Source: Bryobacterales bacterium
GTDB taxonomy: Bacteria > Acidobacteriota > Terriglobia > Bryobacterales > Bryobacteraceae
Assembly (NCBI GenBank): GCA_003170295.1
Contig: PNAJ01000057.1
Span: forward strand, 62,001 to 126,000
Length of the DNA: 64,000 nt
Direction: 5' to 3'
Every line of letters starts with the position of its first letter. Position 1 is the first letter of the stretch. The position numbers and the translations under genes are program-made. Below are positions 1 through 64,000 of the stretch, one piece after another. The notes under the pieces were generated by a model. It was not told the DNA's origin, searched no databases, and saw nothing but the letters and a program-made list of their open reading frames with translations.

Positions 1-2
1 CC

Positions 3-1022
3 GAAATCGCCGGCGGAGGCAGCGCGATCGCCACCCTCGAAATCGCCTCGGGCCGCACCGAGCGCCTCTGGCAGGGCGGCGAGAGCATCCATGCCGGCGG
101 TAATTTCGCGAACTTCTCGCTGGCGCGCGATGGTAAAACCGCGGGCGTCATCCGCAGCGATTGGCAGCATCCGCCGGAAATCTGGGCCGGCCCGATTGGC
201 GAATGGAAACAGATTTCCCACGCTAACGGCCAACTCCACCCCAAATGGGGAGAAGTGAAAAATGTGGAATGGACCAACGGCGGTTTTTCGGGGCAGGGCT
301 GGCTGCTCTACCCTCGCGATTACAGTCCCGACAAGCGCTATCCGATGGTCGTATCCGTTCACGGCGGACCCGCCAATTTCAACGCTCAGCACTGGCCCGG
401 GGATCGTTTTGATATGAGTGTCCTCTCCGCGCTCGGTTATTTTGTTTTCTTTCCAAACCCTCGCGGCAGCTACGGCCAGGGCGAGTCGTTCACCAGGGCC
501 AACGTCAAGGACTTCGGCGGCGGCGACCTTCGCGATATTCTCGCGGGCGTCGACGCGGTTCTTATAACCGTTCCTGTGGATTCCAACCGCGTCGGCATCG
601 CCGGCTGGAGTTATGGTGGCTACATGACCATGTTTGCGGTGACGCAAACCAATCGTTTTCGCGCAGCCGTCGCTGGCGCGGGCATCGCGAATTATCAAAG
701 TTATTACGGTCAGAATTCGATTGACCAGTGGATGATCCCGTACTTCGGCGCTTCGGTTTATGACGATCCCGCAGTCTACGCCAAGGCCTCGCCCATCACG
801 TTCATCAAGAATGTAAAAACCCCTACTCTGGTCGTCGTGGGGGAGCGGGACGGAGAATGTCCCGCTCCGCAATCCTACGAATTCTGGCACGCGCTCAAGG
901 CGCAGGGAACTCCCACCGAACTGGTGGTCTATCCCGGCGAAGGCCACATGTTCCGAGGCGCGGACCATAAGCGCGATGTCATGGAGCGGACAGTGAAGTG
1001 GTTCGAGCAATACCTGCGCTAG
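3..1022 (+). CDS. S9 family peptidase (prolyl oligopeptidase/acylaminoacyl peptidase), C-terminal part, truncated by window edge
   Basis: Frame is open from base 3. GWSYGGYMT nucleophile elbow, HGGPAN and GEGHMF motifs typical of S9 catalytic domains. The listed ATG at 255 is internal. Confidence 0.9.
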   Translation, partial: EIAGGGSAIATLEIASGRTERLWQGGESIHAGGNFANFSLARDGKTAGVIRSDWQHPPEIWAGPIGEWKQISHANGQLHPKWGEVKNVEWTNGGFSGQGWLLYPRDYSPDKRYPMVVSVHGGPANFNAQHWPGDRFDMSVLSALGYFVFFPNPRGSYGQGESFTRANVKDFGGGDLRDILAGVDAVLITVPVDSNRVGIAGWSYGGYMTMFAVTQTNRFRAAVAGAGIANYQSYYGQNSIDQWMIPYFGASVYDDPAVYAKASPITFIKNVKTPTLVVVGERDGECPAPQSYEFWHALKAQGTPTELVVYPGEGHMFRGADHKRDVMERTVKWFEQYLR

Positions 1023-1793
1023 TCAATTCGTGGCGGGCCGCTCCGCGTGGTCGATGACGTAAACTTCCACCGGTCCCTTTTGTGCATCCAATTTGAGCCC
1101 AAGCTGCTGCTTCAAGGCGTCGAAGATCGACGGACCGTCCAAGTCCGCCCCGGGCGGGAGGTTTTCTTTGGAAATTCCCGGCAGGTCCGGCGTCCAGTGC
1201 AGCGCGAAATCGTAGACTTTATCGAGCCCCGTTTTATCGATCACAGGACGATCCATTCCCGGAGTCTGAGAAAGAAAGAAACACATGTACTTCATGTCCA
1301 CTCTGACTCCGGTAATGTTGCCGAAGCCTGTGGGAGTGATCGGAATTTTGAAATCCTGCTCGGTCTCATTGAGTTTCATTTTCACTCCCGACTTATCGAC
1401 GCTCAGCGCATACACCGGAAGCTCCTTCTTCTCCTTATGGAATTGAAGTTTGAACTGATCCGCCAACAAATTTAGAAACATCTCATGGAGTTCGTCAATG
1501 TTAGAAGGCCGAGCGGCCTTCGCGGTGATGTCGTAGCGTTCGTCGTCGAGCCAGCTCGGCCCTCCCGTGACCTGCTGCGGCGTCAATCTGCTCATCAGTC
1601 TAAAAATGAGCCTCACCGGAACGTTCTCCGCGACGTAGGTCTGACCGCCCGCAAGAGGTCTTATCCCTCCTCCGCGCCCGCCCGGCTTGGCGAGCTTTAT
1701 CGACGCTACCTCAAACTCCAGCCGCTCCGGCTTCTGGCCGTAAACCATCAAGCCGATGGCGGCGCCAAACAGGCACGATCTGCGGGGAATCAT
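1023..1793 (-). CDS. TIGR03435 family protein (Solibacterales-type)
   Basis: FEVASIK N-terminal motif, GGPSWLDDERYDI, C-terminal VYVIDHAERPATN; paralogous to 21621..22388. Confidence 0.85.
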   Translation of the reverse strand: MIPRRSCLFGAAIGLMVYGQKPERLEFEVASIKLAKPGGRGGGIRPLAGGQTYVAENVPVRLIFRLMSRLTPQQVTGGPSWLDDERYDITAKAARPSNIDELHEMFLNLLADQFKLQFHKEKKELPVYALSVDKSGVKMKLNETEQDFKIPITPTGFGNITGVRVDMKYMCFFLSQTPGMDRPVIDKTGLDKVYDFALHWTPDLPGISKENLPPGADLDGPSIFDALKQQLGLKLDAQKGPVEVYVIDHAERPATN

Positions 1794-1818
1794 TCCTAAT
1801 TGTCTCTAACATAATTAA

Positions 1819-2280
1819 ATGGGACCCGCGATGAATCAGGAACCGTTGTATCTGGAGGATCTTCACGTCGGACAGCGCTTCAGCTCCGCGGCGCATCGTA
1901 TCGAAGAGGATCGCATCAAGTCTTTCGCCGCCGAGTTCGATCCACAGCCCTTCCACCTCGACGAAGCCGCCGCGCAAGCCAGCATTTTTCGAGGACTCGA
2001 GGCCAGCGGCTGGCACACCGCCGCCGTCACTATGCGCCTTATCGCCACCGGAGGACTTCCGTTCGCCGCCGGCGCGGTTGGACTTGGCGGCGAGATCGAA
2101 TGGCCCCGCCCCACGCGTCCCTGCGATACTCTGCACGTCGAAAGTGAGTTTGTCGAAATAATTCCGTCGCGCTCGAAACCGAACCAGGCGATCGTCCGCG
2201 TGCGAAACACGACGCTCAATCAGAACGGTGAGCCAGTGCAGGTATTCACCGCCAAAATACTGGCGTTCAAACGTCCCTAG
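1819..2280 (+). CDS. MaoC family dehydratase
   Basis: YLEDLHVGQRFSS...FDPQPFHLDEAAA...SGWHTAA hotdog-fold signature. Confidence 0.88.
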   Translation: MGPAMNQEPLYLEDLHVGQRFSSAAHRIEEDRIKSFAAEFDPQPFHLDEAAAQASIFRGLEASGWHTAAVTMRLIATGGLPFAAGAVGLGGEIEWPRPTRPCDTLHVESEFVEIIPSRSKPNQAIVRVRNTTLNQNGEPVQVFTAKILAFKRP

Positions 2281-2423
2281 GGGTCTGCGTCTCAAATCGC
2301 GCCGATGTGCAAAAGGGGATTGGCTCGAATTTCGCCGCTTTTGCGAAACTGTTTTGCCCCATCCCGAAGCCGTGTGACGGTGTCAAGCCCGGCTGCGGCG
2401 CTGGGCCGATGCTGTTGTTCTGA

Positions 2424-2777
2424 TCACGCTTTCAGCATTTCTTCAATCTGATCCGCCAGCATCTTCGGTAGAAAAGGCTTCTGAAGAAACGCCGTGCGTT
2501 CTCCTTGCGGCTCGTAAGGATAGCCGCTCGATACAATCGCGCGGAGTTTTGGCTCAAGCGCCCGCATCTCGGCGAGCATCTCATCGCCCTTCATGCCGGG
2601 GAGCGTCAGATCCGTCAATACCAGTGCATAGCGCGCCGGGTTCGCCCGAAAATACTGGAGTGCGTCCGCCGGCGTGAGACAGGCGTCTACTTCGTAACCC
2701 AGACGTTCCAGATACCGCTGCAATAAATCCAGGAGCGGGGCCTCATCGTCCACCAGCAGTATGCGGACGCCGCCCAT
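2424..2777 (-). CDS. single-domain response regulator receiver protein
   Basis: ILLVDDE, LVLTDLTLPGMKG, LQKPF receiver motifs; no output domain. Confidence 0.88.
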   Translation of the reverse strand: MGGVRILLVDDEAPLLDLLQRYLERLGYEVDACLTPADALQYFRANPARYALVLTDLTLPGMKGDEMLAEMRALEPKLRAIVSSGYPYEPQGERTAFLQKPFLPKMLADQIEEMLKA

Positions 2778-2783
2778 CTCTTT

Positions 2784-4112
2784 CTACCACAGCGACAACG
2801 GAACCTTACCCGGGCTGAAGTTCAGGCCGACGGTCGCCCGATATCCCGTGTGCTTGTAAATGAGGTTTTCGATCGCCTGATAGCGGTAATCGTATCGCGC
2901 CACGAAGTGCAGGGATTTTGGCAAGCTGTACGTGAACCCGGCGCCGCCATACCCCGTCCGGTACGGTTGGATTCCCTGACCGAGGGTGGAGAGGCTGCTA
3001 TATCCGCCGCTCACGCCGATATTCACCTTGTGAATGCCTGTATAGCTGTAACTGGCGTCGCCAACGTCGCTCTTCGAAGTGAGATAGACACCATTACCGG
3101 GGACCACCATTTGTCCATAGGAAAAGTTTAAACTCGCGGTCTTGAATCTTCTGATCAGCGTCGCCTGTCCGCTGGGGTAGTAATCTACCCGGTGAAAGGC
3201 CTGAATCGACGTCGTCTGTCCCAACAATGCGGCGACCACGGGACTCAGCGCCACCGACTGCAATCCCGATACTTCCGCGTGGAACGCGCCGGCCCGCACC
3301 GTCAACGACCACCGGCGCCCAATGTTCGTGCCATAGAAAAACTCTCCTGTATCGATGTCCGCTTGGCCAAACGCCTTTGGAAAATCGAAATGCTGGCGCT
3401 GATAAGTGAAGCCCACGGAGGTATTTTTGGAGAGTTTGTGCTCCACCGAGCCGCGCGCGTTATATCCTTCCACCCCCACCAGAAAGGACGATTGGCGCCA
3501 TACTTCAAATCCTTGCCCCCCGAAGCTATAGCTGGTGCGCGCCGATTGCATCAGGGTAACGTCCAGCCCGCCTTGCACGTAGGAGGAGCGATTATCGAAC
3601 AACAGGCTGCTCGCCTGATTGACCTCATTCGAAGTGAAGGTGGGAGAGATGGCTCCGATTGAGCCAAGGCCGTTGGAAAAAGTGCCGGCCAATAGCTGGC
3701 CATTAAAAACCACCCGGCGCGACTTCTGCCATGTAAAGCCAAGGGCCAGCGCCTGGTCGATGGTATCGTAAGTGGAATTGCCGTTATACTCCCGAAACGA
3801 GCCGCGGTAATCGAGTCCCAGCATCGCCCTCTTCCACGAATGCGAGCCATAGGCACCCACCGTCGCTTCCACTCCCGCGAGTCCGTTTATAGTGACCAGA
3901 TTGCCCTTGGAATCGAGAGAAACAGGTTGAACGCTGGAATCGTAAACGCCATCGACACCGGCGTAAAATCGAAGGTCGACCTGTTGCCCGCTGCGAGTGC
4001 CAGCCCCGCTCGCGCCGCTCGAGAGCACGCCAGGTCCCAAATAGCCTCCTCCCATTTGAGCGAAAGCGGCGGATGAGATACAGCAGGCAAGCGCGATCAG
4101 TCGTTTTTTCAA
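2784..4112 (-). CDS. predicted outer-membrane beta-barrel protein
   Basis: Signal peptide MKKRLIALACCISSAAFAQ, then alternating aromatic beta-strand pattern. Confidence 0.6.
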   Translation of the reverse strand: MKKRLIALACCISSAAFAQMGGGYLGPGVLSSGASGAGTRSGQQVDLRFYAGVDGVYDSSVQPVSLDSKGNLVTINGLAGVEATVGAYGSHSWKRAMLGLDYRGSFREYNGNSTYDTIDQALALGFTWQKSRRVVFNGQLLAGTFSNGLGSIGAISPTFTSNEVNQASSLLFDNRSSYVQGGLDVTLMQSARTSYSFGGQGFEVWRQSSFLVGVEGYNARGSVEHKLSKNTSVGFTYQRQHFDFPKAFGQADIDTGEFFYGTNIGRRWSLTVRAGAFHAEVSGLQSVALSPVVAALLGQTTSIQAFHRVDYYPSGQATLIRRFKTASLNFSYGQMVVPGNGVYLTSKSDVGDASYSYTGIHKVNIGVSGGYSSLSTLGQGIQPYRTGYGGAGFTYSLPKSLHFVARYDYRYQAIENLIYKHTGYRATVGLNFSPGKVPLSLW

Positions 4113-4218
4113 ACTTCGTTTCTCCGATTTCTATATCTAAAGACCATTTTTGAGTCTGACGTGTGCCGGTTGTTCGTGTCAAGCTGTGAAAGGAAGTCGC
4201 GCAGCGCGGCATCACTAA

Positions 4219-4313
4219 TGTAGTGCGTCTGTGTATTGCGTATGGGCGGTCCCCCCGGACCGCGCCGGACCCCCTGGTCCGGCTGCAGGGTTCGGAATGT
4301 TTGACGCACTACA
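4219..4313. repeat. MITE/REP-like element: 11-bp terminal inverted repeats enclosing two GC-rich hairpins
   Basis: TGTAGTGCGTC (4219-4229) and GACGCACTACA (4303-4313) are exact reverse complements. Inside: CGGTCC-cccc-GGACCG (4247-4262) and CCGGACC-ccct-GGTCCGG (4265-4282). Confidence 0.7.
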
Positions 4314-4333
4314 CTAAAGCGTGAGGAGTAGCC

Positions 4334-6325
4334 ATGCGAATTTCCGCGGTTTTGTTTTTCACGACGGTGGCGGTATCGGCCGCCGATCTTCCGATTCGCG
4401 AAGTGATTCTCTATAAACACGGCGTCGGGTTCTTCGAACGAGCCGGCAAGGTGGACGCCGGCGATACCGCGCGCATCGATTTCAAAGCGGATGATATGAA
4501 CGACGTTTTGAAGTCCCTGACCATTACCGACCGCAGCGGCGGCAAGATCAGCGGCGTCCGCTACGATGCCAGCGAGCCTCTCGAAGAACGCCTTAAGAAT
4601 TTTCCGTTCGCAGTAGGCACGGATTCCACGCTCGCCGTGTTTCTCGATCAGATGAAAGGCGCGCGGGTCGAACTGAAGCTGGGGTCGGAGACAATGGCGG
4701 GCGTGATCGTGAGTGCGCGTGTCATCAAGACGGGCGATAAAGCCGCGGATCACGAGACCATCACGCTGCTGACCGACGCGGGCGAGCTGCGGACCTTCGA
4801 TCTAGCCGCGGCGACCTCGGTAAAGTTCACCGACACGAAATTGCAGAGCTTGTTGAAGGATTATCTATCGGTGTTGAACGGCGCTCGGTCGAAGGACCGC
4901 AGAAGCGTGTACATCGATTCGATCGGCGCCGCCGCGCGGGACCTGATCGCAAGCTATATGACCCCGTCGCCCGTATGGAAGTCGAGCTATCGATTGTTAT
5001 TCGCGCCGCAGGGCGAGGCGACGTTAGAAGGATGGGCGATTGTCGACAACACGTCGGGGGACGATTGGAATAGCGTGAAGCTCTCGGTAGTCTCGGGGCG
5101 GCCGATTTCATTTATCACTCAGTTGTATGCGCCGAAGTACGTGCAACGGCAGAACGCGGAACTGGTAGACAATCGAGCAGCCGCACCGACGGTATTTGAA
5201 GGCTCCATCAACGGCGCGGTCGGTGGCATGGCTAGACTGGCTGCTGCGCCCCCGCCGCCGGCCAAAGCGATGGGGCCGAGAGCCACATTCCGAGTGGACG
5301 GTGAGTTAGGGGATGGGGCCTACGTTCAGAACTCCACGATCTCTTCGACCGCTCAAGGTCGCGATGCCGGCGACCTTTTCGAGTACAGCTTCTCCTCGCC
5401 CGTCACCGTGAAAAAAGGCGAATCCGCGATGCTGCCATTCCTTCAGCAAAAGCTCGGCGCACGGAAACTGCTCATCTATGAAGAAAGCTTCGGCGTCAAT
5501 CCGCAGAACGCAGCGGAGCTGACCAACTCAACCGGTAAGACGCTCGACGGCGGGCCGATCACTGTGTACGACGCCGGAACATACGCCGGTGAAGCGCTGG
5601 TAGAAACCGTGAAGGCGGGCGACAAGAGGCTGATCAGCTACGGCGTCGATCTCGGCACGCGCATCACCACGAAGTTCGATTCCTCGAAAAACGTCGTGCG
5701 CGAGATTCACTATCGCCGAGGGATGCTCACCTCGAAATACGCGATGGAGGAAGTAAAAACGTTCACGATTAAAAATGTCGATGCGAAGGCCAAGACGCTG
5801 ATTATCGAACAGCCGCAGCGACAGGGCTACAAATTGCTGGAGCCGCAGAAAGCTTCCGAGACGACGACGGACGCCAACCGCTTCGAAGTGAAGCTAGCCG
5901 CATCGGCGACGGATACGTTCGTACTTCGCGAGGAGAGGGTTTACGATCAGACTCAATCGGTGAGCAACATGACACCTGACGTGATCGTGACCTGGACTCA
6001 GAACAAGGCGCTGAGCGCCGCGGCCCGCCGCGAGTTGGAGCAGATCGCGGCGAAGAAGCGCGATGCGGTCGCGAACGACGCCGCGATCAAGGCTGCCGAG
6101 GGCAGCATGTCCGATCTGACGCAGGATGAGAGCCGCGTGCGCAGCAATATTCAGAACCTAATGGGTGTCGTCGGCCAGCAGGACCTTGTACAGCAATACG
6201 CGCGCCAGCTCGCCGCCGACGAGACGAAGTTGATCGCTCTGCGCGATCAGCAGAGCGAACTGAAGCGCAAGAAGACTGCGCTAGAATCGGAACTCAATAC
6301 CCTGATGGAGACGATTGATTTCTGA
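4334..6325 (+). CDS. DUF4139-like secreted protein
   Basis: Signal peptide; LPIREVILYKHGVGFFERAG; C-terminal coiled coil; family assignment from motif impression. Confidence 0.55.
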   Translation: MRISAVLFFTTVAVSAADLPIREVILYKHGVGFFERAGKVDAGDTARIDFKADDMNDVLKSLTITDRSGGKISGVRYDASEPLEERLKNFPFAVGTDSTLAVFLDQMKGARVELKLGSETMAGVIVSARVIKTGDKAADHETITLLTDAGELRTFDLAAATSVKFTDTKLQSLLKDYLSVLNGARSKDRRSVYIDSIGAAARDLIASYMTPSPVWKSSYRLLFAPQGEATLEGWAIVDNTSGDDWNSVKLSVVSGRPISFITQLYAPKYVQRQNAELVDNRAAAPTVFEGSINGAVGGMARLAAAPPPPAKAMGPRATFRVDGELGDGAYVQNSTISSTAQGRDAGDLFEYSFSSPVTVKKGESAMLPFLQQKLGARKLLIYEESFGVNPQNAAELTNSTGKTLDGGPITVYDAGTYAGEALVETVKAGDKRLISYGVDLGTRITTKFDSSKNVVREIHYRRGMLTSKYAMEEVKTFTIKNVDAKAKTLIIEQPQRQGYKLLEPQKASETTTDANRFEVKLAASATDTFVLREERVYDQTQSVSNMTPDVIVTWTQNKALSAAARRELEQIAAKKRDAVANDAAIKAAEGSMSDLTQDESRVRSNIQNLMGVVGQQDLVQQYARQLAADETKLIALRDQQSELKRKKTALESELNTLMETIDF

Positions 6326-7284
6326 AGCTCGCACTGATCGGTTACGGAAACGTGGGGCGTGCATTTGCGCGCCTCTTGGAAACGCAGCGCAAGGTTTTCC
6401 CTTTCCGCATTGTGGCGATTCATACCTTGCGTCACGGCAGCGCGTTCGATCAGCGAGGCTTGCCGGTCGAGCCCGAGTTCGGCCCTCGCTGTGGATCGAT
6501 CGAAGAATTTCTAGATCGTGCGCGGCCGAATATAGTCGTCGAGATCACCACGCTCAATCCGGCGACGGGCGAGCCCGCGATCTCGCACATCCGCGCCGCA
6601 TTTGCACGATCGCTGCACGTCATCACAGCGAATAAGGGCCCCATCGCGCACGCCTACGTCGCGTTGATCGAAGAAGCCCGCCGCGCCGTGGTCGAATTTC
6701 GATTTGAGTCTACCGTCATGGATGGCGCGCCCGTTTTTAATCTCGTCAGAAACAATCTTCCAGGCTGCAAAATCCGCGGATTCACCGGAGTCGTGAACTC
6801 GACCACGAACGTCGTGATCGAGGCGCTGCGCAAGGGCCGCACGCTCGCCGAAGGGATCGAAGAAGCGCAGCGGATCGGCGTTGCCGAGGCGGACGCGAGC
6901 TACGATATCGACGGATGGGACGCGGCGGCGAAAGCGGCGGCGCTCGCGAACGTATTGCTCGACGCGCGTTTGACTCCGCTCGACGTCGATCGCCGAGGCA
7001 TCGCGAAGCTCACGCCGGAGAAACTCGCCGACCTGAAGCAGCAAGGCAAAACCATAAGGCTCGTCGCGAGAACGCGGATGGTCGGTGATGCGGTGAAGCT
7101 GCGCGTGCGCGCTGAGGTTCTCGATGAGACCGATATTCTCGCAAGCGTGCGTGGAACATCGAACCTGCTGCTGCTCGATACCGATCTGATGGGAACCGTC
7201 GGGACCATCGAAATTAATCCCAGTATCGAGCAAACCGCCTACGGAATCTTCAGCGACTTGGTCGATATCGCCAAAACATTATGA
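6322..7284 (+). CDS. hom: homoserine dehydrogenase
   Basis: LKLALIGYGNVGRAF nucleotide-binding loop, NKGPIA, GVVNSTTNVV, GIEEAQRIGVAEADASYDIDGWDAAAKAAALANVL. The GxGxxG motif lies upstream of the listed GTG (6352); an in-frame TGA at 6316-6318 leaves CTG 6322 as the likely start. Confidence 0.85.
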   Translation: MKLALIGYGNVGRAFARLLETQRKVFPFRIVAIHTLRHGSAFDQRGLPVEPEFGPRCGSIEEFLDRARPNIVVEITTLNPATGEPAISHIRAAFARSLHVITANKGPIAHAYVALIEEARRAVVEFRFESTVMDGAPVFNLVRNNLPGCKIRGFTGVVNSTTNVVIEALRKGRTLAEGIEEAQRIGVAEADASYDIDGWDAAAKAAALANVLLDARLTPLDVDRRGIAKLTPEKLADLKQQGKTIRLVARTRMVGDAVKLRVRAEVLDETDILASVRGTSNLLLLDTDLMGTVGTIEINPSIEQTAYGIFSDLVDIAKTL

Positions 7285-8075
7285 AGCTGATGCGTTTTTT
7301 TCACGAAGGCCACCTGCGGACCGGAATCGTGCGCAAGGCCGAGGTTCTACCGCTCGAAAGCGATTTGCTGACGATCATTCAATCGGGGACGTTGCCTGAA
7401 ATACCGGATTGCGAACCAATTTCGCTGGCGAGCGTGACGCCGCACTTGCCCTACGACGTTCCTCCGAAAATCTGGTGTATCGGGCTCAATTACAAATCGC
7501 ACGCCGAGGATATCAACGCCGTGCAACCGGAGGAACCCGCGAGCTTCATGAAGCCGGCGTCATGCATGATCCGTCCCGGCGGCGATATCGTGCTTCCTCC
7601 ACCGGAGGTTTCAAACGACGTCGATGCCGAGGGCGAACTCGGCGTCATCATCGGGCGGCAATGCCGTTTTCTGTCGCGCGAAGACGCGCCCAGCGCGATC
7701 TTCGGCTACACCACGACGCTCGATTTGACTGCGCTGGACGTGCTCGCGAAAAATCCTCGCTACCTGACGCGCGCGAAAAGCATCGACACGTTCTTCACCT
7801 TCGGCCCCGTGATCGTTACCGCGGATGAGGTCGGCGATCCCAGCGCGCTCGAAGTAATCACGGAACACAACGGCGGCATCTGCTCGCGCGATTTCGTGAG
7901 CCACATGCGCCACTCGCCGTATGAACTGGTGCGATTCCACAGCCAGTACATGACGCTCTATCCAGGCGACCTGATTTCCACGGGCTGTCCCAAAGGCGCG
8001 CGGATCAAGGCAGGCGATCGCGTCGCCTGCCGCATCGATGGCGTGGGAAGGCTGGAAGCGCGCGTTACGGCTTGA
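7281..8075 (+). CDS. fumarylacetoacetate hydrolase family protein
   Basis: IWCIGLNYKSHAED, ELGVIIGR, GYTTTLDLTALD motifs; ATGA overlap with upstream gene. Confidence 0.9.
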   Translation: MKLMRFFHEGHLRTGIVRKAEVLPLESDLLTIIQSGTLPEIPDCEPISLASVTPHLPYDVPPKIWCIGLNYKSHAEDINAVQPEEPASFMKPASCMIRPGGDIVLPPPEVSNDVDAEGELGVIIGRQCRFLSREDAPSAIFGYTTTLDLTALDVLAKNPRYLTRAKSIDTFFTFGPVIVTADEVGDPSALEVITEHNGGICSRDFVSHMRHSPYELVRFHSQYMTLYPGDLISTGCPKGARIKAGDRVACRIDGVGRLEARVTA

Positions 8076-9885
8076 AGCCGATCCCAGTCACCAGAATCCC
8101 GAGTTGCCGTGCATCGCCGGGGACGGAAAAAAGTTTGTCGATGCCGAGCATGACTACGACGCTCGGCCCTTCGCCTGGCGCGGGAACGGTGATCGCGTAG
8201 GCGCCTGGACCGGGGAAGGTCTGCTCCGCGACCAATCGCCCATCGACGACCAATCGAATGTCTCGGGCGGGAGATTGCCGATGTATCGTGAACTCCGCAG
8301 TGAGCGGTCCATGGGCGCGCTTCACCAATACCGATGCCGCGCCCGACGTCCAGCCGTCGGGATCGAGGCCGGCCAACACCTGTTGCTGGTCTCGCGGCGT
8401 TACCCAGGAAAGCTCGGCCTTTCGTTCGGTGAGCAAGAACGCGAAAACCCGGTCGACGGGAGCATTCGAAAATTCGAACGGCCACAGGCCGTTCGACGCC
8501 ACCGAATAGGCGGACTTTTGATTTAGAGAGAACAAGCGCAGAGGAAGGGACGGACGAATCTCCAATCCTCCGATCCTCTGGCCCTCGGGGTACAACCGTC
8601 CCGAGACGACCACATCGCCTGTCGCAAATGTTTGACCTCTCGGCACTGCCAGAGCGCCTTCGGATTCCAGATAGTAACGCAGTCCCCAATCATGATCGAC
8701 CCAAACGCGCGTTACTTCTGCTTCCTTCGCGAACAAAGCCGCGAATTGCCGGTACGCGTCCCACGTTTGATAATTGACGATGGCAAATCCCACCGACAGT
8801 GCCATTTGCAAAATAAACCCGACGCCGATCATTCGCACGTCGCAGCGATTCGCGGCAAGCATCGCGAGCGGCGCGGCGATCGGCAGGAGATATCGTGCCG
8901 AGCCCGCGAAAAATACGATGAGTGCTCCTGCGAAGAACATCAACACCCACGCTTCCAGGAATCCCTTCTTAAAGCACGATGACAACACCACGACGCCCAA
9001 TCCAAGCGATGCGCAGAACATCGGATTCGGATCGTAAAACGCTCCGCCCATCGCGGCGATCGCGCCGAGCGCCCAGTTCCAGCGATTCCCCCGAATCAGT
9101 AGCGGAGAAATAATCCACGCCGAATGCACGATTAGCGCCCCAGCGTTTTTCGCTTTTTGCGCAGCCACCTGCCAGCCGTAACTTTGCATGTATCCCGCGA
9201 GAACTGACGCGGGCATCACTCCGCCCGTGACGCGCCCGAGAATCTGCCACGCGCCGATCACGACCGGCGCCGCGAAAATCGCGCACCATGCGAGAGCGCT
9301 CCGGTTCTTTTTCTGCGAAAGATAGAACCCGAGAATCGGCACGAGAAATACCGCCTGATATGCGTCCAGCGCCGCAATCGCCGCCGCGACTCCCGAGCCG
9401 ATCAGCGCTACTGCCGAGTCTTCCTCGATACCCTTCACGAACCAGGCGACCGCCAACATCCAGAACGCGAGAAAAGGCAAATCCGCTTCGAGCGAATTTC
9501 CATTCACGACGAACGCAGGCACCGCTATGAATAACAGCGTCGCTAAAAATGGCTTGTCGCAAAATCTCCGCGCGAGCGATAACATCGCCAATGCCGCGAT
9601 GATCGAAAAGATGGAATACGCCAAGTGAAAAGGCACTTCGCGCACGTCTCCCAACGCCCACAGCAGCGCGCCCAAAATCCAGGAATTGAGCGGAGGATGC
9701 GAGTGTCCGCGCATCTCGACCAGATCGCCCTGGAATAAATACTTCGCGTGATCCGGATGCAGCGGTTCGATCTGTGCATGCTCCGCGCCGTACAAATAAT
9801 AAAGATCGTCGCCCTGAATCGCCTCACGCAGGAACGGCAGGCGCAACGCCAGTACAATCGCGACGATCGCGAACGTTTGCTTCAC
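8065..9885 (-). CDS. membrane glycosyltransferase-like protein (GT39/PMT-like)
   Basis: Multiple hydrophobic helices; ALRLPFLREAIQGDDLYYLYGA N-terminal loop. Start set to GTG 9885 (VKQTFAIV), overlapping the upstream TGA (GTGA). Confidence 0.65.
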   Translation of the reverse strand: MKQTFAIVAIVLALRLPFLREAIQGDDLYYLYGAEHAQIEPLHPDHAKYLFQGDLVEMRGHSHPPLNSWILGALLWALGDVREVPFHLAYSIFSIIAALAMLSLARRFCDKPFLATLLFIAVPAFVVNGNSLEADLPFLAFWMLAVAWFVKGIEEDSAVALIGSGVAAAIAALDAYQAVFLVPILGFYLSQKKNRSALAWCAIFAAPVVIGAWQILGRVTGGVMPASVLAGYMQSYGWQVAAQKAKNAGALIVHSAWIISPLLIRGNRWNWALGAIAAMGGAFYDPNPMFCASLGLGVVVLSSCFKKGFLEAWVLMFFAGALIVFFAGSARYLLPIAAPLAMLAANRCDVRMIGVGFILQMALSVGFAIVNYQTWDAYRQFAALFAKEAEVTRVWVDHDWGLRYYLESEGALAVPRGQTFATGDVVVSGRLYPEGQRIGGLEIRPSLPLRLFSLNQKSAYSVASNGLWPFEFSNAPVDRVFAFLLTERKAELSWVTPRDQQQVLAGLDPDGWTSGAASVLVKRAHGPLTAEFTIHRQSPARDIRLVVDGRLVAEQTFPGPGAYAITVPAPGEGPSVVVMLGIDKLFSVPGDARQLGILVTGIGFKP

Positions 9886-10580
9886 CACTCGACAGGCACA
9901 CCGGGTTCGAGCGGCCACACCTCTGTATCCGGCTGATCGCGAATCAGGTCGGCCAACTGCTCCGGCCGTCCGATCAGCGGCGGGAAAGTCCCGAAGTGAA
10001 GAGGGATGACGCGCTTCACGTTCAACATGCGGCAGGCGAGCGCGGCCTCGCGCGGACCCATGGTATAAAAATCGCCGATCGGCAGAAACGCGAGCTCGGG
10101 ATGATACAGCCGCTCGATGAGCTGCATGTCGGAAAAGACGTTGGTGTCGCCCGCGCAATAGACGACGCGGCGATCCGGCATGCGCACCACGTAACCGGCC
10201 GCCTCGCCTCCATAAATAATTTTTCCGTCGTCGAGAATGCCGCAGCTATGGATCGCAGTCGTCATAGTCACCGAAATCGGTCCGACCGTCGCGGTGCCGC
10301 CTTTATTCATGCCGACGGTGTTTTTCGCGCCCTTCGATTCCAGCCAATGGGCGGTCTCATAAATCGCGACAATCTGCGGAGAAAATTTTGCAGCCAGCGG
10401 GAGGACGTCGTGAATATGATCGAAATGGCCGTGCGAAACCAGGATCACATCCACGCGATCGATCGCGTGTCCCGATGGATATTTCGGATTTCCCTCAATC
10501 CACGGATCCACCAGAATCACTTCGTCTGTTTCAAGACGCAACTGATATGTTCCATGCCCGAGCCACGTGATCTCTACCAT
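9882..10580 (-). CDS. metal-dependent hydrolase, beta-lactamase superfamily (UPF0173-like)
   Basis: MVEITWLGHGTYQL, SHGHFDHIHD, YCAGDTNVF. Confidence 0.9.
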   Translation of the reverse strand: MVEITWLGHGTYQLRLETDEVILVDPWIEGNPKYPSGHAIDRVDVILVSHGHFDHIHDVLPLAAKFSPQIVAIYETAHWLESKGAKNTVGMNKGGTATVGPISVTMTTAIHSCGILDDGKIIYGGEAAGYVVRMPDRRVVYCAGDTNVFSDMQLIERLYHPELAFLPIGDFYTMGPREAALACRMLNVKRVIPLHFGTFPPLIGRPEQLADLIRDQPDTEVWPLEPGVPVEW

Positions 10581-10589
10581 ATATAAATG

Positions 10590-12368
10590 TTACCGGGATC
10601 GCGCCGGCAACTGAATCCCGTCTCCGTATTTCGCGAGTCCGGGGATCGTCACCGGCAAGTGCCCGCCAATAGAAATCTCGCCGAACAGAGCCTTCACCGC
10701 AGACACTTCCGATGGAGGAGTGCTGCTGAACGTCGCTAAATACGCCGCGGTTTTCCCGAACGCGCTCAATAGATAAGGATTGCCCATCGCGACGATCACC
10801 ACCGGCACAGCCCCTTCGGTCAACTTCGCGACGAAAGGCGTAAGCTCGCCGCCAAGTGCGACGCTCCCTCGATATGCCGCAACGGTAGCGAATGCAGCGA
10901 CGACGATGGCCGAGCATTTTGATGTGTCTCCGACAATCGCCGCCAGCGCCGCCGCATTCATCGTCGCATCCACCATCGAGATTTGCGACTTCGGCGCGAA
11001 TCTGCTATACGCGTCGATCATCCGCTGTCCCGCCGGCGACGTGCGCCGCTCGACCACCACCATCAGACACGACTGCGCCGACGCCGCCAGCGGCAGAACG
11101 TCGTGTTCATTCCGTACCAGTGTCACCGCGCGATCCGACGCCAGCTGCGCGCGCGCCACGTCCTCCTCGGAATTGAACCCATCGCTGATTTCATCGAGGT
11201 CGACCAGCTTCTTCTTCGTGATCCCGACGCGCACCTTTGCTTCGAGGACCCGCATCACGCTCTCGTCGATGCGAGCCCGTTTCAGCCGCCCGTTCTCGAT
11301 CGCCGAAATCACAGCGTGAATCACGGTCTCGGGATTCAGAGGCATCAGCAGCACGTCCGCGCCGGCATTGAGCGCGCGCACCGCGGCCTCGCCCTGATTG
11401 AACATTTTCGAGAGTCCCTGCATATCCATCGCGTCGGTCACGATGATGTTTTGAAACTTCAACTCTTCGCGCAGCACGCCTGTCAGCACTTTCGAGGACA
11501 CCGTGGCGGGAATTTCGTCGGGCTCGATCGCGGGTACGGAAAGGTGCGCGGTCATGATGGAATCGACGCCATGCGAAATCGCGGCGCGGAACGGCGCGAA
11601 CTCCACGGCTTCTAAACGTTCCTTGCTTGCAGTCACTGTGCCCAGCGCCATGTGGCTATCGGTATCCGTGTCGCCGTGACCCGGAAAATGTTTCGCCGTC
11701 ACCAGCACTCGATTTCTTGGATCGGAGTGCGCGCCATCGATGTAAGCCGCGACGTTCTGCGCGACATCCTCGGCGTTCTCTCCAAAGCTGCGCGTATTGA
11801 TCACCGGATTCTCGGGATTATTATTCACATCGGCGACGGGAGCGAAAATCCATTGCACGCCAATTGCCCGAGCCTCGCGCGCCGTGGCGAACCCCTCGTA
11901 GCGCGCGCCTTCGGGATCGCGCCCCGCCCCGTACGCCATGTTGTATGGAAACTGCGCGCCTCCTGTAACGCGCATCGATGCGCCGCGCTCAAAATCGGCC
12001 GCGATCAGCAGAGGCGTCTTCGACATTTTCTGCATCTGGTTCAGGAACAGCGCCATCGCGTGCGGCTCGGCGTTGCGGACCGTTCCATGATCCACTCGAT
12101 TGGCGACGATGAATCCGCCAATATGCAGATCGTGAACCCAGTGCCGGTATTTCTGATACTCGGCGGTTTTCATCCCCGGTGCGTCCCCAAAGCAGGTAGC
12201 GACAATGAGCTGCGACACGCGATCGCGGAGGCTCATCGACTTCAGGATCGATTGCGCGGCACGCTGGTCCGGCGTCAACGGCGGCTTTCTTGTTTTTGCG
12301 GAAGCCTTCGTCGCGGCGATCGCGGTAACGCTCAGCAGCAGCGCCAACGCGGCGCGAGGGAATCGCAT
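10590..12368 (-). CDS. glycoside hydrolase family 3, beta-N-acetylhexosaminidase-like (NagZ-type)
   Basis: AADFERGASMRV, VTAKHFPGHGDTDTDSH, VTDAMDMQGL motifs; signal peptide from the internal ATG at 12368. Confidence 0.88.
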   Translation of the reverse strand: MRFPRAALALLLSVTAIAATKASAKTRKPPLTPDQRAAQSILKSMSLRDRVSQLIVATCFGDAPGMKTAEYQKYRHWVHDLHIGGFIVANRVDHGTVRNAEPHAMALFLNQMQKMSKTPLLIAADFERGASMRVTGGAQFPYNMAYGAGRDPEGARYEGFATAREARAIGVQWIFAPVADVNNNPENPVINTRSFGENAEDVAQNVAAYIDGAHSDPRNRVLVTAKHFPGHGDTDTDSHMALGTVTASKERLEAVEFAPFRAAISHGVDSIMTAHLSVPAIEPDEIPATVSSKVLTGVLREELKFQNIIVTDAMDMQGLSKMFNQGEAAVRALNAGADVLLMPLNPETVIHAVISAIENGRLKRARIDESVMRVLEAKVRVGITKKKLVDLDEISDGFNSEEDVARAQLASDRAVTLVRNEHDVLPLAASAQSCLMVVVERRTSPAGQRMIDAYSRFAPKSQISMVDATMNAAALAAIVGDTSKCSAIVVAAFATVAAYRGSVALGGELTPFVAKLTEGAVPVVIVAMGNPYLLSAFGKTAAYLATFSSTPPSEVSAVKALFGEISIGGHLPVTIPGLAKYGDGIQLPARSR

Positions 12369-12541
12369 GTACTTAAGGATATCCTGAGCCCAATGTGCAC
12401 TGTGGATTGCGAAAAAAGTCCCAAAAAAATCTGCATCTGGTCGATTAGGGGTTTCAGGCGGAAGTATTCCGCAGGTTCGCCGTACTCCGGGGGGCGCGAT
12501 GGCGATCGTTTGTCGAAACATTGGATTGAAACGGAGAAAAA

Positions 12542-13966
12542 GTGCGCAATTGGACGATAACCGGAAGGATTTGGGCGATGATTGCCCTCAGTGTGTTCGT
12601 GGGCGTGTCGAGCGGTGGCTTCTTGTTCTATCGCCTCGAATCCATCGTGGCGAGCTATGAGCGCCTGTTCACGCACGACGTGCATGACCAGGATCTTGCA
12701 CGCCAAATGCAGGTGACCTTCAAGAAACAGGTGCAGGAATGGAAGGATATGCTTCTTCGCGGACGGGATCCCGCGATGCTCGCGAAGTATTCCGCGGCCT
12801 TCGAGAAAGAATCAGGCAACGTGCGCCAACTAGGGGCGCTGTTGAAACAAAGTATCGATAGCGATCGCGCCCGTGTAATGGCGGATCAGTTTACGCAGGC
12901 TCATGAAGCCATGTCGGTAACCTATCGCCGGGCGCAACAGGCCTTCGCCGCATCGAAGGGCACGGCGCAAGCGAGGGCGGACGCGATGGTCAAGGGTCAG
13001 GACCGGGCGCCTACCGACCTGATTGACAAACTTGTCGCAACTCTAGTCGCCCAAACCGATGGACGCCGTGCAGCTATTACGAATAGTCTGTGGAAGTTCG
13101 GATGCGCCACCGGCTTGGCGTTCTTAGTGTTGGTGGCGTTATCGATTAAAGTGGTTCGCGGCATTAACAAGGATCTCCGGCGCGATCTCGCCGGCCTGAG
13201 CCACAGCGCCGAGAAGGTTGCCAGGACAGCTCTACAGATATCCGCGGCTAGGCAGACCCTTGCGCAAGGGGCTTCCGAACAGGCTGCCTCCTTGGAAGAA
13301 ACGTCCGCTTCCAGTTCGCAAACCGCCGCAATGATTCAAAGAAATGCAGAAGGCGCAGCACACTCGGCGAAGTTGATGGCGCAGGTGGAGTCGCGCGTGA
13401 TGGGCGCCAATCAAGCGCTTGCCGCGATGCTCGAAGCCATGGAAAACGTCAAGCTCTCCAGCGGCAAGATCGCGAAGATTATCAAAGTGATTGACCAAAT
13501 CGCTTTCCAAACGAATATTCTGGCGCTCAATGCCGCGGTCGAGGCGGCTAGAGCCGGCGAGGCGGGTGCGGGATTCGCCGTCGTCGCGGACGAAGTGCGG
13601 AACCTGGCACAACGCAGCGCGCAGGCTGCAAAGGATACGGAGTCGCTCATCCAGGAATCGATTGCCGTGTCGAGCGGCGGTCATGCGAAGGTTAGTGAGA
13701 TCGCTGAGGCGATTCGCTCGATTACCGAGAGCGCTTCCACCGTGAGAACGCTGGTGGACGAAGTGAGCCTCGGCAGCCAGGAACAGAGCCGCGGTATGGA
13801 AATTATTTCGACCTCGCTTCAACAAATCGAGCAGGTGACTCAGACCTCCACCGCCGCCGCCGAAGAATCCGCGGCTGCGGGCGAGGAGCTGAAAGCCCAG
13901 GCGGTAGCGCTCAATGAAGTCGTCGATCGAATGAGCACCATGCTCGGCGCAGTTGACCGGAAGTAG
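12542..13966 (+). CDS. methyl-accepting chemotaxis protein
   Basis: Conserved hairpin [47 protein letters not shown]. Confidence 0.95.
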
Positions 13967-13983
13967 TGGGTGAGTTTCTTCTC

Positions 13984-14025
13984 GTGACCGCTCCAGAACA
14001 ATAGAGCCGCGACCTTCGGGAGCGG
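13984..14025. repeat. dispersed intergenic palindromic repeat, copy A (reverse orientation)
   Basis: gtgaccgctccagaacaatagagccgcgaccttcgggagcgg; reverse complement contains CCGCTCCCGAAGGTCGCGGCTC, shared with copies at 50477, 57894 and 61564. Confidence 0.65.
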
Positions 14026-14050
14026 AAATCCCGTGGGCTATCCTGGGCCC

Positions 14051-15382
14051 ATGGGAACTCCGAAATTAACGGCCTGTTTTTGATCTCAGCCGCGCTATGC
14101 CAAGCTCAGGATGCAACCGCCGATCTCAATCGGCAAGTCGCGGAGCTGCGGGATTTGGTTTTGAAGTTACAAACCGGGATGGACGATCTTGAAAAGAAGT
14201 CAGTCCATCCGGTGGGAGAAGTGCGGGAGGCTGTTCGCGCATTGCCTGCGGAGCATGTGACGGCTCCCAGACTACTCGAAAATACGACTATCAATTTTGC
14301 GTTCGACGGCTACTACGGCTTCAATTTCAATTCGCCGATCGGACGCTCGAACCTTCTCCGTGCCTACGATGTCAGCAGCAACAGCTTCAGTCTGAATCAA
14401 GCGGATGTGGTGATCGAAAACGCTGTCGATTCGGCCAAGGGCAAGCACTTCGGCGCTCGGTTGGATCTCCAGTTCGGGCAAGCCACGCAAACGCTGCAAG
14501 GCAACGCGGTGAATGAGCCGCGCCCCGGTATTTACAGGAATGTTTTCCAGGCGTATGGAACCTTCGCGCCGAACGAACATCTTACATTGGACTTCGGAAA
14601 ATGGTTCAGCTCCATTGGCCTCGAAGGGAATTACACTAAGGATTCAAATCAATTATTCACGTTCGTACTTGTTCGATTTTCTGCCGTTCTTTCACATGGG
14701 CGTCCGGGCCGCGTACAAGGTCAACAGCGCGATCACGTTCAATTATTGGATCGATAACGGCACGCAGCAGACCGAAGCGTTCAACGGTTTCAAAGACCAG
14801 CTTTTCGGACTTACGGCGCAACATCGCAAGAATTTCTCGTGGACCGTGAACTACTATCTGGGCCAGGAACATCCTGACGTGGTGTACTTTCCTTACTCCA
14901 GTCCGCCTGACTTACCGACGCTGCAAGGTATCTCCTTCCAGCCGATTCGCCCAGCCCCGACGGGCAAAACGCACATCTTCGACACCTACGCAACGTGGCA
15001 GCCCGCTCAACGATGGACACTTGCACTCGAAGGCGACTACGTGATCGAGAGGCAACTGCCGTCATCCGCGCCTGTGCATGCCGATGGCGGCGCGTTTTAC
15101 GCCCGCTACCAGTTGACGAAAAAATTCGCGCTGGCAGGTCGCGGTGAATATGTCTCCGATCGCGGAGGCTTGTTTACCGGCGCCTCACAAGCGCTAAAGG
15201 AGGCGACGCTCACATCGGAGTACAGCCTCGCCGAGGGATTCGTCGCACGACTCGAATGGCGGCGCGACTTCTCGAATCATCCTTATTTCCTCACCGATAC
15301 GCTCGGACAACTGAGCAAAGCGCAGACGACGGCCACGATAGGAGTGGTCTGGTGGTTCGGCAAGAAGACCGGAGTCTGGTGA
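14051..15382 (+). pseudogene. porin-like outer membrane protein with two compensating single-base indels
   Basis: Frame 2 ATG 14051 (MGTPKLTACF), frame 1 from about 14080 (LISAALCQAQDATADL...EGNYTKDSNQ), frame 2 again from 14654 (YSRSYLFDFLPFFHMGVRAAYKV... to 15382). Protein similarity pattern is continuous across both junctions. Confidence 0.7.
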
Positions 15383-15395
15383 TATCCTGGTCCGC

Positions 15396-16790
15396 ATGCT
15401 GAGTCGCATACTCCATAAAAGACATAGACTCCTCGGAGTTCTCGCCGCATTCACCACGTTGACGCTTGCGGCCGCGTCGAAAGAAACCGCGCTCGATCGA
15501 TATGTGCACGCGCCCGACGCGAGTTACAAATGGGAGCCCGTCAATACGATTCCGGGGGAAGGTTTTAAAGCATACGTCCTCGATCTGACGTCGCAAACCT
15601 GGAAGCCTCCGGTCGAGCCGGATCGTACAGTGTGGAAGCACTGGCTGACCATCATCGTGCCGGACAAAGTAGAGTACACCACGGGTTTTCTCTACATCAC
15701 CGGCGGCAATAATAACAACAAAGCGCCGGAGAAGGCCGATCAGATGATCGTCGACATCGCGACGACGACCAATAGCGTGGTTGCGCAACTGAATATGGTT
15801 CCGAACCAGCCGCTCTCGTTTCCAGACGCCAAGAAAAAAGACATGGTGGAGGACGAGTTTATCGCCTATACCTGGGACAAGTTTCTGCGTACCGGCGATG
15901 AAATGTGGCCGGCTCGTTTACCGATGACCAAGAGCGCGGTGAAGGCCATGGACGCGGTGACAGAGTTCATGAAACAGAAGGTCACTACGTTCATGGTGGC
16001 CGGCGGATCGAAGCGAGGTTGGACCACGTGGACCACGGCGGCTGTCGACAAGCGAGTGGTCGCGATCGCTCCGATGGTGATCGATCTGTTGAACAACGAG
16101 AAATCCTTCGAGCATCATTACAGGGCGTACGGATTCTATTCGCCCGCGGTGAAGGATTACGAAAATCTCGACATCATGAAATGGAACGGCACGCCGCAGA
16201 TGAAGGCGCTCATGAAGATCGAGGAGCCCTATGAATATCGCGATCGTTTGACGATGCCGAAGTACATTGTGAACGCGGCAGGCGACCAGTATTTCCTGCC
16301 CGATTCGTCGCGATTTTACTTCGACGATCTGAAGGGTGAGAAGTATCTGCGCTATGTCCAGAACACGGATCACTCGCTGAAGAACTCGGATGCTCGCGAC
16401 GGGCTGATTGCGTTCTATGACGCGTTTTTAAAGAAACAAGCACGGCCGAAGTTTTTCTGGAAGTTTGAAGACGACGGGTCCATCAAAGTTACGACAGTGA
16501 CCAAGCCGAGCGAAGTGAAGCTGTGGCAAGCGAATAATCCCGAAAAGCGCGATTTTCGGTTGATGTCGATCGGTCCGGCATACAAGTCGACTGTTCTGAC
16601 GGAACAAAAAGATGGTGTGTACATCGGCAAAGTCGAGAAGCCGGAAAAAGGCTATACCGCGTACTTCATCGAGCTGACTTTTCCCGGTGGGACAAAGTAT
16701 TCCATGAAATTTTCAACCGCCGTTCGTGTGAATCCAGATACGCTGCCTTTCCCGGCGCCTCATTGGACGCCGCCCGTCATCAACAAATAA
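15396..16790 (+). CDS. PhoPQ-activated pathogenicity-related (PqaA-type) family protein
   Basis: YKWEPVNTIPGEGFKAYVLDLTSQTW, FMVAGGSKRGWTTWTTAAVDKRVVAIAPMVIDLLN. Confidence 0.88.
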   Translation: MLSRILHKRHRLLGVLAAFTTLTLAAASKETALDRYVHAPDASYKWEPVNTIPGEGFKAYVLDLTSQTWKPPVEPDRTVWKHWLTIIVPDKVEYTTGFLYITGGNNNNKAPEKADQMIVDIATTTNSVVAQLNMVPNQPLSFPDAKKKDMVEDEFIAYTWDKFLRTGDEMWPARLPMTKSAVKAMDAVTEFMKQKVTTFMVAGGSKRGWTTWTTAAVDKRVVAIAPMVIDLLNNEKSFEHHYRAYGFYSPAVKDYENLDIMKWNGTPQMKALMKIEEPYEYRDRLTMPKYIVNAAGDQYFLPDSSRFYFDDLKGEKYLRYVQNTDHSLKNSDARDGLIAFYDAFLKKQARPKFFWKFEDDGSIKVTTVTKPSEVKLWQANNPEKRDFRLMSIGPAYKSTVLTEQKDGVYIGKVEKPEKGYTAYFIELTFPGGTKYSMKFSTAVRVNPDTLPFPAPHWTPPVINK

Positions 16791-17050
16791 TTTATCGAGG
16801 CCTCTTTAGCCAGGAGGCTTTACTTCGCCTGGCGCGAAGATCCGGCATCATGCACCGGAAGGCACCCAACGTACGCTCGCCCTTGGAGGCGGATCTAGAA
16901 TCCTACCAACCGGCCAGCCCCGCCCTCCGTTGGAAGAGCGCGGGACCTTGTTGCTTATAAATTAGTTGAGAGTTGTGGAGGCGGGTGAGGATGAATGTTC
17001 GATGTTACTGAAGAGAATTGAAATAGAGTTTCGCGGCGGGATGGGAATGC

Positions 17051-17299
17051 TCAGCGATAAGCCTCTCTACGGTTGCGGACGCGGAGGACGCGGATTTTTT
17101 CTTCATCCTGATCGAAACGGATGCGATAGTCGCCGACGCGGAGGCGGTACTCGGCAGGGTTAATGCCCTGGAGCTTTTTCACGTCTCCAACGGTGGTTTG
17201 TGCAAAACGCTCAACGGCTTGCTTGATGCGGCGAGCGCTGTCTTTATCGAGCTTTTCCAAACCCTTAAGGCCTGTCGCCGTCCACTCGACTTGCTTCAC
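17051..17299 (-). CDS. type II toxin, RelE/ParE family
   Basis: LEKLDKDSARRIKQAVERFA...KKLQGINPAEYRLRVGDYRIRFDQDEEKIRVLRVRNRREAYR. Confidence 0.88.
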   Translation of the reverse strand: MKQVEWTATGLKGLEKLDKDSARRIKQAVERFAQTTVGDVKKLQGINPAEYRLRVGDYRIRFDQDEEKIRVLRVRNRREAYR

Positions 17300-17303
17300 T
17301 ACG

Positions 17304-17555
17304 TTAGTCTAATCCCAGGCGGCGCATGGCTTCGTCATGCGGAATCCCCTTGCCGCCGTTGCGTTTGAGCCACTCATGCGCCTCAGCCACTTCCGCTTTT
17401 TCCTCGTCGGTCTCGGGCTCGTCGTCGATGGGCGCGTTGAGAAGGGCTAGAGTGACGGGGTCTAGGATCTTTTCGAGCAACCCGACCGCTGTCGAGAGTT
17501 GAGTCTCTGGTATATGGTCGATCAGTTCATGGGCGTGCTGGCGCGTCTCGCTCAT
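17304..17555 (-). CDS. cognate antitoxin-like protein of RelE/ParE module
   Basis: Directly precedes the toxin gene by 4 bp; C-terminal EWLKRNGGKGIPHDEAMRRLGLD antitoxin-like tail. Confidence 0.7.
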   Translation of the reverse strand: MSETRQHAHELIDHIPETQLSTAVGLLEKILDPVTLALLNAPIDDEPETDEEKAEVAEAHEWLKRNGGKGIPHDEAMRRLGLD

Positions 17556-17564
17556 AACACCAGT

Positions 17565-18632
17565 TTACAGTAGCCGCCTGACAGTCAGTGTACCGTTCGC
17601 GGATGTGGCGGCGAGCATTTGGTCGTCGGGGGAGAACGCGACCGAGGATGTTTCTTTCGAGTTGAAAAGTTGTTTCTGGACGCCGGTGGCGGGGTCCCAG
17701 ATCCTAATGGCGTCCCCACCCGTCGCTAACATTTTCCCGCCGTTCGAAAAAGCCACGGTGTACGCGCAGTTTAAGTCGCCGAGTTGGAGGACCTGTTTCA
17801 CGGCGGCGGTTTGTGTGTCCCAGAGGAGAACAGTGGAGTCGTAGGAGCCGCTCGCGGTGGTGTTTCCATCGGGTGAAATCGCCAATGCGAGGACGCCTTT
17901 AGTGTGGCCGGTTAATGTTTGACGGGGTGCCGAGGTGGCGGCATCCGATACGGTCACATCATTGTGATTGACGCCTCCGTAAGCGATCGTGTCGCCGGCG
18001 CGGGAGAGCGCGCTGATGCCGCCTTCAATGCCGCCCTCAATCCGGCGCACTTCGGCGCCGGTCGCGATATCCCAGGTGACGGCATTCGCGTCGATCTCAG
18101 TGAGCAGTTGCTGGCCGCCTCCGGCGAACACTACGGAATACAGACGGCCGCCTTGCAGATGGATTTCGCGAATCCGGTCCTGATACTTCCCATCGCGCAA
18201 GGCCAAAACTAAAGCGACTGCGCCGTTCGGATCGTTCAAACCGAGGGCGAGCTGCTTGCCGTCCGGGGAGAAGGCCAGGCTGTCGGCGGTGCAGCAGGCT
18301 TCAGAAATCTGCTGGACCAGTTTTCCGGATTTCGGGTCAAAAAGATAAATGTCTTTCTCGTTGCCGATCGCAGCGACCAGGTTGCCATCCGGCGAAAACG
18401 CAGCGGAAGTCATGGTCCGGTACCCAGTAGCGATCACGCGCTCCGATGCCGACGTAGGGGTAACAACCGCGGCCTGCTCGCGTTTGTTGATAAAAAAGTA
18501 CCAGCAGGCACCCAACGCGAGAACTAAAATAAGAATGACGACGGCCACGGCGGGCCCCGCTTTGCCCTGGTCCATTCGACGATTCTTGAATTGCGTCATG
18601 CTCAATCCTCTTTCACTTGCCGGACCAAGCAT
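17565..18632 (-). CDS. WD40 repeat protein with N-terminal membrane anchor
   Basis: Repeated AFSPDG...LAxG motifs; TM segment VAVVILILVLALGACWYFFI. Confidence 0.85.
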   Translation of the reverse strand: MLGPASERGLSMTQFKNRRMDQGKAGPAVAVVILILVLALGACWYFFINKREQAAVVTPTSASERVIATGYRTMTSAAFSPDGNLVAAIGNEKDIYLFDPKSGKLVQQISEACCTADSLAFSPDGKQLALGLNDPNGAVALVLALRDGKYQDRIREIHLQGGRLYSVVFAGGGQQLLTEIDANAVTWDIATGAEVRRIEGGIEGGISALSRAGDTIAYGGVNHNDVTVSDAATSAPRQTLTGHTKGVLALAISPDGNTTASGSYDSTVLLWDTQTAAVKQVLQLGDLNCAYTVAFSNGGKMLATGGDAIRIWDPATGVQKQLFNSKETSSVAFSPDDQMLAATSANGTLTVRRLL

Positions 18633-18638
18633 AGCGCC

Positions 18639-20468
18639 TTATTTCGGCGGCAGCGATGCTGCGACGATTTGGGCTATGTCTAATAGCTTGGGCGGGGCTT
18701 CGGAGACTGCCGATAATGCGTCTCTAAACATGGTGTTGCAGAACGGGCATGCTGCGCCTACTACTTCTGCGCCGGTTGCTACCAGTTCTTTCGCGCGATT
18801 GTGGCTGACGCGGTCTCCGGTTTCTTCGCCTAGGAAAGCCAGGCCGCCGCCGGCTCCGCAGCAGAAGCTTCGCTCGCGGGCCCGGGGAGGGTCGATTACT
18901 TCGCCGGATCTTGCAAGTACTTCACGGGGTTCATCATATACGCCTCGATAGCGCCCTAGATAGCAAGGATCGTGATAGACGATTTTTTGACCGGAGGTCT
19001 GAGGGAGTTTGTCTTTGAATCTCGCCATGAATTCGCTATGGTGTTCGATGGGCGGGGCTTCGCCGTACTCTTTCCAGTCGACCGAGATGGTCCGGACGCA
19101 GTGGGGGCAGATGCTGACGATCTTTTTGACTTTGGATTGGGAAAGAGTCTCCAGGTTTTGTTCCGCGAGTTGCTGGAAGACGAGATCGTTCCCTAGCCTT
19201 CTGGCGGGATCTCCGGTGCACTTTTCTTTCCTTAAAACACCATAAGTGGTACCCAAATGGGCCATCACGCGGGCAAAATCGACCATAATTTCACGTCCTT
19301 TCGGATCGTATCCACCCATGCAGCCGAGCCACAGGCAGTATTCCTGGGTGCCGTCGAAGATGGGAAATTGCTGCTTGTCGATAAATTTCTGGCGCTCGGT
19401 CGAGGAGAAGCCCAACGCGTTACCGGTGCGTTCCAGATTTAGGAATAATTTCGTGCCGTAGTCGTCTTCCCACTTGCCGGTGTTCACTGCGCCTCGGCGG
19501 AGGCCGATGATGATGGGCAAATGCTCGATGCCGACGGGGCATTGGAATTCGCAGGCTCCACAGGTCGTGCATTGAAACGCGGCTTCTTGAGAAATATATT
19601 TGCCTAGGAGAGGTTCTTCGCTGGTTGGTCCGAATTCATTGAGGTAGTTGCGGACGCCTAGCGCGATTTCTTTCGGGTTTAGAACTTTGCCGGTGTTATA
19701 GGCGGGGCAGTGTTCGGTGCATCGCCCGCATTCGACGCAGGAGTAGGCTTGCAAGGCGACGATCTGCGTCAGGTCCTTGCCGGTATCGAGTCCAAAATCT
19801 TCATCACCGACAAGCGGAGGGATTTTTGAGAATTCTCCTCGGGAAAGAAAAACTGTCGCCGGGCTCAGCACCAGGTGGAGATGCTTGGTGTGCGGGATTA
19901 GCGGCATGAAGATTAGAAGAGTCAGTGTGTGGGCCCACCAGATGATTCTCGTATCGAGCCAAAATGTCGCGAGGTAGGTGATCATCAAGTTGAAGATGAG
20001 GAAGGCGATGAAGCCGGATTCCCATGAGACATTGCCTCCGAGCCATCTTGGTCTCACGAAGAAGCGGCGGATGAAGAGTCCCGCGATGGAGACGGCTACG
20101 CAGGCGGCGAATATGGCGGCGATAAAAAAATAAATGGGGCCAGCCCAGCTGTCTCTCAATATAAAAGGGAGTCCGATGCCGGTAGCGAAATGGTTTAGGG
20201 TCACCAGGGCGAAGACGCAGAATCCCCAGAATACGAAGGCGTGTGCGATGCCGGGCAAAGGGCGCTGCTCGATCACTTTCGACTGCAACATCACTTCGGA
20301 AAAGAAATCCCAGATGCGTTTGCCGATTGGCTGTAGAGAGAAGGAGGGGTCCGGTTTCGCTGCTCGGATTATGCGAACTACTTTTCCAAAACGCCACAAG
20401 AATCCATAGGCGGAAGCGGCAAGCAGGGCTAAGAAAATCGCGGTTTCAACGTGGGAGAGCGCGGGCAT
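18639..20468 (-). CDS. heterodisulfide reductase-related iron-sulfur membrane protein
   Basis: CVECGRCTEHCPAYNTGK, CTTCGACEFQCPVGIEH, CCG domains (HDPCYLGRYRGVYDEPR, CCGAGGGLAF); N-terminal TM helices. Confidence 0.88.
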   Translation of the reverse strand: MPALSHVETAIFLALLAASAYGFLWRFGKVVRIIRAAKPDPSFSLQPIGKRIWDFFSEVMLQSKVIEQRPLPGIAHAFVFWGFCVFALVTLNHFATGIGLPFILRDSWAGPIYFFIAAIFAACVAVSIAGLFIRRFFVRPRWLGGNVSWESGFIAFLIFNLMITYLATFWLDTRIIWWAHTLTLLIFMPLIPHTKHLHLVLSPATVFLSRGEFSKIPPLVGDEDFGLDTGKDLTQIVALQAYSCVECGRCTEHCPAYNTGKVLNPKEIALGVRNYLNEFGPTSEEPLLGKYISQEAAFQCTTCGACEFQCPVGIEHLPIIIGLRRGAVNTGKWEDDYGTKLFLNLERTGNALGFSSTERQKFIDKQQFPIFDGTQEYCLWLGCMGGYDPKGREIMVDFARVMAHLGTTYGVLRKEKCTGDPARRLGNDLVFQQLAEQNLETLSQSKVKKIVSICPHCVRTISVDWKEYGEAPPIEHHSEFMARFKDKLPQTSGQKIVYHDPCYLGRYRGVYDEPREVLARSGEVIDPPRARERSFCCGAGGGLAFLGEETGDRVSHNRAKELVATGAEVVGAACPFCNTMFRDALSAVSEAPPKLLDIAQIVAASLPPK

Positions 20469-20579
20469 CTATTGTAGAATATGACAATTGGGGCGACGGG
20501 GCGAAGATCCTTTCGTCTGCCCGCATGCTTACGTATGGCGGTTCGGTGTCGGGTTTGGGGATTATTTTATGGAGGGCTT

Positions 20580-21506
20580 TTGCATCATTTGATCTCGGGG
20601 GCCGCTGGATTTATCGGCTCCCATCTTTGCGACCGCCTGTTGGCGGATGGTGGCAGTGTGGTGGCGGTAGATAATTTCATTACGGGATCGCGCAAGAACG
20701 TGGCGCATCTGGAGGGTCATCCTCAGTTTCAGTTTCATGAGTTGGACGTGACCACGCCGATCACGGTCGCGGGAAAATTCGATTGTGTGTGGCACTTGGC
20801 GTCGCTGGCGAGCCCGATGGCGTATCTGGCGCATCCTATTGAGACCCTGGAGAGCGGGTCGACGGGCACGCGCAATATGCTGGAGGTGGCGCGACGCGAT
20901 GGCGCGCGGTTCCTGTTGACGTCGACATCGGAATGTTACGGCGATCCGCTGGAGCATCCGCAGGTGGAGACTTATTGGGGCAACGTGAATCCGGTGGGAA
21001 TGCGCTCCTGCTACGACGAGAGCAAACGTTACGCCGAGGCGATGACGATGGCGTATCACCGGACTTATGGAATGAGGACGAATATCGCTCGGATTTTTAA
21101 CACATATGGGCCGCGGATGGCGCTGAACGATGGGCGCGTGGTGCCGGCGTTTATCGATCAGGGGCTGCGAGGAGCGGCCATGACGATTTTCGGCGATGGG
21201 TCGCAGACGCGGAGTTTTTGTTACGTGACGGATCTGGTGGATGGGCTGGTGCGCTTGAGTCAGTCGGAGGAGCGGTTTCCGGTGAACCTGGGGAATCCGG
21301 TGGAGTTGACGATTTTAGAGTTTGCGGAGCGGATCAAGAGGCTGATGGGAGTGAACGGAGAGATCGTATTCGAGCCGCTGCCTCAGGACGATCCGAAGAG
21401 GCGGCAGCCGGATATTTCGAAGGCTCGGGGAGTGCTGGGGTGGGAGCCGAGGGTCGGGTTGGAGGATGGGTTGCGGGAGACGGTGGGGTATTTTAAGGGG
21501 TTATAG
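20580..21506 (+). CDS. NAD-dependent epimerase/dehydratase (UDP-glucuronate decarboxylase-like)
   Basis: [20 protein letters not shown] Rossmann motif, [11 protein letters not shown]; likely TTG start at 20580 with GGAGG at 20571-20575. Confidence 0.9.
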
Positions 21507-21519
21507 GTTAGAGGCGATG

Positions 21520-21545
21520 TAGACGATAACATACTTTATCGTCTA
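21520..21545. repeat. perfect 10-bp inverted repeat with 6-bp spacer (dif-like geometry or operator)
   Basis: TAGACGATAA-CATACT-TTATCGTCTA. Confidence 0.7.
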
Positions 21546-21620
21546 ATAAAAGTTAATCCCGTGCGGCGGCGTCTTTGCCAGTCTGATTAATGGCTAGCGG
21601 CGGCAGCCTTCGCTAAAAAG

Positions 21621-22388
21621 TTAGTTCGCGGAGGGTCTCTCGACATGATCGATGACTAACACGTCGACCACACCCTTCTGCGTTTCCAGCTTGAGCCCGA
21701 GCTGCTCTTGCAGCGCCGTGAAGATCGAAGAGCCAGGATCTGGGCTCTCGTCGGGCGTCCACTCAAGGTCGACATCGAATTCGCCTGCGATTTCTGTCCA
21801 GTCAAGTACGGCGCGACCGAGCACCCGGCCCGCTAGCTGTGCCGCGAGCATTCCCAGCGTCACCTTCCGCGCAACCAAGCGTCCCCTCCCTCCCCGAATC
21901 TCGGGGCCGCCTGTGGCCTCGGAGGGATGAAGCCTAGGCCCCTCCTTTACAACCGTGAGCGCCAACACGGGCATTTCTTTAGATTCGTGATGGAGCGTCA
22001 GATTAAATCTTTCGGCCAGGAGACTTCTGGTCATCGCCAATATCTTCTCATTGCTCGCTTCACCTTGCGGTTTCGCAACAATGTTGTACTCCTCGGACCC
22101 GACCCAATTCGGGCCGCCGGATACTTGGAACTCTCGCACATCATAGGCATAGGCGATCAGTGCCTTCGTAGTGATACTGTCGATGGCAAATCGCTCGCGC
22201 GAGGGATTGTAGATCGTCGGACCGCGCGCGCCGGGCGCACCCGGCCTAATCGAAGCCACTTCAAATTGCGGCCCGGCTGTAGTTCCGTTTTGCGCCCCCA
22301 AGGGAACCAGCGCGATGCTCATGAATAGGATCGCTGTCCGAAAAAAGCAGCGTCGTATATCCATCCGTCGACAGAATATCACCATCAT
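21621..22388 (-). CDS. TIGR03435 family protein (Solibacterales-type)
   Basis: FEVASIRPG, VSGGPNWVGSEEYNIVAK, VLVIDHVERPSAN. Confidence 0.85.
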   Translation of the reverse strand: MMVIFCRRMDIRRCFFRTAILFMSIALVPLGAQNGTTAGPQFEVASIRPGAPGARGPTIYNPSRERFAIDSITTKALIAYAYDVREFQVSGGPNWVGSEEYNIVAKPQGEASNEKILAMTRSLLAERFNLTLHHESKEMPVLALTVVKEGPRLHPSEATGGPEIRGGRGRLVARKVTLGMLAAQLAGRVLGRAVLDWTEIAGEFDVDLEWTPDESPDPGSSIFTALQEQLGLKLETQKGVVDVLVIDHVERPSAN

Positions 22389-22481
22389 TTTATTAAACCG
22401 CGTCTCGCGACCCTCTGACGAAAGCCACCTTCCGATAATCCGGCGTTACGTCTACTGCGTCGGTACTGGTCAGGTGAACCA

Positions 22482-22681
22482 CTACCGCTTAGCCGCGTAT
22501 AAGTTTTCTGGCTCATCCCGCTCCCTGCGTGCCTGAATCAGTTTTCTCGCGACATCGCGGGCGATTTCGAGGGTTTCGGCGACTGTGTTTCCCTCTGCGA
22601 CCAAGCCCGGAGTTCGTTCGAAGTCGCCAGATAAACGCCTTCGGAGAGTTCTTCGATTTGGATCGCGATGGCTAGTTCCAT
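22482..22681 (-). pseudogene. HicB-like antitoxin, frameshifted
   Basis: MELAIAIQIEELSEGVYLATSNEL then, after restoring one C, PGLVAEGNTVAETLEIARDVARKLIQARRERDEPENLYAAKR*. 200 nt plus 1 gives 67 codons. Confidence 0.75.
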
Positions 22682-22682
22682 T

Positions 22683-22919
22683 TCATGAAATCTCCTCAAG
22701 CGAAGTCCATTTGCGGATTTTGGCGGCGCGATCGAAAATCGACCAGAAGCGCTTATTGCTCGATAGGACGATTAATTCGAGATCGGTGTCGCCCTCAACA
22801 GGCAACAGCACGGCGCTTGCTTTTCCGTTCCGGGTAATAATGACGGGACCGGTTGCCGCCAGTTCGTCGATCACGTGACTCAGATTGTTCTTCACCTCGC
22901 GTAAGCTTTCGGTTTTCAT
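22683..22919 (-). CDS. Phd/YefM-type antitoxin
   Basis: LREVKNNLSHVIDELAATGPVIITRNGKASAVLLPVE. Confidence 0.85.
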   Translation of the reverse strand: MKTESLREVKNNLSHVIDELAATGPVIITRNGKASAVLLPVEGDTDLELIVLSSNKRFWSIFDRAAKIRKWTSLEEIS

Positions 22920-22939
22920 AGGGTGAATTTCCTCGCCTT

Positions 22940-23560
22940 CTACCCTTTACCGACCCAGACTTTGGCGGCAGCGGCGGTTCCTAGTTGCACGGGTTTTCCC
23001 GCGACCTTCAGGGTTAGCGTGTCGTCATAGTTGCGGGTCACCATTTCTAACTCAGCGGACGGGCGGATGCCTAGGGCGTCTAGATACTCGAGTAGGGAAC
23101 GGTCGCGCTCGAACACGCTCATTACTCTTGCCGTTGTGCCGGGTTCGAGTTGGTCGAGACGGGTCCAGTCAGCGCTGCGGCGGTCGGGATTGCCGTTCGG
23201 ACCGAGTTTGTCGATTAAGCGGCGCTCGAAGTCGGAGGAGACGGCATGCTCCAGTTGCTCGGCTTCGTCGTGGACCTTGTACCACTCCATGCCGAAGATT
23301 TCTGTCAGCATGCGTTCGATTAAGCGATGGCGCTGGAGGACTCGGTCGGCGATGGCGCGGCCTTCCTTTTTGAGGGTGATTTCGCCCTCGGTACTGACAC
23401 GAATGAGACCGTCGCGCTTCAGGCGGCGGATGGCCATGGTGACTGCGGGGGCGGAGACTTTGAGCCAGCGGGCGAGGGTTGCTGCGATTACGGTTTCGCC
23501 TTCGCCTTCCGCCTCGGCGATAGCTTTCAGGTAGTTCTCTTTAGAGATGGTAATTCGCAC
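22940..23560 (-). CDS. metal-dependent transcriptional regulator (DtxR/MntR family)
   Basis: KENYLKAI, VSAPAVTMAIRRLKRDGLI, HRLIERMLTEIFGMEWYKVHDEAEQLEHAVSS. Confidence 0.92.
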   Translation of the reverse strand: MRITISKENYLKAIAEAEGEGETVIAATLARWLKVSAPAVTMAIRRLKRDGLIRVSTEGEITLKKEGRAIADRVLQRHRLIERMLTEIFGMEWYKVHDEAEQLEHAVSSDFERRLIDKLGPNGNPDRRSADWTRLDQLEPGTTARVMSVFERDRSLLEYLDALGIRPSAELEMVTRNYDDTLTLKVAGKPVQLGTAAAAKVWVGKG

Positions 23561-23581
23561 GCTCTATCGAATTGTAGTATC

Positions 23582-24696
23582 TCACGCGCCGGAGATTGCT
23601 CCAGCTAGTTGTTCGAGCTTGCTGTGAAAGTTGGATGCATCGTTGCCGGAGGGGCGATCTATTACTCCCGCGGTCGCCTGAACGATAATCTTGTGGGCCA
23701 TTCCGTTTTCCTGGACGGAATAGGCTCCGGATAGTTTCTGGGTCGCTTCCAGGGACAGAGGAATTGCATGCCCCGGCGGCACATCGAGTACGGCGACAAA
23801 CTGATCCTCGCTCCAGCGGCCGATGACGGCTTCGTCGCCGGCGAGCGCGGAAAAGCGGGCGATCAAGGCTTTCAGGGTGCCCTCCACGACGGTTCGCGAC
23901 TGCTGGCTTTGGAGGCGTTTGAAATTGCGCACCCATACGAGCAGCAAGCAGAAGGGTTGATTCTGGCGCAGCAGATTGTCGATATGCGTGTCGATTTTCT
24001 GGCGGTTCCAAGCGCCTGAGTCACGATCCGTGAAAAGAGCCTTGCGCTCCGCTTCGATTTGCTGATGGAGCGTTCGTATTTCGTCCTGCAATTGGGCGAT
24101 GACAAGTTGATTGCCGCGCTGCATTTGCTCGACGCTGCAAGTGATTCCAGCAACCGTTTTGCCGATACCGCTTCGGATTTCCGCGATGCTGTGGCTGCTT
24201 GCCGCGGCTTCGAGGTCATGAAGTTGGGTGCACACCTCCTGCTCGTGATTGGTGCCATTGAAGGCGACCGAATCGGCGAAGATGATCATCGCGGCGGTGG
24301 CCTCCTCGATTTCCGTGCGCATCTTCTTCAACCGCTCCGCGGACTTATCGCGATAATCGCGCAGTTCGCCGCGGAAGGAGGCTTGTACGGATTGCAACTG
24401 ATCCGCGGATGTGGCGGAGCGGCTTTGTGCCTCAAGAAGCTGAAGATGAGTGCGATACTCCACGGCTAGGCCGGGGTCTACCTCCACGGTGTACTGCGCC
24501 GCCGATTGAATCGCGAGCGCGTGACATTCCTTTACGCTGGCATGGAAGGCGGACTGGATTGTGTGCCCTGACTTGTGTTGCCCTGAACTGTGTTGGCCTG
24601 GCTAGGGTTGGCGTGGACGGGGCTGGACGGTTCTTCACGCCTCTTGAGCGCCTCGAGGCGCTCCAAATCGTCAACGGATTTGCGGATCGAGATCAA
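23582..24696 (-). pseudogene. GGDEF-like (diguanylate cyclase-related) protein with a one-base frameshift in an N-terminal repeat
   Basis: TTG 24696 (SD GGGAGGAAG) starts LISIRKSVDDLERLEALKRREEPSS...SQANTVQGNTSQG; restoring one base in the repeat unit joins it to NTIQSAFHASVKECHALAIQSAAQYTVEVDPG... and the C-terminal GGDEF-like domain (FTDRDSGAWNRQKID). Confidence 0.65.
24560..24603. repeat. 3 x ~15-bp imperfect tandem repeat inside coding sequence
   Basis: TGTGTGCCCTGACT (14) / TGTGTTGCCCTGAAC (15) / TGTGTTGGCCTGGCT (15); minus strand encodes SQANT-VQGNT-SQG(NT). Confidence 0.8.
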
Positions 24697-24717
24697 GACA
24701 CTTCCTCCCGATTGAGC

Positions 24718-25971
24718 TTATCGGCGGGGATGAGTTGAGCTTGAATGAAAATGCATGCCCGCGAAAGTCACCACGCTTTTGTCATCGATATTCCATTGCT
24801 GATAGCGCAGCAAACGGCCGCGGGCTTGGGGAACCGCCTTGAGGAAGGTGTAAATGGGGGCCGAGCCACACCACTTTAAATCGTCGCGATTCTGTTGCAC
24901 GAGTTCCCAGAAACCGCGGGCGTCACCGGCTTCCATGCGCTCCATGCGAGCCCGATCGCGGATGGCGACCTCCTCCATTTCACCTCGCTCCGCCACGGCT
25001 GGAAAGGAATCGCCATAGCGGCTGCCCATGTGCGCCATGTCGATGCCGAGCACCCATAGAAGGCGGTCGCCTTCGCGCGCCGCGATCTCGCCGAGCGCAC
25101 CGAGCATTCGATGGACGCGATCGTTCGATTCCGGCGCGCCGCCGTGAACGATGCTGTTGGCATAGGAGCCGCAGAGAATCGGCACGATGCGGATGTTCGG
25201 GCCAAACAGGTGTTGGAGGAAGACGACTTGAAATTCGATGGAGTGCTCGACGGCGTGGCAGTAGTCCTCCATTGCGGCAGCGTCGCCCGATTTATTGAAA
25301 ATTTCTTCGATCAAAGCGGTATCGGGGATCGCTTCGCCGAAGGGCGTCGCGAAGGGCTTACGGGTCAGGCCGAGGCGGTCGGGTTCGCCGTAGTGGGAGG
25401 TGCCAAGGATAACGAAGGTGCGCTCGGCGTCGGAGGGCGAGAGAGAGGAATAGGCGGCGCGATATGCGTCGACGCCTCCGAATGGGCTGACGTGGGGGGC
25501 GGCGATGGCTAGGAGTTTTTGTCCGTCCCCTCCCTGATGGTCGGCGTTCGGTGCGGGATCTGGAGCGCCGGTCATGTATTCGTCGAAGGTGCGGATCAGT
25601 TCGGACTTTTCTTCCGGATAGCCCGATCCGGCATGGGCGGGCTCACGAACGGGCGCGGCGGCGAAGGCGCGCTCCACCTCTTCTTTGCGACGCTGGAATG
25701 CCTCGTCTTCCAGAAATCCGGCGGCGCTGAGGGTATCGAGAAGATGCTGCTCGATCTGGCTGACCTCCAACTCGCCGGTTTCGCGGACGAGGTACTCGCG
25801 CAAGTCGAGACCGCTGTGCGCGCCATCGAAAAACTCGAGGGAGGGGAGCAGACCGGGCGGAATAATCAGCGTGGCGTCCGAGTATTGAAGCGGATCGCGG
25901 ATCACGAGGCCGGGCTTTTCCGAGACCGGGGACGGAAAAAAGTCGAGACTGGTGCGCAGGCGCGGCAACAC
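24718..25971 (-). CDS. amrB: AmmeMemoRadiSam system protein B (MEMO1-like)
   Basis: APHVSPFGGVDAYRAAYSSL, VILGTSHYG, HSIEFQVVFLQHLFG, IDMAHMG. Confidence 0.85.
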   Translation of the reverse strand: MLPRLRTSLDFFPSPVSEKPGLVIRDPLQYSDATLIIPPGLLPSLEFFDGAHSGLDLREYLVRETGELEVSQIEQHLLDTLSAAGFLEDEAFQRRKEEVERAFAAAPVREPAHAGSGYPEEKSELIRTFDEYMTGAPDPAPNADHQGGDGQKLLAIAAPHVSPFGGVDAYRAAYSSLSPSDAERTFVILGTSHYGEPDRLGLTRKPFATPFGEAIPDTALIEEIFNKSGDAAAMEDYCHAVEHSIEFQVVFLQHLFGPNIRIVPILCGSYANSIVHGGAPESNDRVHRMLGALGEIAAREGDRLLWVLGIDMAHMGSRYGDSFPAVAERGEMEEVAIRDRARMERMEAGDARGFWELVQQNRDDLKWCGSAPIYTFLKAVPQARGRLLRYQQWNIDDKSVVTFAGMHFHSSSTHPRR

Positions 25972-26003
25972 GGATTTCCCAGTCTACAGGTTTAGACTGA
26001 AGT

Positions 26004-27785
26004 GTGTCCTCGATTGAAGATTATCGTGCGCGGTTGAGCGGTTGGAGCGAAAGGCTCGCTCGCGCGCAACATTTATATAGTCAGTTTGGAAACGCGCGGC
26101 TGGCGACGGGGATCGCGGCGCTGGTGGTGGCTGGGTTTTCCATCGGCGTGTCGATGATCTCGCCGTGGTGGTTGATTGCGCCGCTCGGTATTTTTGTGGC
26201 GCTGGCGATTGCGCTCGACCGGCTTGACCGGGAGCGCGAAGCGGCGACGCGCGGAGTGGCTTATTATGAGCGGGCGATGGGACGCATTGAAGACCGGTGG
26301 ATCGGAAAAGGGAGCCAGGGCGAGCGGTTTCGAGACTCGAAACACGTTTACGCGGACGATCTGGATCTGTTCGGTCGCGGGTCGTTGTTTGAGTTATTGT
26401 CGACGGCTCGGACAGGGGCGGGCGAGCGTACGTTAGCGGAATGGCTGCTGGCGCCGGGCGATCCGGTGGAGGTCGCGGCGCGGCAGGAGGCGGTGGCGGA
26501 GTTGCGGCCGCGCATCGATCTGCGGGAAGAAATCGCGCTGATGGGGGAGGACGTGCGCGCGGCGGTGGATGCTCGGGTGCTCGCTAAATGGGGAGTTGCG
26601 CCGCCGGTTCCCTTTTTCAAAGGCGCTCGATTGGTAGCGCTGGTGCTGGCGTGCGCGGCAGTAGCGACGCTCGGCGGTTTCCTGGGACATCAAATCACGG
26701 GGTTGCCGTTTCTTGGCGTGGTGCTCGCGGAGATGATGTTCAACCTTGCGCTACGGCCGGGAGTTGGACAGGTGACATCGGCGGCGACGGCGCCCGCGCA
26801 CGAATTGCGGCTGCTCGCGTTGTTGCTCGAACGGCTGGAAGGGGAACAATTCACGTCGGCTCGGTTGACGCGACTGGTTGGGGAACTGGAGGTCGCGGCA
26901 ACGACGGCGTCGCGGCGGATCAAACAGCTTACGCGTTTATTGGAGCTGCTCGATTCGGCGCGAAATATGTTTTTTCGCCCGATTGCCGCGATGCTGCTCT
27001 GGAACGCGCAATTCGCGATGGCGGTGGAAGCGTGGCGCACGGCCTACGGTCCTCACATCGGGCAATGGATCGCGGCGGTGGGCGAGTTTGAGGCGTTGTG
27101 TTCTCTTTCGACGTATGCATTCGAGCGGCCGGACGCGACGTTCCCTCAGCTCGAAGCGGAGGGTCCCCTGTTCGACGCCGGTCAACTGCGGCATCCGTTG
27201 ATTCCTGCTGCTGTCGCAGTCGCCAATGACGTGCTGTTGGGCGACGGCGCCCGGTTGTGGATTGTCAGCGGTTCGAACATGAGCGGCAAAAGCACACTGA
27301 TGCGTGCGGTCGGCTTGAACGCGGTCCTGGCATGGGCTGGAGCGCCTGTCGCATGTGCCCGGCTGAATATTTCTCCCCTTTTGATCGGCGCTTCGATGAG
27401 CACTCACGATTCGCTCGCCGACAATCGCTCGCGATTTTACGCGGAGATCAGCCGTCTGCGGGATGTCGTGGAACTCGCGCGCGGCGGGCATCCGACGCTG
27501 TTTCTTCTCGATGAGCTGTTGAGCGGCACTAATTCGCACGATCGGCGAATTGGCGCGGAGGCAGTGGTGCGAGGCTTAGTGGAGCGCGGCGCGATCGGTC
27601 TGGTTTCGACGCACGATCTGGCGCTGGCGGAGATCGCATCGACGCTCGATGGTCGGGCCGCGAACGTTCATTTTGAGGATCACCTGGAGGGCGGCGAGAT
27701 TCGGTTCGATTACCGGTTGCGGCCGGGAGTGGTGACTAGGAGTAATGCGCTGGAGCTGATGCGGGCGGTTGGGCTGGATGTGTAA
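26004..27785 (+). CDS. MutS-related DNA mismatch repair ATPase-like protein
   Basis: Walker A SGSNMSGKSTLMRAVGLNAVLAWAGAPV; LFLLDELLSGTNSHDR; STHDL; N-terminal TM pair. Confidence 0.88.
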   Translation: MSSIEDYRARLSGWSERLARAQHLYSQFGNARLATGIAALVVAGFSIGVSMISPWWLIAPLGIFVALAIALDRLDREREAATRGVAYYERAMGRIEDRWIGKGSQGERFRDSKHVYADDLDLFGRGSLFELLSTARTGAGERTLAEWLLAPGDPVEVAARQEAVAELRPRIDLREEIALMGEDVRAAVDARVLAKWGVAPPVPFFKGARLVALVLACAAVATLGGFLGHQITGLPFLGVVLAEMMFNLALRPGVGQVTSAATAPAHELRLLALLLERLEGEQFTSARLTRLVGELEVAATTASRRIKQLTRLLELLDSARNMFFRPIAAMLLWNAQFAMAVEAWRTAYGPHIGQWIAAVGEFEALCSLSTYAFERPDATFPQLEAEGPLFDAGQLRHPLIPAAVAVANDVLLGDGARLWIVSGSNMSGKSTLMRAVGLNAVLAWAGAPVACARLNISPLLIGASMSTHDSLADNRSRFYAEISRLRDVVELARGGHPTLFLLDELLSGTNSHDRRIGAEAVVRGLVERGAIGLVSTHDLALAEIASTLDGRAANVHFEDHLEGGEIRFDYRLRPGVVTRSNALELMRAVGLDV

Positions 27786-27789
27786 GGGG

Positions 27790-27835
27790 GCCGGCTCAAA
27801 GCCGGCTGCAGCCAGATTGGCCGCCCTACAAGACT
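27790..27835. repeat. dispersed intergenic palindromic element with perfect 7-bp hairpin
   Basis: GCCGGCT-caa-AGCCGGC, then a 32-nt segment whose reverse complement nearly matches 50625-50657. Confidence 0.7.
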
Positions 27836-27881
27836 GAGGATGGCACTAGAGGTTTGGAACGAAGTGTGAAAATGGAGCCAT

Positions 27882-28544
27882 ATGAGTGTTCTGATTACTG
27901 GAGCGAATGGCGGGCTGGGAACTGCTGTGTCGAAGGCGTTTGTCGACTCGGGCGCGACCGTCATCGGAGTGGCGCGGAGTTGGCCGGAGCCGGTGTCGTT
28001 TCTGACGCTATCCGCGGATCTGACGACGGCGGAAGGTTGCGACATGATGGTCCAGCAGGCGCTGGCGCAGGGGCCGATCCATGCGCTGGTGCATATCCTG
28101 GGCGGGTTCGGCGGCGGCCAACCGATCGCCGAGACCAGCGACAAAACGTGGGACGGTATGATGACGTTGAATTTGCGCGCGGCATTTTGCGCGATGCGCG
28201 CGGTATTGAAACCGATGACGGCGGTCAAGTACGGGCGCATCGTGGCGGTGGGATCGCGCGCGGCGGTGGAACCGATGCCGAACTTCGCGGCGTATTCCGT
28301 GTCGAAGGCGGAGCTGGTCGCGCTCGTGAGGAACGTCGCGGCGGAGGGCAAGGATGCAGGGATCACCGCGAACGTCGTGTTGCCGAGCATCATTGATACG
28401 CCGCTGAATCGGAAAGCGATGCCGCAAGCCGATTTTTCACGATGGGTGGCGCCGGAGTCGATCGCGAAAACGCTGGTCTGGCTGGCGTCGGCGGCTGCGG
28501 GTGATGTGAGTGGAGCTGTGGTTCCGATTTATGGGAGGGCGTAA
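27882..28544 (+). CDS. SDR family NAD(P)-dependent oxidoreductase
   Basis: TGANGGLG, YSVSKAEL, ANVVLPSIIDTP. Confidence 0.93.
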   Translation: MSVLITGANGGLGTAVSKAFVDSGATVIGVARSWPEPVSFLTLSADLTTAEGCDMMVQQALAQGPIHALVHILGGFGGGQPIAETSDKTWDGMMTLNLRAAFCAMRAVLKPMTAVKYGRIVAVGSRAAVEPMPNFAAYSVSKAELVALVRNVAAEGKDAGITANVVLPSIIDTPLNRKAMPQADFSRWVAPESIAKTLVWLASAAAGDVSGAVVPIYGRA

Positions 28545-28834
28545 TGCAAAAGATGAAGAAGACGCAAGTTGCGGTGTTGTTAAAACAACTGCCGGGTTGG
28601 TCCGTGAAGGGCGGCAAACTGCACCGCGAATTTAAATTTCCCGACTTTCCGCATGCGTTCGGCATGATGGCGACGGCCGCTCCGGCTATCGAGAAGATGA
28701 ACCATCATCCGGAATGGTCGAACGTCTACAACCGGGTGACCGTCGATTTGACCACGCATGATGCGGGCGGAATCACAGAGAACGATTTCGTTTTGGCGAT
28801 GCTGTTGGAAGGGATTGCTAAAAAACTAGCATGA
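28544..28834 (+). CDS. 4a-hydroxytetrahydrobiopterin dehydratase (PCD)
   Basis: GWSV...LHREFKFPDFPHAFGMM...NHHPEWSNVYNRVTVDLTTHDAGGIT. Confidence 0.93.
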   Translation: MQKMKKTQVAVLLKQLPGWSVKGGKLHREFKFPDFPHAFGMMATAAPAIEKMNHHPEWSNVYNRVTVDLTTHDAGGITENDFVLAMLLEGIAKKLA

Positions 28835-31155
28835 AGATCTTGTTGCTGGTCATGTGCGCGGCGGTTTGCTTCGCGCAGGAAACGTTTCCGGGCTCGGCCA
28901 CGCTTGACGCGGCTGTCGATCAGGCGGTTCGCGATGGACTGATTCCTGGGGCCGTGCTGATTGTCGGGCACGACGGAAAAATCCTTCATCGCAAGGCCTA
29001 CGGGAATCGCGCGCTGGTGCCCGAGCGCGAGGCGATGACGCTCGATACCATTTTCGACGTCGCGTCGCTGACGAAGGTGATCGCGACAACTTCCGGCGCG
29101 ATGAAGATTTTCGAGGATGGAAAGCTGCGCCTGTCGGAGAGGGTCACCGATTATTTGCCAGAGTTTCAGGGCGCGAAGAGCGACATCACGATTCGCGATT
29201 TGATGACTCATTTTTCCGGTTTTAAGCCCGATTTTGACCTCGATTCGGCCCTTAACAGCTACGATAAGGGCATTTATCGCGCGCTCATCGAAGAGCCGCA
29301 GAATCCGCCGGGCGTGCGATTCGTCTATAGCGACACCAATTTTATCCTGATGGGCGAGATTGTGCATCGCAAGAGCGGAAAAACGCTCGACGAGTTCACG
29401 CGCGATGAGATTTTCAATCCGCTGGGGATGGTCGATACACAGTTCAATCCTCCGGCATCGTTGCGCGGGCGCATTGCGCCGACTGAGGTCGATGCGGCGA
29501 CGGGCGCACCTTTTCGTGGCGTGGTACACGATCCGCGGGCGCGGCTGATGGGCGGCGTCGCGGGACATGCGGGACTTTTCTCGACCGCGGCGGATCTGTC
29601 GCGCTTCGCTGAGATGATGCTTGGGATGGGGACGCGCGATGGCGTGCGCGTGTTTTCGCCGCTCACGGTGCGCAAGTTTACTTCGCCCGAGACGCCGCCC
29701 GATCAGCCGGTGCTGCGCGGGCTGGGATGGGACATCGATTCTTCGTATTCGTCGAATCGCGGGGAATTGTTTCCGATCGGCTCCTATGGGCACACGGGGT
29801 TTACCGGGACGTCCATCTGGATCGATCCAACGACCAATTCCTACGTTATTCTGCTAACGAATTTCGTCCATCCCAAAGCGGGGAAGAGTCTCACCGCGTT
29901 TCGCTCGCGGATCGCAACGATTGCGGCGGCGGCGATCGGAGTGGACGCGCCGGGTGTCAGCGTCGTTGGATATAACGAGACGCTAGCGGGTCCCGGAGTT
30001 CGGCGGATGATCGCTCCAAATCATCGGGTGCTGACCGGGCTCGACGTGCTGGAGCAAGACAATTTCGCGGCGTTGAAGGGCAAACGGATCGGGCTGATCA
30101 CCAATCACACTGGCTTCGATCAGAGCGGCCGCCGCAACGTCGATGCGATGCGAGACGCCGGTGTGAAAGTCACAGCGCTGTTTTCCCCGGAACACGGGCT
30201 CACGGGTAAAGAAGACCGGCCGGACGTTGCCGACCAAAAGGACGCGGCGACGGGATTGCCGGTCTGGAGCCTGCACTACAACGGGCGCTATCGCATGACG
30301 CCGGAGATGATCCATGACGTTGACGCGCTGGTCTTCGATATTCAGGACGTCGGGGCGCGGTTCTACACGTATTCGTGTACCATGCTTTACGCGCTCGAAG
30401 GAGCGGCGAAGGCGGGACTGCCTTTCTATCTTCTCGACCGACCGAATCCGATCACGGGGACGCATGTGGAGGGACCGTCGCTCGACGACGATCTGCAAAG
30501 TTTCGTGGGATGTTACGCCATCCCGATCCGTCACGGCTTGACGCTGGGCGAATTAGCGACGATGGCGAATGGCGAGAGAAAATTCAACGCGGATTTACAC
30601 ATTATTAAGGTAAAGAACTGGTCGCGGGGGGATTGGTTCGATTCCACGGGCCTGACCTGGGTCGACCTGTCGCCGAATATGCGCAGCCTGAATGCCGCCA
30701 CCCTTTATGAGGGCGTGGCGATGCTCGAAGCGGCGAAGGGTTATTCGGTGGGCCGCGGCACGGATTCGCCGTTTGAACAAATCGGCGCCGAATGGATTCG
30801 GGGAGCGGAGCTGGCCCGTTTCCTGAACGAGCGGTCCATTCCCGGCGTGCGGGTATATGCGACTCGCTTTACGCCGAGCGGTCCACCGCTAAAGGACCGG
30901 CCACTGGAAGGTGTTCGTTTCGTTATCGTGAATCGCGAGCAGTTTTCGTCGGTTCGGCTCGGACTGGAGATCGCTTATGCGCTGGGAAAGCTGTACCCCG
31001 GAAAGATCGACGTCGAGTCGTGCCGGAAGCTGATTGGCAACAGAAAGGTAATAGATTCGATCAAATCCGGCGAGGGTCCACGGTCGATCGAGCAGCGAAT
31101 CGAGGAAGAAATACGGGCGTTCGAGGAGCGCCGCCGCCCATATTTGCTCTACTAG
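28831..31155 (+). CDS. fusion of serine beta-lactamase-like hydrolase and DUF1343 (NamZ-type exo-beta-N-acetylmuramidase) domains
   Basis: N-terminal SLTKV (SxxK) and YSDTN beta-lactamase motifs; C-terminal GLITNHTGFDQSGRRN, LFSPEHGLTG, FDIQDVGARFYTY, GLPFYLLDRPNPITG DUF1343 motifs. Confidence 0.9.
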   Translation: MKILLLVMCAAVCFAQETFPGSATLDAAVDQAVRDGLIPGAVLIVGHDGKILHRKAYGNRALVPEREAMTLDTIFDVASLTKVIATTSGAMKIFEDGKLRLSERVTDYLPEFQGAKSDITIRDLMTHFSGFKPDFDLDSALNSYDKGIYRALIEEPQNPPGVRFVYSDTNFILMGEIVHRKSGKTLDEFTRDEIFNPLGMVDTQFNPPASLRGRIAPTEVDAATGAPFRGVVHDPRARLMGGVAGHAGLFSTAADLSRFAEMMLGMGTRDGVRVFSPLTVRKFTSPETPPDQPVLRGLGWDIDSSYSSNRGELFPIGSYGHTGFTGTSIWIDPTTNSYVILLTNFVHPKAGKSLTAFRSRIATIAAAAIGVDAPGVSVVGYNETLAGPGVRRMIAPNHRVLTGLDVLEQDNFAALKGKRIGLITNHTGFDQSGRRNVDAMRDAGVKVTALFSPEHGLTGKEDRPDVADQKDAATGLPVWSLHYNGRYRMTPEMIHDVDALVFDIQDVGARFYTYSCTMLYALEGAAKAGLPFYLLDRPNPITGTHVEGPSLDDDLQSFVGCYAIPIRHGLTLGELATMANGERKFNADLHIIKVKNWSRGDWFDSTGLTWVDLSPNMRSLNAATLYEGVAMLEAAKGYSVGRGTDSPFEQIGAEWIRGAELARFLNERSIPGVRVYATRFTPSGPPLKDRPLEGVRFVIVNREQFSSVRLGLEIAYALGKLYPGKIDVESCRKLIGNRKVIDSIKSGEGPRSIEQRIEEEIRAFEERRRPYLLY

Positions 31156-31163
31156 ATTGAGAG

Positions 31164-31190
31164 AACGGCGTTAAGTGCATTAACGTCGTT
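31164..31190. terminator. 11-bp stem-loop downstream of 31155, possible terminator or operator
   Basis: AACGGCGTTAA-gtgca-TTAACGTCGTT (one G:U pair). Confidence 0.35.
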
Positions 31191-31322
31191 CCAATCCTAA
31201 ACAATTGGAATTTCAAGAACATGGGTAGGAAGGCCCTTGACACCGCAGCGGGGCTTGAGTCACAATTGCCTAGTTTTGCTTTCAGACTACTACTGCCTTG
31301 GTTCGCAGAAGGGGACTTAAGA

Positions 31323-34300
31323 ATGAAACGTATACTGCAACTCTGTCCGTTGCTTGGCGTTGCTCTGATTGCTTGTGCTCTCAGCCGCCCGGCGTTTGCA
31401 CAAGCCCCAGTGGGGACCATTTCGGGTGTGGTCGCCGATGAGAGCGGAGCCGTCATCCCAAATGCCAGCGTGAAGATTCGTAATAAGGCGACGGGTGCTG
31501 AGCGGGTTCTCATGTCCAGCGCCGACGGCAGTTTCAGCGCTCCGGCACTACCGGCCGCGGTATACGAAGTGCGCGTGGAGGTGAAGGGGTTCCGCACGGT
31601 GGTTCGCGAAGCCACGGTAGAAACTGGACTCACGACAACGGCGGACATCCGGCTCCCAGTCGGCCAAACTACGGAAGTCGTGAACGTCGAAGCGGCGACG
31701 GCGCAAATCGAATACGAGAAGCACGCGATCGATGGAGTCGTTACGCGGGAGCAGATTCAGGATCTTCCGCTCAACGGCCGCAGCTTTATGCAGTTAGCTT
31801 CGATCGAACCGGGCGTCACGGTGGGAACGGGCTCCACATCGCAGTACAACGCATTGGCTACGGTTTCGATTCTCGGCGGCTCGGCGGGATTTACAGCCAT
31901 CAGCGTCGACGGCGGCTCCATCCGCGATAACATCGAAAATTCGGGCGCCGCGATGAATTTTTCTCAGGAAGTAGTGCAGGAGTTCCAAGTATCTTCGGTG
32001 AATTTCGATCTCTCGACGGACATCACCAGTGTGGGTTCGGTGAACGTGGTGACCAGGAATGGGGGGAACCAATTTCACGGCGCTGGATATTTCTATTTCC
32101 GGGATCACAACATGGCGGCCTATCCGAGCCTGGTCCGCAACCCTCTTGCTTTAGATCCATTTTTCGCGCGGCGCAACCCGGGGTTCTGGGTAGGCGGGCC
32201 GATCGTGAAGGACAAGCTCTTCTTCTTCTTCAACTACGAGTACATGAACCAGGTGCAGAACTACAGCGTGGTCCCGAACCTGCCGTCTGTCGCGGGTCTC
32301 CTGGGGAATTTTGGCAGCCCTTACATAGGCAAGACGCTCAGTTTACGGCTAGATTACAGGCTCAATTCAAAAACCACTCTCTTTGCCCGTTACTCGCATG
32401 ACGGGAACTCTGGTTTTGGTCCAAACGGCGGAGCTGTGCTGCCTTCCAGTTGGCTGGTGAACAAGAACTGGAGCGACCAAAGCGTCTTGGGAGTCACGTC
32501 TCTGTTAAAACCGTCGCTAGTGAACGATTTCCGGTTCAGCTACGCCTTCTGGAGCAATCGCAATCTTTTCCCGAACTCTTCCAATTGCGCGGGTTGCCTG
32601 GGCCTGGGTGGCCCGCAGATCCAGTTTGCAGGCGTATCGAGCAACTTTCAGGTGGGCGACACATCGAACGCAACGCAAGGGCGCGATCTGCGGCGCTTCA
32701 CCTGGCAAGACAGCGCGACCTGGCAGAAGGGCTCCCATCGGATGAAGTTCGGCGGGTTGTGGGAATATGCGCCCGGTTCGGGATTCTGGGGCTATTGCGA
32801 TCCCTCCTGCGTGCAGGTATTCTCTCCAGAGTCTTTGGCTGGATATGGATTGACACCACTTATCCCTTTGTTTTTCCCGAACCTGCCCAAGACGATTACC
32901 ACCAACGCAGATCTGTTGAATCTGCCGTTCGCAGGGTCGGCAGTGGGAATTGGCGACCCCAGCCAGCCTCCTCCGTATAATGTCGATAAAGCAAAGATCA
33001 ATGATCGCGCGCGCATCTATTTCCAGGACACTTGGAAGATTACGCCGAAGTTTACGTTTAACTATGGCCTTGCCTGGGAATATGAGAGCAATTTATTCAA
33101 CGAGGATCTGCCGAAGCCGGCCTACCTGGCTCCGCTCTACGGCAGTGATCTGCGTGCTACGCAAGGACTTACGTCGCACTTTTCTCCGCTGCTCGGTTTT
33201 GCCTGGAACGTAGGGCACGACAACAAGACTGTCATTCGAGGCGGCGCTGGAAAATACTACGAGACGCAGCAACTGTACAAGCGCTTGCAGGAGCGCTCCG
33301 AGATTGGCCCAGTCGGGAACGGACGCATCTTGTATCCTTACACTGGCTATACCAACATATTTCCTGGAATTATTAATGTCGGGGTCACCGCTGCCGTTTA
33401 CGCGCAGACGGGGAAGCTGAATCCAGTGATTATTCCGGTGGGCGCTCCGATCCCGGCAAGCGCTATCACTACGTTGACTCTCGGCCAATACGAACAAATC
33501 CAGGCGCAGCAGACGCCGGCAATTGCCGCCAGCCTGGCGACTCCAGTTCCTGGACTAACGCCGATTGCTGTGGCCAAGTCAGGCGATGCTATCTACGGGC
33601 TGCACTTTCCGGTGCAGGATTCCTACCACATGTCGATCGGCGTCCAGCGCGAACTGCGGAGGGATCTGGTGTTGAACGTCGACTTCGTGCGTCGCGTCTT
33701 CCTCAACCTGGAGTACGGCGATTTGGATATGAACCGGTACAACCGCCGTATCAACGGCGTTCAAACGCCGGTGATCCCGATTTGTACAGGCACGCAGTCC
33801 AAGGACCCGGCCGCGGAGTGCTCGACCGGCAGTATCAACTTTTGGCAATCGGGTGCGCGCAGCACCTATACGGCGCTGCTGGTCAAGGCGGATAAGCGGT
33901 TCGCCCATCGCTATCAGTTCACGGCCTCTTACGCCCTACAAAACCAGATGGGCCTGAACGGCATCGAAAACTACGACAACTTTGACTCGACCTGGGGTCC
34001 GCAGGGTTCGCGTCACATTCTGCACATCGTCGGGACGGTACAGCTGCCGTGGGGATTCTCGATCGGCGCGGTCTCGGCGACATCCAGCAAGGGGCCGGTC
34101 ATGCCGGTGGTCGGCGGCATCGATATCAGCGGCAGCGGAGCAGGCTCAACGCCCCTGCCGGGGCTGTCCTACAATTGCTTGAACCGCGGCTGCGGGGTGA
34201 GCGACTTGCAGGCAGCGGTAACCAACTGGGATTCCACCTATGCGGGCAAGCTGGATTCCACCGGCAAGAAAATTCCGACACTCACACTACCCTCGAACTA

Positions 34301-34541
34301 CAACCTTGGCCGGACGTTCAATTCCCAGGATCTGCGGTTAACGAAAGCGTTCACATATCATGAGCGCTACAAACTGAATATCTTTGGCGAGATGTTCAAC
34401 GTATTCAATTTCGCGAACTACAGTGGCTATACTTTCGATCCAAGCTCCGCCGCATTCGGCCAGCAGACCCAGCGCGTGAGCCAGGTGTTCGGTTCGGGCG
34501 GTCCTCGCGCGGTGCAGGTCGGAGCACGAGTTAGTTTCTAG
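31323..34541 (+). CDS. carboxypeptidase-regulatory-like/TonB-dependent outer membrane protein
   Basis: Signal peptide from ATG 31323, GTISGVVADESGAVIPNASVKI, plug-like DLPLNGRSFMQLASIEPGV, C-terminal barrel ending in F. Confidence 0.88.
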   Translation: MKRILQLCPLLGVALIACALSRPAFAQAPVGTISGVVADESGAVIPNASVKIRNKATGAERVLMSSADGSFSAPALPAAVYEVRVEVKGFRTVVREATVETGLTTTADIRLPVGQTTEVVNVEAATAQIEYEKHAIDGVVTREQIQDLPLNGRSFMQLASIEPGVTVGTGSTSQYNALATVSILGGSAGFTAISVDGGSIRDNIENSGAAMNFSQEVVQEFQVSSVNFDLSTDITSVGSVNVVTRNGGNQFHGAGYFYFRDHNMAAYPSLVRNPLALDPFFARRNPGFWVGGPIVKDKLFFFFNYEYMNQVQNYSVVPNLPSVAGLLGNFGSPYIGKTLSLRLDYRLNSKTTLFARYSHDGNSGFGPNGGAVLPSSWLVNKNWSDQSVLGVTSLLKPSLVNDFRFSYAFWSNRNLFPNSSNCAGCLGLGGPQIQFAGVSSNFQVGDTSNATQGRDLRRFTWQDSATWQKGSHRMKFGGLWEYAPGSGFWGYCDPSCVQVFSPESLAGYGLTPLIPLFFPNLPKTITTNADLLNLPFAGSAVGIGDPSQPPPYNVDKAKINDRARIYFQDTWKITPKFTFNYGLAWEYESNLFNEDLPKPAYLAPLYGSDLRATQGLTSHFSPLLGFAWNVGHDNKTVIRGGAGKYYETQQLYKRLQERSEIGPVGNGRILYPYTGYTNIFPGIINVGVTAAVYAQTGKLNPVIIPVGAPIPASAITTLTLGQYEQIQAQQTPAIAASLATPVPGLTPIAVAKSGDAIYGLHFPVQDSYHMSIGVQRELRRDLVLNVDFVRRVFLNLEYGDLDMNRYNRRINGVQTPVIPICTGTQSKDPAAECSTGSINFWQSGARSTYTALLVKADKRFAHRYQFTASYALQNQMGLNGIENYDNFDSTWGPQGSRHILHIVGTVQLPWGFSIGAVSATSSKGPVMPVVGGIDISGSGAGSTPLPGLSYNCLNRGCGVSDLQAAVTNWDSTYAGKLDSTGKKIPTLTLPSNYNLGRTFNSQDLRLTKAFTYHERYKLNIFGEMFNVFNFANYSGYTFDPSSAAFGQQTQRVSQVFGSGGPRAVQVGARVSF

Positions 34542-35719
34542 ACAATATTCATTCGCTTCGCCACTCGCGTGAGAATCTCGATCGCACGTTCGAGAATCTC
34601 ACGTGAGTGAGTCGCGGTGACGATGGTCCGCACACGAGCTTTTCCTTCCGCGACGGTCGGGAAGCCTATGCCCGTCGCGAAGAGTCCTTCCTCAAACAGC
34701 GCTCGCGAAAATGCGTGGGCGGTGGCCGCTTCACCCACCATGATGGGAGTAATCGGCGTCTCGCTGCGGCCGGTGGAGAATCCGTTCGCGCGCAACCCTT
34801 CCTGAAAGAGGCGGGTGTTGGTCCAGAGTTGCTCGATCCGCTCCGGCTCTTGCTCCATTATGTCGAATGCGGCGAGACAGGCGGCTGGAACCGCGGGCGG
34901 ATGCGATGTCGAGAAGAGAAACGGCCGTGCCCGATGATAAAGAAAATCGATCAGGTCGCGGCTTCCGCAAACGTAGCCTCCGAGCACGCCCACCGCTTTC
35001 GAAAGAGTCCCCACCTGTACGTCGACACGCCCGTGAAGATGAAAATGATCGACCGTGCCGCGGCCATTTCGCCCGAGGACACCGGAGGAATGGGCATCGT
35101 CGACCATCATGATCGCGCCGTGCCGCTCCGCCAATTCCGTTAGTTTGTCGAGCGGCCCGATATCTCCGTCCATCGAAAACACGCCATCCGTAATCAGCAG
35201 TTTTCGGCCCGCGACGCCATCGAGCGCTTCAAGTTTTTCCTCGGCATGCGCGACGTCGCGATGCCGGAAAACATGAATCTTCGCGCGCGAGAGGCGGCAG
35301 CCATCGATGATGCTGGCGTGATTCAGTTCGTCGGAGATGATATGATCCTCCGCGCCGAGCAGGGCGGAGACGGTTCCTGCATTGGCGGCGAATCCGGATT
35401 GAAAAACGACGCACGCTTCCACATTTTTGAAAGCAGCGATCCGGCGCTCCAGTTCCAGATGCAGGCTCATGGTGCCGGAGATGGATCGCACCGCTCCCGA
35501 GCCCGCGCCATAACGTCTGGTCGCCTCGATCGCCGCTTCGACGAGCTTGGGATGATTCGCGAGCCCGAGATAATTGTTCGAGGCCAGGTTGATGACCTCT
35601 CTGCCGTCGAACTTCGCGATGGGCTCGCAGGGCGACTCCAGTTCGCGGAGCCGCTGAAAGGTCCCAGCCTTGCGCCAGCTATCGAGTTGTTCAGTGAGGT
35701 ATTGGAGGGCATCCGACAT
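34538..35719 (-). CDS. kbl: glycine C-acetyltransferase / AONS-family PLP enzyme
   Basis: NLASNNYLGLANHPKLVEAA, VDDAHSSGVLGRNGRGT, GTLSKAVGVLGGYVCG. Confidence 0.88.
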   Translation of the reverse strand: MSDALQYLTEQLDSWRKAGTFQRLRELESPCEPIAKFDGREVINLASNNYLGLANHPKLVEAAIEATRRYGAGSGAVRSISGTMSLHLELERRIAAFKNVEACVVFQSGFAANAGTVSALLGAEDHIISDELNHASIIDGCRLSRAKIHVFRHRDVAHAEEKLEALDGVAGRKLLITDGVFSMDGDIGPLDKLTELAERHGAIMMVDDAHSSGVLGRNGRGTVDHFHLHGRVDVQVGTLSKAVGVLGGYVCGSRDLIDFLYHRARPFLFSTSHPPAVPAACLAAFDIMEQEPERIEQLWTNTRLFQEGLRANGFSTGRSETPITPIMVGEAATAHAFSRALFEEGLFATGIGFPTVAEGKARVRTIVTATHSREILERAIEILTRVAKRMNIV

Positions 35720-35756
35720 GGAAGTTTTAGGATAAAGCATCTGCTAAAATTCGGCC

Positions 35757-36911
35757 ATGCAATCAATGGACACGCTCGATCCGCAGCATTTCACGACGGG
35801 CGAGTTCCTGTTCAACGACGTGAAGGCATACTCAGCGCTGGGCGAACACCGCACCGCGGGCAAAGCGGATCGCGACACGTCGGCGTGGCTCGTCAAACAG
35901 CTCGAGGCGTTCGGATTCACGTCGAAGCTGGTGCCGTTTCGCGTGCGCCAGTTCCAGCTCGATGCGGCGCGACTCACCGCGAACGGACGCTCGATTCCCT
36001 GTTTTCCCTTGTGGCTTCCTCGCGCGACCGGCTCCGAGCCGATCCGTGGTGCCATCGCGCGTGGCTCCATGAAGGATCGCATCGCGATCGTGCGTCTGCC
36101 GAAAGGAGGATCGATCACACCAGCGCACATCGCGGTCATTCAACCGCTAATCGAAGGAGGCGTCGCCGCGATCATCTGCGTGACTCCAAGCGAGTCCGGT
36201 GAATTGATCGCGCTCAACTCGACCGCCGACGCCGCGCCGTGGCCGGTGCCGATTGTGCTGGTGGGTCCAACGGAGGAGATGAATTTGCGTGGCGCGATCG
36301 AGGTGGCCATTTCTATTCAAGGCCGCGACGACCCCCGCGCCGAAGCGTTCTTGACCGTCGGCGAAATTGGAACGGGTAAAAGACGGATCTTGATCTCGAC
36401 ACCTTCGTCCGGATGGTTCCACTGCGCCGGAGAACGCGGCCCGGGTATCGCGATGTGGCTCGCGCTCGCGCGTTGGTCGAGCCATCGTGAATCGCCCGTC
36501 CGCTACACCTTCGTTGCATCGTCCGGGCACGAGCTCGGGGAGCAGGGAATGCACAGTTTCCTCGCTGGGCTGGCGCCGCGCCCCGATGAAGTGGATGTTT
36601 GGCTGCATTTAGGCGCGAGCATCGCCGCGCGAGGGTCGACCCGGCGCCTGATGACCAATCGTCGCGAATGGCTTCCGGTTTTTAGCCGTAATTTCGGGTC
36701 TATTGGCGATCTGCAACCCGAAATCACGGACACGCCGCCGGGCGAACTGGCGCAATTGACGAAGCTCGGATACCGTTGTTTCGGAATCGCCGGCGGACAT
36801 ACGCTTTTTCATTCGGCCGGCGACCTGCCATCCACCACCAGCGCTGCGATGCTCGAGCCAGTCGGGCAAGCGCTGCTGCGCACCATCGCCGATCTCGAAT
36901 CAAAGCTCTAG
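35757..36911 (+). CDS. M28-like peptidase-related protein
   Basis: Weak M28-like organisation (FVASSGHELGEQGMHSFL, HSAGDLPSTT), PA-like insert. Confidence 0.5.
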   Translation: MQSMDTLDPQHFTTGEFLFNDVKAYSALGEHRTAGKADRDTSAWLVKQLEAFGFTSKLVPFRVRQFQLDAARLTANGRSIPCFPLWLPRATGSEPIRGAIARGSMKDRIAIVRLPKGGSITPAHIAVIQPLIEGGVAAIICVTPSESGELIALNSTADAAPWPVPIVLVGPTEEMNLRGAIEVAISIQGRDDPRAEAFLTVGEIGTGKRRILISTPSSGWFHCAGERGPGIAMWLALARWSSHRESPVRYTFVASSGHELGEQGMHSFLAGLAPRPDEVDVWLHLGASIAARGSTRRLMTNRREWLPVFSRNFGSIGDLQPEITDTPPGELAQLTKLGYRCFGIAGGHTLFHSAGDLPSTTSAAMLEPVGQALLRTIADLESKL

Positions 36912-39900
36912 CAGGTAGGCGCGCCCCGGCATGTGCGTGAGTTGGCTGAGCGCAAATCCGTACCACTGCAGTTGCCGCTGATATCGCGCGCGCCGTTCCG
37001 ATGTATCCGCATCGGTCTTGAAATCGACGATAATCCACTGCTCATTTTCGACGAACGCCAGATCGATCACTCCTTCGAGCAGTCCGCCATCGCCGAGTTT
37101 TGCGACGAGCGGATACTCGCGATGACATCGCGTCGCGACCCGCGCGCGAGCGAGCAGCGGATGGGCGAGAGCGCTTTCGACGGCGGCAGTTGCGGCCTCT
37201 CGTTCGTCGCCGGGCGATCCCAGCAGCCGTGTATTCCATTCGGCAAGCCGCTGGATCGCGGCGCGGTCCGCATCGAGCGGAACATCGCGCATCATGTTGT
37301 GTGCCAGCGTTCCGAATCGCCGTCCTGCAGCCCTCCGCGCCGACTTCGCGACGGTCGCAATTTCGACGAGTATAAGATCGCCCGGCGGAACATCCAGCGC
37401 CTGGCTCGCGACGAACACTTGATATTCCTGACGGGAACCCGCCTCGATCACGCGGGCGCGCGACCCCTGCCATTCGCGATAGGTTTTGAGGCTTGCTCCG
37501 CCATCGTCGGCGAGGATCTCTTTCTGATGAAAACCGAACCCGCCCTCGACGTTCAGCATGAGCTTCGAAGGATCCCACCAGACGACTTCGTGTTCGCCGC
37601 GCTCGGGGCGAATGAGTCTCCCGGGCTTCACCGAGAACTCGCCCTCACGATCGTAGTCGAGCGGCCGTTGCAATACGCTCGCAGGGCCGAATTTTGGACA
37701 CCCGGGCGCAGGTTGCGACTTGCGCCAATCGCCGCGCGTCGGATAAATCGCCTTATTCAGTGGACTGAGCCAGCCGCCATTGGGGAACGGTTCATCTCCG
37801 ACCGCTGGAATCACAAGGAGATCGCGAGCGCGCGTCGCGGCGACGTATGCGACCCGGACTCCTTCGGCTTGTTCACGCGCGCTCTCCTCCGGCTCGTGAT
37901 CCACGAGTTCGCGCGGCGCGCATCGCAGCAGCCGCGTGGCGCAGAGGCGGCGCTCGCCGTCTACATATTGATCGGGCTCGCGCGCCGCGATGTTGGCCGT
38001 CAGGTCGGCAAGAATCACCACCGGGAACTCGAGTCCCTTCGCGCCGTGGACCGTCATCAGGCGCACGCCGTCGGAGTCCTCCTCCAGCACCGGCGCCTCC
38101 GCGGCGTCTTCCTTTTCCGCTTGCGCCGCCAACTCTTCCACGAATCCCCGAAACGAAATGCCTCCGGACATCTCATACGTTCGCGCCAGATCGGCAAGGC
38201 GGGCGACGTTCGCCAGTATCTGATTGCCACCCGGCCGCAGCACGAATCCCGCGTGCGCGCGCGTGGCTTCGAGTAACGCATTCACAGTGGCCGCGAACGA
38301 CCGGCGATTCCGCGCGCGATGCAATTCGGCCAGCAGCGCGAGCGCCTCCTCCACCTGCGCAAAATCCTCGTCCGTTAGTGCATCGCGAGCAGCAGCGCGC
38401 GTACCAAAAGGATGCAGCCGGCCGTGCTCGTGCCTGTAGCGCAGTAACACCTCGTCGCGAATCGCGAACAGCGAGCCCTTCAACGTTGCGAAGACACTCA
38501 GCTGATCATTAGGCCATTCGATTGCGGCCAGCCCGGCCCGCAGCGTCTCTATTTCCTCGCGCCGATGAAACGATTTGGACCCAGCCAACAGATGCGGCAA
38601 GCCGCGCGCCTCCAGAGCTCTTGCATATTCGCGCGTTAAATCCGATCCTGCCTGCGTACGGCGGCGAAACAAAACCGCGACATCGCGCGCTCGAAATCCC
38701 CACTGGCTCTGATTCACCAGCCAATCGATGAACGCGGCAATGGCATCGGGCAGGCACCGATTCACAGCTTCCTTTGCGAGGCGCGATTTATAGGGCCGCG
38801 GCACAGGCAGCACGATCACACTCGGCCGCCCTTCCGCATCATCCCGATGCTGTTCGAGCGGCGCCCAATCGGCCTGCCCGCTCTCGACATCGCCGGTCAT
38901 TTCTGTTTCAAACGCGGCGTTGACCAATTGTTGGATGTTTCGTACCGACCGGAAACTGCGCGTTAGCTTCACGAATCCAACGCCCCGATCGATCAGCGTG
39001 TCGCGCACCTTTCGGTACAGCACGATATCGGCGCGCCGGAACTTGTAGATCGATTGCTTCGGATCGCCCACCAGAAAAAGTTTTCCAGCCGCCGGCGTCA
39101 CCTGCCGCCAATCGGTTTCATGCCGGTCATCGGAGGCGAGCAGCAGAAGAATCTCCGCCTGCAGCGGATCGGTATCCTGAAATTCGTCGATAAACAAATG
39201 CGTAAATCGATCCTGCAGGTAGTGACGAACCTCGGCGTGATCGCGCACTAAATCCCGCACCGAAATCAGCAGATCCACGAAGTCGAGCTTACCGGCGCGC
39301 CGCTTCCGCTCGTTGTATTCTTCCACCAGCCCGCGCATCTCTTCGCGCAGCTCCACCGCCAGATCGGCGTCCGCGCGGCGCCGGAATTCCTCGATCCATC
39401 GGAGCAGTTCATCGCGGCGAAGAACTAACTCCTCGCGTCCAACTCCTCCTCCATACTCGCCCGAGCCCTTCTTTAGATCTCGCCGCAAGTCACGCCCAAG
39501 CTTGAGCAACAACCCTTCGAGCGCGTCATAATCGCCTCGACCCGCACTCTCCGCTTTTTCGATCCACCCCGCCAGGGCCCGCGCCGGAGCGAGGCCGCGA
39601 TACAGATTGTCGTTCACGCGCCGAGGCCGCGCACTCATGTCCGCCAGTTCGCGCACCATTCGCACCAGCGTCTTGATTTCTTCATCGCGGGAGAACGGTT
39701 CGCGCAGCCACGGTGCCGGATAATCGCGCCACTCGACCAGTTTTTTCCCGGCCCACTGCAGCTGTTCGATCGGCGGGGAATCGTCCCACGAATCGCGCCA
39801 GGCAAGTCTCTGAAACGCGCGCCGCAACCCCGGAGACGACTGCGCGAGGCCTTTTTCGAGCCACGCGCGAAACGACCGTTGATACAGGCGATGGCTCTCC

Positions 39901-40289
39901 TGATCGCTCAATTCCTCGAACGCGGGATCCACGCACGCTTCCACAGGCCGCTCGCGGAGGATCTGTGCGCAGAACGAATGAATGGTCCCGATCGACGCTT
40001 CTTCCAATCGCTGAAGCGCGTCTTCCAACGAGGGCGCGATGAGGCGCTCCTTGTCGAGTTCCGCGCGCAGCTTCAGTTTCAATTCGCCTGCCGCTTTGTG
40101 TGTGAAGGTCACCGCGGCGATCTTATCGATTGTTGTTTTTCTCTTGGCAAGTACTTCGACGATGCGGCCAACCAGTGCGGTGGTTTTGCCGGTGCCAGCC
40201 GACGCCTCGACGATCAGGCTTTCGTCGAGCGAAGTGCGAATGCGCTCGCGCGCCGACTCGTCGGATTCCAGATGCGCTACTGGGTTCAT
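36900..40289 (-). CDS. UvrD/Rep-family helicase-nuclease, AddA-like
   Basis: VEASAGTGKTTALVGRI, LFIDEFQDTDPLQAEIL, GDPKQSIYKFRRAD, TVHGAKGLEFPVVIL; C-terminal PD-(D/E)XK-like GVIDLAFVENEQWIIVDFKTD. Confidence 0.92.
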   Translation of the reverse strand: MNPVAHLESDESARERIRTSLDESLIVEASAGTGKTTALVGRIVEVLAKRKTTIDKIAAVTFTHKAAGELKLKLRAELDKERLIAPSLEDALQRLEEASIGTIHSFCAQILRERPVEACVDPAFEELSDQESHRLYQRSFRAWLEKGLAQSSPGLRRAFQRLAWRDSWDDSPPIEQLQWAGKKLVEWRDYPAPWLREPFSRDEEIKTLVRMVRELADMSARPRRVNDNLYRGLAPARALAGWIEKAESAGRGDYDALEGLLLKLGRDLRRDLKKGSGEYGGGVGREELVLRRDELLRWIEEFRRRADADLAVELREEMRGLVEEYNERKRRAGKLDFVDLLISVRDLVRDHAEVRHYLQDRFTHLFIDEFQDTDPLQAEILLLLASDDRHETDWRQVTPAAGKLFLVGDPKQSIYKFRRADIVLYRKVRDTLIDRGVGFVKLTRSFRSVRNIQQLVNAAFETEMTGDVESGQADWAPLEQHRDDAEGRPSVIVLPVPRPYKSRLAKEAVNRCLPDAIAAFIDWLVNQSQWGFRARDVAVLFRRRTQAGSDLTREYARALEARGLPHLLAGSKSFHRREEIETLRAGLAAIEWPNDQLSVFATLKGSLFAIRDEVLLRYRHEHGRLHPFGTRAAARDALTDEDFAQVEEALALLAELHRARNRRSFAATVNALLEATRAHAGFVLRPGGNQILANVARLADLARTYEMSGGISFRGFVEELAAQAEKEDAAEAPVLEEDSDGVRLMTVHGAKGLEFPVVILADLTANIAAREPDQYVDGERRLCATRLLRCAPRELVDHEPEESAREQAEGVRVAYVAATRARDLLVIPAVGDEPFPNGGWLSPLNKAIYPTRGDWRKSQPAPGCPKFGPASVLQRPLDYDREGEFSVKPGRLIRPERGEHEVVWWDPSKLMLNVEGGFGFHQKEILADDGGASLKTYREWQGSRARVIEAGSRQEYQVFVASQALDVPPGDLILVEIATVAKSARRAAGRRFGTLAHNMMRDVPLDADRAAIQRLAEWNTRLLGSPGDEREAATAAVESALAHPLLARARVATRCHREYPLVAKLGDGGLLEGVIDLAFVENEQWIIVDFKTDADTSERRARYQRQLQWYGFALSQLTHMPGRAYLLEL

Positions 40290-43200
40290 GCCATCCCCCG
40301 AATTTCGATCAACGGCTCCAGACGCTCGTCTTGCCTGTTCTTTTTCGCGGAGCGCAATTCTTCGTAAGGGCCGCAGACCGGCCTGTAATCGCACTGTCCG
40401 CACGCTTCTTTCTGCGGCGCGGGCGGCAAAAAGCCTTGCGCGATGGAGCCATCGATATTCAGCAACAGCTTCGCCAGAAATGCGCGGGAACGCTCTGTGA
40501 CCGCGATTTCCGCGTGCTTGTATTCGCCTCTTTGCGTGGCGTAGAGCAGCCTGCCGGACTCCACTTCCGAGCCGAGCAACTGCCGCGCCGCGAGCCCATA
40601 GAGCAGCGGCTGTAAGAAAAGCCCGCCGCCGACATACGCGGGAGGATTCTCAGGAGGCTTTCCAGTTTTGTGATCCGTCACGCGTAACACGCCGCGGGTA
40701 GCATGCCGCTCCACCAGGTCGATAGAGCCGCGCAACCGCACCCCTTCGCCTAGAATCGCCTCCTCGGCCGTGCTCGCCGGATCGCGCCCGGTGAGCGAAC
40801 GCAACCCGAATGCAAACTCGAAGTGCTCCGGAATCCAATCCTCGTCGTTGACCGCGATGTGTTGGAGCCAGCCGCGCAGATCGGTTCGCAAATCCTCGAT
40901 TTCCGTTCTCCACACTCGATCGATTGCTGGCGCGAGCTTGTCCGCGAATTCGTCCGCGACCAGATTGAGCACGCGGTCGGCGATCGCAAGCGACTCCTGC
41001 AGCCGGTCCCCATTCACTGGCAACAACCGGGCGGTCTTCAATTCGCCGAGCAGCCGGAACTGCACCGCGTGAAAAAGCGCGCCACGCGTGAGCGGATCCA
41101 TTTGTTCCAGCGCGGCCGGACTTTCGCGCGGACGAAGCCCGTGGATGCCGTGCAGCGCAAATTGATACGGGCAAACCGCAAACCGCTGCAACGCGGAAGG
41201 CGACCACGCGCGCGCTGTGAGCCGATGCTCTCCCAAGGCTGCAAGCGCTCGCGCATCCGTGGTGATCAGGCCATCCGACTCCCGCCAGGTCTTACTTTCC
41301 CATCGATACCAGCGTGCGCGAAGCGATCGGGCCAAACGATCGTTAGTCTCCACCAGGTAATGCGCGGATTCCTTGCGATGGAGCGCGACCAGATCGTACT
41401 CCGCATCGTCGATCGCATCGGCCGATTTGCTGGGCGCGGGCCAGTTGAGGCGAGCTGGCGCAGCGTCTCTGGTTTGCTCCTCGAACTCCTTCAAATCCGG
41501 CAGGCTGCCGCGAATTGCGCGAGGCAGCTCCAGCGCGTAGAACGAGGGGACCCGGGGACGCGCTTCCGCGACGTCCATTCGCGGATAGGAGACCACCAGT
41601 TTCTCATTCGCCGCGGCCACCGCGAGATGCAAGCGGACTCGCTCCTGATCTACTCGATGATGCCGCAACGGAAGGCGCTCGTCGGCCGCGACCCGAAACG
41701 CATCGAGCAGCAATGGATCTTCCAGCGTCTTCTGCGGGAACAGTCCCTCGGCGAGGCCGGGAAGAAAAACCACCGCGAATTCCTGCCCGCGCGATTCCTC
41801 GATAGAACAGACCAGCACGCATCCATAACGCCGGTCCGGTGGGTCGCGTCGCAGGAACCCGAGCCGCTCGCCGAGCACTTCCGCGACTTCTTCCAAAGTG
41901 GCTGGTCCAACTTCGCCCATGGGCTCAAACTCCGCCAGAACGCTCAGCACCCCTTCGGGATTCCGCAAGGCGCGGCGTGCCAGCCCGTCCAGCGAATCAA
42001 GCCAATCTTGCCAGCGGGCGCGAACGGGCAGCGCATCTAATGTTTCAATCAACGGAAGCGCGAATTGTTCGAACTGGCGAAGCTGATCCAGTTGCCGCGC
42101 GACGTGCTGGCGCGACGTCTCATCGTCCTCGCGTTCCACAGCCGCAAGCCGAAGCTCAAACTCCCGTTCCAGACCATGCAACCGCCGTGCCCAGCGTTCG
42201 CGACCCCCGATCACCGCCGCGTCGACAAGCAACTTCTCCCATGCGGATGGCGCGGGTTTTTCATCATTGTCGGAAGAGGGCTCGGGCGGTGCCGAAGAAA
42301 GCAATTCATCATCGGCTCCAACCCAGGCTCCCACCCATTCCGTCGCGTCTCCGTCCGTCGCCGGGACCTGCCCCAGCGACAAATATTCCGCGAAGCGCGA
42401 TGCCGGACATTTCTCGGCCGCGCACGCCAGTAGCGCGAGAAAAGCCCGCCCTCCGGGGTCTGGACGCGCCGTGCCCCGGCTGAAATACGCCGGTATGCGC
42501 GCGCGCCGCAAGGCGTCCTCCACAACCGGCTGATACCGCTCCGGGCTGCGCAGCAGAATCGCCATCCGGTCGAACGGAACACCCTCTTCCGCGAACCTCA
42601 AAATTCGGCGCGCAATTTCGACGGCCTCTAGGGCCTCGCCCGGGGCCGAAAAAACGTCAAATGCGGAATCCTCGGCGACCCACCGCGGCGGCGACACCGA
42701 GAACAAATACTGCCGTAAATGTTCGAGCGACGATGCGGGCTCGTTCCCGTCCAAATCCTCCGCGGAGACACCGAGAATCCGTTCTACTTCCTCGACCCCC
42801 GTCGTGACCGCGGCGAACACCGCGGGGGCTTGCTCCGCTACCGAACGAAAAAACTCGCGATGCGCATAGGAATCGAGCGGTGTATCGAGAAACAGCAGCG
42901 GAAGCCCGAGCCATCTATGAGATGTCGCCTCCGCCGCCAGTTCGAACACGCGCGCCAAATCCGCGAGCGATCGTTCTTCTAACTCCGCCGCATAGCGCGT
43001 CAGAAGGCGTGCCAGATCCTCGCCGGGAGCGCCCGTTTTCGCTAACGAGGGCGGCGTCACGCGCGCCAGCCGCAATTCACTCAGCGTCCGCGCCAGGGCC
43101 CGCGCAAATCCAGGCATCGCCGCGACTCCATCGAAGTATCCGAACGGCCGCGATTCGCGCTCCACATGGATGACACGCGCGGCAATCGCCTCGACGCCCA

Positions 43201-43444
43201 GCGCAGTCAGCGGCGCCAATCCACGCCGAGCCATTTCAGGCCTTGCCAGCTCGGCCGCCAACTGGACCAGAGTAGTGCGATGGAGTCCGCCGATTCCCTT
43301 GGTATGGTGCGCTATTCCTTCCCCTGCCAAATAGGTAGGTGCCACCAGAACCATTTCGGAATGCGCCGAAATATTGCCACTCAGGGCTTCACAGAGCCGG
43401 CGATTGGATCGCGATTTAACGATTCGCCGCGATTTCCTGACCAT
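40286..43444 (-). CDS. PD-(D/E)XK nuclease family protein, AddB-like
   Basis: LRGSIDLVERHATRGVLRVTDHKTG and cysteine cluster CGQCDYRPVC; ATGA overlap with the AddA-like gene. Confidence 0.85.
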   Translation of the reverse strand: MVRKSRRIVKSRSNRRLCEALSGNISAHSEMVLVAPTYLAGEGIAHHTKGIGGLHRTTLVQLAAELARPEMARRGLAPLTALGVEAIAARVIHVERESRPFGYFDGVAAMPGFARALARTLSELRLARVTPPSLAKTGAPGEDLARLLTRYAAELEERSLADLARVFELAAEATSHRWLGLPLLFLDTPLDSYAHREFFRSVAEQAPAVFAAVTTGVEEVERILGVSAEDLDGNEPASSLEHLRQYLFSVSPPRWVAEDSAFDVFSAPGEALEAVEIARRILRFAEEGVPFDRMAILLRSPERYQPVVEDALRRARIPAYFSRGTARPDPGGRAFLALLACAAEKCPASRFAEYLSLGQVPATDGDATEWVGAWVGADDELLSSAPPEPSSDNDEKPAPSAWEKLLVDAAVIGGRERWARRLHGLEREFELRLAAVEREDDETSRQHVARQLDQLRQFEQFALPLIETLDALPVRARWQDWLDSLDGLARRALRNPEGVLSVLAEFEPMGEVGPATLEEVAEVLGERLGFLRRDPPDRRYGCVLVCSIEESRGQEFAVVFLPGLAEGLFPQKTLEDPLLLDAFRVAADERLPLRHHRVDQERVRLHLAVAAANEKLVVSYPRMDVAEARPRVPSFYALELPRAIRGSLPDLKEFEEQTRDAAPARLNWPAPSKSADAIDDAEYDLVALHRKESAHYLVETNDRLARSLRARWYRWESKTWRESDGLITTDARALAALGEHRLTARAWSPSALQRFAVCPYQFALHGIHGLRPRESPAALEQMDPLTRGALFHAVQFRLLGELKTARLLPVNGDRLQESLAIADRVLNLVADEFADKLAPAIDRVWRTEIEDLRTDLRGWLQHIAVNDEDWIPEHFEFAFGLRSLTGRDPASTAEEAILGEGVRLRGSIDLVERHATRGVLRVTDHKTGKPPENPPAYVGGGLFLQPLLYGLAARQLLGSEVESGRLLYATQRGEYKHAEIAVTERSRAFLAKLLLNIDGSIAQGFLPPAPQKEACGQCDYRPVCGPYEELRSAKKNRQDERLEPLIEIRGMA

Positions 43445-43566
43445 CTTCCTAGTCTAATGGCTTACTCAATCCACATTCCCCAAAAATGTAAAAAGATTTT
43501 CCGCCAAACCGTAACCCCGGATCGTTAAGTTGCGTTTATACAGATAACTTAAATCCCCGTTACGAC

Positions 43567-43608
43567 AGCGGGCGCTTTCACCCTTTTCACCCATAGAAAG
43601 CGCCCGCT
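43567..43608. terminator. perfect 13-bp inverted repeat downstream of the sigma factor gene
   Basis: AGCGGGCGCTTTC-(16 nt)-GAAAGCGCCCGCT. Confidence 0.5.
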
Positions 43609-43614
43609 CTCCTC

Positions 43615-44826
43615 TCATAAAAGCAATCTCTGCTCCAGGAATTGACGCTCTACTTCTGAACAGGAGCACTGCAGTGCCAGTCTGAAATGCTCCCTCGCCT
43701 TGTCTTCCTCCGCCAGCTCCCGCCACAAAGCTCCCTGCGCCGCATGCGCCAGATAATATCGTTGAAGACTTGGTTGACTCGCGATTCGTTCGATCTCCTC
43801 AATCGCCGCGCGCGGTCCATCCACGCGTGCCACTGCGACCGCCCGATTCAGCGCGATCACCGGCGACGGTTTCAGTTCATAGAGCTGATCGTACATCCGG
43901 ATAATGTGAACCCAGTCCGTCGACGATGGATCCGGCGCTATCGCGTGTGCCGCGGCAATGCCGGCCTCCAGATGATAGGGCGTGATCGCGTCGCCCGCCG
44001 CGGACCGATCCAGCCAGGTCAATCCTTCGTGAATGCGGGTGCGGTCCCACTTCGTTCGATCCTGATCCCCCAGCAGCAGTAATGCTCCCGTAGGATCGAG
44101 GCGCGCCGCGAATCGCGACGATTGCAGCAGGAACAGCGAGAGCAGCGCATGCGCCGAGGGCAGCGAAGTGGCCTCATGTCCGGCGACGAGCCGCGCCATG
44201 CGAATCGCCTCCTCGCACAGATCTTCGCGCAACGCGCCGTATCCTTCGTTGAAGATCAGATACAGCACCGACAGAACGGATTCCAGGCGCTCCGGCAATT
44301 CGCTGTCGCCCGGCATTTCGAACTTCAGCTCTTCTTCCCGGATCTGCCGTTTGGCGCGAACCAGCCGCTGCGCGATCGTCGATTCCTCCGCCAGAAACGC
44401 CCGCGCGATCTCCCTCACTCCGAATCCCCCGCCGAGCTTCAGCGTCAGCGCCAGCCTGGCTTCGGGCGTAAGCGCCGGATGCGCGCAAAGGAACAGCATC
44501 GCGACCTCATCGTCATCGAACGGCTGCAATGGGGCCTGTTCGGTGGCGAACGGCTTCATCGCGTTGAGTTTTCCCGCGAGCGATGTCTCTCTCCGCAGCC
44601 GGTCCAATGCGCGATTTTTCGCAACCTGGATCAGCCACGCCGGCGGATTGTCCGGCACGCCTTCAAACGGCCACAACTCCAGCGCGCGCAGCAGCGCCTC
44701 TTGCACGACATCCTCCGCCAGAGCCAAATTCTTGACTCCAACGATGCGCGTCAGCGTCGCGACAATCCGCCCAGCTTCGCGCCGGAACAGATGGTCGACG
44801 AGTTCCGGAACATCACATTCTTTCAA
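43615..44826 (-). CDS. RNA polymerase sigma factor, ECF type with C-terminal extension (SigJ/ECF41- or DUF6596-like)
   Basis: [65 protein letters not shown]. Likely TTG start at 44826. Confidence 0.85.
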
Positions 44827-45160
44827 TTTCGCGAATCTCAATGGGGCCGAATGGAAGAACGGGGCAGCCCTTCGCCAGTTCAACCGCCTGCTCGTAGCTG
44901 TCGGCGTCGTACGCAAAATATCCGCCGATGATTTCGCGCGTCTCGGCATACGGCCCATCGGTGACAACCAGTTTCCCTTCCGATTGCCTCATGACGCGCC
45001 CCGATCGATCCCGCAGCTTCTGACCTTCCGGCTTATGCCCGCCCGCCGTAAGCGCCTCGCGCCATTTGTTGAAGCGAACGAGGATTCCTTGGATATCTTC
45101 CGGGCTCAGTTCCGCGAACTGTTTCCCTTCCGAGCGCAGTATTAACAGGTATCGTTGCAT
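44813..45160 (-). CDS. YCII-related protein
   Basis: [12 protein letters not shown]...[47 protein letters not shown]; paired with an ECF sigma factor as commonly seen. Confidence 0.88.
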
Positions 45161-45212
45161 TTTCCATCCTTTCGAGGAGCTAGACGAGCGCCGCCCTCTA
45201 AAATCGACACCC

Positions 45213-46163
45213 TCAATCGACGTAATCGAAAAGAACCGAGCTCAAGTACCGCTCGCCCGCATCCGGCAGGATGACGACCATCGTCTTGCCCTTCATGTCC
45301 GGCTCATGCGCAATACGAACCGCCGCCGCCACCGCCGCGCCGCACGAAATCCCGCTGAGAATCCCCTCTTCGCGCGCGAGCCTCCGCGCCATCTCGATCG
45401 ACTCGTCGTCGCCCGCCTGCTCCACCCGGTCGACCATCGTCAGATCGAGCGTCCCCGGAATAAATCCCGCCCCGATTCCTTGAATCCCGTGCGGACCCGG
45501 ATGCAGTTCCTCCCCAGCCAGCGCCTGCGCGATCACCGGACTGCCCTCCGGCTCCACGCCCACCGAAATCAGCGGATGCTTTTTCTCCAGCTTGAAATAC
45601 CGAGAAATCCCCGTAATTGTGCCGCCCGTCCCGATCCCCGCGACCAGCACGTCCACATTCCCCTGCGTGTCTTCAAAAATCTCCGGCCCCGTCGTCTTAA
45701 AATGAATCTCCGGATTCGCCGGATTCTGGAATTGTTGCAGCAGTACGAACCGGTCGGGATCGGTGGCGACCATTTCCTCGGCCCGTTCAATCGACGCGCC
45801 CATCCCCAGCGCGCCGTCCGTCAGGATCAACTTCGCACCCAGAGCCTTCAGGACCTTGCGCCGTTCGAGCGACATCGTCTCCGGCATCAGGAGCGTAATC
45901 TTGTACCCGCGCGCCGCCGCGACGAACGCCAGCGCGATCCCCGTATTGCCGCTGGTCGGCTCGATGAGTTCCTTGCCAGGCTTCAGAATGCCGCGCCGCT
46001 CCGCGTCCCAGATCATCGACGCACCAATACGGCATTTCACCGAATAAGCCGGATTGCGCCCCTCGATCTTCGCGAGCATCGTCACCGGCGCCCCGTCGAT
46101 CACGCGATTCAAGCGCACCAGCGGAGTGCGGCCGATGCTGAAGGAATTATCGGAATAGACCAT
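45213..46163 (-). CDS. cysK: cysteine synthase A
   Basis: [49 protein letters not shown]; start at internal ATG ([11 protein letters not shown]). Confidence 0.95.
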
Positions 46164-46576
46164 TAAATCTCCCAGTTCGGCACGTAGCGCGTCTGCATTT
46201 CTTTCCACCGCCGGACCAACTCCGCGAACGTAGTTCGATCGAGCACGCCGGAGATCGCCAGATCGACGCGCTTCCAGATATCGCTAAAAGCATCGGGCGT
46301 GACGCGCTTCGCCTTCTTGCCGTCCTCGACGAATTTCAGTACCTCGCCAATGGTAATCTGATCGGCCGGCCGAGCCAGTCGATATCCTCCCTCAGCCCCG
46401 CGCCGCGATTCGACGAACCCGCCTTGTTTGAGGCTCGCGAGGATCAATTCCAGAAATTTCTGCGGAATCTTCTGCCTGCCCGCGATGTCCGCGATCTTTA
46501 CGGGCTCGCCCACCGGTTGCGTGGCGAGGTCGAAGATCGCTTGCAAGGCATACTCGCCCTTTACGGAGATGTTCAT
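46163..46576 (-). CDS. Rrf2 family transcriptional regulator
   Basis: [62 protein letters not shown]. Confidence 0.93.
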
Positions 46577-46611
46577 TCAAGCGCCAACTAAGAGATTGTA
46601 CTCGATGTGGG

Positions 46612-46647
46612 GCAGGCTGGCAGCCTGCGGCGGGTTGGTAACCCGCC
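46612..46647. repeat. back-to-back hairpin REP-like element
   Basis: GCAGGCT-ggc-AGCCTGC (46612-46628) then GGCGGGTT-ggt-AACCCGCC (46629-46647), both perfect. Confidence 0.7.
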
Positions 46648-46780
46648 TGGAGCGCCGCAGCTTGATACGCTGTGGAGGGATGCACTACCTACCGAACCGC
46701 GCCCGTAAGGAAGCGGACAGATGGCGAAGATTCTGGGCTACGGCACTCCGTCCTATCGAGTTGATAGAAGTGAAAAGCGA

Positions 46781-47098
46781 ATGAGCAAGAAGTATCGAAG
46801 CGATGCGATGGCGGCCATCCATGAAACCATGGAGGCCCTGCACGACGTCGGGGTCATCGACAAACAGACCATGAGGCGTTTCGACAATGCCTGCCTCGCG
46901 CCGATCCGGCAACTGAAGCCGAAGGAGATCAAGGCGATCCACGAGAGAGAACACGTCAGCCAAACCGTTTTCGCCAACTACCTGAACGTCACCAGCAGCC
47001 TCGTCAGCAAGTGGGAGCGCGGCGAAAAGCGCCCTTCCGGTGCCTCGCTCAAGCTGCTATCGCTAGTCGAGAAGAATGGGCTTGCCACCGTGGCATAG
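46781..47098 (+). CDS. HigA-type helix-turn-helix antitoxin/regulator, apparently without an adjacent intact toxin
   Basis: VIDKQTMRRFDNACL...REHVSQTVFANYLNVTSSLVSKWERGEKRPSGASLKLLSLVEKNGL. Confidence 0.85.
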   Translation: MSKKYRSDAMAAIHETMEALHDVGVIDKQTMRRFDNACLAPIRQLKPKEIKAIHEREHVSQTVFANYLNVTSSLVSKWERGEKRPSGASLKLLSLVEKNGLATVA

Positions 47099-47113
47099 CG
47101 CTCACCTTCTAAT

Positions 47114-47160
47114 GGCGCGAGCTTCAGCTTGCAGCGGCGGCTTCAGCCGGCGTCCAGCGC
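47114..47160. repeat. imperfect double hairpin intergenic element
   Basis: gcgagcttcagcttgc followed by ggcggcttcagccggc. Confidence 0.45.
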
Positions 47161-47225
47161 CGAACCACGACTGTCGCCCGCAGCTGGCCAGGATAAATGG
47201 TAATATCGCCCGCAGGACGCTAAGT

Positions 47226-48101
47226 TTGACAACGCAAGAGGCTTACAAGGCCGGTGATTTATTTCTTCGCGCATTGGACGACGCGTCTCCTGGCGCGGGA
47301 AGTATTTTGAAGGATCAAACTTCGAAAGACTGGATGGAAACGTCGGTTCTGCGGACCTTGGCCAGACTTGACGCAGCGGCGTACCATCAGGCTAATATCG
47401 AACGGCTCGTAAGAACCGGCATCGATACAGTGGCGGAGCACGCTGGAGCAACTACACATTCAGCCGGAGCGGAGCTCGCCTCCGAGATTCGCACCGCCCG
47501 CATATTTTCAGTTCTGGAGATCGGATTTGAAATAGAGGCATTTCTGGCTGCGGCACGATCCTGCGTCGATTTTGGCGGGAGCATTCTCGCCCTTCATCTG
47601 GGGATGAACAGACGAACGAGCATCACCAAGATTCTCGACTTCGTCAAGGGGAAGGCCAGTCCGCCGTTCGGTTTCTTATTGCCTTTGGCTCCATGGATTG
47701 AGAGCGTAAAAGAGTATCGTGACGAGTGTGTTCACTACAGAACGCTGCGGATGCTGACCGGATATGAAACTATCCGCCGTAACGGAGTCTTAGCGTCGGC
47801 GATCCGACCGCTCGTTATTCCCGAAGAACCCGGCAAAGACAGGCCGGACACGAGGTTGATGCGAATGCTCGGCCCGGAAAATGAATTACCTGTCGGACTC
47901 GACAGATCCGAAAGTTCCGGCTCAGTGAGCCGGAATGGCGTCCTCCTGAGTTTTGAGCATTTGATCCAGTATGAGCCTGCATCAGGTTACGTTCGCGTTG
48001 AAGATTTTTCCGGCAAGAATCTCGCTCGGCTCTGCGAATTCCTCGAACAGATGTTCAACGAGACATTGGCCGCGAAGTTCACCCGCCAACGCGGAACCTA
48101 A
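47226..48101 (+). CDS. hypothetical protein
   Basis: Long ORF with likely TTG start (LTTQEAYKAGDLFLRALDDASPGAG); no recognised family. Confidence 0.5.
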   Translation: MTTQEAYKAGDLFLRALDDASPGAGSILKDQTSKDWMETSVLRTLARLDAAAYHQANIERLVRTGIDTVAEHAGATTHSAGAELASEIRTARIFSVLEIGFEIEAFLAAARSCVDFGGSILALHLGMNRRTSITKILDFVKGKASPPFGFLLPLAPWIESVKEYRDECVHYRTLRMLTGYETIRRNGVLASAIRPLVIPEEPGKDRPDTRLMRMLGPENELPVGLDRSESSGSVSRNGVLLSFEHLIQYEPASGYVRVEDFSGKNLARLCEFLEQMFNETLAAKFTRQRGT

Positions 48102-48156
48102 TCAGGCAAAAGGGGCCAGGCGGATTTATTAGCGTTTCTGCGAACTCCGCGGCCTT

Positions 48157-48528
48157 TCAAGCGAGCCTGATTCCCGGAACCCTTTCAAAGTGACGCCGGT
48201 TTCGGGTCAGCAGCACGCCGCCGTTGGTGGCCACGATGCCGGCAATCAGACTGTCGGCCATCCCAATGGGCTGGCCCGATCATTCCAGGGATCTGCGAAT
48301 GTCGCTGGCAGCATCGGCTGCCGCGTCGTCCAACGCTAGCGACGGCACCGCTCCGAGCAGTCGAATCAGGCGGGCGAGCTGCTTTGGGTTCTTCGCACCC
48401 GAGAGGAGCTCAAACCGGCTGATCACCGTTGTCCTGATGGCGCCACGGCGAAGCAGTTGCTCCACTGCGTCGGCTTCGCCTTTGCCCGCGAGGTAATCGA
48501 TGAGGACGTCCGTATCCGCGATGGTCAT
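48157..48528 (-). pseudogene. vapC: VapC PIN-domain toxin interrupted by an in-frame TGA
   Basis: MTIADTDVLIDYLAGKGEADAVEQLL...SDIRRSLE*SGQPIGMADSLIAGIVATNGGVLLTRNRRHFERVPGIRLA*; 124 codons in one frame. Confidence 0.85.
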
Positions 48529-48530
48529 CG

Positions 48531-48764
48531 TCAGTTTGCCCGGATGCTGCGGGTTTTCGTCAGGAGATCCGCAGTTTCCGTCTCGCTCATGGATCCCTTC
48601 AGCGCAAGAGCGTTCCGGATCGCATTCGTTCGGCCCTTCTGATCCGCGAGGTAGAGTTCCAGCGCTTCGGCCACCACGGTCGAGAACCCCTTCTCACCTC
48701 TGTTCGCGGCTAACTCGAGAATGCGCGCGCGATGTTCAGGCTTCATCTCAATGGTGGTTCGCAT
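48531..48764 (-). CDS. vapB: VapB-type ribbon-helix-helix antitoxin
   Basis: MRTTIEMKPEHRARILELAANRGEKGFSTVVAEALELYL, directly upstream of vapC. Confidence 0.82.
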   Translation of the reverse strand: MRTTIEMKPEHRARILELAANRGEKGFSTVVAEALELYLADQKGRTNAIRNALALKGSMSETETADLLTKTRSIRAN

Positions 48765-49116
48765 TTGCTTCTATTATGACATGCATGCACATGCACATGA
48801 GACTGCGGACACACTTCGGCCTTGCAAAAATATCGCGAGCGGCCGGATGACCTCTCGATCATCCGACCGCTAGTGGATTGGACTGCCTCTTGCGATGCGC
48901 AGCCCTCTGAAACCGCTGGGTAACAGACCAACGTTATGGGACCGATCCCAAGATCTTCCGTTTCCGGAAGCTCAGGACCACCGTAATGCGACATTTCCAG
49001 GCCTGGAAAAAACTGTCAAAAGAGCCGGTGATCGAACTCCTTCTGGTTGCAGAGTACACGGGGAACGGAAAAAAACATTTCACCCAAAGACGCAAAGCTC
49101 GGTAAGGAAAGGAGAT

Positions 49117-50451
49117 TTACTCGCTATGCAACGGCAACTCAATTTGCACCAGCAGCCCCGGCCCCGCATTCTTCGCCGTCATCGTGCCATGATGCACCGT
49201 CACCGCGCGATGCGCGATCGCCAACCCGAGCCCGACCCCTCCAGTCGACGAGTCCCTCGATTCATCCACTCTAAAAAACGGTTTGAAGATTTTAGGCAGC
49301 TCCGCTTCCGGCACACCGGGACCATAATCGCGCACCGAAATCTCCGCGTCGTCATGATCGGAGGCAAGCTTCACCTCGATTGGCGTCCCTTCCGGCGCGT
49401 AGCGGATCGCGTTGCGGACGATGTTTTCCATCGCCCTCCGCAGCAACTCGCGATCTCCGCGGAAGTGCAGCGATTCGGATGCTTCCAGATACACGCGGCA
49501 ACCTCTCGCTTCCGCCTCGACCGCGCAATCGTCGACCACTTCGCGCAGAAAATCGTCGAGCGGTAAGTCCGTCAGGTTCCGAGACGACGGATCGCCCTCG
49601 GCCCTTGTCACCTGCAACAACGCGCCCACCAGATCCGTCAACCGGCCGATTTCTTTCTTCAAACGTACCGTAGCCGCCGTGCGATCCTCAGCCGTTCTCG
49701 ATAACTCGGCCGCGAAGCTCAGCCGCGCCAGAGGCGTGCGCAACTCGTGCGAAATGTCTTGCAACAGGCGCCGCTCGGCGGTGAGCAGCGTTTCCATGCG
49801 CTCCGCCATTTCGTCGAATGCGCGTGCCAGATTGCCGATCTCATCGCGCCGCCGCGAATGGACGCGTGCCGAAAGATCGCCCCGTCCGAATCGATCGACG
49901 GTTCGCGCCAATGCTCGCAGAGGGGAAGCGAGATTCACTGCCAGCAGCCAGCACAGCAGCGCGATCGCCAGAAATACCAACAAATAGTACGGAAGAAAGC
50001 TCCACGGATCGTTGTTCATTGGCTGAGCGACTACAATCCATCGGTACGGCGTGCCTGGGGAAGAGGCCGCCACGATCACATGCTGTTCGCCGCGATGCCG
50101 CAGCGCGCTGAACATTCCAAATGGCCACGGCCATGGCCGCGATTGCCTCTGCGCGAGCCAGGCGGAGCGATCCTCACCCGTTGCCAGATCCCGCCCGGAA
50201 GCATCGGTCAAATGATGCTCGATTTGAAAATGCCGGTCGAGCTTGTCGAGATACGCCTTCAATTGCGGCACGCCACCCGACTCGTATGCTTCGCGCGCTT
50301 CGCCTAACTGCCACGTCGATGTTTTCTCGAACGGTCCGCCGTGTCCAAAAGCGCGCACCGCAGCCGTTGCCGAAATCACCGCGAAAGCGATCAACGAAAA
50401 TACCAGCGTCCCGAAGCACCAGAACAATACTTTTGCGTAAACTGACCTCAT
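49117..50451 (-). CDS. sensor histidine kinase (CpxA-like)
   Basis: HAMP, DISHELRTPLARLSFAAEL, NIVRNAIRYAPEG, DYGPGVPEAELPKIFKPFFRVDESRDSSTGGVGLGLAIAHRAV. Confidence 0.93.
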   Translation of the reverse strand: MRSVYAKVLFWCFGTLVFSLIAFAVISATAAVRAFGHGGPFEKTSTWQLGEAREAYESGGVPQLKAYLDKLDRHFQIEHHLTDASGRDLATGEDRSAWLAQRQSRPWPWPFGMFSALRHRGEQHVIVAASSPGTPYRWIVVAQPMNNDPWSFLPYYLLVFLAIALLCWLLAVNLASPLRALARTVDRFGRGDLSARVHSRRRDEIGNLARAFDEMAERMETLLTAERRLLQDISHELRTPLARLSFAAELSRTAEDRTAATVRLKKEIGRLTDLVGALLQVTRAEGDPSSRNLTDLPLDDFLREVVDDCAVEAEARGCRVYLEASESLHFRGDRELLRRAMENIVRNAIRYAPEGTPIEVKLASDHDDAEISVRDYGPGVPEAELPKIFKPFFRVDESRDSSTGGVGLGLAIAHRAVTVHHGTMTAKNAGPGLLVQIELPLHSE

Positions 50452-50476
50452 CTAGCTGCCCGTCCCTCTAGCAGGA

Positions 50477-50507
50477 GTCACCGCTCCCTGTGGTCGCGGC
50501 TCGGTAA
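50477..50507. repeat. dispersed intergenic palindromic repeat, copy B
   Basis: gtcaCCGCTCCCtgtGGTCGCGGCTCggtaa. Confidence 0.65.
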
Positions 50508-50572
50508 CGAGCCTACCTGTTATCAAATGCTTACACCTAGCAACGTCTGAGTGCCCTGACTTGACGTGGTGG

Positions 50573-50592
50573 CGCAGGCGGTTTCGCCTGCG
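50573..50592. repeat. perfect 8-bp hairpin
   Basis: CGCAGGCG-gttt-CGCCTGCG. Confidence 0.65.
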
Positions 50593-50624
50593 TTCTTTTG
50601 CTTCGAAAACATTCGTCGCAGTCC

Positions 50625-50657
50625 GTCTTGTAGGGCGGCCAATTTTGGCTGCAGCCG
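50625..50657. repeat. dispersed intergenic element, second copy (opposite orientation to 27803-27834)
   Basis: gtcttgtagggcggccaattttggctgcagccg. Confidence 0.7.
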
Positions 50658-50693
50658 CCCTTTCAGGCGGCCGTGTTCCCGAGCCGTACGATC

Positions 50694-51386
50694 TCATTCG
50701 CCTTTCCCCGCAGTAAACATGTACCCCACGCCGCGCACCGTGCGAATGGGCGTCATATCGCCCCGCTCCAGCTTCTTTCGCAGGTGGCTGATATGCACGT
50801 CGAGCGACCGTTCATATGGATTCGATTCGCGCTGATGCAGCACCGCGGTCAATTCATCACGCGAGACAATCCTGCCCGCGGATCGCGCCAGCAGATCCAG
50901 AATGTCGAACTCAATCGAAGTCACGTCGATTTTTTCCGTTCCCGCCCACACTTCGCGCGAGCTCTCATCGAGCGTGAGCCCGTCAATCTCAATCTTATGC
51001 GTCTTGCCTTGCTCCGTCGCGCCAGCGCGTCGCAACACCGCCCGGATGCGCGCCAGCAGTTCGTCGGGTCCAAACGGTTTCGGCAAATAGTCGTCGGCCC
51101 CCGCGTTGAGACCCGCAATGCGATCCCGCTCCTCGGTCCGAGCTGTCAACATGATCACCGGCACGGCGCTACGCCGCCGCAATTGCTTCAGCACTTCGAA
51201 TCCGTCAAGCACCGGCAGCATTCCATCCAGAATCACCAGATCGAAATTTCCTTCGAGCGCGCGCGACAAGCCTCTACGCCCGTCGTGAGCTGCTTCGAGT
51301 GAAAATTCGTGCTGTGAAAAAAAATCGGTCATCAGAGCGCAAAGCTCTGTATCATCCTCCACGAGAAGGATGGATTTTTCTGACAT
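50694..51386 (-). CDS. OmpR/CpxR-type response regulator
   Basis: MSEKSILLVEDDTELC, LVILDGMLPVLDGFEVL, YLPKPF, winged-helix RSLDVHISHLRKKLERGDMTPIRTVRGVGYMF. Confidence 0.93.
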   Translation of the reverse strand: MSEKSILLVEDDTELCALMTDFFSQHEFSLEAAHDGRRGLSRALEGNFDLVILDGMLPVLDGFEVLKQLRRRSAVPVIMLTARTEERDRIAGLNAGADDYLPKPFGPDELLARIRAVLRRAGATEQGKTHKIEIDGLTLDESSREVWAGTEKIDVTSIEFDILDLLARSAGRIVSRDELTAVLHQRESNPYERSLDVHISHLRKKLERGDMTPIRTVRGVGYMFTAGKGE

Positions 51387-51480
51387 CTCTACTTCTTTGT
51401 AACCCATTCCGCTTCTCGAACGTACCGCTTTTACAAAACTTAACGGTAGGAAGCGCCCACGCTGTCGTCTCATAGAGGTA

Positions 51481-52515
51481 ATGAAGAGGCTATTTGCATT
51501 CTTGATTTTCAGTGCAGCCGCATTGGCGCAGCAGAAAGCGATCCTCGGCTCGATCACCGCGTTTAAGGCGGAAGACGCGGTCGTTGTGGTGAAACCCGAC
51601 AATACTGACGCGGTGAACGTAAAGCTGACGCCGGAAACAATCTTTCAGCGCGTCGCCCCGGGCGAGCGCGATTTGAAAAAAGCCGCGACGATGAACATGA
51701 CCGATATGGCGCTAGGCGATCGCGTCCTGGTTTCATTCAAGCCCGGGACCTCTGACGCTCTTCGCATTCTGGTGATGTCGGCGACCGATATAACGAAGCG
51801 CAACGAAGCCGATCGCCTCGATTGGACCAAGCGCGGCGTATCGGGAGTAGTGACGGCGAAAACTGCGAGTACTTTGACCTTAAAGATGGGCGCAACAGTG
51901 ACGGTTGACGATAAAACCGCTTACCGGCGCTATAACTCGGATTCCGTAAAGTTTGCGGACGCGACCATCAGCAAGCTCAGTGAAGTAAACATCGGCGATC
52001 AACTGCGCGCCCGCGGCCTGAAAAGCGAGGACGGGTTGAAAGTAACCGCCGAAGAAGTGGTGTTCGGAACTTTCGTCACCAAAGCCGGTACGATCACGGC
52101 GATCAATCCCGAAACCAAAGAATTGACGGTCTCCGAAATCGGCACCAACAAGTCTCTGGTGATAAAATTCACCGCCGATTCGCAAATCAAAAAAATGCCC
52201 AACATGGCAGGCATGATGCCAGGCCGCGGCGGCCCGCCTCCTCCGGGCGCTCCCGCTCGCATGCCGGATTTGGCGCAAATGATCGAACGGATGCCGGGGG
52301 CAAAACTCGACGATTTGAAAACGGGTGAAAAAATTGTTGTTTCGAGCACAAAAGGCAAGAAATCGGACGAGATTACTGCAATTATGCTGCTGGGTAACGC
52401 GGACATGCTGATTCAAATGGCAACGGTCCCCAGAAGCGCCGCACCGGCCTCGGGCGGGATGGGAATGAGCCCAGGACTGCAAAATCTCGACCTTCCGTCC
52501 ATGATCATGAACTAA
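51481..52515 (+). CDS. DUF5666-like secreted protein with Met/Pro/Gly-rich insert
   Basis: Signal peptide, repeated OB-like TVDDKTAYRR/GDQLRARG units; KMPNMAGMMPGRGGPPPPGAPARMPD insert. Confidence 0.6.
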   Translation: MKRLFAFLIFSAAALAQQKAILGSITAFKAEDAVVVVKPDNTDAVNVKLTPETIFQRVAPGERDLKKAATMNMTDMALGDRVLVSFKPGTSDALRILVMSATDITKRNEADRLDWTKRGVSGVVTAKTASTLTLKMGATVTVDDKTAYRRYNSDSVKFADATISKLSEVNIGDQLRARGLKSEDGLKVTAEEVVFGTFVTKAGTITAINPETKELTVSEIGTNKSLVIKFTADSQIKKMPNMAGMMPGRGGPPPPGAPARMPDLAQMIERMPGAKLDDLKTGEKIVVSSTKGKKSDEITAIMLLGNADMLIQMATVPRSAAPASGGMGMSPGLQNLDLPSMIMN

Positions 52516-52530
52516 AAACGACCTTAAAAC

Positions 52531-55467
52531 ATGAAAAATACATCGATTTGTATCCTTATAGCGTCTTATTTGACCATAATTACGCACGCGCAGAGTCTTC
52601 GCGGTACCGTAACCGACCCATCGGGCGCTCTGGTTCCAAGCGCCCTGGTGCAGCTCCGCGGCCCAGGCCCCGAGCAGCGCGCGACGACCGACGATAAAGG
52701 GCAATACACGTTTACTTCGGTGCGGCCCGGCAACTACACGGTCCGCGTGATTGCCAAGGGTTTCAGCGTCAATCAGAAGCAGAATTTCGAAATCACGTCG
52801 GCGAAAACGCTGGATGTTCAGCTCACTATCGAGGCGGAATCGCAGGTAGTGAATGTTGAGGAGACTGCGGGGCAGGTGACCACCGATCCGGGTTCGAACG
52901 GCGACGCGTTGGTGCTCCATGCCAAAGAATTAGAAGCACTTTCAGACGATCCCGACGAGCTCGCGCAACAGTTGCAGGCGATGGCTGGGCCGGCGGCGGG
53001 ACCGAACGGAGGTCAGATATATATTGACGGGTTCACCGGCGGCAACCTGCCGCCGAAATCGTCGATTCGCGAAGTCCGTATCAATTCGAATCCTTATGCG
53101 CCGGAGTACGACCGTCCGGGATTCGGGCGTATTGAAATTCTGACAAAGCCAGGAACCGACACGATGCACGGGCAGGTGTTTTTCCAGTTCAACAATGAAC
53201 ATTTTAATTCCCGTAGCGCATTGTTTATGCAATCCTCGCTGCCGCCTTATAAACAGATCTTCGAAGGATTCAACCTCGGCGGGCCGATTAAGAAAAACAA
53301 GGCATCGTTCTCGCTCGATTTCGACCGGCGCGATATTACCGAAAATGCGTTCATTCTGGCGACGACGCTCGACAGCAATTTCAATCCGCAAACGATCAAT
53401 CAAGGGGTAGTGACGCCGCAGACGCGCATGACTATCACGCCTCGTCTCGATTACATGATCAACGACAAGAATACGGTAGTGGTGCGGTATCAGAATACAC
53501 GTATCGGCCAGGATGATAACGGTGTCGGCAGCTACAGTTTGTTATCGCAGGCGTACAATTCGACGAATCAGGAAAATACTATCCAGCTCACCGAAACAGC
53601 CGTGCTGAGCGCGAAGGCGATCAATGAAACGCGGTTTCAATACCAGCACGTGACATCGAGCAACATCGCCGCGGATACGACTCCGCAGATCAACGTGGCG
53701 GGGTCGTTCGTGAGCGGGGGCTCGCCCAACGGGAACTCCGGCAGCAGGCAGAACAGCTATGAGCTGACCAACAATACGACCTATGTATTCGGTTTGCACT
53801 CGTTCAAATGGGGCGCGCGCATTCGCGAATCTTCGGTCAGCAATACGTCGATGAACGACTTTAACGGGGCCTACACATTCCTTGGCGGGAGCGGTCCACT
53901 ACTCGATGCGAATAATCATGCAATCGCGGGAACATCAGAGCCGCTCACTGCGCTTCAGGTTTATCAGCGGACCCTGATCGGACAGAAAGCAGGATTGACC
54001 GACGCGCAAATCCGGTTGCTGGGCGGAGGCGCCGCGCAATTTCAACTGGGCGCGGGAACGCCTACCATCAGTGTCAATCAGTTTGACATCGGTCTCTACG
54101 CCAACGACGATTGGCGATTAAAACCGAACCTCACGTTGAGCCTCGGCCTGCGCTATGAGAACCAGACGAACATCAGCGACTACGGGAATTTCGCGCCGCG
54201 CGTGGGTGTTGCATGGGGGATGGACGCGCACGGCGGTAAGCCCGCGAAAACCGTGCTGCGCGCGGGGTTTGGCATCTTTTACGATCGCATCGCATTGAAC
54301 TCGACGCTCAATTCCGAGCTTTATAACGGCATCACGCAGCAGTCGTATTTCATCATGAATCCGGCGTTTTTTCCTGTGATTCCGACGCTTAGCTCGCTCA
54401 CGAAGTCGCCGCAACAACTGCAGGAGTTGTACGCGGAGATCGTGGCGCCGCGTTCTTATCAGGGAAGCATTGGTGTCGACCGGCAGATCAACAAATACGC
54501 CCGCATTAGCGCGCAATACATGACCAATCGAGGGGCGCACTTGACGCGGTCGTTGAATATCAACGCTCCTATTAATGGGACGTATCCGTTTGGTGATTCC
54601 ACGTTGCGGCAGTTGACGGAAGCCAACGGACTTAGCAGGACGAATCAGTTCGTGATGTCGCCCAGCGTCAACTATAAGAAGTTTTTCCTGTTTGGATTTT
54701 ATTCCTATGCGCATGGCAGGAGCGACAACGAGGGAGCGCCGGCCGATCCGTACAATCTGAAAGCGGAGTGGGGCCCGTCGACGTTCGCCGACGTGCGGCA
54801 TCGCGCGGTGATCGGGACCAACATCCCTTTGCCGTGGCAAATCAGCATCAGCCCATTCCTGATGATGAGCAGCGGAGCGCCGTATAACATCACGACCGGC
54901 ATCGATTCCAACGGCGATGGCGTCGCGGCGGAACGGCCGTCGCTTTCGACCAGCGTGTCAGCCGCAAGTTGCACTGGTACGGGCTTCAAGTATGAGGCGG
55001 GCTATGGATGCTTCAATCTGAATCCAGCGCCGGGTACGGCGATCGGGCGGAACTACGGCCGTGGTCCCGCGACGGAGGCGATCATGCTGCGCATCGCGCG
55101 GACGTGGTCGTTTGGAAACAAAGAGACGGCGCAAGGGCCGCAGGGTGGTGGTCCTCCGATGGGCATGGGCGGTGGCGGTCCTCCGCGCGGTGGTCCTCCT
55201 CCGGGTGGCGGCGGTGGTGGTGGCGGCCCGATGATGATGGGCGGCGGAGGCGGCGGGGCAGGGAAGAAATACAGCCTGACTGCGAGCGTGCAAGGGTCCA
55301 ACGTGCTGAATCATACGAATTTTGGAGCACCAGTGGGGAACCTGTCGTCGCCGTACTTCGGCGAATCGATCAGCCTGGCATCGGGCTTCGGGCCTCCTGG
55401 CGGAGGGAGTGGGGGGTCGCCTACGTATAACCGGAAGATCACTTTGCAGATGCGGTTTACTTTCTGA
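52531..55467 (+). CDS. carboxypeptidase-regulatory-like/TonB-dependent outer membrane protein with Gly/Met/Pro-rich insertion
   Basis: SLRGTVTDPSGALVPSALVQL, barrel repeats, C-terminal MRFTF; GGGPPMGMGGGGPPRGGPPPGGGGGGGGPMMMGGGGGG near the C-terminus. Confidence 0.88.
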   Translation: MKNTSICILIASYLTIITHAQSLRGTVTDPSGALVPSALVQLRGPGPEQRATTDDKGQYTFTSVRPGNYTVRVIAKGFSVNQKQNFEITSAKTLDVQLTIEAESQVVNVEETAGQVTTDPGSNGDALVLHAKELEALSDDPDELAQQLQAMAGPAAGPNGGQIYIDGFTGGNLPPKSSIREVRINSNPYAPEYDRPGFGRIEILTKPGTDTMHGQVFFQFNNEHFNSRSALFMQSSLPPYKQIFEGFNLGGPIKKNKASFSLDFDRRDITENAFILATTLDSNFNPQTINQGVVTPQTRMTITPRLDYMINDKNTVVVRYQNTRIGQDDNGVGSYSLLSQAYNSTNQENTIQLTETAVLSAKAINETRFQYQHVTSSNIAADTTPQINVAGSFVSGGSPNGNSGSRQNSYELTNNTTYVFGLHSFKWGARIRESSVSNTSMNDFNGAYTFLGGSGPLLDANNHAIAGTSEPLTALQVYQRTLIGQKAGLTDAQIRLLGGGAAQFQLGAGTPTISVNQFDIGLYANDDWRLKPNLTLSLGLRYENQTNISDYGNFAPRVGVAWGMDAHGGKPAKTVLRAGFGIFYDRIALNSTLNSELYNGITQQSYFIMNPAFFPVIPTLSSLTKSPQQLQELYAEIVAPRSYQGSIGVDRQINKYARISAQYMTNRGAHLTRSLNINAPINGTYPFGDSTLRQLTEANGLSRTNQFVMSPSVNYKKFFLFGFYSYAHGRSDNEGAPADPYNLKAEWGPSTFADVRHRAVIGTNIPLPWQISISPFLMMSSGAPYNITTGIDSNGDGVAAERPSLSTSVSAASCTGTGFKYEAGYGCFNLNPAPGTAIGRNYGRGPATEAIMLRIARTWSFGNKETAQGPQGGGPPMGMGGGGPPRGGPPPGGGGGGGGPMMMGGGGGGAGKKYSLTASVQGSNVLNHTNFGAPVGNLSSPYFGESISLASGFGPPGGGSGGSPTYNRKITLQMRFTF

Positions 55468-55513
55468 GAAGTGGCCAGCGCGGCCCGATGATCCAGAGCG
55501 GTAGGATAGGCTC

Positions 55514-55729
55514 ATGACGATCGAACTCAACTCGGAACAGCAGCGCGTGGTCGATCTCGCGATTCAGTCTGGCGCATACCGCGACTCCAATGAGGTGATT
55601 GCTACGGCGCTATCGATGCTTGCTGAGGACATCGAAGATGGGGCCGTTTCAGAAGCGCGCGCGCATGAGCCGCGATCTACGCTAGCCGAGGTCGAGGCGG
55701 AATTGCGGGCGCGCGGCAAGTTGAGGTGA
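55514..55729 (+). CDS. ParD/CopG-type antitoxin, no adjacent toxin
   Basis: MTIELNSEQQRVVDLAIQSGAYRDSNEVIATALSMLAE. Confidence 0.75.
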   Translation: MTIELNSEQQRVVDLAIQSGAYRDSNEVIATALSMLAEDIEDGAVSEARAHEPRSTLAEVEAELRARGKLR

Positions 55730-55786
55730 AAGATGGAGGGGGGTAGGAGTCGGAGGAAAGGTAACTCTGCCGGATTCCGTATTCGC

Positions 55787-56614
55787 TCAGCCTTCGGATG
55801 CCGAATGCCTCACGCAGCGCAAGGCCGATTGCTCCCGCCAGTACTCATCGCCGACAGGAAGCCAGCCGTGAGGTAGTTTTGCTGTCGCGTTTTCATTGTG
55901 TATCACGATGAATTCGTTCCCCGGCTCGTAGGGGGTATTGACCCAATCTGAGGCACTGTAAATCAGCGCGCTCACATGGGCGTACGCAGGGTCAAGAAAA
56001 ATGTCTGTCTTGACTCGCGCGCCCTTAGCCTTCTGAACCCCATCCCTGTGTTCGAGAGAATAGCCGGCGTGAGCGCCGGTGCTTTTGTTCACGTCCAGGA
56101 CTAGATAGCCAACGCCGAGGGCGGCGCGAACAATTCGCGGAATGGGTTGCTCCAAAAACTGCGTGTAGAGCATACATCCAGAAATCGCGATGACCGCAGC
56201 CTGTTCCTGCTGGATGATCTTGTCCTGAATATAGCCCTTGATGATCCTGGATTTCGTTTCGATGGCGTTTCGTAAGCGGAGGATGAAATCGTCAACGGGC
56301 ACCTCATACGACCCGTTTCTTGGCGGGGCTTCGAGTGCATCCTCGCCACTGCCGGGGTAGGCAACAACAGCTTCAATCCAAACATCAGGGTTTGTCGCGC
56401 GCAGGTCAGGGCCTCTTTGCTTCTTCTTAGTGCGATTCTGCTCAACAATGTTGATTCCAGAGCGCCGGAGAGCGTGCGCTAGGTATAGTTCCCAGAAAAC
56501 GGACGGTGGCATATCCGTCATCGCATGATGGGAGGCGTTCGCGTCTAAGAAATGACAGCATTCTTGCCGAAGCTGCTCACGAAACTTGCGGCCCTGTGAT
56601 GTCATTTCCAACAT
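55787..56614 (-). CDS. hypothetical protein, possible PD-(D/E)XK-like nuclease
   Basis: FWELYLAHALRRSGINIV...RGPDLRATNPDVWIEAVVAYPG: ordered E...D...ExA pattern. Confidence 0.4.
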   Translation of the reverse strand: MLEMTSQGRKFREQLRQECCHFLDANASHHAMTDMPPSVFWELYLAHALRRSGINIVEQNRTKKKQRGPDLRATNPDVWIEAVVAYPGSGEDALEAPPRNGSYEVPVDDFILRLRNAIETKSRIIKGYIQDKIIQQEQAAVIAISGCMLYTQFLEQPIPRIVRAALGVGYLVLDVNKSTGAHAGYSLEHRDGVQKAKGARVKTDIFLDPAYAHVSALIYSASDWVNTPYEPGNEFIVIHNENATAKLPHGWLPVGDEYWREQSALRCVRHSASEG

Positions 56615-56765
56615 AACTTAAGAACTATGATAACGCGGTCGGCGAAGGAGTCGCCTCCCCTTCGCCCCTTGCGCAAGTCGTGGAAAAATCGGGGGAGGTT
56701 GCTGCCCCGGTGTCCGGTTTCCTGGGTCGATACGTGTCATGATGACAAATGGGGGCAAGTTACCG

Positions 56766-57203
56766 ATGTCCACTTTGGGGATCGTTGGTGAAGAGATCGA
56801 CAAACAAGCGGCGCTGGCTAGCGCGGCACTCCAAGGCATCGCGGGCGTTGGGCCGCGTGCTGTCCTCGATATGCTGGGGCCGTACTCGGCGGTACTTTAC
56901 ATTGCCGAGCGCGTTGTCGAATCCGATGTTTTCAACGCGGAACTGGTTCGGTCTCTCCACTCCAAAGTGCTTCCTCTGGAGCGCATGGCTGACAGCATGC
57001 TCGCGGACGCCAGGCAGCGGGGTTATTTCGACGATCCAGATGTAGCCGAGCCGCTTCATTGGCTGGAGACCTGCAATGAGCAAGTGAAGGACTGCATGGT
57101 TGCGCTGGAATCCATGCTGGACCCGCAACTCGACGACCTTATGAACGCGGCGGTTGAGGAGCACCAGCGGGGTGAGACGGTTCCACTGGAGTCGATTCGT
57201 TGA
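56766..57203 (+). CDS. hypothetical protein, candidate antitoxin paired with downstream RelE/ParE toxin
   Basis: C-terminal AAVEEHQRGETVPLESIR resembles the tail of antitoxins encoded before RelE toxins; start approximate. Confidence 0.5.
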   Translation: MSTLGIVGEEIDKQAALASAALQGIAGVGPRAVLDMLGPYSAVLYIAERVVESDVFNAELVRSLHSKVLPLERMADSMLADARQRGYFDDPDVAEPLHWLETCNEQVKDCMVALESMLDPQLDDLMNAAVEEHQRGETVPLESIR

Positions 57204-57215
57204 ATGGGTCGTTGA

Positions 57216-57482
57216 GTGAGCCGCTACAGCCTTTCTGTATCCGGGTCAGCTGCAAAATACCTGGATCGCTGCGACGCGCCGACCCGTGAGCGGTTGCAAC
57301 AGAAGCTCGAAAAGCTAAAGGTCGGTCCCTTCGATAGGCAGAATTCGAAACCCCTGAGGGGCAGGAAAGAGCAGAGATCGGCGAGGGTCGGAGACTTTCG
57401 CATCCTCTTTCAGGTGCACGGCCTTGATATCATCGTTGTTGAGATTGGCCCTCGCGGCGACATATACAAGCACGGGCAGTGA
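57216..57482 (+). CDS. type II toxin, RelE/ParE family
   Basis: SRYSLSVSGSAAKYLDRCDAPTRERLQQKLEKLKVGPFD...LRGRKEQRSARVGDFRILFQVHGLDIIVVEIGPRGDIYK. Confidence 0.88.
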   Translation: MSRYSLSVSGSAAKYLDRCDAPTRERLQQKLEKLKVGPFDRQNSKPLRGRKEQRSARVGDFRILFQVHGLDIIVVEIGPRGDIYKHGQ

Positions 57483-57521
57483 TCGTTTTGCTCATGGTTC
57501 TCGCGTACTGAGAGGACGATC

Positions 57522-57872
57522 ATGGCGAGGAAATTATCCGAATTATTTCAGGCCACGCGCCTGAAGTGCATGAGATCCGAAGATATCAAGAACAGGCAAT
57601 GGACTGACGCCGAACGGCAAGCGATGCGCCGTATTTCCGAACGTCAGGCGGCTGGAAAAAGCTCGCGCGTTAGCCGGGACATCCCTCGGCTGACCGATTC
57701 GCAGTTGGCGGCCATGGTCCGGCTTCGAGATGCCCGGAAGCCGAAAGTCGCGGTGAGCGTGCGTCTTGACCCGCCGGTACTCGATTGGTTGAAATCTAAG
57801 GGCGAGGGGCACTTGACTCGCATCAACGACATCCTTACAAGGCTGATGGAAGCGGAGCGCCGGACGAGATAG
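57522..57872 (+). CDS. BrnA-like antitoxin-family protein
   Basis: C-terminal RKPKVAVSVRLDPPVLDWLKSKGEGHLTRINDILTRLM resembles BrnA DNA-binding region; no BrnT recognised. Confidence 0.55.
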   Translation: MARKLSELFQATRLKCMRSEDIKNRQWTDAERQAMRRISERQAAGKSSRVSRDIPRLTDSQLAAMVRLRDARKPKVAVSVRLDPPVLDWLKSKGEGHLTRINDILTRLMEAERRTR

Positions 57873-57893
57873 GAACAACCTAGGCGATCTTGA

Positions 57894-57923
57894 GTGCCGC
57901 TCCCTGCGGTCACGGCTCGGTAA
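57894..57923. repeat. dispersed intergenic palindromic repeat, copy C
   Basis: gtgCCGCTCCCtgcGGTCaCGGCTCggtaa. Confidence 0.65.
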
Positions 57924-58090
57924 AAGCATGCCGCGTTCCGCTACATGCACGGCTTGGGGTCGAGAAATACGGCCGCTATACAACTAAGCGCTGCACGTTG
58001 ATAACGCATCAGGCCGGCGTGCGGCGGTTTCCTTAATTTGGCCAACCTCGTGCTCACAAGAGGCAGACATCTTAATAGAAGGAAGGTTAT

Positions 58091-58288
58091 ATGCACGAGT
58101 CACACAGGAGAGCGGCGGAGCAGCACGAACTCGCGGCACACGCCCATCGCACGGCGGCCGAGCACAATGAAAAAGGGGATAACCCGACGAGTAACTGGCA
58201 TGCCGAACGGGCGCTGGAGTATTCGAATCACGCTTACGAACTTGCCAAGGATGCGCACACGAAATCCGGGCAGATGGTGACGCTTTAG
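58091..58288 (+). CDS. small His/Ala-rich protein, paralog of the next gene
   Basis: HRRAAEQHELAAHAHRTAAEHNEKG. Confidence 0.6.
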   Translation: MHESHRRAAEQHELAAHAHRTAAEHNEKGDNPTSNWHAERALEYSNHAYELAKDAHTKSGQMVTL

Positions 58289-58291
58289 TTT

Positions 58292-58639
58292 ATGTCTACA
58301 CGCTATAACGACGGATCCCATTACGAGAATCACCAACGAGCCGCGGAGTTGCACGACCTTGCGGCGCACGCCCATCGCAGCGCGGCCGACCATCGGGGAA
58401 AGCAGGATCACGAGACCGGGCCGGAACATTCACGACACGCTCTGGAGCACTCCCAGAGAGCTCATGAGCAGAGTGCGGAGACGCATCACGCTGCGACGAC
58501 GGAGCATGGCATCGCCCAGTTCGGCCATAGTGAGATCGCGGCCCGCGCGCATGAGCTTTGGCGGGCGAGAGGCTGTCCGGAGGGATCCTCGCAAGCGGAT
58601 TGGTTCGACGCCGCGGAAGAATTACGAGGGCGCAGCTGA
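58292..58639 (+). CDS. His/Ala-rich protein with C-terminal DUF2934-like domain
   Basis: HQRAAELHDLAAHAHRSAADHRGKQ...IAARAHELWRARGCPEGSSQADWFDAAEEL. Confidence 0.65.
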   Translation: MSTRYNDGSHYENHQRAAELHDLAAHAHRSAADHRGKQDHETGPEHSRHALEHSQRAHEQSAETHHAATTEHGIAQFGHSEIAARAHELWRARGCPEGSSQADWFDAAEELRGRS

Positions 58640-58787
58640 CCATATCCGGTCGCTTGACTCTCGGTGGTCACGCTTGCGGAAATAGCGAAAAGTTTTTACA
58701 AAATTTAAACTTATCGGGCGGTTATATTGAGGTCGTTTCCAGCATACTGTCCATGGTCGCCAATCTCCAAATCAACGGAAACCTAAC

Positions 58788-59897
58788 ATGCGCCTGTCCG
58801 TAAATAACTTGTCCATGCCTCTGTTCGCGATGATGGCTGTCACGCCGATCGTCGCCGGTCCTTTAGGGTTTAATGTCACCCTCCTTGCATCCGACCAACC
58901 CGGCGTCGCGGCGACGACGGACCCGGGCCTCCTCAATGCATGGGGTCTCGCCGCTTCTCCGGCCTCTCCGTTCTGGATCAGCGCGAACGGCTCCGGTACA
59001 TCCGTGCTTTATAACGGAGCGGGGGCAAAAGTGGCACTGGTCGTGACGATCCCTGGCGCCGGCACTCCTACCGGGATAGTCTTCAGTGGTGTGGGCGGAT
59101 CGTTCAATAGCGATTCATTTCTATTCAGTTCTGAAGACGGGACGATCTCGGGATGGAGAGGCGCGCTGGGAACGACCGCTGAGACACTGGTCGCGGGGAG
59201 CGCCGCTAACGTCTATAAAGGCCTCACGCTGGGAACCGTGGGTGGAAGCACCTACGCCTACGCCGCCAATTTTCGGACGGGAGCCATCGACGTGATTAAA
59301 GGGAATGCCGCGGATCCGGGCCTTAGCGGCTCTTTTGTGGACGGGAGCCTGCCAGCCGGTTACGCGCCCTTCAATATACAGAATCTCGGCGGCGTACTTT
59401 ACGTCACCTATGCGGTGCAGGATAGTGCGAAGCGCGATGACGTGCCTGGCGCGGGTAATGGCATCGTCGACAAATTCGATTTGAACGGTAATTTCCTCGG
59501 TCGCGTGGTAACGGGAGGCGCGTTGGATTCTCCTTGGGGACTTGCCCTGGCTCCTGCGGGGTTTGGCGATGTTGCGGGAGATCTCCTCGTCGGGAATTTC
59601 GGCGATGGCACGATTCATGCCTACGATCCGTCCACGGGAACTCTTATCGAGACACTGCAGGACGCGGGCGGGAATCCCATCATGATCGACGGTTTGTGGG
59701 CTCTCCGCTTCGGCAATGGTTCTGGATCGGCAAGCGTGACAAATCTTTATTTCACGGCCGGCCCCAATCACGAAGCCGACGGGCTCTTCGGCGATCTGGC
59801 GACTGTTCCAGAGCCTGCAACCTGGGCACTGGCCGGGCTCGGCGCTGCTGTGGTCCTTCTGCGGAAGCGGCTGCTTGGTTCTCCTTCGAAGAATTAG
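58788..59897 (+). CDS. TIGR03118 family protein with PEP-CTERM sorting signal
   Basis: LLASDQPGVAATTDPGLLNAWGLAASPASPFWISANGSGTSVLYNG; C-terminus VPEPATWALAGLGAAVVLLRKRLL. Confidence 0.88.
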   Translation: MRLSVNNLSMPLFAMMAVTPIVAGPLGFNVTLLASDQPGVAATTDPGLLNAWGLAASPASPFWISANGSGTSVLYNGAGAKVALVVTIPGAGTPTGIVFSGVGGSFNSDSFLFSSEDGTISGWRGALGTTAETLVAGSAANVYKGLTLGTVGGSTYAYAANFRTGAIDVIKGNAADPGLSGSFVDGSLPAGYAPFNIQNLGGVLYVTYAVQDSAKRDDVPGAGNGIVDKFDLNGNFLGRVVTGGALDSPWGLALAPAGFGDVAGDLLVGNFGDGTIHAYDPSTGTLIETLQDAGGNPIMIDGLWALRFGNGSGSASVTNLYFTAGPNHEADGLFGDLATVPEPATWALAGLGAAVVLLRKRLLGSPSKN

Positions 59898-59984
59898 AGC
59901 AATTTCGCTCGCTGGCGCGTCTAACGGATTGAGAAGCCGCGTTTGCGGAGCTTCTGATATCCTGTTAACAGAGGGCTTTCGCCT

Positions 59985-61196
59985 ATGAATCGACGTTTTC
60001 AATTCTCCGTGGTCGCCGTATCCACTTGCGTGGTCACGCTCCTGCTGTTCGGGGCGGTCCATGGGCGCAGCGCCTCGCCGGACAATCCGTACAACAACCT
60101 GGGCGTTTATGCCGAGGTGTTGAACAAGATCAAGCTGGATTACGTCGAGGAACCGGACATGAAGGCGGTGACGCTGGGCGCGATCAACGGGATGCTCGAA
60201 TCGATCGACCCATATGCCAGCTATCTGAACGCGGATCAGTATAAGCAGTACGTGAAATCGAAGGACTCGAAGAAAGCCGACGTCGGGCTGGTGCTGTCGA
60301 AGCGGTTCGGATACATGGGCGTTGTGGGCGCGCTGCCAGGGTCGCCGGCGGGGAAGGCCGGGTTGGGGACGGGCGATGTGATCGAATCGATCAGCAACGT
60401 TTCGACGCGCGACATGCCGCTGGCGTTCGCGGAGCTGCTGTTCCAGGGCGACGCGGGCTCGACCATCGAAATTAGCGTGCTGCGGGCGCGCAAATCGGAA
60501 GCGCAGAAGGTGACTCTGACCCGCGCGGTGCTGGTTTATCCTCCACTGGTGGCGAAGCTGGTGACCGATCAAGGGCCCGCGCCAATCGGATTGATTGAGA
60601 CAGTGACGTTAGTTCCTGGCCGTGTGAAAGAGATCGCGGCGAAAATCGCGGAGCTGGAAAAACAGGGTGCCAAGAAGTTTGTGCTCGATCTGCGGCACTG
60701 CTCGACGGGTCCGGATGAAGATGGAATTGCGCTGGCGAATCTGTTCATGGATAAGGGGCTGATCACCTACACGCTGGGACAGAAATCGGCCCGGCAGGAC
60801 TTCCAGGCGTCGGCGGCGAAGGCGGTTACTAAGCTGCCTCTGGTCGTGCTGTTGAATCGCGGGACTGCGGGTGCGGCGGAGATCGCGGCGGCGGCGCTCA
60901 TCGATTCCAAGCGGGCGGAATCGGTCGGCGAGCGCACCTACGGCGATGCGGCAATTCGCAAAGCGATCACGATGGACGACGGAAGCGCGGTGATTTTGTC
61001 GGTCGCGAAGTATTATTTCCCGAGCGGTAAGGCGATCCAGGATACCGGCGTCACGCCAGGTACTCTACAAGCAGACGCGGATAATGCCGCGCCGACGGAA
61101 GACGATGAGGAAGGCGATACGCCTCCTGCAACCGCGGCGGCGCCCAAGACCGGCGATCCGGTGCTCGCGAAGGCTTTCGAGATCTTGAAGAAGTAA
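59985..61196 (+). CDS. S41 family (carboxy-terminal processing) peptidase with PDZ domain
   Basis: YNNLGVYAEVLNKIKLDYVEEPD, MLESIDPYASYL, PDZ GSPAGKAGLGTGDVIESI, VLLNRGTAGAAEIAAAAL. Confidence 0.88.
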   Translation: MNRRFQFSVVAVSTCVVTLLLFGAVHGRSASPDNPYNNLGVYAEVLNKIKLDYVEEPDMKAVTLGAINGMLESIDPYASYLNADQYKQYVKSKDSKKADVGLVLSKRFGYMGVVGALPGSPAGKAGLGTGDVIESISNVSTRDMPLAFAELLFQGDAGSTIEISVLRARKSEAQKVTLTRAVLVYPPLVAKLVTDQGPAPIGLIETVTLVPGRVKEIAAKIAELEKQGAKKFVLDLRHCSTGPDEDGIALANLFMDKGLITYTLGQKSARQDFQASAAKAVTKLPLVVLLNRGTAGAAEIAAAALIDSKRAESVGERTYGDAAIRKAITMDDGSAVILSVAKYYFPSGKAIQDTGVTPGTLQADADNAAPTEDDEEGDTPPATAAAPKTGDPVLAKAFEILKK

Positions 61197-61564
61197 TGCC
61201 AATTTACGAATACCGCTGTGAGAAGTGTGGCAAAGTCTTCGAAGTGCTGCAGAGGTTTTCAGACGATCCGGTTAAGATTCATGAAAATTGCGGCGGCGAG
61301 GTCGAGAAGCTCATCTCCCATTCCGCGTTCCAGTTGAAGGGTAGCGGTTGGTACGCAAGCGACTACGCGAAGGGAACTTCGACGGCGCCGAATGCCAAGG
61401 GCGACGGCAAATCCGAGAGCGGTGCGTCGGAATCCAAAGCTGAGGGCAAATCGGAAACGGCATCCGATTCCAAGAGCGAGTCAAAATCCGATTCCAAGAG
61501 TGAATCGAAGTCTGAGACAAAGACCGAGTCGAAGCCCGCCGTCACCACTTCTAAAAGCGACTAG
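61196..61564 (+). CDS. FmdB family zinc ribbon protein with long Ser/Lys/Glu-rich repetitive tail
   Basis: MPIYEYRCEKCGKVFEVLQRFSDDP, then SKSESKSDSKSESKSETKTESK; ATG overlaps upstream TAA. Confidence 0.9.
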   Translation: MPIYEYRCEKCGKVFEVLQRFSDDPVKIHENCGGEVEKLISHSAFQLKGSGWYASDYAKGTSTAPNAKGDGKSESGASESKAEGKSETASDSKSESKSDSKSESKSETKTESKPAVTTSKSD

Positions 61565-61592
61565 TGTGACCGCGCCCGAAGGTCGCGGCTCC
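61564..61592. repeat. dispersed intergenic palindromic repeat, copy D
   Basis: gtgtgaCCGCgCCCgaaGGTCGCGGCTCc. Confidence 0.65.
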
Positions 61593-61602
61593 AAAGCAAT
61601 AG

Positions 61603-63915
61603 CTAGAAGATCCGGTCCTGTTTCTTCAGCGTCCCGACCGTGCCAATGTTCGATAGCGAGAATGCAAACTGGATCTCGCTGTTGTTGGTGGTGCCGAAGT
61701 TCAGGCGGAGATAGCGCACGCTGATGCCGCAGCAGTCTGTGTTTCGCGTCGCCTGCACCTGCCAATACGTGGGCCGGCCCAGCCGGAAATCGTAGGCGAC
61801 GTTGCCGCCATAATTCCAGCCGCGGCGGTTGGATTTTCCATACCGGATACCCGCGTTGAGTTGATCCGAGTTTGGGAACAGGATCGGGTTCGTGGCGATA
61901 ACCGTGTGGCCAAGCGTCCAGAAGATCTGGTCGATCCGCCCATCCAGCGTCACGCTGCTGTTTACGATGGAGTGACGTTCCAGATCGTAGTCCGTCCGCC
62001 ACTCAAAGTTGACCTTCGATTGCACCCGTATATCGCTGACGATGGGAGAATCGTGGCGGCGTCCGTCGAGGAACGCGAATCCCGTCAATTCGATCTCACT
62101 TTCGACCACGTTCCGCACGTTCGGGAGAATGGCCCCGCCGAACGTGGGATCGAAATAGCGGTCGTACCGAATCTGCCAGGACAGCAATTCCTTGACTGTG
62201 CCGTTCTTGTCTTTGGTCATCAGGCGGTTGGTAAGCGAAAACTCGACCTGATTGGTATCGGACAGGAGTTCAGTCTCATCGAAGCGGACCAGGCGGCTGA
62301 AATTGTCGATGCCGCTGACATCTTTATAAGTGATGCGGGGCTCGATGACGTGCTTCACTTTTTCGCCCATCCATTTCGGGGCGTCAAAAATGCGGGCCAG
62401 CGACGGCAGGATCAGATCCACTGAGACGCTGCGGGAACTCCGCAACACATTCTGCCCGTTCACGATGGGCGTGTTGTAGACCGAGCCCGTTACAAAGCTC
62501 GAATCATAGAATGTTTCGCGAATCCCGAACGTCGGGACAATTTGAATATCCTTCCAGCGGAAGGCCGTGGTGATTTGGGGGCCGGCGTCCAGGCGGTCGA
62601 CAAACTGGCGGGTCTGAAATTCCGCCTGGTTGCGGTCGAGCAGGCCGGCGCTGGAATCGAAATACACCCAGAAGGGCCAGTTGAAGACGTTGACTTCGTG
62701 TTCGCGCTGGGAAAAATCGACTTCGGGGAGCTTGCGAATCTCGATAGTGGTCTTCGCCACAGGGTCCAGAAAATTCACGTTGCGCTGGGCGACGACGTTG
62801 AAGTCGAAATCCTTCCAGTGTTTCGTGATGAAGCCGACCGAATGGGTTTCTCCGTAAACCGCCTCATTATAGGATTGCGTGAACTGCTGCAGGAAAGCGA
62901 GTGAAGACAAATAGTTTAGCTCGCCGCGCGCCTCCCATCCGTCGCCAAAATCGTACTTCGATTTCAAAGTGACGTGCAGGCCCTGATCGGAGGTGGTTCC
63001 AGTCATAGCGCTCGTCCTGATCCCAAACACATTCAGGTCGAAATCGGACTTCGGGTTGAACTTCCCCCGGAGTTCGGCGAAGTTCGCCAAACCGGCTCCG
63101 GTATAGTAGGTGCCTTCGTAGGTGAGGTCGAAACTGCGGTTGATGGCCCAGTAATAACCGAATCCCGCTGTATATCCGTGCGTGGAGCTGCTCCCTACGC
63201 CGGGGATGAGCAATCCGCTCCTACGTGGCTGTTTCTTAAGGGACTTATAAAAATACGGGCTGTAGAAAAGAGGGATCTTTTTCAAATAGAACCACGAGTT
63301 ATGAGTGATGGCGTGGTTGCCGGGAACGATTACAAAGCTTGGACCTTTGAAAATCCACCACGGGTCGGGCACGGTGCAGTCGGTGAGAAAGCCATTGTGG
63401 ATGATATAGGTATCGTCTTTCCTTTCTGCCCATTGGCCTTCAAAATAGAAAGGATTCGTTGTAGTGTTCAGACCTGGCCGGGCCTGGATGGTGGACGCCG
63501 CGGATCCCTTCACGTTGTAGAAATCGCCGTTGTCTTCGTCCAGGTAATACTGAGCTTTATCGCAATCAAGCTTTTCCCCGCGCGCGAAGTATTCGAAATG
63601 CACGTGTCCGCGCGCCTCCACGTAGCCTGTGTCCGTGTTCCAGTCGATCTCGTCGGCCTTGATCTGCATGTCGGGCGTCTCAATGCGGACATGGACACGC
63701 AAGTGACGCCAGCTTCCCACGACCTCCTGCTCGCTCTCCGGGGAGACGAAAACTTCTTTCCGATCGGTCGGGGCGTCGGGACGATTGGGGACGACTTTCT
63801 TGTTCGGATCGGGGCTCACTTGTACGGGTTGCGGAGGGGGTGGCGGTAAAGCTGGACGGAAGACTTGCGCCTGTAAGTTGAACACTAGAATAAATAGAAG
63901 GGCTATGCGTACCAT
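61603..63915 (-). CDS. lptD: LPS-assembly protein LptD (OstA/Imp)
   Basis: Signal peptide, OstA-like IKADEIDWNTDTGYVEARGHVHFEYF, YSPYFYKSLKKQPRRSGLLIPGVGSSSTHGYTAGFGYYWAINRSFDLTYEGTYYTGAG. Confidence 0.9.
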   Translation of the reverse strand: MVRIALLFILVFNLQAQVFRPALPPPPPQPVQVSPDPNKKVVPNRPDAPTDRKEVFVSPESEQEVVGSWRHLRVHVRIETPDMQIKADEIDWNTDTGYVEARGHVHFEYFARGEKLDCDKAQYYLDEDNGDFYNVKGSAASTIQARPGLNTTTNPFYFEGQWAERKDDTYIIHNGFLTDCTVPDPWWIFKGPSFVIVPGNHAITHNSWFYLKKIPLFYSPYFYKSLKKQPRRSGLLIPGVGSSSTHGYTAGFGYYWAINRSFDLTYEGTYYTGAGLANFAELRGKFNPKSDFDLNVFGIRTSAMTGTTSDQGLHVTLKSKYDFGDGWEARGELNYLSSLAFLQQFTQSYNEAVYGETHSVGFITKHWKDFDFNVVAQRNVNFLDPVAKTTIEIRKLPEVDFSQREHEVNVFNWPFWVYFDSSAGLLDRNQAEFQTRQFVDRLDAGPQITTAFRWKDIQIVPTFGIRETFYDSSFVTGSVYNTPIVNGQNVLRSSRSVSVDLILPSLARIFDAPKWMGEKVKHVIEPRITYKDVSGIDNFSRLVRFDETELLSDTNQVEFSLTNRLMTKDKNGTVKELLSWQIRYDRYFDPTFGGAILPNVRNVVESEIELTGFAFLDGRRHDSPIVSDIRVQSKVNFEWRTDYDLERHSIVNSSVTLDGRIDQIFWTLGHTVIATNPILFPNSDQLNAGIRYGKSNRRGWNYGGNVAYDFRLGRPTYWQVQATRNTDCCGISVRYLRLNFGTTNNSEIQFAFSLSNIGTVGTLKKQDRIF

Positions 63916-64000
63916 ATAAAGTTCGTGACAAATCGAACCGAATATGGTACTTAGGATTGATGCGGAGCTAGCGGAGCCGCCGGAAGGCGTAAAAGGAAGG

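Follow-up and report, generated by a model that had tools for sequence, protein, structure and literature searches.

The window, the whole 64,000-nucleotide stretch of DNA analysed here, from a soil acidobacterium of the Bryobacterales, carries three small genes in close succession: a gene for a protein termed P1, a gene for a RelE/ParE-type toxin, and a brnA-like gene (Table 1). All three, and the gaps of 12 bp (P1 to toxin) and 39 bp (toxin to brnA) that separate them, lie where an earlier note on this DNA had placed them; the first open reading frame is real, but the 146 residues given for it include the stop codon. A second in-frame ATG is located upstream of the P1 start, at 56739, but the purine-rich ribosome-binding stretch just 5' of ATG 56766 is common to P1 relatives. 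Close relatives have no P1-toxin gap, their toxin GTG coming immediately after the P1 stop; P1 of the window is without nine residues found in relatives, and its junction has 12 additional bases. A palindrome in the leader, GTCATgATGAC, was considered as an operator and set aside, as it occurs in the window and one relative and is missing in the others.

Table 1. Features of the P1-toxin locus and the adjoining brnA gene.
Feature	Position	Strand	Details
Leader common to P1 relatives	56734-56765	+	gtgtcatgat...ggggg...accg; contains the P1 ribosome-binding stretch; from upstream alignment
P1	56766-57203 (including stop)	+	ATG 56766, stop 57201-57203; 145 aa
P1 C-terminal helix and tail	57123-57200	+	PQLDDLMNAAVEEHQRGETVPLESIR; residues 120-145; presumed toxin-binding segment
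P1-toxin gap	57204-57215	+	atgggtcgttga; 12 bp; from junction sequences
RelE/ParE-type toxin	57216-57482	+	GTG start; 88 aa
brnT remnant	57485-57607	+	last 40 codons and stop; overlaps the brnA start
BrnA-like third gene (brnA)	57522-57872	+	116 aa

The assignment of the second gene to the RelE/ParE toxins is borne out by a match to PF05016 (E = 4.5e-8; 34 bits, against a curated Pfam cut-off of 23) and, in PHROGs, to phrog_1213, RelE-like toxin (3.6e-15). The nearest solved chains are 1wmi_A, 2khe_A, 3g5o_B (Rv2866), and 9g12_A (RelE), and residues R54, R57, R62, R80, and Y84 align with E. coli RelE. PF05016 comprises both mRNases and gyrase poisons (Gerdes, PMC11980606). Because the basic residues and the C-terminal R..Y are kept, and because the nearest solved relatives include RelE types, the toxin is tentatively read as an mRNase more probably than a gyrase poison.

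P1 matches no family in Pfam or NCBIfam even at E = 10 and none in PADLOC or PHROGs, and searches of plasmids, phages, and IMG/VR with P1 or relatives as queries gave no match. Matches of the profile of the diverse alignment to helical and designed PDB proteins were taken as an effect of composition. The AF2 model of P1 (pLDDT 79.7, pTM 0.67, with the lowest certainty in the tail) has helices at residues 3-23, 30-52, 58-84, 94-117, and 120-134, a short end helix, and no strands. The order of helices is predicted to be alike in L033, a distant relative that is 23% identical to P1 (helices at 10-30, 35-59, 64-90, 97-124, and 126-140; no strands; pLDDT 85.5, pTM 0.74), each of the two models being built on 7-8 sequences. 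In both models we read helices 1-4 as a four-helix bundle. Foldseek searches of the models against PDB and BFVD gave no significant match; RHH, Phd, and HTH antitoxins were absent among the PDB structural matches listed, none of which was significant. The first reading of P1, as a protein of no recognised family that is not Phd, RHH, or HTH, is thus upheld by the family and PDB searches and by the predicted all-helical fold, structure prediction having been proposed as a check at the time. By sequence or fold P1 fits no known class of RelE/ParE antitoxin (RHH RelB/ParD, Phd/YefM, HTH, Unstab_antitox), and a recognised DNA-binding part is absent.

The end of P1, AAVEEHQRGETVPLESIR, had been likened to the tail of RelE-partner antitoxins, and rightly so; the resemblance is beyond chance, and RGE is retained in most of the distant relatives. 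Across the superfamily described below the C-terminal helix and tail, with the ending A..E..RGE...L, is the most conserved stretch, and related toxins have partners of HTH and Unstab_antitox type that show the same tail pattern. The partners of related toxins in the same bacteria are short Unstab_antitox-like antitoxins or an antitoxin (L066) that by eye looks like an HTH protein. The C-terminal segment of RelB wraps its toxin (PMC11980606); since antitoxins of related toxins have similar ends, the tail would be the toxin-binding part of P1, as in RelB.

Relatives of P1 were sought in sets of 61, 399, and 237 genomes. Close relatives (66-84% identical) occur in scattered Bryobacteraceae genera, and P1 itself is patchily distributed, being present in 11 of 237 Bryobacteraceae genomes. 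Of the genomes searched, no other one from the genus of the window contains a close relative, and the nearest named relatives are from Bryobacterales MAGs. Every close relative sits directly 5' of a homologous RelE/ParE toxin gene or a remnant of one, so that synteny of the pair is conserved, and no locus has a second small gene between the two. Intact close toxins are 68-72% identical to that of the window. Estimated dN/dS ratios of about 0.11-0.29 for P1 and 0.26-0.37 for the toxin indicate purifying selection. Several copies have decayed through an in-frame stop (L020) or an internal deletion (L024/L032 and L025), which suggests that the module is dispensable; in others the toxin is gone or truncated (L022/L030 and L023/L031). 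Similarity between cassettes starts within approximately 30-95 bases upstream of P1 and stops within about 3 bases of the toxin stop codon, which argues that the mobile unit consists of two genes; the surroundings are unrelated, and flanks upstream of the leader mostly diverge. At one locus (L018/L028) the cassette immediately follows a short antitoxin gene that is truncated, a second instance of a module abutting a damaged one; at another (L035) a 92-nt direct repeat flanks it on both sides. The L035 repeats (2462-2553 and 3623-3714; 92% identical) correspond to the end of a host gene.

Profiles from P1 relatives, together with a search from the toxin side, identified distant proteins of the same plan in several Acidobacteriota families (L033, L034, L039, L059, L065, L068, L086-L090, and L107, spread over several families of the class), with the common segment E..D...LE..LDP. 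In profile-profile comparisons, for which E-values are those of single comparisons, the groups N33 (L033, L034, L039), N59 (L059, L065, L068), and N86 (L086-L090) match one another at 1e-12 to 1e-21, or at 4e-12 to 2e-19 minus the last 24 residues. P1 matches the three groups at 2e-9 to 4e-6, and removal of the tail weakens this to 1e-3 to 7e-6; the controls gave 0.009 or worse with shuffled P1 columns and 0.12 or worse with reversed ones. Antitoxin-side searches yielded 20 loci, of which 17 have a match to a toxin profile directly downstream, remnants included (E 4e-5 to 9e-49); this set of 20 leaves out L059, L065, and L068, which were found through the toxin, and the L091-type branch; background stretches scored with the same profile gave no match (best 0.6). 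The L091-type branch (L091/L101, L104, L109) consists of helical proteins resembling P1 that connect with N33 at 3e-8, followed by a gene for a different RelE-like protein of ~130-140 aa that has only weak PF06296/HigB matches and the motif SVWKYR...G(F/Y)R..AY...YPF..(Y/D)TH. The branch is placed in the superfamily tentatively, its direct connection with P1 being weak. Weak genome matches (L005-L009, L037, L040, L092-L095, L106) were rejected as chance matches or unrelated proteins. It is conceivable, at less than even odds, that the antitoxins of the superfamily are modular, each with a four-helix domain that does not bind DNA and an interchangeable tail that binds the toxin. Related bundles would then act with two or more kinds of toxin (ParE-like ones and the ~130-140-aa RelE-like proteins), and toxin release would depend on a mechanism different from RHH/HTH autorepression.

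The third gene matches PF14384 BrnA (E = 1e-12). It had been described as BrnA-like without any BrnT, which is not entirely correct: the final codons of a brnT gene lie in the gap behind the toxin and run into brnA. This remnant begins two bases after the toxin stop, has an in-frame TGA at 57509-57511, and is 60-70% identical to intact BrnT of related genomes (tblastn, E 2e-12 to 6e-11), an intact relative matching PF04365 at 4.9e-20. The remaining part of brnT is found nowhere else in the window, nor does the window have an intact brnT overlapping brnA; the BrnTA module is broken. In related genomes with the neighbourhood read, brnA lies behind brnT or a damaged brnT, the end of which meets or overlaps the brnA start. 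The remnant, and the brnT-brnA order elsewhere, argue that the third gene is no part of the P1-toxin system; by its sequence it is an orphan RHH antitoxin of a separate, broken brnTA module, a bystander to P1 and its toxin. Arrival of the cassette may have caused the truncation of brnT.

The P1 loci show one hallmark of a type II module, a small gene just 5' of a gene for a known toxin, the two being kept as a pair in unrelated surroundings. With a probability of about 0.8, P1 and the toxin form a two-gene type II toxin-antitoxin cassette in which P1 is the antitoxin, with a four-helix N-terminal domain, and brnA is a bystander. P1 is very probably the antitoxin of the toxin and of a type absent from the family libraries searched, given the conserved pairing, the toxin-binding-like tail, the absence of a Phd/RHH/HTH match, and the all-helical model that has no significant PDB counterpart; the earlier note's proposal of a possible new antitoxin fold is to that extent supported. 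P1 would be made first, presumably in excess, with the toxin start close behind the P1 stop, and would neutralise the toxin by wrapping its C-terminal helix and RGE tail around the 88-aa protein. Free toxin would most likely act as an RNase that, as RelE does, cleaves mRNA on the ribosome. The N-terminal bundle would replace the usual Phd/RHH/HTH domain, and dimerisation, an unrecognised kind of autorepression, and sensing are candidates for its task. The cassette would be mobile, adjoining in the window a brnTA module at the point where brnT is truncated.

Three other explanations were weighed. The earlier note proposed a three-gene system with the third gene as a separate DNA-binding repressor, which would amount to a three-component system like paaR2-paaA2-parE2 with the regulator last, P1 neutralising the toxin and BrnA repressing the operon. 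The same strand and short gap of brnA agree with this, BrnA could bind DNA as an RHH-type antitoxin, and P1, having no recognised DNA-binding domain, leaves room for a separate repressor. Even so it is very improbable, as brnA is absent next to the cassette at all other P1-toxin loci, cassette homology stops at the toxin stop, and brnA relatives come after brnT, of which a truncated copy lies alongside in the window; the search for conserved three-gene synteny thus found the pair conserved without the third gene.

It is very improbable, too, that P1 is a conserved accessory protein, such as a chaperone or protease adaptor, with the real antitoxin elsewhere or missing: helical bundles are common among chaperones and adaptors, and superfamily members have weak, sub-threshold matches to FlgN, but P1 bears a tail found on other antitoxins, has no second small gene between it and the toxin in any locus, and occupies the antitoxin position, the antitoxin-toxin order being typical of PF_ParE (PMC11980606). 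Antitoxins diverge fast, and the MJ1172-like antitoxins, a new family, proved to be diverged RHH proteins (PMC2701414), so P1 might be a highly diverged antitoxin of a known class (degenerate RHH, HTH, or Phd) missed by sequence methods; the lack of strands in both models, of RHH, Phd, or HTH proteins among the PDB structural matches listed, and of any family match at E = 10 makes this very improbable.

As a two-gene cassette with P1 as antitoxin, the module is like RelBE and ParDE (PF05016 toxins) in its antitoxin-toxin order, tight spacing, basic toxin residues with a C-terminal R..Y, and an antitoxin that ends in a toxin-binding-like tail; it differs in that the N-terminal part of P1 is a predicted four-helix bundle instead of RHH and that P1 is about twice the usual size. 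Modules of Unstab_antitox-like antitoxins (PF09720, just under the cut-off) and ParE in the same bacteria have homologous toxins and a similar A......G...L tail, but their antitoxin is 72 aa long and its N-terminal half is unrelated to that of P1. BrnTA (PF04365/PF14384) accounts for the third gene and, with brnT broken, is not functionally in the cassette. PaaA2 has no evident DNA-binding domain, in which it is like P1. The system to which it belongs, paaR2-paaA2-parE2 (PMC8630535), likewise has a ParE toxin, but P1 loci have no conserved separate regulator, and P1 is a 145-aa protein that is predicted to be folded. Helical-bundle antitoxins are also represented by HEPN of MNT-HEPN, which is probably not DNA-binding (PMC2701414), and by TomB (PMC5155140), but these have different toxins, and no sequence or significant structural match to P1 was found.

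In the open-access literature, to which the search was confined, no description of the P1 family was found; the partners of RelE/ParE toxins there are RHH, HTH, Phd/YefM, MqsA-type, and similar proteins, and helical antitoxins are described for other toxins only (HEPN, TomB). P1 is most probably an antitoxin of type II whose N-terminal domain is undescribed. Toxins of the RelE/ParE type rank with the commonest in bacteria, and the surveys consulted describe antitoxins for them that bind DNA through RHH, HTH, Phd/YefM, or similar folds; a class of helical antitoxins missing from curated libraries would explain toxins with "hypothetical" partners and would make regulation without a classical DNA-binding antitoxin testable. 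The locus also presents one module adjoining, and apparently truncating, another.

Other small genes of the window were recorded. The gene adjoining the cassette (55787-56614, reverse strand) encodes a 275-aa protein that matches PADLOC PD-T7-5 (phage defence; 8e-11) and has no Pfam or NCBIfam match. A 71-aa ParD-like antitoxin (55514-55726, forward strand; TIGR02606 7e-5, under the cut-off) has no recognisable toxin alongside. A separate toxin-antitoxin pair at 17051-17555 on the reverse strand has a ParE toxin (PF05016, 3.7e-10) preceded by a partner of 82-83 aa that has no Pfam match. Beyond brnA, two adjacent forward-strand genes (58091-58288 and 58292-58639) encode small proteins with His/Ala-rich starts and share a 70-nt repeat (77% identical); the second of these proteins has DUF2934 at its end.
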